Assembly: GCA_021846045.1 (NCBI GenBank)
Contig: JAJZCM010000007.1
Location: forward strand, 1-45,901
Origin: a bacterium
GTDB taxonomy: Bacteria > Elusimicrobiota > Elusimicrobia > UBA1565 > UBA9628
DNA: 45,901 nucleotides
Direction: 5' to 3'
The notes under the pieces were generated by a model, which worked only from the letters and a program-made list of their open reading frames with translations, made no database searches and was not told the DNA's origin. Shown piece after piece: positions 1-45,901 of this stretch. The stretch's first letter is position 1; each line of letters starts with the position of its first letter. The position numbers were made by a program, and so were the translations under genes.

Positions 1-579
1 GGTGGAAAGAAGGCTGATTTGATGAGAGGGGGCGGCGTAGATTCCGGATAAAATCGGATCGGCAATTTTATGAAGAAATTCCGGCCCCATTCTTCGGGAG
101 ATGAAAGACGCCAAGGATTCGTCTTCCATTCCCAATTTCGGGGTTACCCAGGGTTCCGCCAAAACTCGCAATCGCCCTTTAAAGCTCAGAAAATTGGAAA
201 AAAGAAACGGAATGATCTTTGAGGGGATGAGTCCGGTTCCCTTGGGAAGAGGATAAAGTTTTTTCCCATAGTGAATCCATACCCTTGAAAGATTCTTGTT
301 GGCCGGGATTAAATCTTTCTCAAGTCCCAATTCCTTGGCTAAATCAAGAGCCTCGGGCTTAAGGGTGAGAAAACTATCCGGCCCTCCTTCGGTTAAAATT
401 CCACCGGAACGATCGGTGATGATTTTCCCCCCCGCGCGGGGAGAGGCCTCAAGAACGGAGAGTTCGATTTTAAAATCCGATTTTTCCGCCCACCGGTTGA
501 TTCGATGCGCGCAAGCAAGCCCGGAAATTCCGGCCCCAATGACGACAATTCTATGCGAAGAATTTTTCAAATTATCCAT
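1..579 (-). CDS. hemY: Protoporphyrinogen oxidase (HemG/HemY-type FAD protein), N-terminal part, truncated by window edge
   Basis: Minus-strand translation from ATG at 579 reads MDNLKNSSHRIVVIGAGISGLACAHRINRW..., an FAD GxGxxG motif followed by ...GGKIITDRSGGILTEGGPDSFLTLKPEALDLAKELGL; overlaps hemE by 8 bp. Confidence 0.82.
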   Translation of the reverse strand, partial: MDNLKNSSHRIVVIGAGISGLACAHRINRWAEKSDFKIELSVLEASPRAGGKIITDRSGGILTEGGPDSFLTLKPEALDLAKELGLEKDLIPANKNLSRVWIHYGKKLYPLPKGTGLIPSKIIPFLFSNFLSFKGRLRVLAEPWVTPKLGMEDESLASFISRRMGPEFLHKIADPILSGIYAAPSHQISLLST

Positions 580-1585
580 GAAAGGAATGGACTTGGTGGA
601 CGGCTTCTTTGACTAATTTGGGATTGGTTTGAGGAAATAGGCCGTGTCCAATGTTGAAGATAAAGCCTTTTTTAGTTCCCACCTGGCTAAGGATGGAGTC
701 TATTCCCCGTTTTAAATTTTTTGCGTCGCCAAGCAGAAGGGAGGGGTCAAGATTGCCTTGTAAGGCCTTATTCCCAATTCTTTTAAACGCCTCTTTGATG
801 TCAATTCTCCAATCAACTCCGATGACGTCTCCCCCTGCTTCCGCGAAATCTTCCAAAAAGCCGTTCTGACCGGTTCCGAAATGAATGACCGGAACTTTTG
901 TTTTTTGAGCGTTTTGAATCAGTCTTCGGGAATGGGTCTGAATATAATCACGGTAATCCGCCGGGGACACGGCGCCGATCCAGCTGTCAAAAATTTGAAG
1001 GGCCCGGGCTCCGGATTTAACTTGGAGATTTAGGTAATCCGAAAGAGTCTTGACCAGTTTGTCCATTAAGGACTTCCACGCCTCGGGATGCCGATGCATG
1101 AAAATTTTGGTCTTCAAAAAATCTTTGGATGGGCCGCCTTCAATGAGGTAGCTGGCTAGGGTAAAAGGCGCCGCCGAAAACCCGATCAAGGGGAGACCGT
1201 CTAATTTAGGAGTCGTCAGCGAAATGGCTTCACCGACGAAAGCTAATTTTTCTTCGGCTTTAAAATCCTTAAGCCTTTTAAGGCAGGAAGGACGCTTGAC
1301 GGGATTTTTTATGGTGGGCTTGGGTGAAAATTCGACTTTAATGCCCATGGGCTCCAAGGGAATCAGAATATCCGAAAAAATGATCGCGGCGTCGAGTGGA
1401 AAGGCGTTGATCGGCTGAAGGGTTACCTCGGAAGCGAGTTTTGGGGTCTTGGCGATTTCAAGGATGGAATATTTCTTCCTAAGACGGCGATATGCTTCCA
1501 TATAGCGGCCGGCCTGACGCATGAACCAAACCGGGACGCGGTCGACTTTTTCCTTCCGGCACGCGCGTAAAAAACGATCTCGCAT
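572..1585 (-). CDS. hemE: Uroporphyrinogen decarboxylase
   Basis: 337 aa; RVPVWFMRQAGRYMEAYRRLR, IIFSDILIPLEPMG and GALQIFDSWIGAVSP-like motifs typical of HemE. Confidence 0.95.
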   Translation of the reverse strand: MRDRFLRACRKEKVDRVPVWFMRQAGRYMEAYRRLRKKYSILEIAKTPKLASEVTLQPINAFPLDAAIIFSDILIPLEPMGIKVEFSPKPTIKNPVKRPSCLKRLKDFKAEEKLAFVGEAISLTTPKLDGLPLIGFSAAPFTLASYLIEGGPSKDFLKTKIFMHRHPEAWKSLMDKLVKTLSDYLNLQVKSGARALQIFDSWIGAVSPADYRDYIQTHSRRLIQNAQKTKVPVIHFGTGQNGFLEDFAEAGGDVIGVDWRIDIKEAFKRIGNKALQGNLDPSLLLGDAKNLKRGIDSILSQVGTKKGFIFNIGHGLFPQTNPKLVKEAVHQVHSFHG

Positions 1586-1653
1586 GATGTAATGATACTA
1601 ATTCGCTGGCTATGGTATTTGTAAGCATTCGGTGAACCCGCCCTGCAAAAGTC

Positions 1654-1722
1654 GTCGTCCCGGCGAAAGTCGGGGATCCAGGTTTATGAAATGCTGGATT
1701 GTGGCTTTCGCCGCAATGACGG
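1654..1722. repeat. REP-like palindromic repeat (GTCxTCCCGGCGAAAGYCGGGGATCCAG ... CTGGATTxxGGCTTTCGCCGxAATGACGG)
   Basis: Two inverted arms about 28 bp long around an 11-bp centre; same family as elements near 28.0 and 29.3 kb. Confidence 0.7.
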
Positions 1723-1740
1723 GTGTTTTTGCCGCGAGCC

Positions 1741-2160
1741 CTAAAAGCGTCTGTGAGTCTTTCTAAAGATATTAAGGAAGGCCACCGGTGAAATCGCCTT
1801 AACGCCTAGGCAAAGGCGCGGCGGAAAATGCTTCAGATTCCCAGTCACCAAATATTCAGCGCGGCCGGACAGGGCCGACTCCAAGAACGGCTCATCCGAG
1901 CGGTCCGGAAGACGGCTCGACAAGGGAACCCCAAACGTTGCCTCTCCATCCGCCGCAACTTGCGCCAAAAAATCGTCCACGGCCTTTGCGTCCATGCCGA
2001 ATTTCGGCCGGAGGAGAACCTCCCTGTATTCGGAGAGAATCCGCGCGTCATAACACAAAATCAAGTCCCCGCAGGCCGCAAGCCCGACCAGCGCCCCGGG
2101 CGCTCCATAGGGATTAAGGAACCCCGAAACGATGACGTTGGTGTCGACGACGATCTTCAC
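1741..2160 (-). CDS. PIN-domain toxin (putative toxin-antitoxin RNase)
   Basis: MKIVVDTNVIVSGFLNPYGAPGALV... plus conserved late acidic residues (DRSDEPFLESALSG); 4-bp overlap with upstream antitoxin-like ORF. Confidence 0.85.
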   Translation of the reverse strand: MKIVVDTNVIVSGFLNPYGAPGALVGLAACGDLILCYDARILSEYREVLLRPKFGMDAKAVDDFLAQVAADGEATFGVPLSSRLPDRSDEPFLESALSGRAEYLVTGNLKHFPPRLCLGVKAISPVAFLNIFRKTHRRF

Positions 2161-2465
2161 CGAGGCCTTGACCCGCGGAGGATCCCTATCTCAGCGTTAA
2201 TTTCTCGCGGCGAAAGGCGGTTAAGGCCGGATTTAACGGAGTGAATCTGCGAACTCAGAACTCCCAGCATGGCGCGAGCGCGGCGCAGCGCGGAAAGAGT
2301 TTTTTCTAAGTCTGCCTCGGATGTGGCGGATAATATCCCCACCGGCCTTCCGTTGGAGGTAACGATCATGTCTTTTTCCCGCGGCAATTCTCGCCATATT
2401 TGGGCCGATTTAGATCTTAAATCCCTCACGCTCACAGTTCTCATAGAGCCCCCCATGAAACACAT
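2157..2465 (-). CDS. Phd/YefM-type antitoxin (start probably the internal MRTVSVRDLRSKSAQIW)
   Basis: TVSVRDLRSKSAQIWRELPREKDMIVTSNGRPVGIL is a classic Phd/YefM N-terminus. Confidence 0.8.
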   Translation of the reverse strand: MCFMGGSMRTVSVRDLRSKSAQIWRELPREKDMIVTSNGRPVGILSATSEADLEKTLSALRRARAMLGVLSSQIHSVKSGLNRLSPREINAEIGILRGSRPR

Positions 2466-2505
2466 CTGTCACTTTTAAGTATACCATATAAAGACACATT
2501 TTTGA

Positions 2506-4017
2506 TTAATTCGCGGTCAGAGTGTCGGCTGCGCAGAGAGCCTCAAACAGCTTCCCGGGCGTTTTCGCGGCCAAAAGGGTTTTTCGGAGGCCTTCATTAA
2601 AGGCGAACGTCGCCAGCCGGTTTAGAATTCTCAATTGAAAGACCGGAATCGAGGCCGGCGTCAGAATTAGAAAAGCCAGACGGACCGGGACATTGTCCGG
2701 AGATGGAAACGCAACCGGTTTTGCAAATCGGGCGACGGCGATCATCGGGTTTTTGAGTTCTAAAAGACGAGCATGAGGAAATGCGATGCCCCGCCCCAAG
2801 CCCGAGGAAAACTTAAGTTCCCTTTCCCAGGCGGCGTCGAAAACTTTCCGGGCGTCTAATTCCGGATGGGCGCCGGCTAAAATCTTGGCCAAAGCGGCGA
2901 TGACGGATTTTCGGTCCAAGGCTTCTACTCCAACCGCCACCGCAGGCAAGGACAAAGAATCCGTCAGAGACCAGACCGCTCCCCGGTCGAACTCGTCTTT
3001 GACTTCTCCGATTAATTCTTCGACGATGTCTTCCAGAGTGATGAGACCGCTGATGAAGCCTTTGTCGTTTTTAACTAGGGCCAAGTGAATGCCTCGATCG
3101 GGAAATATTTTGAGCAATTTGTCCAAGGGTTCCGATTCAGAGACGAAACTTAGGCTTCTTTTTAAAGCGTTGAGGTCCGGAGGGGTGGAGGCTTCGCGCA
3201 GAAAAATATCCTTGATATGAATGATGCCGACGGGGTTATCGAGGTCGCGGTAGCAAAGCGGGTAGCGGGAGTAGCTTCTTTCTTGAATTGTATGGAGGTT
3301 TTCTTGCCAGCTTTTATCGATATAGAGGGCCGCGATTTCTTCTTTCGGCGTCATTGTTTCGGCAACGGTTGTTTGTCCAATGTTGAAGAGATTTTCAATT
3401 AAAAGCAGGCGTTCAATGGGAATAGATCCTTTCTCTTGCGTGGAATAAAGAAGAACCCTCATTTCCTCTTCGCCCACGATGGGATCGTTTTCTCCCGCCG
3501 GCTTAAGCCCCAGTATTTTTAAGGCGCTCATCGAGCAAAAAGACATGAAAGCGATAGGCCAGCGAAAAAGATCAGTGAAGAGTTTAAGCGGGAGCGCTCC
3601 CCAAAGGGCTATCGGTTCCGATCTTTGAAGCGCAATTCCTCGCGGCAAGAGTTCGCCGAATAAAACGTGAAGCCAGGTCAAAAAAGCCAAGGCTAAGGCC
3701 AGCGAAATCGCCGTCAGGGCCTCGGGGCCCAAAGGAATCCGCGGATACTCCTTGAGATGGCGGGCAATCAAAGCGGCTAAATTCGGTTGAGCGATCCACC
3801 CCAAGGCGATGGCAATCAAGGTCATCCCAAGCTGGATAGCCGCGAGATAGTGATCGAGTTTTTTTTGCATTTCGATGACGCGCAACGCTCTTGAGTTTCC
3901 GCGTCTCGATAAAACTTCCAGTAAGGAGGGCCTGACCCGCACCAATGCGTATTCCATGAGCACAAAGAGGGCGTTGAGACCGATAAGAAGGGCGGCGATT
4001 AAGAGGGCGTGGGGCAT
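2506..4017 (-). CDS. CNNM (DUF21)/CBS-pair hemolysin-C-like membrane protein with C-terminal PTS EIIA-like domain
   Basis: Hydrophobic N-terminus MPHALLIAALLIGLNALFVLMEYALVRVR; CBS region ETMTPKEEIAAL...GIIHIKDIF...GLITLEDIVEELIGEVKDEFD; C-terminal SGLGRGIAFPHARLLELKNPMIAVARF (EIIA-Ntr-like). ORF track begins at 4137, but ATG at 4017 is preferred because the extension lies in a repeat element. Confidence 0.85.
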   Translation of the reverse strand: MPHALLIAALLIGLNALFVLMEYALVRVRPSLLEVLSRRGNSRALRVIEMQKKLDHYLAAIQLGMTLIAIALGWIAQPNLAALIARHLKEYPRIPLGPEALTAISLALALAFLTWLHVLFGELLPRGIALQRSEPIALWGALPLKLFTDLFRWPIAFMSFCSMSALKILGLKPAGENDPIVGEEEMRVLLYSTQEKGSIPIERLLLIENLFNIGQTTVAETMTPKEEIAALYIDKSWQENLHTIQERSYSRYPLCYRDLDNPVGIIHIKDIFLREASTPPDLNALKRSLSFVSESEPLDKLLKIFPDRGIHLALVKNDKGFISGLITLEDIVEELIGEVKDEFDRGAVWSLTDSLSLPAVAVGVEALDRKSVIAALAKILAGAHPELDARKVFDAAWERELKFSSGLGRGIAFPHARLLELKNPMIAVARFAKPVAFPSPDNVPVRLAFLILTPASIPVFQLRILNRLATFAFNEGLRKTLLAAKTPGKLFEALCAADTLTAN

Positions 4018-4289
4018 TAGGGCTTGGAAAGAAATAAGGTATGCATTTCGCCGGAGGCGCTTTTGGCGCGAGCCGAGAAGTGAGGAGCGAGCATAGCTTG
4101 AGCTATGTGAGCGACGAACGACGAAGGCGCAACCCAAAAGCGCCCCGGCCCTTCGGGGAGGTTCGCTCTTGGACGATTTCTTTGTTGCTCCTCCCTCACA
4201 TAGCTTAAGCTATGCTCACTCGTCGCGCCTCGAAATTGTCTCAACATCGAACCTCCGAAGTGTATACCTTATTTCTTTCCAAGCCCTAA
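4017..4289. repeat. 273-bp imperfect inverted-repeat (MITE-like) element between birA and the CNNM gene
   Basis: Terminal inverted repeat TTAGGGCTTGGAAAGAAATAAGGTAT (26 bp, identical at both ends); internal palindromes CATAGCTTGAGCTATG (4092-4107) and CATAGCTTAAGCTATG (4199-4214). Confidence 0.8.
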
Positions 4290-4838
4290 GTCAGATTTTG
4301 ACATTTCTTTAAGGACTAGAGATAGAACTTCTTTCAGTTCCCAGTCTTTTCCAGTCAAAATTTTAAGGCTGGTGGCGGATTCGAGTTGCGGGCGATTGTT
4401 GATGTTGATTCCGATGCCGATGACCAGCCAAAAAAGGCGAGTCTCATTTCCAGCGGCTTCAATGAGAATTCCGGAAATTTTTTTCCAAGTCTCTCCTTGC
4501 CTTGCGTAAATATCGTTTGGGGGCTTGATTCTCGTCTCGATGCCGGCAATTTTAAAAAGAGCGGCGGAGACAGCCTTGGCCGTTTTAAGACTCAACTCCG
4601 CTAAAACTAGGGGAGAAAAATTCGGTCTTAAGATTAAAGAAAAATAAAGTCCGCCCTCCGGGGATTCCCAGGTTCTCTCCATTCGCCCGCGCCCCGCTTT
4701 TTGCTTTTTGGCCCAAACTAGGGTTTGGTCCTCGGCCCCTTCCTCGGCCAGCATTTTAGCCGTATTTTGGGTTGATTCCATCTCATCTTCATAGACCAAA
4801 TGCGACACTCCGGGGAAAGAAGCCGCTGTTTTTTTCAC
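4269..4838 (-). CDS. birA: Biotin--[acetyl-CoA-carboxylase] ligase
   Basis: VYEDEMESTQNTAKMLAEEGAEDQTLVWAKKQKAGRGRMERTWESPEGGLYFSLILRP, typical BirA catalytic core. Confidence 0.92.
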   Translation of the reverse strand: MKKTAASFPGVSHLVYEDEMESTQNTAKMLAEEGAEDQTLVWAKKQKAGRGRMERTWESPEGGLYFSLILRPNFSPLVLAELSLKTAKAVSAALFKIAGIETRIKPPNDIYARQGETWKKISGILIEAAGNETRLFWLVIGIGININNRPQLESATSLKILTGKDWELKEVLSLVLKEMSKSDLGLGKK

Positions 4839-5896
4839 TCAACCTCCAAACTTATATCCAAGGCCGGCCGCGACTCCTGTGTCAATTCCAATCGGTATTG
4901 GGCAACCGTGCGCCGGGAAATCTCGTGAGAAAACAGGTCCCGAATTATTCGCGCCAATTCCCGATCCGGGAGGCGAGATCGCGAGGCCATCAAACCGCAG
5001 AGTTCGTTTTTTAGGACGGCTTTCCGGTTTATAAAAAATAATTTTAGAGGCGCCGTAAGGCCCCACGGCAATTGGACGGCCTTGTTTGATATCAGGCGAT
5101 TGAGAAGGCCGGGGTTAATATCCAGACGATCAGCCAGGGTTTTCTGCGTCAGGATGTGAAGACGATTCCGGTCGCCTGAGACCAGAAATTCAGCTTGTTC
5201 CGCAATCAGGGCTTCGAGAACGCGGTAAAGCGTGGATTTTCTCGTTTCCAATATTTCCAGTTGACGAAGCATTCTCTCCAGCCGCGTAGATTCTCCCGGC
5301 GGCAGGGATTTTTCCAGCGCTGAGCGTTTGTTCGCGTCTATTTGATAGCGCCCTTTCCATATCTCGCGATTAAAAAAAGCGAGCGCCGGCCTTCCCCCCG
5401 CAATCTCGATTCTGGCGACGGTGGAGAAAACGGTTCGCGGCTCGGAGTTATCCGATGGAGACTCAAATTCCGATTGAATGTAGAGGCGATTGACCAATTC
5501 CTTGAGGCGAACGGCTTCATCAAGAGTGATTCCGCAAGCCAGAGACGTCTCCGCGACGGAGAAATTTTCATCGCCAAGGAAATAGCGCTCAAAATGTTCT
5601 TGCCCAATTTTTTGAATAACGGGGATCATTTCTCCCTTTCCATCCAGAATTTCGGGCAGGCCGTCCGAGGAGCGCGGGCTTGGCCCCTCGATTTTCCCCG
5701 TCCGAAACGCCGCGCCGGCATAGGGGATGATTTGGATAATCCCCTCGGTTAGGAGTTTTTGAAAAAGAGGGGCAGACTCTATCTTTTTAATCTCGGATTC
5801 AAATTCCGTTTCCGACGCTTTCAGGAGACGGGCTAATTTAATCGCCCCCAAAGTTCTCATCCGTGGCGAGGCTCTCATCTGCAGGCCTAAGCTCAT
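4835..5896 (-). CDS. Divergent, short RNA polymerase sigma-54 factor (RpoN-like)
   Basis: N-terminal MSLGLQMRASPRMRTLGAIKLARLLKASETEFESEI resembles RpoN region I; C-terminal LTQKTLADRLDINPGLLNRLISNKAVQLPWG...KLFF and ISRRTVAQYRLEL resemble the sigma-54 HTH and RpoN box; ATGA overlap with the upstream kinase gene (start at 5896 rather than 5914). Confidence 0.75.
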   Translation of the reverse strand: MSLGLQMRASPRMRTLGAIKLARLLKASETEFESEIKKIESAPLFQKLLTEGIIQIIPYAGAAFRTGKIEGPSPRSSDGLPEILDGKGEMIPVIQKIGQEHFERYFLGDENFSVAETSLACGITLDEAVRLKELVNRLYIQSEFESPSDNSEPRTVFSTVARIEIAGGRPALAFFNREIWKGRYQIDANKRSALEKSLPPGESTRLERMLRQLEILETRKSTLYRVLEALIAEQAEFLVSGDRNRLHILTQKTLADRLDINPGLLNRLISNKAVQLPWGLTAPLKLFFINRKAVLKNELCGLMASRSRLPDRELARIIRDLFSHEISRRTVAQYRLELTQESRPALDISLEVE

Positions 5897-7983
5897 GCGG
5901 GAATCTCCTCCCAAGGCGGACTTTTACCAACCGCCTTTTTGATCCAATGGGGCAGGACCAGGGTTTCCGGCTCGTGCCCGGTGGAAAGATAGATTTCTTT
6001 AAAGCCTAGATCGTAAATCTTTTGGGCCGCCTCCTCTCCCTTGACCCCGTTTCCAAGCTCGCGGTCGATATAGACCGGCGTTTGGGGTTCAAATTTTGAT
6101 GACTCCCCTAGAAAATCGGCGACCCCTAAGAAAACCTCCGCCTTCTTCCCCAGCCTTTTGGCCGATAGGCTCCAGGTTTTCCGCGTTAAAGGGTCGTCGT
6201 CAATTAAAATCGCGTCGGGCCTTTCTAAATTTCCGCCCACCTCCAACGGGACAAAGGCCGTGAGGTTCTTGGGTATCATCCGCGTTCCGATTTTAAGACA
6301 ACGCTTGAGAATTTCCGGCTCCTCGTAGCGGCTGGTGACCAAAATAGTTCTTGGGCCTATCCCCAAATCCTCGGCCAGGTCCAAACCTGTTTCCTTATGT
6401 CCCAGCAATTCATAGTCCGAGAGGTGCATCGCGGAAGAGGACTCTCTTGGATGATCCTTAAACCAGTCGCGAAAATCCTTTGGGTTGGAAAAGTGAAAGG
6501 TCTCAATGCCGCGCTCTTGGATCTTTAAGGAGTTAAAACGTCCCTTCCAGACCTGATGGATGCTCGCGTCGTCATCTAAAATGACGATGGGCCGGTGGGC
6601 ATTTAGGATGAGCCGGGAGACAAACCAATCGGGGGAAGGGGCTCTGGGCAATTTGACCAAGGCTGTCGTCCCTTTCCCAAGTTCAGATTTAATTTCAAGG
6701 TCTCCGCCACAAGACTCAAGCGCGGTCTTGGCGTGGTAAATTCCCAAACCCGAGCCGCCCGCCTTGCCGAAACTTTCCCCCTTTTGGCCTATCTTGGCCA
6801 GTATCTCCGGAGAAATGCCTGGGCCATCGTCCTTGACCGCGATAAAAATCCGCTCGCCCTCCGAGTTAAGCGTGATGAGGACGGAACCGCGATCCTTTAA
6901 GGCCTCAACGGCATTATTGACCAAATTCGAGAGAACGCGCTTAAATTCCGCCGGATTGACCTGGGCAAAAAGGCCATAGGATGAATCATCCAAACGATTT
7001 TCGATGGCGATGTTAAGGCGGGACTGAAATTGCAGGCGCTTCTCGCTAATCAGGGATTCAACCAGGCTTGAGAGAAGGCAGGGCGTTTGGTCATGGGACG
7101 CGCTTAGGTCTAGGCCCCCCTCTTTTGTCTCGGTTTGAGCCGGAGCTTTTCGGTATTTCACGAGCAAGTTATTGGCGATGTCATGGATGCGCCCGACCGC
7201 GTTGCGAATCAGAATGCGCTTTTCCTCCGGCAATTGCGCCAAGTCCTTTAAGATTGAGTCCAAAGCCGAAAGCGGCGAGCGGATGTCGTGCGCGACCTGG
7301 AGAGAGATTCCTCCTATGACGGATAACTTCGTGGAATCTTCAATTTTTTTTCGGGCAATTACAAGTTCCTTTTCTACCAAATAGAGCCTCTGCTCCTTTT
7401 CTTGAAGCAATTGTTGTTGCAGGCGAATATTTTCTTCGAACATTGTATATTTCGTAATAGACAGCCTTAAAATGACTGCGGATAGCATGGAAATGGCGAT
7501 GCTAAAAGAAAATGCGTCGACAAAATGTCCTATGGAAGAGAAAAAAGTGGGGCTTTTTGTAAACAAGGGACCAATTTGGGCGATTAGAGCGACTGGGAGA
7601 AACCATTTTATCCAGGTGGTAAAATTCCCCTTATAGCTTAGCGAACTGAGCAAGAACATTAAGCTAGTGTAGGAATAGAAGTCATTCTGATGGGACGGCT
7701 CTAACGCTCCATGAGTCGCTTGCACGCACATGGCGAAAAGATAGTAGCATGATTCAAAACCCTCTATGGTTCTTTTGGTCGCGAGCACGTATATGAAAGC
7801 TGGAATTGGAATAAAAAAGAGAAGCAAGCGGGACCAGAAGAGGTATTCGAACCACGACCAGTTCACGTACTCCTTTGCGCTAAACAGAAAGGGTATCCAA
7901 AACAGAGACATCAGGCATAAAATGATTGCCTGTGCGTAGGGCGAGCTCTTACGGTATGTCGCTGGACTTAAATTGAAATCCAT
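5893..7983 (-). CDS. Polytopic membrane hybrid histidine kinase with two C-terminal receiver-like domains
   Basis: About six hydrophobic segments, coiled coil, VAHDIRSPLSALDSILKD (HisKA), NLVNNAVEAL / DDGPGISPEILAKIG / GSGLGIYHAKTAL (HATPase), then IVILDDDASIHQVW... and AILIDDDPLTRKTW...VYIDREL receivers. Confidence 0.88.
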   Translation of the reverse strand: MDFNLSPATYRKSSPYAQAIILCLMSLFWIPFLFSAKEYVNWSWFEYLFWSRLLLFFIPIPAFIYVLATKRTIEGFESCYYLFAMCVQATHGALEPSHQNDFYSYTSLMFLLSSLSYKGNFTTWIKWFLPVALIAQIGPLFTKSPTFFSSIGHFVDAFSFSIAISMLSAVILRLSITKYTMFEENIRLQQQLLQEKEQRLYLVEKELVIARKKIEDSTKLSVIGGISLQVAHDIRSPLSALDSILKDLAQLPEEKRILIRNAVGRIHDIANNLLVKYRKAPAQTETKEGGLDLSASHDQTPCLLSSLVESLISEKRLQFQSRLNIAIENRLDDSSYGLFAQVNPAEFKRVLSNLVNNAVEALKDRGSVLITLNSEGERIFIAVKDDGPGISPEILAKIGQKGESFGKAGGSGLGIYHAKTALESCGGDLEIKSELGKGTTALVKLPRAPSPDWFVSRLILNAHRPIVILDDDASIHQVWKGRFNSLKIQERGIETFHFSNPKDFRDWFKDHPRESSSAMHLSDYELLGHKETGLDLAEDLGIGPRTILVTSRYEEPEILKRCLKIGTRMIPKNLTAFVPLEVGGNLERPDAILIDDDPLTRKTWSLSAKRLGKKAEVFLGVADFLGESSKFEPQTPVYIDRELGNGVKGEEAAQKIYDLGFKEIYLSTGHEPETLVLPHWIKKAVGKSPPWEEIPA

Positions 7984-8608
7984 ATGTTATGTTCGACTTT
8001 ATTTTCAATTCTTGTTTCCCATAGACTAGGGAATTGGCGGGGACGTCTTGCCTCAGCACTGTCACAGCCCCGATAATAGAGCCGTCTCCCACGGTGACGC
8101 CATGCGGTATGGTTACATTGGCCTGAATAGCGACATGGTCCCCAATAATCAGCGGTTTTATGAGTCTGCGCATTTGAGTCCCGTTAGCACGGAAGAAATA
8201 ATGGCCATCATCATCTATGGCGGTTAGATGCCAAGATGCGGATGAATTTTTCCCAAAAGAAATTCTATTTTTGCAAAAGATAATCGCGTTGTGCGCTATA
8301 AAGTTGTTCCCGCCAAATATCAGCGTTCCATTTTCTCCAACAAATATATCGCAACCATTAGCGATAAAGGCGTTTCCCAAAAATACCAGTCGCGCGTTTT
8401 TATCCAAGGAAATAATCGTTCTATCGTGGGACGGGTAGCCGAGGCCCGTTCCCGGCAGTGGAAAGCCGATGGTAACCTTCCCATGAACTTCAATTCCCGC
8501 TCCTTTCCGGAGCGAGAATTGAACATTTTTAGCGAAATAAATCTCTGAATTACTAGAGAATAATTTAACTCGTGCAAGAGCGCGGAGTCTGTTTAACCAT
8601 GCTATCAT
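7949..8608 (-). CDS. Left-handed beta-helix (hexapeptide-repeat) acyltransferase
   Basis: Hexapeptide pattern ...IIGDHVAIQANVTIPHGVTVGDGSIIGAVTVLRQDVPANSLVYG. Confidence 0.8.
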   Translation of the reverse strand: MIAWLNRLRALARVKLFSSNSEIYFAKNVQFSLRKGAGIEVHGKVTIGFPLPGTGLGYPSHDRTIISLDKNARLVFLGNAFIANGCDIFVGENGTLIFGGNNFIAHNAIIFCKNRISFGKNSSASWHLTAIDDDGHYFFRANGTQMRRLIKPLIIGDHVAIQANVTIPHGVTVGDGSIIGAVTVLRQDVPANSLVYGKQELKIKSNITYGFQFKSSDIP

Positions 8609-9335
8609 TGATTTTCACCCACGTAGAAACTTGTTCCAAAAGTTTTCGCCTGCGCTGAAGAAGAAGATGATCATCGTTAATCTCGATCAGATCGGCTTTT
8701 CCTATTGAACGGGCGACGAGCGCTTTAGAGTCTTCCAAAGAAATTACCTTGTCATTCGTTCCATGAATGATGAGGAGCGCCTTAGGCTTCAGGACAGAGG
8801 CAAAATTATCCAAGGAAAGAGCCGCCCCCAGCGATTCAAGTTCCCGCCACATTTCCTCCGGAGTATAATTTTGGCAGTCCAAAGGAGCCTCTTCAAAAAG
8901 TCCGTCAACAAGCGCGCGCAATGACTTTCCAGAAGGGAATACCGACAAGGGCGCAAAAAGAATGAGGAGTTTTTCCACATAACGACAGCAATGAATGGCG
9001 AGATGCCCTCCCCAACTATGGCCAAAAAGCGAAATCGGCAAGGCATATTCTTTTTTTGCAAATTCCAAGAAATCGCCCATCTTCTCTTGCGACCCTTTAA
9101 AAGAAAACGTCCCCTTGCTTAGGCCAAGCCCGGGATAGTGGGGGATGAGGACGGCATATCCTAAAAGGCACAAGCGCTCCGCCAAATCGTAATTTTTTGT
9201 GCTCCATCCTGGGAATCCATGTAGAAAAACAAATAAGCCTTTGGGAGAATTTGATTCGACGGGAAAGAGTTCAAGGACGTACATTCCTTTGTAATAGTAT
9301 GCCCGCGCATTTAAGAGGTTTGTTGTAGGAATCAT
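8565..9335 (-). CDS. Alpha/beta hydrolase
   Basis: FVFLHGFPGWSTKNYDLAERL, LFGHSWGGHLAIHCC (GxSxGG nucleophile elbow), LIIHGTNDKVIS, NDDHLL. Confidence 0.85.
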   Translation of the reverse strand: MIPTTNLLNARAYYYKGMYVLELFPVESNSPKGLFVFLHGFPGWSTKNYDLAERLCLLGYAVLIPHYPGLGLSKGTFSFKGSQEKMGDFLEFAKKEYALPISLFGHSWGGHLAIHCCRYVEKLLILFAPLSVFPSGKSLRALVDGLFEEAPLDCQNYTPEEMWRELESLGAALSLDNFASVLKPKALLIIHGTNDKVISLEDSKALVARSIGKADLIEINDDHLLLQRRRKLLEQVSTWVKINDSMVKQTPRSCTS

Positions 9336-9461
9336 CGCCCAAATTGGATGCTCTCGAAACGGAACACGGTTTAAAGTAACAAAGCGCTACCGCCTCGATA
9401 AACTAGAACTGAATCGCCCACCGAGCAAATCGTGTATATGAGGACGGCTAAAATTAATGTC

Positions 9462-9578
9462 TTACGTCCCTGCCATTGCCGCCGTAGCCTCTGCTACGAC
9501 AATAGCTACGGCAAAAAGCAACGCCAACACTGGAACGACGCCAAGATAGAGTTTTATGCGATTAATCATTAGTTTCAT
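9462..9578 (-). CDS. Putative 38-aa hydrophobic or signal-peptide-like small protein
   Basis: Not in ORF track. ATG at 9578, translation MKLMINRIKLYLGVVPVLALLFAVAIVVAEATAAMAGT*; preceded by G-rich RBS-like GTAGGGGGGCGTAATG and extended -10-like TGCTATACT. Confidence 0.45.
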   Translation of the reverse strand: MKLMINRIKLYLGVVPVLALLFAVAIVVAEATAAMAGT

Positions 9579-9724
9579 TACGCCCCCCTACTATCAATTA
9601 GTATAGCATGCCTGCATTTGTGTTTTTATAAATAAAGCATTTTCTGATCGTAAGATGAGCCGGAAATAACCGCCCGCGCCAGGCAAGGGCTCTAATTTCA
9701 ATTTTTTAATAAGAGATTTTGTCG

Positions 9725-9910
9725 TCATTTCACAAACCCCTCAATCTCCCGCGCCAAGGCGCGGACCTGTTCGAGCATGAGGCCTAGAAGTTCTTGGGCC
9801 TCTTTGGATGGGGCGTTTTTGAGTAGGGCCGCCGCGCTTTTAAGACTTGCGCATTTCGAGTTGACGGCGTGGATCAAGGTATCGAGATTGGGAGAGGGCG
9901 AAGGGTTCAT
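9725..9910 (-). CDS. 61-aa stand-alone DHp (HisKA-like) helical protein
   Basis: LDTLIHAVNSKCASLKSAAALLKNAPSKEAQELLGLMLEQVRALAREIEGF resembles a two-helix HisKA hairpin with candidate phospho-His in IHAVNSK; no ATPase domain; ATGA overlap with the response regulator. Confidence 0.6.
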   Translation of the reverse strand: MNPSPSPNLDTLIHAVNSKCASLKSAAALLKNAPSKEAQELLGLMLEQVRALAREIEGFVK

Positions 9911-11259
9911 GGCGCCCGTTTTCTGATGTTCGCGCCCGAACGCTTCATGGAATCATAAAGAACTCTCGTTGAGATTTGAAGGGCCTTGACGGTTTTGTTT
10001 CTCCGGTTTCCGTTTTCAATCAGGCTTCTCTGAACCAAGGAGTCGATGAAGGAGTTGAGGGCCTGGTTAAGGCCGTGTCCCAAGGCAAAGCGGTATTGCG
10101 CGTCGGTCGTGAAATCCCGGGCTTTAGTTTCCCCATGCGCGCTTTTAAGCAAGGGCTGAAGGGCCTCGGGCTCTATGATTCCCTTCGTTCCCGCCGACAG
10201 AATATCGACGACTCTTCTAATCTCCCTGACGTTTCCCGGCCAATCATGTCCGAGAAGGGCTTCCCGGGCGCGCGGGGAAAAGACCAGTCGCCGCTTTTCG
10301 CGGTTAAAGAAAGACAGAAGCGGAAGGATATCATCCTTTCGTTGGGACAGCGGTTTTAGGCGAATCGTCAGGCCATGGACGCGCTGAAAGAAATCAAAAC
10401 GCAGGGCCTTGGACTCGACGAGTTCCTGTACATTCTCCAAGGTCGCGCTGATGATTCTAAAGGATGCCCTCTCGGGCTCATCCGAGCCCAGGGGATAAAA
10501 GACGCGTTCCTCAATGGCCTTAAGAAGCTTGGCCTGCATGGCGGGGCTCATGGATCCGATCTCGTCTAAAAAGAGCGTGCCGCCATCGGCCAAGAGGAGT
10601 TTCCCTTTGCGGTCCTCGTCGGCTCCCGTGAAGGCCCCCTTGCGAAAACCGAAGAGCTCCGCTTCCAGGAGTTCATCGTTGTAGGCCGAGCAGTTAATCG
10701 AGATAAATTCTCCCAAGCGGCCGGAATGGTCGTGGATAAGGCGCGCGAGATCGGTTTTTCCCGTTCCGGAGGGTCCTAATATAAGGATAGGGAGTTCCGA
10801 GGGGGCGTAGTGGAGGGCGTTTTCAATGCTTTTCTGGGTTTCCTTGTCCTCGGTGATAAAGCGGTCTTGGAAAATTCTCTCCCGACTCATCCGGTTTCGG
10901 CTGAGGAACCTGGAAAGGACGGCCTGGACATCGGAGCCTTCGTGGCCCTTGACGTAGAAATCTCGGCAACCGAGGGCGTAGGCCTTTTCCACGACGGGAT
11001 CGGAATCATGTCCGGACATGACGACGGAGTAAATCCCCTTAGAGGCCGCGAGAGGAATTAAATCGAGGCCGGCCAGGGGCTGTGATTTCCCCAGATCGAG
11101 ATCGATAAAGCAGAGATCGTGATTTTTTCCCTTTAGCTTGCTCAGGGCCGTCGCCTTGTCCGGGGCGAAGTCCAATTGATGGCCCTGGAGATGGTTTTCC
11201 ATCACCTTGCGGGCCAGGGGATCGTCATCTACGACCAAGACGGAGAGTTTTTGTTCCAT
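9907..11259 (-). CDS. NtrC-family sigma-54-dependent response regulator (REC-AAA-HTH)
   Basis: REC: VLVVDDDPLARKVM...CFIDLDLG; AAA: LGPSGTGKTDLARLIH, FRKGAFTGADEDRKGKLLLADGGTLFLDEIG (GAFTGA loop), WPGNVREIRRVVD; C-terminal Fis-like HTH NKTVKALQISTRVLYDSMKR. Confidence 0.95.
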   Translation of the reverse strand: MEQKLSVLVVDDDPLARKVMENHLQGHQLDFAPDKATALSKLKGKNHDLCFIDLDLGKSQPLAGLDLIPLAASKGIYSVVMSGHDSDPVVEKAYALGCRDFYVKGHEGSDVQAVLSRFLSRNRMSRERIFQDRFITEDKETQKSIENALHYAPSELPILILGPSGTGKTDLARLIHDHSGRLGEFISINCSAYNDELLEAELFGFRKGAFTGADEDRKGKLLLADGGTLFLDEIGSMSPAMQAKLLKAIEERVFYPLGSDEPERASFRIISATLENVQELVESKALRFDFFQRVHGLTIRLKPLSQRKDDILPLLSFFNREKRRLVFSPRAREALLGHDWPGNVREIRRVVDILSAGTKGIIEPEALQPLLKSAHGETKARDFTTDAQYRFALGHGLNQALNSFIDSLVQRSLIENGNRRNKTVKALQISTRVLYDSMKRSGANIRKRAP

Positions 11260-11301
11260 ACTAGAAGGATTCTATCATATAAACATCCCAAAACGCAAAT
11301 A

Positions 11302-11326
11302 ATATTATTACAAAACGATATTATTA
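11302..11326. promoter_or_regulatory. Direct repeat ATATTATTA (11302-11310 and 11318-11326, 16-bp period): candidate activator (UAS) sites
   Basis: Two identical 9-mers in the divergent intergenic region, about 75 and 59 bp 5' of a -24/-12-like element; the first overlaps palindrome AATAATATTATT (11298-11309). Confidence 0.4.
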
Positions 11327-11375
11327 AACTCGCTTCCAAACACGCGCGATCCCCATTCCCGTCGAAAACCAATGT

Positions 11376-11390
11376 TGGCATAAAAATTGA
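11376..11390 (+). promoter_or_regulatory. Candidate sigma-54 -24/-12 promoter, TGGCAT-N5-TTGA
   Basis: TGGCATAAAAATTGA against consensus TGGCAC-N5-TTGC, exact spacing with two mismatches; 28 bp upstream of the radical SAM ATG. Confidence 0.6.
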
Positions 11391-11417
11391 TCTGTTAAAG
11401 GGCAGAGGCCGGAAAAT

Positions 11418-12845
11418 ATGAGCATAGCGATTAAAGAAAAAGAAAGTTTGCTGGAAGGCGCGAGTCTTGTAGCTCCTTCATCGGCCAACCGCGTCTCCCA
11501 TATTCCCTCCCGCTATAACGTAAAAGTTCAGGATGAATCGGGACAGTGGATCGTCTATAACAGCTTTAGCGGAGCGGTCGGGGCAATACCCAAGGAAAAG
11601 GAAGCCGAGATATTGCCCTTATTAGAGGACGGCGGCCAAGGTAGCCTTAGTGGAGAGGCCAAGACCTTAATTGAGCGCGGATTTTTGATTAAACAAGGAA
11701 CCGACGAACTCCGTAGGGTCGCCCTCATGAAACAGCGTCGCCAAAGCGCCAAGGACCTGCATCTCATTTTAATGCCGACGGAAGAGTGCAATTTCCGCTG
11801 CGTCTATTGTTATGAATCTTTCGCGCGCGGGGCAATGAAGCCAGGGGTTCGGCAAGGCGTCAAAAATCTCGCCGCCCGCCTGGTGCCGAAGTTAGAAGCT
11901 ATGGGCGTCAGCTGGTTTGGAGGCGAGCCGCTTCGCGAGATGGGAATTGTCGAGGAGTTGTCCATGAGCCTGATCAACTCCTGTCGGGAACACGGCGTTT
12001 CTTATTCCGCCAACATGACGACCAACGGGTATTATCTTAACGCCGAGAATCTCCGAAAACTATTGGCTTGCGAAGTGAGAAGCTTTCAGATTACCCTGGA
12101 TGGGTGTCCCGAGCAGCATGACGCGATGCGCGTGCTTAAAGGCGGAGGCGCGACGTTTGATAGAATTTGGGGAAATCTCAAGGTGGCAAGACAGATACAG
12201 GAGCGTTTTAGCATTAAAATCCGCGTCAATTTTAATCAACAGACATTAGAGCAGCTGAGCCCCTTCCTTTCGCTTCTCCATTCGGAGCTAAAAGGAGATG
12301 AGCGCTTCAGCCTCTTTTTCCGCCCGGTCGGAAATTGGGGCGGCGCCAACGATGGGAACTTCCAGGTCTGCGATAAAAAGCCGGGCGAGGAATCCACCTT
12401 TGAGGCTTCGCGTACGGCCATTCGCCAAGGATTGCGCTCGGACATGGTTTATCCCTTTTTGCGCCCGCACGGATCCGTTTGTTACGCGGCCAACCCAAAA
12501 TCATTCGTCATTGGAGCGGATGGAACGCTTTATAAATGTACCGTGGCCTTGGAAAATGAGAATAATAAGGTGGGATGCCTTCTGCCTGATGGAACAATGG
12601 ATTTAAATCAAGATCGCTATGCCCTATGGGTTACTTCAGATGATTCGGATGACCCTGTCTGTCAAAGCTGCTTTTTTAGGCCTCCCTGCCAAGGATCGGC
12701 TTGTCCTCTAGTCCGCATCGAGTCAGGCAAGAGGCCTTGTCCGCCGGAAAAAAAGATGATCAAGAAATCTTTGATTACGACCTGGGAGAATTTTAAGGCT
12801 TTCGGTAAACTCGGAGAGGTCGGGACACGGATAAGTCGGGATTAA
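11418..12845 (+). CDS. Radical SAM/SPASM peptide maturase
   Basis: EECNFRCVYCYE (CxxxCxxC); WFGGEPL; SPASM cysteines C-X13-GX4C, CX2CX5CX4C and a final Cys; N-terminal YNVKVQDESGQWIVYNSFSGAVGAI...LIERGFLI as in rSAM RiPP maturases. Confidence 0.92.
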   Translation: MSIAIKEKESLLEGASLVAPSSANRVSHIPSRYNVKVQDESGQWIVYNSFSGAVGAIPKEKEAEILPLLEDGGQGSLSGEAKTLIERGFLIKQGTDELRRVALMKQRRQSAKDLHLILMPTEECNFRCVYCYESFARGAMKPGVRQGVKNLAARLVPKLEAMGVSWFGGEPLREMGIVEELSMSLINSCREHGVSYSANMTTNGYYLNAENLRKLLACEVRSFQITLDGCPEQHDAMRVLKGGGATFDRIWGNLKVARQIQERFSIKIRVNFNQQTLEQLSPFLSLLHSELKGDERFSLFFRPVGNWGGANDGNFQVCDKKPGEESTFEASRTAIRQGLRSDMVYPFLRPHGSVCYAANPKSFVIGADGTLYKCTVALENENNKVGCLLPDGTMDLNQDRYALWVTSDDSDDPVCQSCFFRPPCQGSACPLVRIESGKRPCPPEKKMIKKSLITTWENFKAFGKLGEVGTRISRD

Positions 12846-12862
12846 TCAAAGGAGAATGAACA

Positions 12863-13711
12863 ATGAAAATGAGACGCAAATTAACAGTAGCCGTCATTAC
12901 CATGACTTTGGGACTTGTATTTGCCGAAGCATGGCCGGGGGAGTGGGGAGGTCTAGGAGATGCTTACGCTCAGGCCCAGACGTTGGTTAAAAAAGCGTCT
13001 GTGTCACAGGGGCGTGTGGATTCGAATTTTTCTGGAGACGAATCTCTTCTGCAATCAATGCTCATCGTCCACGGCGATAATGGGAAACTTATTATTAATG
13101 CGGGGGAACCTAAAAAAATCCGATACCAAGTCTCCTACACTCGAAATTCTGGTGATTGGAATTTTTTGAGGAATATATTTAGCAATAGGAAAGGCACTCT
13201 AGGAAAAGAATTTGGCAATACCGTCAAATTTGACAAGGTCCATGAGATGCTTGAAATCCATACAGCAGGCGGTTGGGATTACCAAGCGGAGCTTTGGGCG
13301 CCTCCGTCCGTGCAACTCAATATAACCAATCACAATGGAACCATACGTGTCATACACCATCAGGGAATTGTAATCATATCAGCCAAAAATGGAATCATCA
13401 AGGTAGATGCATCCGAAGGCCCAATAAAAATCAGGGAAGGTAATGGGCAGGTGATGGCTTCCGGCGGCGTTAAAGGGACGGATATACAAATCCATAATGG
13501 TACGGTCTCTGTTAAAAATAGCGGCCCTAAAAGTTTGATAAAAATAAATAATGGAGAGATTCTTTACTCTCCATGGAATATCCCCCATTCATTACGATGT
13601 ATTGAAGCCCATGTTATGCTGGGCTCTATTGACATGTCTCCTCCGTGGTCCGCTTGTTCCCAGTCCACGGTTGATTTGGAAGTCAACAACGGCAGGATTG
13701 TAGTTCAATAA
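12863..13711 (+). CDS. Secreted beta-strand repeat protein (DUF4097/adhesin-like), hypothetical
   Basis: Signal peptide MKMRRKLTVAVITMTLGLVFAEA...AYAQAQ; periodic beta repeats NHNGTIRVIHHQGIVIISAKNGIIKVDASEGPIKIREGNGQV. Confidence 0.65.
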   Translation: MKMRRKLTVAVITMTLGLVFAEAWPGEWGGLGDAYAQAQTLVKKASVSQGRVDSNFSGDESLLQSMLIVHGDNGKLIINAGEPKKIRYQVSYTRNSGDWNFLRNIFSNRKGTLGKEFGNTVKFDKVHEMLEIHTAGGWDYQAELWAPPSVQLNITNHNGTIRVIHHQGIVIISAKNGIIKVDASEGPIKIREGNGQVMASGGVKGTDIQIHNGTVSVKNSGPKSLIKINNGEILYSPWNIPHSLRCIEAHVMLGSIDMSPPWSACSQSTVDLEVNNGRIVVQ

Positions 13712-13769
13712 AATTCTCCAGAATTTCCTAATGGAGTTGTGGAGAAAATAATAATGGAGGGAAAGGAAA

Positions 13770-13856
13770 ATGGTGTGGATTGCAGAGGCTCAAACGAACC
13801 TGGAAAGCATGCTGACAAATGGCGTTTGTACCGGTAATGGAAAATGCGGTCAATAA
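13770..13856 (+). CDS. Candidate RiPP precursor peptide (28 aa), MVWIAEAQTNLESMLTNGVCTGNGKCGQ
   Basis: Not in ORF track. ATG at 13770, TAA 13854-13856; SD-like GGAGG at 13757-13761 (8-nt spacer); sits between maturase/secreted protein and ABC exporter; two Cys in a Gly/Asn-rich C-terminus (C-X5-C). Confidence 0.65.
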   Translation: MVWIAEAQTNLESMLTNGVCTGNGKCGQ

Positions 13857-13871
13857 CGCTGTAATCATTAA

Positions 13872-13895
13872 GGGCGCCCCTTAAATGGGGCGCCC
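13872..13895. terminator. Strong hairpin GGGCGCCCC-TTAAAT-GGGGCGCCC (terminator/attenuator-like)
   Basis: 9-bp perfect GC-rich stem, 6-nt loop, followed by GCCAATTTT; lies between precursor candidate and exporter gene. Confidence 0.7.
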
Positions 13896-13907
13896 GCCAA
13901 TTTTCAA

Positions 13908-14855
13908 ATGACAAATTACCATATAGAAGAGTTGACCTACGCTTATCAAGGCGCCAAGAGCCCGGCAATTAATGGGATTAATCTCTCCATCTCCCAAGGG
14001 GAAATTGTCGCCGTCTTGGGCCCCAACGGCGCGGGAAAAACGACCTTGATCCGTCAAATGTTGGGACTCCTAAAACCAACATCGGGAAAAATCTCGCTTT
14101 TTGGCGAGGATGTAATTAAAAATCCGCGCTACGTCGGCCGATATGTATCGTATCTCTCTCAAGAAGGCCTGGGGCCAGGCTTTGGACATTTGAGGGCTTT
14201 TGAGGCCGCAGCCTTTACCGGGATGCTCCGCGGATTAAGTAAGCAAAAGTCTCAAGAGCAGGCTCAAAATTGGATTGAACGCCTTGGCTTCTCCTCGATA
14301 AAAAATTCTTTAATCAAGAATCTTTCGGGCGGGGAAAAGCGCTTGGTTTCCCTGGCCGCATCTTTTATCGGAGAACGCCCGATTATCGTCATAGATGAGC
14401 CCACTAACGATTTGGACCCGGAAGCCCGAAGGCGGGTTTGGGAGATACTAGGAGAGTTGCGCCAGACTCGCAAGATGACCGTTATCTTGGTGACTCACAA
14501 TATCCTGGAGGCCGATCAGGTTGTGGACAACGTCGCGGTCTTAGAGAAGGGTCGCCTTTTGGCTTATGAAAAAATCCATCTCTTTCGCCGGCGGGTTTCT
14601 GGGTTGCGCATGGAAATTTTCCCCGCCTCCCATGACCCGCGCAGTCTCCCTGAGGAATTGGCGCGCTATGGGGCCGTGGAATATAGCGGCGGGAGCTTGC
14701 GGGTTCTGACTAAAAATGGGAATTCAGAGGTCCTCCTTCGCTTTCTGGAAGAGCAAAGGCAAAAGGGCTTCGTGAGAGAATGGCGCATGAGAACCCCAAA
14801 TCTCGAGGACGCTTATTTTGCGCTCGCCGGAAACGGCGCGAGAGACGACTCATGA
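13908..14855 (+). CDS. ABC transporter ATP-binding protein
   Basis: LGPNGAGKTTLIRQMLG (Walker A), NLSGGEKRLVSLAASFIGERPIIVIDEPTNDLDPEARR (signature and Walker B). Confidence 0.95.
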   Translation: MTNYHIEELTYAYQGAKSPAINGINLSISQGEIVAVLGPNGAGKTTLIRQMLGLLKPTSGKISLFGEDVIKNPRYVGRYVSYLSQEGLGPGFGHLRAFEAAAFTGMLRGLSKQKSQEQAQNWIERLGFSSIKNSLIKNLSGGEKRLVSLAASFIGERPIIVIDEPTNDLDPEARRRVWEILGELRQTRKMTVILVTHNILEADQVVDNVAVLEKGRLLAYEKIHLFRRRVSGLRMEIFPASHDPRSLPEELARYGAVEYSGGSLRVLTKNGNSEVLLRFLEEQRQKGFVREWRMRTPNLEDAYFALAGNGARDDS

Positions 14856-15577
14856 AATTTAAAGTCGTGTTTTTGATGGAACTGGCGAAATTTAGATCGC
14901 AGTGGACTTGGTCAATTCTTTTGTCCTCGCTGTTCCCCTTGAGTTTCCTGTTTTTCCTTAAATCAGCCAGGCCCACCGCGGCCCTCTACGCCGTGTCGGG
15001 AGGACTTATCTTCAGCCTCGTTTTGAACGCCGTCCTCGCGATGAGCCAGGAATTGGCCTACCTTAAGGAAGGGGGCGCCCTGGACTATTACAGGACATTG
15101 TCCGTCAGCGAGATTAATATTCTAGCGGCGATGCTGGCGCGTTCCATCCTTTTTACGCTGCCGTCCTTAATCACAATCGCCGTTTTTAGCTCTTACGCTT
15201 TCGGAATGTTCATTCTTCTCCATCCCTTTTGGTCGCTGATGGTCCTGGGGATGGGCCTCATCAGTTTGTCCGGGCTCGGGACGTGTTTGGGGCTTGGACT
15301 CCCTAATTCAAGAACCGTCAATATCGGCAGTCAGGCGATCTATCTCATCATCGTCTTTTGCTCGCCCGTTTTTGTTTCCCAAGCTGCATTGCTCCCTGGA
15401 TTTAGGCAACTTTCCTATTTATTGCCGACGACCTACCTAGCGGAAGCTTTGAGAACCTCGATGTCTGTCCCCATCCTGACGATGAACAATTTTTATATCC
15501 CGCTTTCCCTTCTCGCTTTATTTTGTCCCGTTTCCATCGCCTTGGCTTACCGCTCAATGAGCCGGATCGGAAAATAA
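14852..15577 (+). CDS. ABC-2 type transporter permease
   Basis: MKFKVVFLMELAKFRSQWTWSILLSSLFPLSFLFFL..., six hydrophobic segments; ATGA overlap with ATPase gene (ORF track start 14780 is an upstream extension). Confidence 0.88.
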   Translation: MKFKVVFLMELAKFRSQWTWSILLSSLFPLSFLFFLKSARPTAALYAVSGGLIFSLVLNAVLAMSQELAYLKEGGALDYYRTLSVSEINILAAMLARSILFTLPSLITIAVFSSYAFGMFILLHPFWSLMVLGMGLISLSGLGTCLGLGLPNSRTVNIGSQAIYLIIVFCSPVFVSQAALLPGFRQLSYLLPTTYLAEALRTSMSVPILTMNNFYIPLSLLALFCPVSIALAYRSMSRIGK

Positions 15578-15589
15578 GATGATGAGCTC

Positions 15590-16417
15590 CTAGGGAACCT
15601 CCAAACTCATGTCGAGGGCTGGGGCGCTGTGAGTGATGCGCCCGATGGAAATGCGGTCGGGGCCCAACTGCGCGAGAGCGCGAACATTTTGAAGATTGAC
15701 GCCTCCGGAAATTTCGATTTGAATTTTCTTTGAGGAAGCGCGAATGAGTAGAATCGCTCCTTTGATTTGATCAGGGTTCATATTATCGAGCAAAATCATG
15801 TCGGGTTTGAGAGTCAGGGCGGCTTGAACACGGCTCATCCGATCGGCTTCTATCTCCACCGGAATTTTGGGATATTTTTTCTTTAAAAGGGCAAGACCGT
15901 TTCTTAAAGAGCCGAATTCCCAATGATTGTCCTTGAGTAAGACCATGTCGTAAAGCCCAAACCTGTGATTTTCCCCTCCCCCGCATTTAACCGCGTATTT
16001 TTCGAGAATTCTCCATCCCGGGAGGGTTTTTCTCGTATCAAAAATTTTGGCCCTAGCGCCGTGGGTTTCCATGACGAATTGACGGGTGAGACTCGCGATG
16101 CCCGATAAATGTTGGAGAAAATTAAGAGCGATTCTTTCCGCCGTCAAGATTTCTCGGGAACCTTTGATTTCAAGAATCTTTTGTCCGGCTTTCGCGGCGC
16201 GCCCATCCGGGACGATGATTCTGATTTTAGAGGCGCGATCAACTTTTTGGAAAACTTGTTTGGCGATTTCGGCGCCGCAAACGACGCCATCGGCTTTTAA
16301 AATGACGCAACCCCGAATTTTCGCGCTCGCCGGGACGAAAAAACGAGTCGTTAAATCGCCGCTTTTTCCCAAGTCTTCCGACAGGGATTGCTCGATGAGC
16401 CACGAGGGAGCTTTCAT
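15590..16417 (-). CDS. nadC: Nicotinate-nucleotide diphosphorylase (carboxylating)
   Basis: EDLGKSGDLTTRFF, FLQHLSGIASLTRQFV, DTRKTLPGWRILEKYAVKCGGGENHRFGLYDMVLLKDNH. Confidence 0.96.
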   Translation of the reverse strand: MKAPSWLIEQSLSEDLGKSGDLTTRFFVPASAKIRGCVILKADGVVCGAEIAKQVFQKVDRASKIRIIVPDGRAAKAGQKILEIKGSREILTAERIALNFLQHLSGIASLTRQFVMETHGARAKIFDTRKTLPGWRILEKYAVKCGGGENHRFGLYDMVLLKDNHWEFGSLRNGLALLKKKYPKIPVEIEADRMSRVQAALTLKPDMILLDNMNPDQIKGAILLIRASSKKIQIEISGGVNLQNVRALAQLGPDRISIGRITHSAPALDMSLEVP

Positions 16418-18411
16418 TTTCGCGACCTTTTTTTCGAAGCGGACATTTCTTTCAGCTCGAATAGTTGGTCTCGCAGTACGGCGGCCGTCTCAAAGTCGAG
16501 ATTTTCAGCGGCTTCTTTCATTCGTTTTTCAATTTCCTCCGCAATGATGGGCACATCTTTTAAACCCAGCGGTTTTTCCGTTTCCCTCAAAAAGGAGCGA
16601 CCGTCCCGTTTTGCCTGAGACTCAAATTCCTGAAGTTCCGAAACCGCTTTAACGATGGTTTTGGGCGTAATATTGAACTTCTTATTATATTCAACCTGTT
16701 TTTTACGCCGTCTTTCCATCTCCGATAAGGCCCGTTCCATGGAGCCCGTGCGGGAATCGGCGTACAAAACGACGGAACTGCCGACGTTTCGCGCCGCGCG
16801 CCCGGCGATTTGAATGAGTGTGGTCTCCGATCTTAAAAATCCCTCGTGATCGGCGCCGAGTATCACGACCAGTGAAACCTCGGGAAGGTCCAGGCCTTCG
16901 CGGAGAAGGTTGATGCCGACCAAGCAATCGAAAGTTCCGCGGCGAAGGTCCTGGAGAATTTGAATTCTTTCCAAAGGCTCGATGTCGGAATGAAGATAGC
17001 GAACGCGGAGTCCTTTGGCGAGCAAATAATCCGCCAAATCCTCGGCGGCGCGCTTGGTTAAGGTCGTCACCAAACTTCTTTCCCCTTTCTTAGTCTTTTC
17101 CCTAATGAGCGCCGTCAAATCTTCCATTTGACCCTCGGATGGATGAATGATGATTTCAGGATCGACGAGGCCGGTCGGGCGGATGATTTGTTCGACTACT
17201 TCGCCTTTCGATTTTGTCAATTCATAAGGCCCCGGAGTTGCCGAAATAAAAATCATCTGCCCGGCTAGGGATTCAAATTCGTCAAATTTAAGCGGGCGGT
17301 TGTCCAAAGCCGAGGGAAGCCTAAATCCAAAATCAACCAAGGTTTGCTTTCGCGAGCGGTCGCCCTCATACATGCCGCGAATTTGGGGAACCGTCACATG
17401 AGACTCATCGATTAAGAGAAGATAGTCTTTGGGGAAATAATCCAAGAGACAAAATGGACGTTCCCCTGGGGCGCGGCCCGACAGATGCCGTGAATAATTC
17501 TCAATTCCGTGGCAAAACCCGACTTCCTTGAGCATTTCCATGTCGTAGTGAGTTCTTTGCTCAAGCCTCTGGGCCTCAAGGTTTTTCCCCTTCGCCTTAA
17601 GCTCCGCGACGCGCTCTTTCATTTCCCCCTCGATAAACTTTAAGGCCTTTAAGCGGCTGATTTCATCGGTCACAAAATGTTTGGCCGGATAAATCCATTG
17701 GCTTGAAACATCCTTTATTTTTCTTCCGGTCAAGGGGTCCAATTCCGCGAGGTCCTTAACTCGGCCGTTTTCAAGAGAAGCCCGCAAGGCCGTTTCCTGA
17801 TAGGCGGGGAAAATGTCGATAGAGCCCCCCTTGACGCGGAATTTCCCGCGCGTAAATTCGACCTCGTTTCTCTCATAGTGAATGGAAACCAGTTGTTCCA
17901 AGAGTTTCGTGCGGTCTTGGGGCTGCCCTTTACAAAGATAAATTGAGCTTTTTTCGTAATTTTCAGGAGAGCCGATGTTGTAAATGCAGGAAACAGAGGC
18001 GACGACGATCACGTCTCTTCGGGACGACAGAGCGCTGGTGGCTTTAAGGCGCAGGCGATCAATCCGATCGTTGATTGCGGAATCTTTTTCGATGTAGGTG
18101 TCGGTCGAGGGCACATAAGCTTCCGGCTGATAATAATCGTAGTAGGAAATAAAAAATTCGACCGCGTTGTCCGGGAACAGGGATTTAAACTCGCTGTAGG
18201 TTTGGGCGGCCAGGGTTTTATTGGGTGAAATGATGAGCGCCGGGCGGTCTAGGTTTTTGATGACATGGGCCGCGGTAAATGTTTTTCCGGATCCCGTCAC
18301 CCCTAAGAGGACCTGGGACGGCGCGTTTTCCTTGATTCGGCGCGTTAAATTCTCTATTGCCTGCGGTTGGTCGCCGGAAGGCTTAAATGAAGACTTTAAG
18401 TGAAAGGGCAT
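16414..18411 (-). CDS. uvrB: Excinuclease ABC subunit B
   Basis: FKPSGDQPQAIENL, LLGVTGSGKTFTAAHVI, EFFISYYDYYQPEAYVPSTDTYIEKDSAIN, C-terminal UVR motif. Confidence 0.98.
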   Translation of the reverse strand: MPFHLKSSFKPSGDQPQAIENLTRRIKENAPSQVLLGVTGSGKTFTAAHVIKNLDRPALIISPNKTLAAQTYSEFKSLFPDNAVEFFISYYDYYQPEAYVPSTDTYIEKDSAINDRIDRLRLKATSALSSRRDVIVVASVSCIYNIGSPENYEKSSIYLCKGQPQDRTKLLEQLVSIHYERNEVEFTRGKFRVKGGSIDIFPAYQETALRASLENGRVKDLAELDPLTGRKIKDVSSQWIYPAKHFVTDEISRLKALKFIEGEMKERVAELKAKGKNLEAQRLEQRTHYDMEMLKEVGFCHGIENYSRHLSGRAPGERPFCLLDYFPKDYLLLIDESHVTVPQIRGMYEGDRSRKQTLVDFGFRLPSALDNRPLKFDEFESLAGQMIFISATPGPYELTKSKGEVVEQIIRPTGLVDPEIIIHPSEGQMEDLTALIREKTKKGERSLVTTLTKRAAEDLADYLLAKGLRVRYLHSDIEPLERIQILQDLRRGTFDCLVGINLLREGLDLPEVSLVVILGADHEGFLRSETTLIQIAGRAARNVGSSVVLYADSRTGSMERALSEMERRRKKQVEYNKKFNITPKTIVKAVSELQEFESQAKRDGRSFLRETEKPLGLKDVPIIAEEIEKRMKEAAENLDFETAAVLRDQLFELKEMSASKKRSRK

Positions 18412-18531
18412 CCACCCCTATTATAATGCAAATAGGGTAATTCTAGGCATGGAACATTCGTTGAAAATACGCGACACTTTTCTTATTTCTTATACGTCTA
18501 AAAAAGCGCAGATCGTAAATCGTAAAAGGAG

Positions 18532-19068
18532 ATGAAAATGAAAAAACTATCGTCAATGTTGCTGATCTGTTTGTCTGGATGGATGTTGGCCGCAGCAAGT
18601 TTGCCGGCGCAAGCGCAAGATGAGAGCGCGGGTTCCACTCAAGGCGCTTCTGTGGTCGGACAAGGTCAAAGCGGAGATGCTCAAAGCAATGTTCCAGCGG
18701 CTAAACGGAAAAGGCGTCATTGGCCATGCGCTCAGGATATAAAAAAATTGTGTCCTGATGCGAAAACTTGGAAAGAAAAAAGGCAGTGTCTTAAAGACAA
18801 TAAGCAGAACTTGTCAAAGGCCTGCCAAGCCCGGATGAAAAAGATGCATGCCCGGGTGGGCGCTTTTAAAAATTCCTGTGGCGCTGATGTTCAGCAGTTT
18901 TGCTCTTCCGTTAAAGGACCGCGCGCGGTGCATCAGTGCTTAAAACAAAATTCGGCAAATTTATCATCTTCTTGCCAGGCCTTTTTAGCGAAGGCAAAAG
19001 CTCACTGGAAAAAACATCATCATAAGAAAACTTCTGATTCTCAATCCGCTCAACCTAGCCAACAATAA
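18532..19068 (+). CDS. Secreted Cys-rich repeat (GLG1/Cys_rich_FGFR-like) protein
   Basis: Signal peptide; two repeats CAQDIKKLCPDAKTWKEKRQCLKDNKQNLSKACQARM and CGADVQQFCSSVKGPRAVHQCLKQNSANLSSSCQAFL. Confidence 0.8.
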   Translation: MKMKKLSSMLLICLSGWMLAAASLPAQAQDESAGSTQGASVVGQGQSGDAQSNVPAAKRKRRHWPCAQDIKKLCPDAKTWKEKRQCLKDNKQNLSKACQARMKKMHARVGAFKNSCGADVQQFCSSVKGPRAVHQCLKQNSANLSSSCQAFLAKAKAHWKKHHHKKTSDSQSAQPSQQ

Positions 19069-19103
19069 TATATTCTTGGTTATCCGGCCCCCGCTCGCGG
19101 GGC

Positions 19104-19691
19104 GTGGGGCCGGGGGAGATCTTTATCACCGACGCGGAGATCGTTAGAAAGATTCGCAGGGGCCGTTCCGCCTTATATGCGGAGCTAATGCGCCGCCATT
19201 ATCCAAAAATTTTTTGCCTTTGTTTGTCCCTTCTCAAAGATCCTTCTATGGCTGATGACGCCGCCCAAGAGGCTTTTTTAAAATCCTACCGCTCACTGGA
19301 CAAATTTCGAGAAGATTCTTCTTTTTTGACGTGGATTCACCGAATTGCGGCGAACCGCTGCTTGGATTTGATCCGTCTCAAGGCCCGCGAAAAGGAAAAT
19401 TCTCTGGATACGATGCTTGAAATTTCGGAGAACCATTCTTTCCGTGAGGTGGAGAGTTCGCTCTTAATTGAATCTTCGCTGATTAATTCGGATTTGGTTG
19501 AAAAAATTATGTCCCGGTTGCCAGTGGAATATCGTTTGATTTTAGTGTTACGCGAGGTTCAGGGATTCAATTATCAGGAGATCTCCCAGGTTTTGGAGTG
19601 CAGCCTTGATTCGGTCAAGGCCCGTCTTCGCAGGGCGCGCTTGGCTTGCGGAGAGGCTCTCCGACACTTTAAGATGGCGGGATGCGTCTAA
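19104..19691 (+). CDS. ECF-type RNA polymerase sigma factor (start codon uncertain)
   Basis: DAAQEAFLKSYRSLDKFREDSSFLTWIHRIAANRCLDLIR (region 2), LPVEYRLILVLREVQGFNYQEISQVLECSLDSVKARLRRAR (region 4). Confidence 0.93.
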   Translation: MGPGEIFITDAEIVRKIRRGRSALYAELMRRHYPKIFCLCLSLLKDPSMADDAAQEAFLKSYRSLDKFREDSSFLTWIHRIAANRCLDLIRLKAREKENSLDTMLEISENHSFREVESSLLIESSLINSDLVEKIMSRLPVEYRLILVLREVQGFNYQEISQVLECSLDSVKARLRRARLACGEALRHFKMAGCV

Positions 19692-19728
19692 ATTGAAAGA
19701 AGAAAGATTAGGGTTCGTTATTAAATAA

Positions 19729-20190
19729 ATGAAACACGAAGAAATGAAGGAAAAACTAGGGGCTTTTCAAGATGGAGAATTATCTCCGCAGGAACGTCTT
19801 GAAATATCGGCCCATCTTGCCATTTGCGTGGAATGCCGCGAGATTCAAAAAAGTTGGCAGAAAATCTCGGAGGTTTTGTTTCAGTCCCGCGGTTTTGTAT
19901 CCCATCAAGAAACCGAGAAATTCGTCGCTCGAACAATGGAGAAAATCATTCCCCCTTCTTCTAAAGGAGCGGGGGCTTTCGCAGGATTATTTTGGAATTT
20001 TTTGACCCCGGCTCTGGAACTTGGTTTTGCCGCCCTATTTTTTTTCACCGTTCTTGGGGCATCCGACCGTTTTGCCGCCCCGGATACTCTTCTTCTTCTG
20101 GGTTCCAACAAGGATGTGGCGGAATTAATCTTGCCTTCGGTTAGCGGCCAGGGGGCAAATTGGTTTAATTCGTTATTGGAGGGAAGATGA
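19729..20190 (+). CDS. Anti-sigma factor with zinc-finger (zf-HC2) domain
   Basis: LGAFQDGELSPQERLEISAHLAICVECREI (HxxxCxxC), C-terminal TM segment, adjacent to ECF sigma. Confidence 0.85.
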   Translation: MKHEEMKEKLGAFQDGELSPQERLEISAHLAICVECREIQKSWQKISEVLFQSRGFVSHQETEKFVARTMEKIIPPSSKGAGAFAGLFWNFLTPALELGFAALFFFTVLGASDRFAAPDTLLLLGSNKDVAELILPSVSGQGANWFNSLLEGR

Positions 20191-20561
20191 AAATTTCTTG
20201 GAATCACGTCTTGATTGCTTTTTGCGTCGGGCTTTTGATTGGGGCTTGGGCCGGCATTCGCCATGAGAAGGCGGTCTTTCGTCAATTTTGGTCCCATGGG
20301 CCCGAAACCCGAAAAATTTTAGCTAAGCTTAGCCGAAAACTGGATTTGACTCCTCAGCAAGAAGGACAAGTTCAGCTCTTATTGGAAGCCAAGCGCGAGA
20401 AAATTCTAATTCTTCACCAGCAGATGAGAGCTCAATTTGAGGCCCTTCGTCTTTCGATGCGCTCAGACATGGCCCATATATTGAATCCTAAACAGCAGGA
20501 AAAGTTTGCATTGATGACTCAGGAATGGGACAAGCGGCATCATTGGGTCAAGGGCTCTTAG
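20187..20561 (+). CDS. Spy/CpxP-like periplasmic metal-sensing/chaperone protein
   Basis: N-terminal membrane anchor plus LSRKLDLTPQQEGQVQLLLEAKREKILILHQQMRAQFEALR; ATGA overlap with anti-sigma gene. Confidence 0.65.
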   Translation: MKISWNHVLIAFCVGLLIGAWAGIRHEKAVFRQFWSHGPETRKILAKLSRKLDLTPQQEGQVQLLLEAKREKILILHQQMRAQFEALRLSMRSDMAHILNPKQQEKFALMTQEWDKRHHWVKGS

Positions 20562-20572
20562 TATAATGAAGC

Positions 20573-21904
20573 GTGAAACGATTTAAAAAATCGATTTTCT
20601 TAGGTTTGCTTTGTGTTGGATGGGGGTGGCCCGTCTTCGCCGCTTCCGATTTGGCGGCGGTCCACGATTTACATGCGTTGACATGGAAAGAGTGCGTTAA
20701 AATCGCCCTCAAAGACAATCCCGATCTTGCCGCCGCAAAAAAAGCGATTGATTCCGCGCGCGCTACCTACTACGCCACTTGGAACGAGGTCTTACCGAGC
20801 CTATCAACCCTGGAAGACGGATATACCAAGGTGCGCTCAGCTAACCAATCAAGTTTTCTGGCTTCTAATGGAGTCGCCGGAGGCGGACTCCTTCCATGGA
20901 CGCTCCAGGGGAATGCGCGTATGGATATTTTTAACTTTAAGGATTACCAAGACATCCGGAAATCCCATGCTTTTGTTTCTCAAATGTGGGCTTCTTACCG
21001 AACCAGTTCCGTGACGGTCCGGTATAATTTGGAAGTCGCTTTTTATCGCCTGCTTTTCGCCTATCGGATGATTGATGTGGCCAAGGATATTTTGAAGCTT
21101 CGGCAAGAAAACACCGACATGGTCCAGCTTCTTTACAACAACGGCCAAGAGTCCAAAGGAAACCTGATGTTGTCCAAGGCCCAAACCAAATTAGCGCAAG
21201 AAGCGGTGGATCAAAACCAGAGGCGGTTGCGTTTGGCTCAGATTCAATTGGATCAACTCTTGGGCCGGGAAGGGTTTGCCCAGGTTGCCGTTCAGGGAAG
21301 TTTGAATCTGCCTGATCCGCAAAAAGGGTATCCCGATATGGCTTCTCTGGTTGAAAATAATCCCAGCGTCCAACTTCAAAAAGCGATTTGGTGGGGGGCT
21401 AAAGCCGGCGTTGGGCAATCTTTAAGCGCGATGCTACCGAATGTCGGGGTCATGTATACTCGAACCGGGCTCGGAAACAATATGATTGCAACTCAAAACC
21501 CGAGTTGGTCTTTCTTTGGGTCGGTGAGCATGCCCATTTTCTCCAACGGCCCTTTGGGTAATTTCTTTACCTTGGTCAGCGCTAGGCGGACGGCCGATCA
21601 AAACGAGGAACAATTGCGCTCAACCCGTCTCTTGATTAGGGCGACGATGGAGGGAGCTTGGTATAATCTCAAAAACGAGGCGCAACTCGTCGATGTGTGG
21701 ACTTATCGGGTCAAGGCGACGAAACAAAGAAACGATGAGTCCACGATTCGTTATAGCGCGGGGCTGATGACCTACGACACCTGGGAAATCGCCGTAACCG
21801 ATCTTGTCAACGCCGAGCAAACCTTGATCCAAGATCAATTTTTAGAAACGCAATATTTGGCCGCTTGGGAAGAGGCCAAGGGTTTGGGTTTGGAGGATGA
21901 ATGA
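20573..21904 (+). CDS. TolC-family outer membrane efflux protein
   Basis: Signal peptide, LTWKECVKIALKDNPDLAAAKKAIDSARATYYATWNEVLPSL and a second OEP repeat with LSAMLPNVGVMYTRTG. Confidence 0.88.
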   Translation: MKRFKKSIFLGLLCVGWGWPVFAASDLAAVHDLHALTWKECVKIALKDNPDLAAAKKAIDSARATYYATWNEVLPSLSTLEDGYTKVRSANQSSFLASNGVAGGGLLPWTLQGNARMDIFNFKDYQDIRKSHAFVSQMWASYRTSSVTVRYNLEVAFYRLLFAYRMIDVAKDILKLRQENTDMVQLLYNNGQESKGNLMLSKAQTKLAQEAVDQNQRRLRLAQIQLDQLLGREGFAQVAVQGSLNLPDPQKGYPDMASLVENNPSVQLQKAIWWGAKAGVGQSLSAMLPNVGVMYTRTGLGNNMIATQNPSWSFFGSVSMPIFSNGPLGNFFTLVSARRTADQNEEQLRSTRLLIRATMEGAWYNLKNEAQLVDVWTYRVKATKQRNDESTIRYSAGLMTYDTWEIAVTDLVNAEQTLIQDQFLETQYLAAWEEAKGLGLEDE

Positions 21905-22851
21905 GGAAAATTCTTGCTGGGGGATTGAGCGTCGTCATTTTAGCGGGGGCCGGGTTTTATTGGCATAAAAAAGACGCAAAGCCTAAAAATTCCGGAGAGG
22001 TTATTCATGTTCGCCGGGGGCCTCTGGAAGAAACGGTCGAGTCAACGGGAAACGTCGCGCCTTTAAACCGGGTTGAGATTAAGCCCGCCATCTCCGGACG
22101 CATCGATAAGTATTTAGTGGATGAGGGCAGCGTGGTTAAGGCCGGGCAAGTGATTGCCTGGATGAGTTCTTCCGACCGCGTGGCGATTATGGATGCGGCG
22201 AGATCCCAAGGCCCTAAAGCCCTTAAGAAATGGGAAGACAGCTACAAGCCGACTCCAATTATCGCTCCAATTTCCGGAGTCGTGATATTAAGAAACATCG
22301 TTGATGGTCAAACGGTTGATGCCGCAACGGTCCTTTTTGCGATGTCGGATAAACTGATCGTCATCGCCCAAGTGGATGAAACCGATGTCGGGAAAATCCA
22401 TTTGGGAATGGCGGCGAAAATTATTCTTGACGCTTACCCTAATCGGACAGCGATGGGAAAGGTCTTTGATATTCTCCACGAAGGCGTCAATACTTCGAAT
22501 GTAATCACCTACAATGTCAAGATTAATCTTGACGGAGGCGCGCCCAATTATTATAAATCTCAAATGACGGCAAACGCCAGTTTTATCATTAAGGAAAATA
22601 AAAACGCCTTGTTTGTCCCCGCCTCGGCCGTTAAACAAAAAAATGGAAAAAACGTTGTTCTGGTTCCTGGACCGGGTGGGAAACCTGAGGAGAAAGTCGT
22701 TTCTCTTGGTATTCAAGACGGAACCAATGACGAAATTCTCTCCGGTCTTCAGGATGGAGATTTGATCATCATTCCAGGGAACCATTATGTTCCTCAACAG
22801 GCGCAGACCAGCCCCTTGGCCTTTGGCGGGAAAAAGAAGAAATCAGATTAG
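21901..22851 (+). CDS. HlyD/MacA-type periplasmic adaptor (short hairpin)
   Basis: ETVESTGNVAPLNRVEIKPAISGRIDKYLVDEGSVVKAGQVIAWM ... PIIAPISGVVILRNIVDGQTVDA. Confidence 0.9.
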   Translation: MRKILAGGLSVVILAGAGFYWHKKDAKPKNSGEVIHVRRGPLEETVESTGNVAPLNRVEIKPAISGRIDKYLVDEGSVVKAGQVIAWMSSSDRVAIMDAARSQGPKALKKWEDSYKPTPIIAPISGVVILRNIVDGQTVDAATVLFAMSDKLIVIAQVDETDVGKIHLGMAAKIILDAYPNRTAMGKVFDILHEGVNTSNVITYNVKINLDGGAPNYYKSQMTANASFIIKENKNALFVPASAVKQKNGKNVVLVPGPGGKPEEKVVSLGIQDGTNDEILSGLQDGDLIIIPGNHYVPQQAQTSPLAFGGKKKKSD

Positions 22852-22856
22852 AAAGA

Positions 22857-24869
22857 ATGGCTTTGAATATGCCTATCATCAAACTGGAGAACATCCGGCA
22901 TTCCTATAAAGTGGGACCGGGAAATTTATTGGTCCTCAAAGGGATTGATTTGTCCATCGAACAGGGGGAATTTGTTGCGATCATGGGGCCCTCAGGTTCA
23001 GGAAAATCCACCTTGCTTCAGATATTAGGGTTGCTAGAGCGGCCGACCCGAGGGCGCTATTTTCTCCTTGGAAAAGACGTGTCCGGATTGTCCGATGATG
23101 AGGGCGCGGCCTTAAGATCAAAGACGATCGGATTTATCTTCCAGATGTTCAATCTTTTGTCGCGAACCAGCGCCGTGGATAATGTTCTTCTTCCCGCGAT
23201 CTACTCCGGCCAAGGCGTTTCCAGCTCAAAAGCCCTTGAGCTTCTCCAGGATGTCGGTTTGTCCGATCGCGTCCATCATAAGCCCAATCAGCTTTCCGGG
23301 GGTCAGCAACAAAGAGTTGCGATCGCAAGGTCTCTGATTAATTCCCCTAAAATCATTTTTGCCGATGAGCCCACCGGAAATTTGGCTTCCGATCAGGCTG
23401 ATGAGATCCTTGAAAAACTTTGCGAGATGCACGCGCGTGGGATTACTATTATCATGGTCACCCATGAACAGGATATTGCTTCTTATGCCGAGCGCATCAT
23501 CAAGATCAAGGACGGTCAGATTCAATCTGACGAAAAAAATACGAACCCCAAGCATCCATTAAACAAGGCGCAAAAGAGCCAAAACGAAGCCGCGTTCGCA
23601 TCTTCTCCGCATGTTCTTTCGGATTTAAGCTGGCTGGAGGTCAAGGAGAATAGCTCCTCCGCCGCGAAAGCTATTTCCGCAAATAAAACTCGCTCCTTTT
23701 TGTCGGTTTTGGGAATTCTCATCGGCGTTTGCTCGGTGATCGCGATGTTGGCCATTGGGCGGGGAGCGCAAAAATCAATCGAGGCCAGAATTTCCGGCCT
23801 GGGATCTAATTTAATCATGATTTGGCCTTTTTCTTCTGCCGCTTTTCACGGAGGCACGGGGACGGTATCCCGTTTGACTTTAACCGATATGGATGAAATT
23901 TCCCATTTGAGCTCTCATATCGTCGCGGTCAACGGAGAAGTGTCGTCGGATGAGCAAGTCGTTTATAAAGATAAGAATACCAATACGGAAATTGATGGTG
24001 ATCTAACCTCTTACGCTTCCATGCATTCCGCTCAGCCTTATTATGGCCGCTTTTTTACCGCAGCGGAAAACAACGATGTTGCTCGGGTGGCGATATTAGG
24101 GCAAACCGTCGTTGATACCCTATTTGGAAAATCTGATCCGGTCGGGAGGCAAATCAAAATCAATCGCATTAGCTTTAAGGTGATTGGAGTCTTGCCTCCC
24201 AAAGGGTCAAGCGCTTGGCATGACCAAGATGACTTGGTCGTCATTCCCCTTAAGACCGCGATGATGAGGCTCGGCCTCAATGGGTGGAGTAGTTCAAGCA
24301 GCCGCGGCCGCTATCTAAAGAGAATAGAAGTGGAATGCGATGGCCCTAATTCTATTGACGGAGTAATGGCGAAGATACGGACTTTTTTAAGGGCGAGGCA
24401 CCACCTACCAGCTTACAAAGACGATGATTTTACCGTGCGCAATATGCAAGACATTCAATCTGCGCTGACCGGAACGACAAAGACTTTTGGAATTCTTTTG
24501 GGCATTGTCGCCGCAATTTCTATTTTAGTCGGCGGAATTGGAATCATGAACATCATGCTTGTTTCTGTCACCGAAAGAACGCGGGAAATCGGCCTTAGAA
24601 AAGCCGTTGGGGCGCCCCGACGCGCGATCCTAGCTCAGTTTTTAATTGAATCAGCCCTGTTGTCTCTCTTGGGAGGAACAATTGGAGTTTTTTTGGGGGT
24701 AGGAATCGCGTTTCTAATGACTCATTACGCGGGGTGGAACGCGATTGTAACTCCGCAATCGATTATTTTGGCTTTCGGTTGTTCCGCGTTGATTGGAATC
24801 ATTTTCGGCTTTTGGCCCGCCCGCAAGGCGTCTTTATTGTCTCCCATCGAGGCTTTGCGTTATGAGTAA
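22857..24869 (+). CDS. macB: MacB-type ABC transporter (ATPase fused to FtsX-like permease)
   Basis: MGPSGSGKSTLLQILG, NQLSGGQQQRVAIARSL, then MacB periplasmic core and FtsX-like TREIGLRKAVGAPRRAILAQFLIESALLS. Confidence 0.92.
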   Translation: MALNMPIIKLENIRHSYKVGPGNLLVLKGIDLSIEQGEFVAIMGPSGSGKSTLLQILGLLERPTRGRYFLLGKDVSGLSDDEGAALRSKTIGFIFQMFNLLSRTSAVDNVLLPAIYSGQGVSSSKALELLQDVGLSDRVHHKPNQLSGGQQQRVAIARSLINSPKIIFADEPTGNLASDQADEILEKLCEMHARGITIIMVTHEQDIASYAERIIKIKDGQIQSDEKNTNPKHPLNKAQKSQNEAAFASSPHVLSDLSWLEVKENSSSAAKAISANKTRSFLSVLGILIGVCSVIAMLAIGRGAQKSIEARISGLGSNLIMIWPFSSAAFHGGTGTVSRLTLTDMDEISHLSSHIVAVNGEVSSDEQVVYKDKNTNTEIDGDLTSYASMHSAQPYYGRFFTAAENNDVARVAILGQTVVDTLFGKSDPVGRQIKINRISFKVIGVLPPKGSSAWHDQDDLVVIPLKTAMMRLGLNGWSSSSSRGRYLKRIEVECDGPNSIDGVMAKIRTFLRARHHLPAYKDDDFTVRNMQDIQSALTGTTKTFGILLGIVAAISILVGGIGIMNIMLVSVTERTREIGLRKAVGAPRRAILAQFLIESALLSLLGGTIGVFLGVGIAFLMTHYAGWNAIVTPQSIILAFGCSALIGIIFGFWPARKASLLSPIEALRYE

Positions 24870-24958
24870 ATTTCCTGCAAGCGGCGCGCGATATCCATAA
24901 AAATAAATGGCGCCTCCGTACTCATGGGCGGCGTCTTTTTCTTAACGGATCCAACAAC

Positions 24959-25498
24959 TTAAGATTTTCCAGCGGCGACGCTGACGACCGTCACGTCAAA
25001 ATTTAAAGTCTTTCCCGCCAAGAGAGGGTTGAAATCTAATACCACGTGTTTTTTGCCGATTTTGTAAACAGTCGCTTGGAAATTGCGGCCGTTTTGAGAA
25101 CCCCCCACCGTAGAACCGACCTTAAGAGAAGCGAGATTCTTAAAAGAAGTCTTGGGAACCTTCACAAAAGCCTTCGGGTTAATGACGCCGTAGCCGTCTT
25201 GCGGAGTGACGACGACGTGTTTTTGATCTCCAGCCTTAAGACCCACTAAAGCGCTGTTGAGCCCCGGGATGATTTGTCCGGATCCCTCGATAAACATTAG
25301 GGGTTTTTTGCCGATGGAAGTGTCGACTATTTTCCCATCAACCTTGAGCGTATAGTCGATCTGAACGACCGAGCCCTTTTGAATTGTCTGGTTTCCCCCC
25401 GCCACTTTTTTGCAGGCGGCAAAACCTAGAATGGCGATACCGATGATCGCAAATGAATATTTAAGGTTAAATTTTTGTTTTTTGAGTGGCATGGTCAT
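24959..25498 (-). CDS. FKBP-type peptidyl-prolyl isomerase, SlyD-like, probable lipoprotein
   Basis: Lipobox-like ILGFAACKK; VQIDYTLKVDGKIVDTSIGKKPLMFIEGSGQIIPGLNSALVGLKAGDQKHVVVTPQDGYG. Confidence 0.9.
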   Translation of the reverse strand: MTMPLKKQKFNLKYSFAIIGIAILGFAACKKVAGGNQTIQKGSVVQIDYTLKVDGKIVDTSIGKKPLMFIEGSGQIIPGLNSALVGLKAGDQKHVVVTPQDGYGVINPKAFVKVPKTSFKNLASLKVGSTVGGSQNGRNFQATVYKIGKKHVVLDFNPLLAGKTLNFDVTVVSVAAGKS

Positions 25499-25530
25499 TT
25501 TCTCCTTAAGCCCGTATGGGCTATTATAGC

Positions 25531-27351
25531 TTAAGCGACTCCTATTTGAAGCCCGCTTTTTAAGATTGCGTCGATGTCATCCTGGTCGAGGACCTCTCGG
25601 TCGAAAAGTTTGGTCGCGAGGTCATCCAAGATTTTTCTGTGGGTGGCAAGAAGGTTTCGGGCTTTTTCATGGGCTTCGGTCACTAAGCGTTTAACTTCTT
25701 CATCAATGAGCTGCGCCGTTCTTTCCGAATAGGCGTTATGCTGTGAAATATCTCGTCCTAGAAAAACTTCCTGGTCGGGCTTCTTTAGAGATAGAGGTCC
25801 CACTTTTTCGGACATTCCAAATTCCGTCACCATTTTAGTCGCGTAGGAAGAGGCTTTAAGAAGATCATCGGAGGCGCCGGTCGTAATCTCATTAAACACC
25901 AATTCTTCCGCGCAGCGGCCGCCGAGAAGAACGGCCAAACGGTTGAGGATTTCGCTTTGGGAGGTCAGATATTTATCCTCGGTTGGAAGTTGAAGGGTGT
26001 AGCCCAAGGCGTGTCCACGGGAGACGATGGAAACCTTGTGCACGGGATCGGCATTCGGCAGGAGTTTTGCGACCAAGGTGTGCCCCGACTCGTGGTAAGC
26101 CACGATATTTTTTTCCTTGTCGGACATGATGCTTGATTTCTTTTGGGGCCCAGCCATGACCCGCTCGATTGATTCCTCCAAGTCGCTCATTTCGACTTCA
26201 GCCTTGTCTTTTCGGGCGGCGAGCAGCGCCGCTTCGTTGATGACGTTGGCCAAGTCCGCTCCTGAAAATCCAGGGGTGCGGCGTGCGATGACGGACAAAT
26301 CAACCTTGGAAGACATTTTTACGTCTTTCGAGTGAACTTTTAGAATCTCTTCGCGCCCTTTCAGATGCGGGGCGGGAACATGAATTTGTCGGTCGAACCT
26401 TCCGGGGCGCAGCAACGCCGGGTCGATGACGTCCGGGCGATTGGTCGCGGCGATAAGAACGATCCCTTGGTTTTGCTCGAAGCCGTCAAGCTCTATGAGA
26501 AGTTGATTGAGGGTTTGCTCTCGCTCATCATGTCCCCCGCCAATTCCGGCGAAACGATGCCGCCCTACCGCGTCCAGTTCGTCGATAAAAATAACGGCGG
26601 GCGCGGTTTTTCGCGCTTGATCAAAGAGATCCCTGACGCGGGACGCTCCAACGCCGACGAACATTTCAACGAATTCAGAAGCTGAGGCCGAGAAAAATGG
26701 AACTCCGGCTTCGCCGGACACAGCGCGAGCTAGGAGGGTTTTTCCGGTTCCCGGTTGTCCAAAAAGGAGAACCCCACGGGGCATTTTTCCGCCTAATTTC
26801 TGAAACCTAGCGGGGTTTTTCAAGAACTCGACGATTTCCTGGAGCTCTTCTTTTGACTCGTCGCATCCCGCCACATCGGAGAAAGTCGTCTTTTTCTTTT
26901 TATCGTCAACCACGCGAGCCTTCGTTCTTCCGAAAGACATCGCCTGTTTCCCACCCATTTGCACCTGCCGGATGACAAAAATCCACCAGAGGGCGAAAAA
27001 GAGGACCACCCATCCAATGTTGACGATTAAGCTCGTCACCCAACTTCGATCGGGCTCCCCGGAGAAATTCTTTACATTGTATTTTTCCAGATCTTGCACA
27101 AGGTTTGAGTCGGGCAGCGGGATGGTCCTAAAATCTTCCGCTTTCCCCTCATCTCCTTTTATTTTTCCCGATATGAGATCCGGGCGCACCTTAACATCGC
27201 TGACGTTTCCGGCTTTGAGTTCGGCTTTGAATTGAGAATAGGGGATTTCCTTGTCGGGCATGGCCGGCGTTTTTATATTTTTAAAAAGGACGATGATTAG
27301 AAGAAAGGCCGCGGCCCATAGAATGAGTTGTTTGATATTTTTGTTTTCCAT
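25531..27351 (-). CDS. ftsH: ATP-dependent zinc metalloprotease FtsH
   Basis: [31 protein letters not shown] region, [12 protein letters not shown] (HExxH). Confidence 0.98.
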
Positions 27352-27363
27352 AGAGAATTGATT

Positions 27364-27915
27364 TTACTTTTTAAGAACGCCTATATAAGGTAGATTCCTA
27401 TATTTTTCATTAAGATCAAGGCCATAGCCGACCACAAATTCATTGGGAATGGAAAACCCGACATATTTGGCCTGGACCGAAATTTTTCGGCAATCAGGCT
27501 TATCCAGAAGAGAGCAAACTTCCAGGGAGCGTGGGTTTCGAGTTTTGAGAATGTTTTCAAGATAGCTCAGGGTTAATCCCGTATCGACGATATCCTCAAC
27601 GATGAGGACGTCTCGGCCCTCGATACTTTCTCGTAAATCTAAAAGAAGTCTTACAATTCCGTTTGATTTATCGCCAGAGTAAGAGGCAAGGCTCATAAAA
27701 TCAACGCAACAGTCAATGGAGATTGCGCGCATTAAATCGGATAGAAAAAATACGCTTCCTTTTAATATCCCAATGAGAACGGGGTTTTTGCCCGCGTAAT
27801 CTTTAGAGATTTGATTTCCTAGTTCCTTGACGCGCGCGAGAATCTGGCCCTCGGAAACAAGGACCTTCTTTATATCGGTATTAACTTTTTCGGGAGTTCC
27901 GTGCACAAGTGGCAT
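27364..27915 (-). CDS. hpt: Hypoxanthine phosphoribosyltransferase
   Basis: VLIGILKGSVFFLSDLMRAI, DVLIVEDIVDTGLTLSYL (PRPP loop), EFVVGYGLDLNEKYRNLPYIGVL. Confidence 0.95.
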   Translation of the reverse strand: MPLVHGTPEKVNTDIKKVLVSEGQILARVKELGNQISKDYAGKNPVLIGILKGSVFFLSDLMRAISIDCCVDFMSLASYSGDKSNGIVRLLLDLRESIEGRDVLIVEDIVDTGLTLSYLENILKTRNPRSLEVCSLLDKPDCRKISVQAKYVGFSIPNEFVVGYGLDLNEKYRNLPYIGVLKK

Positions 27916-27943
27916 CGTATCTTTTTATCATATAATATTTCTA

Positions 27944-28107
27944 TTAATTTTTGTAACTACTCACGTCACCCCGACGCAAGCCGGGGTCCATAGCATCGAC
28001 GTTCTGGATTCCGGCTTTCGGCCGCTTTCCAACGAACTTGGAAGCGGCACTTCCTCGCCGATGCTCGGTCGCCGGAATGACGAACCGGAGCAGTTACTAA
28101 TTTTTTA
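27944..28107. repeat. MITE/REP-like element with imperfect terminal inverted repeats between hpt and ddl
   Basis: Left TTAATTTTTGTAACTACTC..GTCACCCCG; right reverse complement TTAAAAAATTAGTAACTGCTCCGGTTCGTCATTCCGG; inner GGCTTTCGGCC and CCGCTTCC hairpins. Confidence 0.7.
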
Positions 28108-28125
28108 AAAGGGATTTTATTTTAA

Positions 28126-29208
28126 ATGGGCAAAAAAAAGGTGTGGGTTTTGTGTGGCGGAGAATCGGCGGAGCGCAATGTCTCCATGGTCAGCGCTCGG
28201 ACTATTTTCAAGTCGCTGGACCCGTGCAAATACGAGAAAGAACTGGTCTGGATTTCACCCCAAGGCCAATGGTTTAAAAAAAGTGTTGTATTTATTGAAC
28301 AATTTGAAAAAGTTGAAATCTCTAAAGGGCTGGATTTTTCTCAAAAGAAACGTTCATCGCGCTCATTATCTGATTGTTTTCACGTGAAAACCTTGCCGGA
28401 TGTTGTTTTTCCCGCGCTGCATGGGCCTTTGGGCGAGGATGGCGCCGTTCAAGGATTTTTGGAGATGCTTCATATCCCTTATGTCGGTTGTGGTGTTTTG
28501 GGATCGGCCTTGGGTATGGATAAAGAATTCTCAAAAATTTTGGCCGAACGTGCGGGAGTCCCGGTTTTGCCTTACTTCTGTATTTATGATCCGAAAGAGG
28601 CTGAGAGCGTAGCGCGAAAATTAGGTTTTCCTGTTTTTGTGAAACCGGCGCGGCTGGGCTCTTCGGTGGGAATTTCAAAAGTTCTGTCCATAAAAGAGTT
28701 GTTCCCAGCGGTTAAAAATGCCTTTAAATATGATTCCAAGGTGTTGATTGAAAAGGCGGTTATGCCTAGGGAAATTGAGTGCGCGGTGTTAGGTGACCCT
28801 CGCGCTGAGGATTCTCGTTTTAAATTGCGAGCTTCTGCTCTTGGTGAGGTTGTCCCTCATTCTGACTTCTATGATTATAAAACTAAATATTTAACTCAAA
28901 ATGGGGCAGGAAGGGAGATTCCTGCGAAATTAAGTAAGGGGCAAGAGGAGCAAGTCCAAGATTACTCTATACGGGTTTTTAAGGCCCTTGATGGTTATGG
29001 TCTAGGGCGAGTAGACTTTTTGATGGATAAGAAAACAAGAAAAATTTATTTTAATGAAATTAATACTCTACCGGGATTCACCTCTACCAGTATGTACCCC
29101 GCTCTTTGGGGCTTTTCGGGTCTTAAAATTCAATCCCTTATGGATATCTTGATTGAATTGGCGTTCAGAAGGGATACTGTCGCCAAACGTCTTAAGGCTG
29201 AACCATAA
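28126..29208 (+). CDS. ddl: D-alanine--D-alanine ligase
   Basis: VLCGGESAERNVSMVSARTI, ALHGPLGEDGAVQGFLEMLHIPYVGCGVLGSALGMDK, GRVDFLMD...YFNEINTLPGFTSTSMYP. Confidence 0.97.
   Translation: MGKKKVWVLCGGESAERNVSMVSARTIFKSLDPCKYEKELVWISPQGQWFKKSVVFIEQFEKVEISKGLDFSQKKRSSRSLSDCFHVKTLPDVVFPALHGPLGEDGAVQGFLEMLHIPYVGCGVLGSALGMDKEFSKILAERAGVPVLPYFCIYDPKEAESVARKLGFPVFVKPARLGSSVGISKVLSIKELFPAVKNAFKYDSKVLIEKAVMPREIECAVLGDPRAEDSRFKLRASALGEVVPHSDFYDYKTKYLTQNGAGREIPAKLSKGQEEQVQDYSIRVFKALDGYGLGRVDFLMDKKTRKIYFNEINTLPGFTSTSMYPALWGFSGLKIQSLMDILIELAFRRDTVAKRLKAEP
28376..28391. promoter_or_regulatory. parS-like palindrome GTTTTCACGTGAAAAC inside ddl
   Basis: Perfect 16-bp palindrome sharing the central TTTCACGTGAAA of consensus parS (TGTTTCACGTGAAACA); about 1 kb upstream of parAB. 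Confidence 0.5.
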
Positions 29209-29263
29209 AGAAAATTCTTTCTGATTGATTTAAACCTTATAAACTGCTAGTGTTTGAGAAGGG

Positions 29264-29354
29264 CCGTCATTCCGGCGTAAGCCGGAATCCAGGCTGTAAA
29301 GCTGAATTAAAGAGCCGTTGGAAACCTGGACCCCGGCTTTCGCCGGGGTGACGA
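29264..29354. repeat. REP-like palindromic repeat (CCGTCATTCCGGCGTAAGCCGGAATCCAGG ... CCTGGACCCCGGCTTTCGCCGGGGTGACG)
   Basis: Inverted arms about 30 bp; same family as 1654-1722 and 27944-28107. Confidence 0.75.
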
Positions 29355-29401
29355 ATATAAAGGATTTTATGAATCACTACACCAACATGGATAAGCTGAA
29401 A

Positions 29402-29417
29402 GTTTTCACGGGAAAAC
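29402..29417. promoter_or_regulatory. Second parS-like site GTTTTCACGGGAAAAC directly upstream of parA
   Basis: 15/16 identity to the 28376 palindrome; ends 4 bp before the parA start. Confidence 0.45.
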
Positions 29418-29421
29418 TTAT

Positions 29422-30255
29422 TTGAAGATTATCACCTTAGCAAATCAAAAAGGGGGGGTTGGTAAAACAACCTCTGTTTTAAACCTGGGGGCTGCCCTCG
29501 CTCAAATGGGATTTAAAACCTTAATTGTTGACTCTGATCCGCAAGGAAATGCGACTTCCGGTCTTGGTTTTGATAAACGCGCATTCTCTCCTAGTATTTA
29601 CAATGTCTTGGTTGATTTAATGCCCATTGATAAAGCGCTTCAACCTACTTCCATCCAGAATTTATTTTTAGCGGGTTCTGGAAAAGATTTAGCGGGCGCG
29701 GAAGTGGAATTAGTGCCAGCTTTAGCTCGGGAAAGTCGTTTAAAAGGCTCTTTTGCCGCAATTAAAAATCAGTTTGAATTTGTTTTGATTGATTGCCCTC
29801 CTTCTCTAGGACTCTTAACGGTCAACGCGTTGACGGCCGCTACCCATGTTTTAATTCCTATTCAGGGTGAATATTACGCCTTGGAGGGCTTGGCGCAATT
29901 TGTGGACACAATTAGCTTAGTGAAAAAGTCCCTCAATCCCCATCTTGATTTTTTAGGATGTTTTTTGACCTTATTTGACAGTCGCATGAGTTTGGCGCAG
30001 CAAGTTCAAGACGAGGTCCAAAAATTCATGAAGGAGAAACTTTTTAAGTCAATTATTCCGCGCAGTATTCGATTAGCGGAAGCTCCGGGTTTTGGAAAAA
30101 CAATTTTTGAGCATGACGCTAAATCGCGGGGGGCGCTGGCCTATCTTGATTTGTCACGAGAAATTCTAGTCCGAATGGAGTATCTTTGCGAGTTGAATCA
30201 TAGCTTGGGAACATCGAATGATCGAGATTCCGTGATGGCGGGGGAAAGCGCATGA
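29422..30255 (+). CDS. parA: Chromosome partitioning ATPase ParA/Soj (TTG start)
   Basis: KIITLANQKGGVGKTTSVLNLGAALAQMGFKTLIVDSDPQGNATSGLG. Confidence 0.97.
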   Translation: MKIITLANQKGGVGKTTSVLNLGAALAQMGFKTLIVDSDPQGNATSGLGFDKRAFSPSIYNVLVDLMPIDKALQPTSIQNLFLAGSGKDLAGAEVELVPALARESRLKGSFAAIKNQFEFVLIDCPPSLGLLTVNALTAATHVLIPIQGEYYALEGLAQFVDTISLVKKSLNPHLDFLGCFLTLFDSRMSLAQQVQDEVQKFMKEKLFKSIIPRSIRLAEAPGFGKTIFEHDAKSRGALAYLDLSREILVRMEYLCELNHSLGTSNDRDSVMAGESA

Positions 30256-31124
30256 GAAAAGCATTGGGCCGCGGTCTTGGGGCTTTAATTTCGGTTGAGG
30301 AACCACAAGAGAGTCAAAACAAAGAAGAGGGGGTTTTGCGTCTTGTTCCAGTTGAAAAAATTAACCCCAGTCATCTACAGGCGCGGAAAAATTTTGACCC
30401 AGAAAAGATATCTGAGCTCGCGGCTTCAATTAAACAGCATGGGTTGGCCCAGCCTCTCATAGTGTCTTATGACGCCGCGCGGGGCGCTTATGAACTCATT
30501 GCGGGAGAAAGGCGTCTAAAGGCCTGCATTTTGGCGGGGTTAAAAGAAGTGGAGGTATTGGTCAGAGAATTAAACTCGGACAAAGATCGCATGTTGGTTG
30601 GGCTGATTGAGAACCTTCAGCGCCAAGATCTCAACGCTATAGAAGAGGCGTTTGGATATCTGCGTTTGATGAAAGAATTTAAAATTTCTCAAAACGATTT
30701 GGCTCATACGGTGGGAAAATCAAAATCGGCGGTTTCAAATACCTTGCGTTTATTGGATTTATCCGAAGAGGTGCAAAAAGCCGTTCAATTCGGCCAGATC
30801 AGCGAAGGCCATGCGCGCGCTTTGCTCACAATCCCAGACGCGATTGAAAGAAACAGGATTTTTAAAATGGTCTTGGAAAATAAACTTTCGGTGCGCGAGA
30901 CGGAGGATTTGTCCCGCCGGACCCACAGCACTAAAAATAAGCACGCGCAAAAAAACTCTCATGAGAAAGAGCCGGATGTTGCGCTGCAAGAATCTCAATG
31001 GCGGGAATTTTTAGGAACTAATGTCGAGATTCGCATGAAAAAGAACGGAGGTCAGGGGCAAATAGTCATCCATTTTTATGATCTGGATGAGTTTGAAAGA
31101 CTGTCGCGATTATTTAAAAAATGA
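30252..31124 (+). CDS. parB: Chromosome partitioning protein ParB/Spo0J
   Basis: RKALGRGLGALI, INPSHLQARKNFDPEKISELAASIKQHGLAQPLIV, GERRLKACILAGL, HTH VGKSKSAVSNTLRLLDL. Confidence 0.97.
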   Translation: MRKALGRGLGALISVEEPQESQNKEEGVLRLVPVEKINPSHLQARKNFDPEKISELAASIKQHGLAQPLIVSYDAARGAYELIAGERRLKACILAGLKEVEVLVRELNSDKDRMLVGLIENLQRQDLNAIEEAFGYLRLMKEFKISQNDLAHTVGKSKSAVSNTLRLLDLSEEVQKAVQFGQISEGHARALLTIPDAIERNRIFKMVLENKLSVRETEDLSRRTHSTKNKHAQKNSHEKEPDVALQESQWREFLGTNVEIRMKKNGGQGQIVIHFYDLDEFERLSRLFKK

Positions 31125-32098
31125 TTAAATTTATTACACTTTTTTTATTTCTAAGTTTGCCTAAATTTTCTTATTCCGTGGCAATCTCCACCAGTTCCAA
31201 TTTGCCGAACTATGTTTCTCTTTTGCCGGATATTCACGGTTTTGACCGTTTTTCGGATGGGGGGCCGGATGGCAATTGGTATATTGGTTTTAACAACGCG
31301 TGGATCGTGAAACTTCCCTCCGCGCCGATTGGCAATTTTACCCATGCGTTTATCGGCGCAAAAATCGGCCGGGCCAAAACACAGCCGAATCCCGATAAGC
31401 CGTGGCAACGAGATGTCATCAAAGGAAAAATCTACATGGCCGTTTCGCAGGTTCCCGCGTTTTCATCCGAACAAAGCTATTTTTTGACGGAAACTTCCGA
31501 TATCTCCATCGATCCGGATTCTCCAGAATCAAAAAATCCGCGTGGAAAGGGGCGCTGGTTTTGGGCTGAAGTTCCGGTGGGGATGATCAGTTTTAATCAA
31601 CCCAATTATTTGATTATTTGGTCGCCGACCGAATATTTCACTTCCGTCTCGAGTTGTCCCATTTTGGCGGCGGCAATGCCGGAAAACGCTTCTTCATCAC
31701 AGGAGGCGTTAGCGTGGAATAACCATGATATATCGGGCGTGCCTCCGCGTTCGGTTGAAGGCGCGCTTGAAACTCCGATTAATATTTTCCCCGCCTTGGC
31801 GATTAAACTCGTCGGTCCGGGGGCGCAGTCAGCGGTGACGGTCCAGGATTTCTCCGTCTTTAAAGGAACGGCCCATTCCGTCGTTCGTTTCTCCGCTTCA
31901 GGGAAAGACATTGCAGGCGTTTGGGTTGAATCTTCCGACGATCAGTTAAATTGGGAAAGGATGAGCCCTATTCACCAATCACCGCCCTTTTATTTTTCGT
32001 TTGATAACTCTCTCCTCAAAAGCGGCAATTATCTCCGCGGCGTTGCGGAAGATGAAAGCGGCAATATTGGTTTCAGCATGCCCGCAATCATCCCTTAA
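31121..32098 (+). CDS. Exported protein of unknown function
   Basis: Signal peptide MIKFITLFLFLSLPKFSYS; ATGA overlap with parB; no family recognised. Confidence 0.7.
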   Translation: MIKFITLFLFLSLPKFSYSVAISTSSNLPNYVSLLPDIHGFDRFSDGGPDGNWYIGFNNAWIVKLPSAPIGNFTHAFIGAKIGRAKTQPNPDKPWQRDVIKGKIYMAVSQVPAFSSEQSYFLTETSDISIDPDSPESKNPRGKGRWFWAEVPVGMISFNQPNYLIIWSPTEYFTSVSSCPILAAAMPENASSSQEALAWNNHDISGVPPRSVEGALETPINIFPALAIKLVGPGAQSAVTVQDFSVFKGTAHSVVRFSASGKDIAGVWVESSDDQLNWERMSPIHQSPPFYFSFDNSLLKSGNYLRGVAEDESGNIGFSMPAIIP

Positions 32099-32115
32099 GG
32101 CGCCTAAATCGCGAG

Positions 32116-33141
32116 ATGTCTAGATTATCCGTCGGGGTGGTAGGGGCGACCGGTCTTGTTGGACGCGAACTTTTATTTTTCTTAGAGAAAAGAAAATTTC
32201 CTATTTACAGACTTGATTGTTTTTCCTCGGGGAAATCAAACAAGGGCGTTTCTTTTCAAGGGAAAAATCTTCCAGTCAAAAAGTTTAATTTTAACGAAGC
32301 GAAAAAAAATCAAATCGTTTTTTTTGTTAGCTCCGATGAGGTTTCCACGCGTTGGGCCAAGAAATTGGCGGCAGAGGGCGTTTGGGTTATTGACGACAGC
32401 TCCGCTTTCAGAAGCGATTCCGCCGTGCCGTTGGTGATTCCCGAAGTCAATAAAGAGGAAATTAAACCAAGCGTCCGCTTGATTTCGGGTCCTAATTGCA
32501 CGATGACCGGCCTTGGAGTTGCCGGGTATTCGCTGCATAAAAAAATCGGAGTTGAAGAAATTAGGCTTGCGTCTTACCAGGCAGTCTCGGGCGCGGGGAG
32601 GTCCGCCTTGGAAGATTTTTTCTCCGAGGTTAAGAGAGATATTAAAAATTTTTCCCTCAAAGAAGGGCGCGTCCCTATTTTGAAGATGGGGCATCCGCGG
32701 CATTTGCCTCGGCCCATTTCCGCCAATGTGTTTCCCCAGGTCGGGCCTTTCGACTCAAGAGGATCCTCCGCAGAAGAAAACAAAGTTGCCTCCGAATTAA
32801 GAAAAGTATGGAAGGCTCCGAATCTCAAAATGAGCGTGACGGCGGTTCGCGTTCCGACGCTGAGGGGGCACTGCTTGTCGGCGTGGTTGACGCTCAAAAA
32901 ACCCATTTCCCTTAAGGCCGCGGCGAAGCTGATTTCAATCTCAACGGTCGTAGAGGGCGCTCATTCTTACCCGACTCCGCGGGCTGTTGCGGGGAAAGAA
33001 GAAGTTTTCGTCTCCCGTATTCGGCGCGGATGTTCGCCCCGCGAAATCGTCTTATGGATTGCGATGGACAACCTTATTAAGGGCGCGGCTTTGAACTCCG
33101 TGCAGATTGCCGAAGAAATTTTGCGCCGTGGACTAATTTAA
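32116..33141 (+). CDS. asd: Aspartate-semialdehyde dehydrogenase
   Basis: VGVVGATGLVGRELLFFLEKR, VWVIDDSSAFR, LISGPNCTMTGLGVA (catalytic Cys), SYQAVSGAGRSALEDF, VRVPTLRGHCLSAWL. Confidence 0.97.
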   Translation: MSRLSVGVVGATGLVGRELLFFLEKRKFPIYRLDCFSSGKSNKGVSFQGKNLPVKKFNFNEAKKNQIVFFVSSDEVSTRWAKKLAAEGVWVIDDSSAFRSDSAVPLVIPEVNKEEIKPSVRLISGPNCTMTGLGVAGYSLHKKIGVEEIRLASYQAVSGAGRSALEDFFSEVKRDIKNFSLKEGRVPILKMGHPRHLPRPISANVFPQVGPFDSRGSSAEENKVASELRKVWKAPNLKMSVTAVRVPTLRGHCLSAWLTLKKPISLKAAAKLISISTVVEGAHSYPTPRAVAGKEEVFVSRIRRGCSPREIVLWIAMDNLIKGAALNSVQIAEEILRRGLI

Positions 33142-33186
33142 GTAGAATGAGGGAAAGAAGCGTCGCTATTTACAAGGGGGAAGTTT

Positions 33187-34326
33187 ATGCCAACAGCTAC
33201 TCAATTTGTTCCAGGACTTGAAGGGATTGTCGCCGTTCAGACGAAATTAAGCCATGTCGACGGACAAAAAGGGAAATTGATCATCGGCGGATATTCGATT
33301 GAGGAATTGGCTGGAAAGGTTTCTTTTGAAGAGGCGGCCGAACTTTTATGGACCGGCGCCTTGCCTTCATCCAAGGAATCGGCTAGTTTCCGAAAAGAAT
33401 TGGCGGAGTTAAGAACGATTCGCCCAGAGACCTTGGATCTCATTAAGGTCGCAAGACATTCCCCGCCCATAGACGCGCTTCGAATGGCGTGCGCGACCTT
33501 GTCCTTAGATTTGTCTAACCCCAATGATATTTCTCCCGCCGCAGATTTGGCGGTTGCGAAAAGATTGACCGCCCGTTTCCCGACCGTTGTCGCCGCCCAT
33601 GCGCGCCTGCGCCAGGGGCATGATCCGATTCCTCCACGAACCGATCTCGGCATGGCGGAAAATTTCCTTTATATGGTTTTTGGCGAAGTGCCGCACCCCG
33701 CCGTGGCCAAAGCTCTGGATACTTATTGGACAACCGTCATCGATCACGGCATGAACGCTTCCACTTTCTCCGCTCGCGTTATTGCCAGCACTAGGTCCGA
33801 CATGGTCAGCGCTGTGACCGGAGCCGTGGGCGCGCTCAAAGGCCCCTTGCACGGCGGAGCGCCGGGCCCTGTTTTAGACATGTTGGTGGATATTCAGTCC
33901 GCCGACCGAGCGGAAGACTGGATTAAAAATGAGCTCAAGAACGGCCGCCGCATCATGGGATTTGGCCACCGGGTTTATAAAGTTCGCGATCCCCGGGCCG
34001 AGGTCTTGTCGAAAACAGCCGAAGCCTTGGCGGGAGCCGATTTGAGAAACCGCAAACTCTATGATTTGGCGCGTTCAGTTGAGAAAACGGCCCTAAAGGT
34101 TTTAGACGAAGCGAAACCCGGACGGAATCTCAAAACCAACGTTGAATTCTATACCGCCCTGGTCTTGCAGTCAGCCGGGCTTGTTCCTGATCAGTTCGTT
34201 GCGATGTTTGCCTGCGGCCGCGTGGCCGGTTGGTGCGCCCATGTGATGGAACAGCACGCACAGGACCGACTCATCCGTCCGCAATCGGAATACCTGGGGC
34301 CGCAGAATTTAGTCGTTTCACGTTAA
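33187..34326 (+). CDS. Citrate synthase
   Basis: DHGMNASTFSARVIASTRSDMVSAVTGAVGALKGPLHGGAP, GFGHRVYKVRDPRAEVL, VEFYTALVL. Confidence 0.96.
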   Translation: MPTATQFVPGLEGIVAVQTKLSHVDGQKGKLIIGGYSIEELAGKVSFEEAAELLWTGALPSSKESASFRKELAELRTIRPETLDLIKVARHSPPIDALRMACATLSLDLSNPNDISPAADLAVAKRLTARFPTVVAAHARLRQGHDPIPPRTDLGMAENFLYMVFGEVPHPAVAKALDTYWTTVIDHGMNASTFSARVIASTRSDMVSAVTGAVGALKGPLHGGAPGPVLDMLVDIQSADRAEDWIKNELKNGRRIMGFGHRVYKVRDPRAEVLSKTAEALAGADLRNRKLYDLARSVEKTALKVLDEAKPGRNLKTNVEFYTALVLQSAGLVPDQFVAMFACGRVAGWCAHVMEQHAQDRLIRPQSEYLGPQNLVVSR

Positions 34327-34331
34327 ATCGA

Positions 34332-34418
34332 GAAATTTTTGTAACTGATCGGGTTCGTCATTCCGGTGACCGAGTATTGGAGAGGAAGCGCCGCATCCGA
34401 GTTTGTTGGAAGGCAGCC
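34332..34418. repeat. Truncated, inverted copy of the 27944-28107 element
   Basis: GTAACTGATCGGGTTCGTCATTCCGGTGACCGAGTATTGGAGAGGAAGCGCCGCATCCGAGTTTGTTGGAAGGC aligns to the reverse complement of the right half of that element. Confidence 0.7.
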
Positions 34419-35506
34419 GAATTTTGAACGCTAAAAAGCTGTTTTTAATTTCTCTTTTCGCGCTTTTCGGCGCGGGTTTATCCCTGCTTTTTCCCTCAGA
34501 TATTGAGGCGAGCCCCTTAAATCGGGACAAGGCGGTTCTTGGGCGGGCAGAGGCGGCTTTTAAGGCCAAGAACTACCGAGTTTCGTTCCGGCTTTTCCTT
34601 CGCGCCGCGCGCGGAGGCTCACCCGTCGCCCAAACCTACGTGGGGATGCATTACTTGAAAGCTTGGGGAGTTTCCAAAAACCCCGGCAAGGCCTTGATCT
34701 GGTTTTCAAGGGCGGCTCTGCGAGGATATCCGAGAGCCGAGACGGCTCTCGGGATGATGTATGCCTCGGGACTTGGGGTTCCCCGCGATTTTAAGAAGGC
34801 GCGGTTTTGGCTCCACAAGGCGGCCAGGGCCGGAGACAAAAACGCCGCGCGCTGGCTTGATTCCATAAAGGGCGTCTCGCCAAAACCCTCCTCCGTTAAA
34901 AAACCGCCGGAGACTTCGAGAGCGCCGCCGAAGCCTCCAAGGCCGCTACCAAAAATTTCTCCCGCCGCTCCCGCCGCTTCCATCAGTTCCGCGCCTTTAG
35001 TCTTCCCTCCTCATCCAAAAGCGCCTCACTTGGCCCGGAAAAATAAATCGCCTTTTTATTTCAGCGGTGGGCTTGACCCCTTTTTGGCGGCAAGCGCGGA
35101 TACGGCGGGCGGAAACTCTTTTGCCGGAGCGGGGCTTGGAGCTTTTGGGAATGTCGGCTGGAAAAGATGGGATCTGGAGTTGGGGTATAATTTTTTGTTT
35201 GAAAGCGGGCTCAAATCGGGCCTGACCCCTCAGTATCAAAACGTCCGATTTTTCAACTTGATTCCGAAATTCAAGGTCTCGCCCGGCGCCCAATTTGGGC
35301 TGGGGTTCGGCGATTTTTCCTCCTCATCCTCGCTCCACGGCCCGGGGGCCGTTTTTTCCGCTGTTTTTCCTCTCGAAAAAATTTTGAGGATGAAGGGATT
35401 TTATCCCATTCATCTCGCCTCATCTTTTGAGGCCTTTTGGGTTCCAGATTCCGAGCGCTTGTTTGGAATCCTATTCGGCCTGAGATTGGGCTTGGATAAA
35501 AAATGA
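34403..35506 (+). CDS. Sel1-repeat protein with C-terminal beta-barrel-like domain (start uncertain, TTG 34403 or 34424)
   Basis: Sel1 units AQTYVGMHYLKAWGVSKNPGKALIWFSRAALRGYPRAETALGMMYASGLGVPRDFKKARFWLHKAA; Pro-rich linker; aromatic/Gly-rich barrel-like tail. Confidence 0.75.
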   Translation: MLEGSRILNAKKLFLISLFALFGAGLSLLFPSDIEASPLNRDKAVLGRAEAAFKAKNYRVSFRLFLRAARGGSPVAQTYVGMHYLKAWGVSKNPGKALIWFSRAALRGYPRAETALGMMYASGLGVPRDFKKARFWLHKAARAGDKNAARWLDSIKGVSPKPSSVKKPPETSRAPPKPPRPLPKISPAAPAASISSAPLVFPPHPKAPHLARKNKSPFYFSGGLDPFLAASADTAGGNSFAGAGLGAFGNVGWKRWDLELGYNFLFESGLKSGLTPQYQNVRFFNLIPKFKVSPGAQFGLGFGDFSSSSSLHGPGAVFSAVFPLEKILRMKGFYPIHLASSFEAFWVPDSERLFGILFGLRLGLDKK

Positions 35507-37338
35507 GGCGGCTGATTTTTTGCTTCGCGCTTTTTTTGCCGGCCCAAAGGCTTTACGCCCAGGCCGCGGATGCGGGCCTTGCGGGATCTTTTATGCGCCT
35601 AGGGACAGGGGCGCGCGCCTTGTCTATGGGCGGAGCCTATGCCGGCATAGCCGATGACATCACGGCTCTTTACTGGAATCCGGCGGGGCTGGCCAACATC
35701 GGGAAAATGGATTTGGGAGTGACCAGCATCATTCTCCCTGAAAACACATCCAGCAATTTCGCGGGGTTCGCCCTTCCGACGGATAAATCCAGATACGGCG
35801 TTTTCGCGGCCGGGCTTTTGGAGGAAAACTCGGGAGGATTTCAGGGGCAATTAAATCCCTTTGACGCGCCGACCAGCTTCTCCATTTCCAACGATCTCTT
35901 TATGGCCGGTTGGGGGATGCATTTCCAAAATCTAAAATACTTGCCCGGAACCTTGAATGTGGGAGGGACAGGGAAAGTTATCCAGCAAAAAATAGGGTCC
36001 GCCAATTCCTCAAGTTGGGGAGCGGATCTCGGGGTTCAGTATCAGCCGATTCCAGAGGTTTCTATAGGGCTGACCGGACAGAACTTGATTGCCCCGGTCG
36101 AAAATTTTTCCGGGGTCCCGGTTCCCGACGCGAAAACCTATTCGCTGGTTCCCTCCTACCAAAAAGACTTGAATTCCGAGCTCCGCATGACCGTCGCTGG
36201 GGGCCTTGAATACGCGGCGGGGGTTTTCGAGCGCTTCATTGGATGCGAATTTCTCTACGACCAGATCGTGGCTTTCCGGGGCGGGCTTGATTCCCAGGGA
36301 ATGACGGCGGGAGTCGGATTTAGGTACGACGATTTCCAGGTGGATTACGCCGTCATCTTCAATCAAATCGCTCCCAGCCAGATTATCTCCCTGGACGTTC
36401 GCTTCGGCAAGACCGCAGCGGAAATAGAGGCCGAAAAAGAGGCCCTCTTGAAAAATCTTTCGCAGTCCCGCGCCAAGAGGGCCGCGCACGATTATTATCT
36501 GGAGGCCTCTGAATCCGAGAAAAGCGGCGATTACTCCAAAGCCGCGCGGGATTTGGACGCGGCCTCGGCCTTGGATCCGGACAACCCTGAGATCGAGAAA
36601 AAACGCGCCGAAGTGGATGCAGAACTTAAAACTCAAATGCGCCTTCGGTCCATAGAAGAGGCCCGATCCCTGGCCCTTGGACAATACCGCCAGGGAAATC
36701 TGATTTCGAGCCTTCAGTACTGGAAGCAGATTCAGAATCTTGATCCAAAAGACGCCGAGGCGAAAGCGTATGTCTTAAAAATAGAGAACAGCTTCGGAAA
36801 AGAGGAGAAAAAACGCCTAGCCGAGGCCTTGGCCGAGGCGCAAAAGAGGAAGGAACTCGAGCGCTTGGCCCGCGCGGGCGGACTTTTGGTCGAGGGAAAA
36901 TACGATGAGGCGATTTTAGAGGCCAAGAAAGTCCTCAAGGACGATCCCGCTCAGGCCGACGCTCAAAGAATCGTCAAGGCCGCCGGGGAAAAGCTCAAAT
37001 CCAGGACCGGCGAGATTCTCTCTTCGGCCCTCGCCGATTTTAACTCCAAGAAATACCGGAACGCTATAGAACTTTTCGAGAGAGCGTTAAAGGCCGATCC
37101 GAAAAATAAGGAAGCCTTGGAAAAAATCAAGATTGCCAAGACCGCCCTGCGCTATGAGACCAGCCCCGAGGAGAAGAAAACCCTTGAAAGGCTCTATTAC
37201 GATGCCGTAAACTTGTATCTCAAGGGCGATTATCCCGCCTGCGGAGAAATCTTGAAAAAAATATTCGATTTAGATCCGGTCAACGAGGACGCGAAAAAAT
37301 TAAAAGCAAAATTAGACGCCGTGATGCCCGGCCAATGA
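35503..37338 (+). CDS. PorV/PorQ-family (UPF0164-like) outer-membrane protein fused to TPR domain
   Basis: FMRLGTGARALSMGGAYAGIADDITALYWNPAGLANIGKMDLG is the PorV-like signature; C-terminal TPRs. Confidence 0.82.
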   Translation: MRRLIFCFALFLPAQRLYAQAADAGLAGSFMRLGTGARALSMGGAYAGIADDITALYWNPAGLANIGKMDLGVTSIILPENTSSNFAGFALPTDKSRYGVFAAGLLEENSGGFQGQLNPFDAPTSFSISNDLFMAGWGMHFQNLKYLPGTLNVGGTGKVIQQKIGSANSSSWGADLGVQYQPIPEVSIGLTGQNLIAPVENFSGVPVPDAKTYSLVPSYQKDLNSELRMTVAGGLEYAAGVFERFIGCEFLYDQIVAFRGGLDSQGMTAGVGFRYDDFQVDYAVIFNQIAPSQIISLDVRFGKTAAEIEAEKEALLKNLSQSRAKRAAHDYYLEASESEKSGDYSKAARDLDAASALDPDNPEIEKKRAEVDAELKTQMRLRSIEEARSLALGQYRQGNLISSLQYWKQIQNLDPKDAEAKAYVLKIENSFGKEEKKRLAEALAEAQKRKELERLARAGGLLVEGKYDEAILEAKKVLKDDPAQADAQRIVKAAGEKLKSRTGEILSSALADFNSKKYRNAIELFERALKADPKNKEALEKIKIAKTALRYETSPEEKKTLERLYYDAVNLYLKGDYPACGEILKKIFDLDPVNEDAKKLKAKLDAVMPGQ

Positions 37339-40300
37339 TGAGAAAAACGCTCATAGCTTTACCCGTTTTTTTAGCCTTCTCTTTGAGCCAAATTTACGCC
37401 AACACCATCAGCGGGCAAGATTGCCAAGGCCAAGATCTGATTTGCGACACCAGCGGCATACCCAGTTGCGGCGGGGTTGTCTGTTACGGAGGCAGTCCAG
37501 GTAACACTTTTCTTACAGGTATATTCACCAATGTCGGGCTTTTTCAAGTTTCCGGCGGTAACTGGATTTATACGGTTAGCAATCAGCCATTTGCGGTTTT
37601 TGCCGCGACGGTGAATATCATCGGCACTATAGATGCCTCCGGCGCAGGCGCTCCTGGTGGAGCTGGTGGGTCAGGTTCTCCTACTGGGGGAGGGGTAACA
37701 GGTTCAGGTCCATCGCCTGGAACTTCTGGTCCCTATAGTAGTTCCGGAGGATCGGTCAATGCGGGTGGTGGAGGCGGCTATGGCGGGGCTGGCGGCAATG
37801 GTTCTCTCCATCCGGGAAGTCCCGATAGTCCCGGGCAGGGAGGGATTTCTACTGGGACCATTGATCTTGATTCTATTCCAATGTCTACCTCTTCAGTTTC
37901 CATGGGATCTGGCGGCGGAGGAGGGACCGGACAACAACTTGTTGTATCTACAGAACCGCCGCATGATGGCGGCGTAGGCGGATACGGGGGAGGGAGTATT
38001 TATATTGAGGCGGATTCAATAACTGTCTCCGGCGCCATTCTTGTCAATGGGAGCGCTGGGAGTGATGGGATTAATAGCGCTACTATCACTTGGTCAAATT
38101 CTTCCGGCGCTGGCGGAGGTGGCGGAGGCTCGGGAGGAGGCATTCTTTTACGTGGGCTTAATGTTCTTGATCTTGAGACTGGAATTGGTTCGCCTCCTGG
38201 TCTTCACGCCGATGGCGGAGCGGGAGGCGGCGCTGATGGATATTCTGCTTACGGAGGCGGCGGCGGAGGCGGCGGAAGGGTTAAATTATTTTATGGTGAT
38301 AGCTTGACAAATAATATTTCCATATCTACGGCTGTCGGACCTGCGGGAACTATTTCTTTTGGAGATTCAAACAGTACGACCGGGGTGTCCGGATCCAGCG
38401 GAACAATTTTTCTTGGCGTTGTAGCCTCTTCCCCGACAAACTTATCCGTTACTTCTGTGGGAAATAACGCTATCAGCTTTCAATTTAACGCAACTCCTAG
38501 TTTCGGCAGCGCCTCATCGAACTCTGACTCTTATCATGAATATAATTTCGTTTCTACTATGACCGCGCCCATGACGGCTTCAAGTAATTTTATTGGGCCA
38601 ATCAGCACGGTTCCCGTCAGCGGCACATATAGCCACACGGAAAGTAGTCTTACTCCTAATACTTTATACCAGCGATTTGTGACTGCTTATAGCGACTATG
38701 GCGACAGCCTTCCAAGCAACGTTGTTTCCACCTGGACATGGGCGGATGTTCCGCTCCCTCCAACGATAACTGGGAGTACTGACACAGTTGTTGCCGATTG
38801 GACGAGCGCAAATCCATCAGGAACAACGTACTACGCAGAAATATCCACAATGAGTTCCATGGTTCCAATTTATTTATCATCGAGCACGCAATATAACCAA
38901 GCGGATTTTAATTCATCCCTGCCTGCCAACACCACCTATTATATTCAAGTTCAAGCAATTAATGGCTCTAACATAGCGACGGCGTTTACTTCGACTATTG
39001 CCTGGCCGACTTTTGCCGATGTTCCCTTCAACCTCAACCCGTCCGCCGTTTTTGAGAGTTCAATAACTCTTTCTTGGTCTGCCAACGATTCAATTGGGAC
39101 CACCTATCTTGCGGAAATTTCTGAAGATGGGTTTTTAACAATTTCAAGCAGCCCTGAAACCGCTAGTTCCAATTTCACTTTTAAACCGCTCCGTCACAAC
39201 ACGACCTATTATTTCCGCGTTGGGGCCATTAACTATGCGGGAAGTACAAGCGCATTTAGCTCCATTATCTCTACGATTACATTGCCCGGCGTTCCGTTGC
39301 CTGCCGCTTCGACATTCACCAATGTGACGGCCGACGGTCTGACCGTCAACTGGGGGCTCGACAATCCCAATGGGACGAATTTTTATGTCGAGATCGCGAC
39401 GGACCCTACTCTTTCTTCGACGGGGAGTTTCGCGACTCCCGCCGTGTCCACTCAGACTACAAACAACAATTTCTCTTTTCCAATTTCATCGTCTCTCGGG
39501 GGCGGAGCTCTGTCTTTCAACACCACTTACTACGCCCATGTCCAGACCCAGGGATACGGCGGAGATTTGAGCGCCTTTACGGCCATTGCCGCGACGGCGA
39601 CATTGGCGAATATTCCCGGAAGTCCCGTTTTTTCTCAAGTTTATTTCACGAGCTTTACGTTTTCCTGGAGCTCGGGAGGCGATCCGCCGCAGACAAGCTA
39701 CACTGCTGAGATCTCGTCGAACGGCTTTGTCAGCTCCATCTCTTTTTCGACGACGGATTTGAGCGCTACATTTGCGGGTCTGACTCCCGATGTCGCCTAC
39801 GACGCTCAAGTCGAGGCCGTCAATTATAACGGCCTCAACAGTAATTTTTCAACTGTCGAGTCTACGACGACACTGTCTGAGACGCCGACAATTTCTGGGT
39901 TTTCAAACGTCCGGGCTCAGGCTTTGAGCGTCAATTGGCAAAGCGCGGGAAATGGTTCTGGGGCTGATTATGAGATTGATTTGTCAACCAATAGTAATTT
40001 TTCCACGCTTTTTTCATCAGCGCAAACCTTGGCCCTGTCTTGGAATTTTTCAAATTTATTAGTGAATGACACTTTTTACGCGCAGGTGAGGGCTTTGCCT
40101 AGCGGCGCCTTTTCACCGCCTGTTTCAACGGTGACATTGACGGTTGCGCCAAGCGTTCCTTTGGCTTCCAACGCAGGTTTAAGCAGTTTTACCTGGAGAT
40201 GGTCGGGACTTGGCAATCCGCCGGGGACGAGTTATTTTTGTGAGATCTCAACCAACTCTTTTCAAACTCTGGTTCAATCCTCCCAGACTTATAATTTGCA

Positions 40301-42461
40301 GGCGGTCTTTGTCGGTTTAAGCACAAATACAGTTTATCAAGCGCAAGTTGGGGCCGTTAATTTTGGCGGAATGTTGGGGCCTTTTTCAAGTCCGCTAGTT
40401 TCCACATCCACACTGGCCGCCGTTCCGGCCAATATTCAGCCGCCATTTAGCGGGCTTGGCTCCAATCAAATGACATACACCTGGGAAAATGGCACAAATC
40501 CCGGGGGCACGAGCTATGTTCCGGAGATTTCAACCGCGCCGGACTTCTCCGTGTTTACCGCTTCAGACACGACCTTGGCTTTAAGCGATAATTTTAGGGG
40601 ACTTTTACCCAACACAACTTATTACGGGCGGGTTCAGGCGCTCAATTATGAGAATATTCCAAGCGTGTTTTCCTCAACGCAATCTGACGTGACTTTTGCG
40701 CTTGCTCCAAGTTCTGCGTCGCCGGTTTTTAGCGCGATTTCAAGCGCGGCTTTATCCGTCAACTGGACCGGCGGCGGAAATCCCGCCGGCACGGAATATG
40801 AGGCGCAGATATTGATCGGCGGATCTCCCATCGCGAGCAGCGACACCTTTAATTTCAGCGCGCCTTTCGCGTCTCTTTTGCCGGACACAACCTACCAATT
40901 TCAGGCCGCCGCGTTAAATTACGCTCAAATCAGTTCGTTTTCGGCGGTTGTCTTTGAGACCTCGACCCTGGCCGCCCTCCCCCAAGCCGCTATTCCGTCC
41001 GAGGACGTCGTCTCGAGCGTTGCGATAACGGCGCAATGGAATTCCGGAGGAAATCCCTCGGGCGCCCTTTATGCGGCCGACGTTTCAACATCCGCCGGTT
41101 TGAGTCCCGTTTTGGCGACCCAGGAGACAAATTCCCAATTAAGCGCGGTTTTTAACGGACTCGCCCCCGATACCACGTATTATTTTCAGGTTCGGGCGAT
41201 CAACAACAACGGCATCGCGAGCTCCAACGCGCCCTTGGGTTCGGCCGTGGGCTACGCCGCTGCCCCGAGCGTCTTAGCCTCGACAAGCACGGGGCTGGTT
41301 TCCGTCTCGACTTTCAGCTTTACGAATTTAGTCAGCACGGGACCCGGCGGCATCGGATTTTACCGCCTGGCGTTTAACACGGATTCCGTCTATTCTTTCA
41401 CCGATTCAGAGCCCATTTGGACGGGACTTTCCTCCACCCAGACCGACGCGAGCTGCAACGGGAGTTGGTCTCTTTGGCTCAAGAGCTACAACGCCCTGGG
41501 TCTTGGAGACGCCGCCGCGGGCTTCGGGCCCTTTATCATTTCCTCCAACACCCCCTCTTCTCCCGGGCAGCCGGTTTCCAACACCGGCAAATACGCCTCG
41601 ACGTCTCTGGGCTGGAACTGGTCTCCGGCTCAGGAATGCGGATCGTCTTCGGGAATTAGTTATTTAGTTTCGGTCGGGACTTCCACGAATTCCTTCAACG
41701 TCGTTTCATCTTCGAACGTAGGCCAAGCCCAGAATTTCGTCGTCCCTAATTCCCTCGTCGTAAGCGGCCAAAGCTATTACGCGGTTGTCGAGTCCTCCGA
41801 CTCCGTTGGAAAGTTGGGGTCCTTTTCCATGATGTCCGGCTCCGTGACCGATGATCAAACCTCTCCGCTTGCCGGAATACCGCAGGCGCCTTCCTATAAT
41901 TACGTCTCCACCGTGACTTTTACCTGGACCGCCGCCACCGATTCCATTTCCGGCATCTCCGGCTACGTTTTTGAATTGGGGACAAGCCAAGGCGGAAGCG
42001 ATGTCTTCAATCAAAACGTCGGCGATGTTCTTTCCTATGCGTATACTTTCGCCTCGGACGGGGTCTACTATGCGCGCGTCTCAGCTGTGACCGGCGCCGG
42101 GCTCGCCGGAAATTTTTCGGCCTCTAGTCCTCCAGTATCGGTTTGGGTCACTTCCCAATCAAAACCGATTTCCGCTCCTTATAACTGGCCCAATCCCTTC
42201 AACCCCAACAAGGCTCCAACCAATGTCGGCTTTTACGTCGCCTCACCTGCGACCGTTACGCTTAAAATTTTCACTCTGGAGGGAAACTTGGTCTACAGGG
42301 TGAGCGCTCCGGTGAGTTCGCCCGGAAACGCAATTTGGCCCTGGAGTGGGAGAAACGGCGCGGGACGGATGATAGAACCGGGGGGATACATCGCCGTCAT
42401 CGAAAAAGATTACGCGAAATCAAAGGAAGTCCAGAGATTTAAAATCGCCGTTATCTATTAA
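37335..42461 (+). CDS. 1708-aa secreted protein: Gly-rich N-terminus, tandem FN3-like repeats, FlgD-Ig/T9SS-like C-terminal domain
   Basis: Signal peptide MMRKTLIALPVFLAFSLSQIYA; repeated NPxGTxYxAEIST...LxPNTTYYxQVxAINY units; C-terminus YNWPNPFNPNKAPTNVGFYVASPATVTLKIFTLEGNLVYRV...EPGGYIAVIE. Confidence 0.88.
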   Translation: MMRKTLIALPVFLAFSLSQIYANTISGQDCQGQDLICDTSGIPSCGGVVCYGGSPGNTFLTGIFTNVGLFQVSGGNWIYTVSNQPFAVFAATVNIIGTIDASGAGAPGGAGGSGSPTGGGVTGSGPSPGTSGPYSSSGGSVNAGGGGGYGGAGGNGSLHPGSPDSPGQGGISTGTIDLDSIPMSTSSVSMGSGGGGGTGQQLVVSTEPPHDGGVGGYGGGSIYIEADSITVSGAILVNGSAGSDGINSATITWSNSSGAGGGGGGSGGGILLRGLNVLDLETGIGSPPGLHADGGAGGGADGYSAYGGGGGGGGRVKLFYGDSLTNNISISTAVGPAGTISFGDSNSTTGVSGSSGTIFLGVVASSPTNLSVTSVGNNAISFQFNATPSFGSASSNSDSYHEYNFVSTMTAPMTASSNFIGPISTVPVSGTYSHTESSLTPNTLYQRFVTAYSDYGDSLPSNVVSTWTWADVPLPPTITGSTDTVVADWTSANPSGTTYYAEISTMSSMVPIYLSSSTQYNQADFNSSLPANTTYYIQVQAINGSNIATAFTSTIAWPTFADVPFNLNPSAVFESSITLSWSANDSIGTTYLAEISEDGFLTISSSPETASSNFTFKPLRHNTTYYFRVGAINYAGSTSAFSSIISTITLPGVPLPAASTFTNVTADGLTVNWGLDNPNGTNFYVEIATDPTLSSTGSFATPAVSTQTTNNNFSFPISSSLGGGALSFNTTYYAHVQTQGYGGDLSAFTAIAATATLANIPGSPVFSQVYFTSFTFSWSSGGDPPQTSYTAEISSNGFVSSISFSTTDLSATFAGLTPDVAYDAQVEAVNYNGLNSNFSTVESTTTLSETPTISGFSNVRAQALSVNWQSAGNGSGADYEIDLSTNSNFSTLFSSAQTLALSWNFSNLLVNDTFYAQVRALPSGAFSPPVSTVTLTVAPSVPLASNAGLSSFTWRWSGLGNPPGTSYFCEISTNSFQTLVQSSQTYNLQAVFVGLSTNTVYQAQVGAVNFGGMLGPFSSPLVSTSTLAAVPANIQPPFSGLGSNQMTYTWENGTNPGGTSYVPEISTAPDFSVFTASDTTLALSDNFRGLLPNTTYYGRVQALNYENIPSVFSSTQSDVTFALAPSSASPVFSAISSAALSVNWTGGGNPAGTEYEAQILIGGSPIASSDTFNFSAPFASLLPDTTYQFQAAALNYAQISSFSAVVFETSTLAALPQAAIPSEDVVSSVAITAQWNSGGNPSGALYAADVSTSAGLSPVLATQETNSQLSAVFNGLAPDTTYYFQVRAINNNGIASSNAPLGSAVGYAAAPSVLASTSTGLVSVSTFSFTNLVSTGPGGIGFYRLAFNTDSVYSFTDSEPIWTGLSSTQTDASCNGSWSLWLKSYNALGLGDAAAGFGPFIISSNTPSSPGQPVSNTGKYASTSLGWNWSPAQECGSSSGISYLVSVGTSTNSFNVVSSSNVGQAQNFVVPNSLVVSGQSYYAVVESSDSVGKLGSFSMMSGSVTDDQTSPLAGIPQAPSYNYVSTVTFTWTAATDSISGISGYVFELGTSQGGSDVFNQNVGDVLSYAYTFASDGVYYARVSAVTGAGLAGNFSASSPPVSVWVTSQSKPISAPYNWPNPFNPNKAPTNVGFYVASPATVTLKIFTLEGNLVYRVSAPVSSPGNAIWPWSGRNGAGRMIEPGGYIAVIEKDYAKSKEVQRFKIAVIY
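38431..41280 (+). repeat. Tandem array of roughly 10 FN3-like coding repeats (about 90-100 codons each)
   Basis: Recurrent protein motif NPxGTxYxxEISTxxx ... LxPxTTYYxQVxAxNY within the 1708-aa ORF. Confidence 0.75.
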
Positions 42462-42485
42462 TTTTTAGTTTAATACGAAAGGGTT

Positions 42486-43838
42486 ATGGGAATAAAAACC
42501 AGCTTGGGCGGAAAAATTTCAGTTTTAGTTTCGTTGGCCCTTCTTTGCGTCATCGGAGTCATGGCCCGCCTTGTTTTTACTTACATAGAAGATTCCCGAA
42601 TTCATGAAATGACGATTCGCGCTGAGTTTTTCGCTCGATCTGCGCGCGAGGCGCTGATTCCCAAGCCCGATCGTTTCGCCTTGATCTATCAAGTTCAGCA
42701 GGTCAAAAAAGAGGAGAAAGCGGCGGTTTACGCGGAGATTGAGGACGCGCGGGGAATGATCCTGTCCTCGACCGATCCCTCCTCCATTGGGGAGGCCGAT
42801 CAAACGGAGGCTGGGCGGCGGGCCTTGTCCGCTCAAGATGTCTTGACCCAAACCTTGGGCGGCGGGCGAAAGATAGACATCGCCGTTCCCATTTTCGCCG
42901 GGAAAAATAAAATAGCGATCGCGCGCGTGGGCTTTACTCGCAAGTCCATCGCCGAGGCCATGGCCGGGGCCAAAACGCGTATTTTTCTGATCGCCTTGGC
43001 CTCCCTTTTATTCGGCGTTTTGGGGACGATCCTGATTGTCCGCAAGATGACGCGGGCCCTTCTTGTTTTGGCCAAGGCCGCCGAAGAGGTTCGGCTGGGG
43101 AATTTAAACGTGTCTGTCGCCTCCAACAGCCGGGATGAAATCGGCGCTCTTGCCCGCTCTTTTAACGCGATGGTCTTGGGCCTTAAGGAACGCGAGTTTA
43201 TCCGCAGCACCTTTGGAAAATACGTCAGCCCCCAGGTCGCCGAGGCCGCGCTCAAGGGAAAGTTGAAACTTGGCGGAGAGAATATCCAGGTGACGGTTTT
43301 GATGACGGATATCCGCAATTTCACGGCGACATCCGAGAAAATGCCGCCCGAAAAGGTTGTCGAATTTTTGAACGCCTTCTTGACTCGGATGGTTCGGGTC
43401 ATCAGCGCGCATGGAGGCGTCGTTGACAAATTCATCGGCGACGCGATTCTGGCCGTTTTTGGGGCGCCAAACCCTCTGGCCGACCATCCGCAAAAAGCCG
43501 TCGAGGCCGCCTTGGCCATGAGGGCCGAGCTTGCGAAGATGAACGCCGAGAGCGCCGCGCGGGGAGGAGGGGCGTTAAAGACCGGGACTTCTATTCATAC
43601 GGGAGAAGCCGTCGCCGGAAACGTCGGCAGCCCGGACCGCATGTCCTACACTGTTATTGGAGACACCGTCAACCTCGTCGCGCGATTGGAAGAGCTCAAC
43701 AAAAAATTCGGGACCGACATCATCTTGTCATCGGAGACCGTGAGGCGCGTCTCGCCTCGGGGATTTGGCTTTCGTTCCTTGGGGACTATCGACATCCGCG
43801 GCCGAAAAGATCCGGCCGAGATTTACACCATTGCTTAG
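42486..43838 (+). CDS. Membrane adenylate/guanylate cyclase (HAMP + class III cyclase domain)
   Basis: Two TM segments, HAMP VRLGNLNVSVASNSRDEIGALARSFNAM, cyclase VTVLMTDIRNFTATSEKMPPEKVVEFLNAFLTRM, GDAILAVFGAP, SYTVIGDTVNLVARLEELN. Confidence 0.93.
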   Translation: MGIKTSLGGKISVLVSLALLCVIGVMARLVFTYIEDSRIHEMTIRAEFFARSAREALIPKPDRFALIYQVQQVKKEEKAAVYAEIEDARGMILSSTDPSSIGEADQTEAGRRALSAQDVLTQTLGGGRKIDIAVPIFAGKNKIAIARVGFTRKSIAEAMAGAKTRIFLIALASLLFGVLGTILIVRKMTRALLVLAKAAEEVRLGNLNVSVASNSRDEIGALARSFNAMVLGLKEREFIRSTFGKYVSPQVAEAALKGKLKLGGENIQVTVLMTDIRNFTATSEKMPPEKVVEFLNAFLTRMVRVISAHGGVVDKFIGDAILAVFGAPNPLADHPQKAVEAALAMRAELAKMNAESAARGGGALKTGTSIHTGEAVAGNVGSPDRMSYTVIGDTVNLVARLEELNKKFGTDIILSSETVRRVSPRGFGFRSLGTIDIRGRKDPAEIYTIA

Positions 43839-43844
43839 ATTTAG

Positions 43845-43937
43845 ATCCAGGCGACCGTGGGGGAGAGCGGGGTCTATTTCGCCGTGCTTCGAAGCAAGGG
43901 AGCGGCAACAACCCTAAAGATCGCCGTTCAACGATAA
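43845..43937 (+). pseudogene. Remnant of a C-terminal FlgD/T9SS-like domain (IQATVGESGVYFAVLRSKGAATTLKIAVQR*)
   Basis: 30-codon open stretch after the cyclase stop, resembling the end of surface proteins of the class at 37335-42461 (GGYIAVIEKDYAKSKEVQRFKIAVIY). Confidence 0.55.
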
Positions 43938-43949
43938 CGCAAGAGAATG

Positions 43950-43975
43950 GGGAAAAGGGGCAGTCCCCTTTTCCC
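43950..43975. terminator. Perfect hairpin GGGAAAAGGGG-CAGT-CCCCTTTTCCC (terminator or REP-like)
   Basis: 11-bp perfect stem, 4-nt loop, followed by TTT. Confidence 0.6.
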
Positions 43976-44043
43976 TTTGAGCGCCGCCGAAGATGTCCGG
44001 CTGGTGAGTTCTCGCCACAACGCCGCATTTCTGCATTTTATAG

Positions 44044-44073
44044 TTGACAAATACTGTCGGAAATTAATAGTCT
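44044..44073 (+). promoter_or_regulatory. Sigma-70-like promoter TTGACA-N18-TAGTCT
   Basis: TTGACA at 44044-44049, -10-like TAGTCT at 44068-44073, then AAGGAG RBS and ATG at 44093. Confidence 0.5.
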
Positions 44074-44092
44074 AAACTCCTAAGGAGAAAAA

Positions 44093-44683
44093 ATGAATAA
44101 ATATGAATTTGCCGTACGCTGGTTCCATGTGATCGCGGGCATTGTCTGGATTGGGATGCTTTATTTTTTCAACTTCATCAATGTACCGCTTCAAGCCGAT
44201 CTTGACGATGCCGGGAAAAAGGCCGCTAACCCGAAACTTTTGCCTCGGGCTTTATGGTGGTTTCGCTGGGGCGCGATGATGACTTTCTTTGCGGGGCTTC
44301 TTCTCTACGCTTTAATTTATATGTATGTTCCGGGAGTGGGCTTTAGCGCCCAAGGGCTTCGCGCGCCGTCTCCATGGCTTTTGATGGGGATGCTCTTTGG
44401 AACGATCATGTGGTTTAACGTCTGGTTCATCATCTGGCCGGCGCAAAAACAGATACTCTCCGGAAAAGCCCCGGCGGAAAAGTTGCCCGCTATTCGTAAA
44501 AAAGCCTATCTTGCTTCCCGCACCAACACCTACCTTTCCGCGCCGATGCTGATGGGAATGTTGGCCGCTAATCATTTAAACGCGGCGTTCACCTTGCCGC
44601 GCGCGATTGTGGCCATCGCCTTGGGGTTCTTGGCTATTTGGATGGCTATTTGGCATTCGTATAAAGTTGGAAAAACCATTTAG
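44093..44683 (+). CDS. Urate hydroxylase PuuD-type N-terminal membrane domain protein
   Basis: NKYEFAVRWFHVIAGIVWIGMLYFFNFINVPLQADLDD..., FGTIMWFNVWFIIWPAQKQIL typical of the PuuD-type urate oxidase membrane domain. Confidence 0.75.
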   Translation: MNKYEFAVRWFHVIAGIVWIGMLYFFNFINVPLQADLDDAGKKAANPKLLPRALWWFRWGAMMTFFAGLLLYALIYMYVPGVGFSAQGLRAPSPWLLMGMLFGTIMWFNVWFIIWPAQKQILSGKAPAEKLPAIRKKAYLASRTNTYLSAPMLMGMLAANHLNAAFTLPRAIVAIALGFLAIWMAIWHSYKVGKTI

Positions 44684-44708
44684 TCGCAAATAAATGATAC
44701 ACTAGGGA

Positions 44709-45901
44709 GTGCTCTTTTCAGAACTTGGTCTTCATCCCGATTTAGAACGCGCCGTCAAATCTCTCGGCTGGGAACAGCCGACGCCGATTCAGTCCCAAGC
44801 TATTCCCGTCGCTCTCAAAGGAAAGGACATTCTCGGGTGCGCTCAAACCGGAAGCGGAAAAACGGCTGCCTTTGTTTTGCCCATTCTTCATCACCTGCTC
44901 ACTCTTCCCGGACACGGCCTCCGCGCTTTTGTAATTGTTCCGACTCGCGAGCTGGCGGCGCAGGTCGAGAATTGCTTTAAGGATTGCGGAAAATTTATCC
45001 AGATTAAAACCGCTTCCGTCATCGGAGGCGTGGGTTACGACCGTCAGAGAAAATTCATGGCCGGCGGGGCTTCCGTCGTCGTCGCCACTCCCGGACGGCT
45101 TTTGGATCATCTTAAAAACGGCCGCTTTAAAATGGATTCCATTAAATATCTGGTGTTGGATGAGGCGGATCGAATGTTGGATATGGGTTTTTTGCCCGAT
45201 ATCCGCGCCATCATTTCCCGGCTTCCTCGTGAGAGACAAACCATGCTTTTTTCCGCGACCTTGGTTAAAAAGGTGGAGGAAATCGCCGCTTTTGCCTTGA
45301 AAAATCCGGAAAAAGTCGAGGTTTCCCGGCCGACTGAGACCGCCGAAGGAATCAGCCAGGTTGTCTATCCCATAAGTCAAGTCCAGAAGACCGATTTGTT
45401 GACGGCGCTTTTAAAAGCGACGGAGATGCGTTCGGTTCTTGTGTTTACCCGGACAAAAAACCGGGCCGATCGGCTGAAAAACAGGCTGGCCGACCAAGGA
45501 TTTTCGGTCGGTATTTTACACGCCGGGAGAACTCAAGGCCAGCGGATGAACGCGATGGAAAATTTCCGCACTGGACGCACCCAGATATTAGTCGCAACCG
45601 ATATCGCCGCGCGCGGCATCGACGTTCGCGAAATCAGCCATGTCATTAATTTTGACGTTCCGCAAAATCCCGAGGATTATATTCATCGGGTGGGCCGCAC
45701 CGGCCGCGCCTATGGGGTGGGAGATGCGATGACGTTTTGCGATAGAGAAGAAGAGCCTTTGATTGCAGTCATCGAGCGTTTTACGGGAGTCGTCTTCCCT
45801 CGGGCGATGCTCCCAACTTTTTCTTACGCGATAAAACCCAATCTTGAACCGCCGAAACCCAAGACCTTTTCCGGAATTAGCTTCCGCCGCCGTCCTATTG
45901 C
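44709..45901 (+). CDS. DEAD-box RNA helicase, truncated at window end (GTG start)
   Basis: Translation VLFSELGLHPDLERAVKSLGWEQPTPIQSQAIPVALKGKDILGCAQTGSGKTAAFVLPIL ... VLDEADRMLDMGF ... HRVGRTGRAYGVGDA; not in ORF track because it runs off the edge. Confidence 0.95.
   Translation, partial: MLFSELGLHPDLERAVKSLGWEQPTPIQSQAIPVALKGKDILGCAQTGSGKTAAFVLPILHHLLTLPGHGLRAFVIVPTRELAAQVENCFKDCGKFIQIKTASVIGGVGYDRQRKFMAGGASVVVATPGRLLDHLKNGRFKMDSIKYLVLDEADRMLDMGFLPDIRAIISRLPRERQTMLFSATLVKKVEEIAAFALKNPEKVEVSRPTETAEGISQVVYPISQVQKTDLLTALLKATEMRSVLVFTRTKNRADRLKNRLADQGFSVGILHAGRTQGQRMNAMENFRTGRTQILVATDIAARGIDVREISHVINFDVPQNPEDYIHRVGRTGRAYGVGDAMTFCDREEEPLIAVIERFTGVVFPRAMLPTFSYAIKPNLEPPKPKTFSGISFRRRPI

What the first reader, a model, noticed from the sequence alone, without database searches (positions are those of the whole stretch)
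13770..13856. Hidden 28-aa precursor candidate MVWIAEAQTNLESMLTNGVCTGNGKCGQ
The ORF is below the ORF-track cut-off but has a good SD (GGAGGGAAAGGAAA-ATG), an amphipathic leader-like N-terminus (VWIAEAQTNLESML) and a core-like C-terminus with two Cys spaced by TGNGK. It is followed immediately by a strong terminator-like hairpin. Length and composition suit a minimal rSAM substrate.
Basis: partly seen in the sequence, partly recalled or inferred. Interest (0 to 1): 0.88.

Follow-up and report, generated by a model that had tools for sequence, protein, structure and literature searches.

The report
Tiny thioether-peptide precursor in Elusimicrobia
An uncultured Elusimicrobia bacterium carries an easily missed 28-amino-acid gene that very probably encodes the raw material for a small cross-linked peptide, made by the radical-SAM enzyme encoded beside it and exported by the transporter encoded after it; relatives in several phyla show the same tiny-gene arrangement and point to one specific, testable chemical bond.

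Summary
The ORF at 13770-13856 is real. It lies in one operon with a radical-SAM/SPASM maturase (11418-12845) and an ABC-2 exporter (13908-15577). A second Elusimicrobium (60% identical maturase) has a 26-aa ORF in the same slot, MEWAEAENEEQATDTNVKCDTNYVCI. The two ORFs are each other's best match among all small ORFs of both stretches. Both share M-x-W-...-A-E-A and the core T-N-x-x-C-x-x-N-x-x-C. Across the maturase's wider clade (Tumebacillus, Bacillus and relatives) other 21-44-aa ORFs lie near the maturase; 26 of 39 of their cysteines have Asn three residues upstream (0 of 2000 shuffles reach this). Best reading: precursor of a bicyclic NxxC-type ranthipeptide-like RiPP, exported by the ABC pair and driven from a sigma-54-type promoter conserved in both organisms. 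The chemistry is inferred; leader cleavage and function are unknown. The 'terminator' hairpin is strong but has no T-run and is not conserved. No tested library model matches the peptide.

The parts
13770..13856 (+). 28-aa precursor peptide ORF, MVWIAEAQTNLESMLTNGVCTGNGKCGQ
   Evidence: counterpart L010:7392-7472, reciprocal best
13756..13761 (+). Shine-Dalgarno GGAGGG
   Evidence: sequence
13770..13817 (+). leader-like part, residues 1-16 (MVWIAEA...); M-x-W shared with L010 (MEW) and Tumebacillus (MKW)
13818..13829 (+). first NxxC unit, Asn17-Gly-Val-Cys20
13836..13847 (+). second NxxC unit, Asn23-Gly-Lys-Cys26
11418..12845 (+). radical-SAM/SPASM peptide maturase, 475 aa, C124xxxC128xxC131
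11376..11392 (+). sigma-54-type -24/-12 element TGGCATAAAAATTGATC, same position in L010
13908..14855 (+). ABC-2 type exporter ATPase (DrrA-like, no C39 peptidase domain found)
   Evidence: 42% identical, same place in L060
14852..15577 (+). ABC-2 permease
   Evidence: 38.5% identical, same place in L060
12863..13711 (+). secreted 282-aa beta-repeat protein between maturase and peptide; link to the cassette unproven
   Evidence: homologues in two same-genus genomes that lack the maturase
9907..11259 (-). sigma-54-dependent response regulator, divergent from the maturase
   Evidence: 55% identical, syntenic in L060
9725..9910 (-). 61-aa helical protein (HisKA-like by eye only) following the regulator
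   Evidence: 62% identical in L060; beside the same regulator in many Elusimicrobia
4835..5914 (-). divergent sigma-54 (DNA-binding domain recognised), usually beside the regulator pair elsewhere
13872..13895 (+). 9-bp G+C hairpin between peptide and ATPase; no T-run

Best explanation
13770-13856 encodes the precursor of a small exported RiPP. The operon starting at 11418 is transcribed from a sigma-54-type promoter that the divergently encoded response regulator probably activates. The maturase probably binds the N-terminal M-x-W-(I)-A-E-A segment and uses its SAM radical to join each of the two cysteines to the asparagine three residues before it (Asn17-Cys20, Asn23-Cys26), by Cbeta thioethers as in NxxcA. 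This gives two 4-residue rings in tandem. The ABC-2 pair exports the product. Shown by sequence: ORF, synteny, leader and NxxC conservation, maturase fold class and catalytic motif, promoter conservation. Inferred: leader binding, which residues are linked, carbon position, export of this peptide, regulation. Unknown: leader cleavage (no peptidase domain was recognised in the cassette) and biological role.
For: Counterpart peptide in the same slot in L010, reciprocal best (score 28.5; next best 15.5 and 18), shuffle p 0.0028. Cassette synteny: regulator 55%, 61-aa protein 62%, maturase 60%, ATPase 42%, permease 38.5%. Three-member Elusimicrobial maturase clade (100/100), sister with moderate support (91/78) to Bacillus/Tumebacillus maturases whose peptides start MKW/MKL/MKM and end NNCNC-like. 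Asn at -3 of Cys: 26/39 against 8.6 expected, 0/2000 shuffles; 4/4 in the two Elusimicrobial peptides; four NxxC units in L076. Precursor ORFs in the Bacillales clade under purifying selection. Maturase model matches thioether-forming CteB best (5WHY, E 4.8e-19) and by profile (5WGG, 6.4e-30). NxxcA has a Cys23-Asn20 Cbeta thioether (PMC8326336; PMC13361665). Near-identical -24/-12 element in both loci.
Against: Only one close relative with downstream DNA is available; the third (L053) ends inside the maturase. A neighbouring clade of maturases serves Cys-free 28-mers, so thioether formation is not universal to the family. Some relatives (L040, L012/L013) have Cys but not NxxC. Asn is also enriched at -1 and -4, though less. 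I could not compare the maturase with NxxcB itself. The -12 element is TTGAT, not TTGCW. The choice of peptides favoured C-terminal Cys, and the pattern was noticed before it was counted, although the shuffle fixes Cys positions and composition.
Confidence: 0.7

Rival explanations
1. It is a real precursor, but the maturase makes another modification: Calpha thioether (sactionine), epimerisation, C-C crosslink, or the two Cys form a disulfide.
For: Closely related maturases act beside Cys-free 28-mers (...SKSVPGNLK), so the family has chemistry beyond Cys. No profile of characterised function reaches its cut-off.
Against: NxxC is conserved across the window's own clade; the nearest solved structure forms thioethers.
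Confidence: 0.2
2. The substrate of the maturase is the secreted 282-aa protein 12863-13711 and the small ORF is spurious.
For: It lies directly after the maturase (17-nt gap) and has a signal-peptide-like start.
Against: Homologues occur in two same-genus genomes with no close maturase, and it has no detectable homologue in L060, whereas the small ORF has a counterpart there.
Confidence: 0.04
3. The ORF is a chance reading of a spacer; the conserved element is RNA or the overlapping frame.
For: Strong hairpin after the ORF; short ORFs are common.
Against: Chance of such an ORF 0.54% and 0.04% in the two gaps; reciprocal-best peptide; no Rfam match; overlapping frame scores near zero and was not retrieved.
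Confidence: 0.04

Closest known systems
NxxC subfamily (NxxcA/NxxcB, Streptococcus orisratti), a ranthipeptide
   Same: Core Cys with Asn at -3; SPASM radical-SAM maturase next to a short precursor.
   Different: Here two tandem NxxC units in a 26-28-aa precursor, Elusimicrobiota, ABC-2 exporter and sigma-54-type regulation instead of Rgg/SHP; homology to NxxcB untested.
CteA/CteB (SCIFF ranthipeptide system)
   Same: Closest solved fold of the maturase (5WHY/5WGG); thioether chemistry.
   Different: SCIFF precursors have six Cys in about 45 residues; maturase 55 bits against a cut-off of 425 for TIGR03974.
TIGR04463 family radical SAM/SPASM RiPP maturase
   Same: Best NCBIfam match over nearly the whole length (221 bits).
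   Different: Far below the 525-bit cut-off; the annotated member seen here (L041) sits beside a large CefA-type Cys-rich protein.
Uncharacterised Tumebacillus/Bacillus tiny-peptide systems (L007, L008, L009, L047)
   Same: Sister maturases, 21-27-aa peptides, MKW-like start, NxxC core.
   Different: Peptides often in 2-3 tandem copies; the genes next to them were not typed here, and no DrrAB-like pair was identified.

Membership tests
NxxC-type ranthipeptide | radical-SAM core with CxxxCxxC plus SPASM cysteines | tested here: met
NxxC-type ranthipeptide | precursor with N-x-x-C in the core | tested here: met
   two units in the window peptide, two in L010
NxxC-type ranthipeptide | Asn-Cbeta to Cys-S thioether in the product | not testable with these tools
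   needs expression and MS/NMR
NxxC-type ranthipeptide | maturase homologous to NxxcB above other SPASM maturases | not tested
RRE-containing RiPP maturase | N-terminal winged-helix recognition domain | tested here: inconclusive
   model residues 27-109 have strands, then helices, strand, helix, and the whole model matches CteB, which has one; domain not tested apart
TIGR04463 | score above curated cut-off (525 bits) | tested here: not met
   221 bits
Clo7bot maturase TIGR04334 | score above cut-off (600 bits) | tested here: not met
   164 bits
geopeptide maturase TIGR04280 | score above cut-off (400 bits) | tested here: not met
   143 bits
PapB ranthipeptide maturase NF047865 | score above cut-off (340 bits) | tested here: not met
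   90 bits
SCIFF maturase TIGR03974 | score above cut-off (425 bits) and a six-Cys precursor | tested here: not met
   55 bits; two Cys in 28 aa

The most novel reading that the evidence does not exclude
The peptide is a bicyclic, tandem-NxxC beta-thioether signal or antimicrobial whose operon belongs to a dedicated regulon in Elusimicrobiota: a divergent sigma-54, a sigma-54 response regulator, a 61-aa protein and a histidine kinase encoded in a conserved set, acting on promoters with an altered -12 element (TGGCAY-N5-TTGATC).
Probability: 0.25. Interest if true: 0.75.

Novelty: new variant of a known kind. Interest (0 to 1): 0.6.

Why it matters
Precursors of 21-28 aa fall below usual gene-calling cut-offs, so this maturase clade looks substrate-less in annotation. 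Reading the tiny ORF beside each maturase yields candidate substrates for most of the clade and a concrete chemical prediction (Asn to Cys, i to i+3) that can be tested by co-expression of two genes. It would extend NxxC thioether chemistry from streptococci to Elusimicrobiota and other Bacillota, with tandem rings.

Tried and rejected
Pfam and NCBIfam gave nothing for the peptides tested, even at E 10. Rfam: no match. A canonical sigma-54 pattern with TTGC found no site upstream of the maturase; the TTGAT variant was found by comparing the two loci. The third Elusimicrobial maturase (L053) lies at a contig end, so no downstream peptide could be checked. Four other species of the genus have no close maturase, so no close-range dN/dS was possible for the window peptide. 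The hairpin as terminator was rejected (no T-run). The secreted beta protein as substrate was rejected. Paper searches for TIGR04463, geopeptide, Clo7bot and Elusimicrobia RiPPs found nothing.

Full report
Setting. The window lies in a 2.0-Mb, 97% complete genome; the nearest related records are Elusimicrobia MAGs. The ORF sits between a radical-SAM/SPASM maturase plus a secreted repeat protein upstream and an ABC-2 ATPase/permease pair downstream, all on the + strand.

Is the ORF real? A chance ORF with these features is expected in 0.54% of shuffled gaps. The decisive test was comparison. The nearest maturase with downstream DNA (L010, 60% identical) is followed by a 26-aa ORF, MEWAEAENEEQATDTNVKCDTNYVCI, with SD AAGGAG at 7 nt, then the ABC pair. 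The two peptides are reciprocal best matches among 933 and 167 small ORFs, far ahead of the next, with shuffle p = 0.0028. The regulator, the 61-aa protein, the maturase and both ABC genes are syntenic between the two loci.

The wider clade. I gathered about 50 related maturases and looked at small ORFs beside them. The window, L010 and L053 form a 100/100 clade, sister with moderate support to Bacillus V3-13 and Tumebacillus maturases. Peptides there include MKWIVKAERQSKVSSNNNNCNC, MKWIVKAAQERKATGNNNNCNC and MKLVKKAMKRREAVANTNCNC, often in tandem copies. A separate 100/100 clade in Bacillota carries Cys-free 28-mers ending KS(V/I)PG(N/S)(L/I/F)(K/R), with synonymous-biased differences between near pairs (dN 0.11 and dS 2.06 for L079/L080). 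So a tiny ORF near the maturase is the rule in this family, which supports the window ORF independently. Some peptides lie further away or on the other strand, and for a few maturases (for example L049) I found none.

The core motif. Both Elusimicrobial peptides read T-N-x-x-C-x-x-N-x-x-C. In 18 distinct peptides, 26 of 39 Cys have Asn at -3, against 8.6 in shuffles that keep Cys positions and regional composition; 0 of 2000 shuffles reach it. L076 has four NxxC units. I noticed the motif before counting, so the p-value is descriptive, but the motif is carried by many separate lineages. NxxC is the motif on which NxxcB makes a Cys23-Asn20 Cbeta thioether (PMC8326336; PMC13361665). The maturase model (pLDDT 76.9, pTM 0.77) matches CteB best, and a profile search agrees. 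I therefore predict two i to i+3 Asn-Cys thioethers. I hold existence of the precursor at about 0.92, and the NxxC thioether given the precursor at about 0.7-0.75.

Export and maturation. The ATPase has no C39 peptidase domain in the Pfam scan, and I found no peptidase conserved in both loci, so leader removal is open. The 9-bp hairpin after the ORF (z -4.8) might lower exporter expression relative to peptide or protect mRNA; this is inference, and it is absent in L010.

Regulation. TGGCATAAAAATTGATC starts 42 nt upstream of the maturase ATG, and TGGCATAAGAATTGATC occupies the matching site in L010. The relaxed pattern occurs nine times in 54 Elusimicrobia genomes, while the reversed control pattern occurs zero times. 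Several copies lie near loci with the same regulator and 61-aa protein, and those loci commonly carry a divergent sigma-54. In G028 the same element precedes a Pro-rich small ORF at a contig end. This suggests, but does not show, a dedicated sigma-54 regulon.

Novelty. No tested library model matches the peptides, and the maturase is well below the NCBIfam cut-offs of every peptide-maturase model it matches. The mechanism proposed is known in one characterised system, so I file it as a new variant of a known kind, not as a member of NxxC proper, because homology to NxxcB and the product were not tested.

Noticed in passing
window 4835-5914 (-), 5893-7983 (-), 9725-9910 (-), 9907-11259 (-): Conserved Elusimicrobial set: divergent sigma-54, histidine kinase, 61-aa protein and sigma-54 response regulator, recurring in many genomes, with promoter-like TGGCAY-N5-TTGATC sites nearby.
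   Followed up: partly
window 2506-4137 (-): CNNM/CBS membrane protein fused to a PTS EIIA (PtsN-like) domain, near the divergent sigma-54 gene.
   Followed up: no
L079:6419-6505, L081:4820-4906, L087:7580-7666 and others: Cys-free 28-aa peptides (...SKSVPGNLK) beside closely related Bacillota maturases; modification unknown.
   Followed up: partly
L017-L027: Distant Elusimicrobiota maturases (about 30% identity, family f14) mostly have Cys-containing 28-41-aa peptides beside them, e.g. MFTWYQKPMVNMDAVECSSYSGACCLSGACCKDNS.
   Followed up: no
L011:9077-9617: Three tandem identical 49-aa peptides ending SGCSTCGSSSCCGSC in Tumebacillus avium, thiopeptide-precursor-like, 1.7 kb from the maturase's own peptide.
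   Followed up: no
L038 and L039: Deinococcus plasmid maturases next to an LLM-class oxidoreductase or annotated monooxygenase, lantibiotic dehydratase genes (L038) and a small secreted Gly-rich peptide.
   Followed up: no
window 12863-13711; L096:8058-8936; L097:7257-8948: Secreted beta-repeat protein of the genus, found without the maturase in two sister species; in G001 it lies beside nadC, with a second partial nadC copy further on.
   Followed up: partly
L101:5881-6253: Same promoter element, followed by a Pro-rich ORF (MISSREARNLANLVGENGDAAIPGAPPAPPPP...) at a contig end.
   Followed up: no
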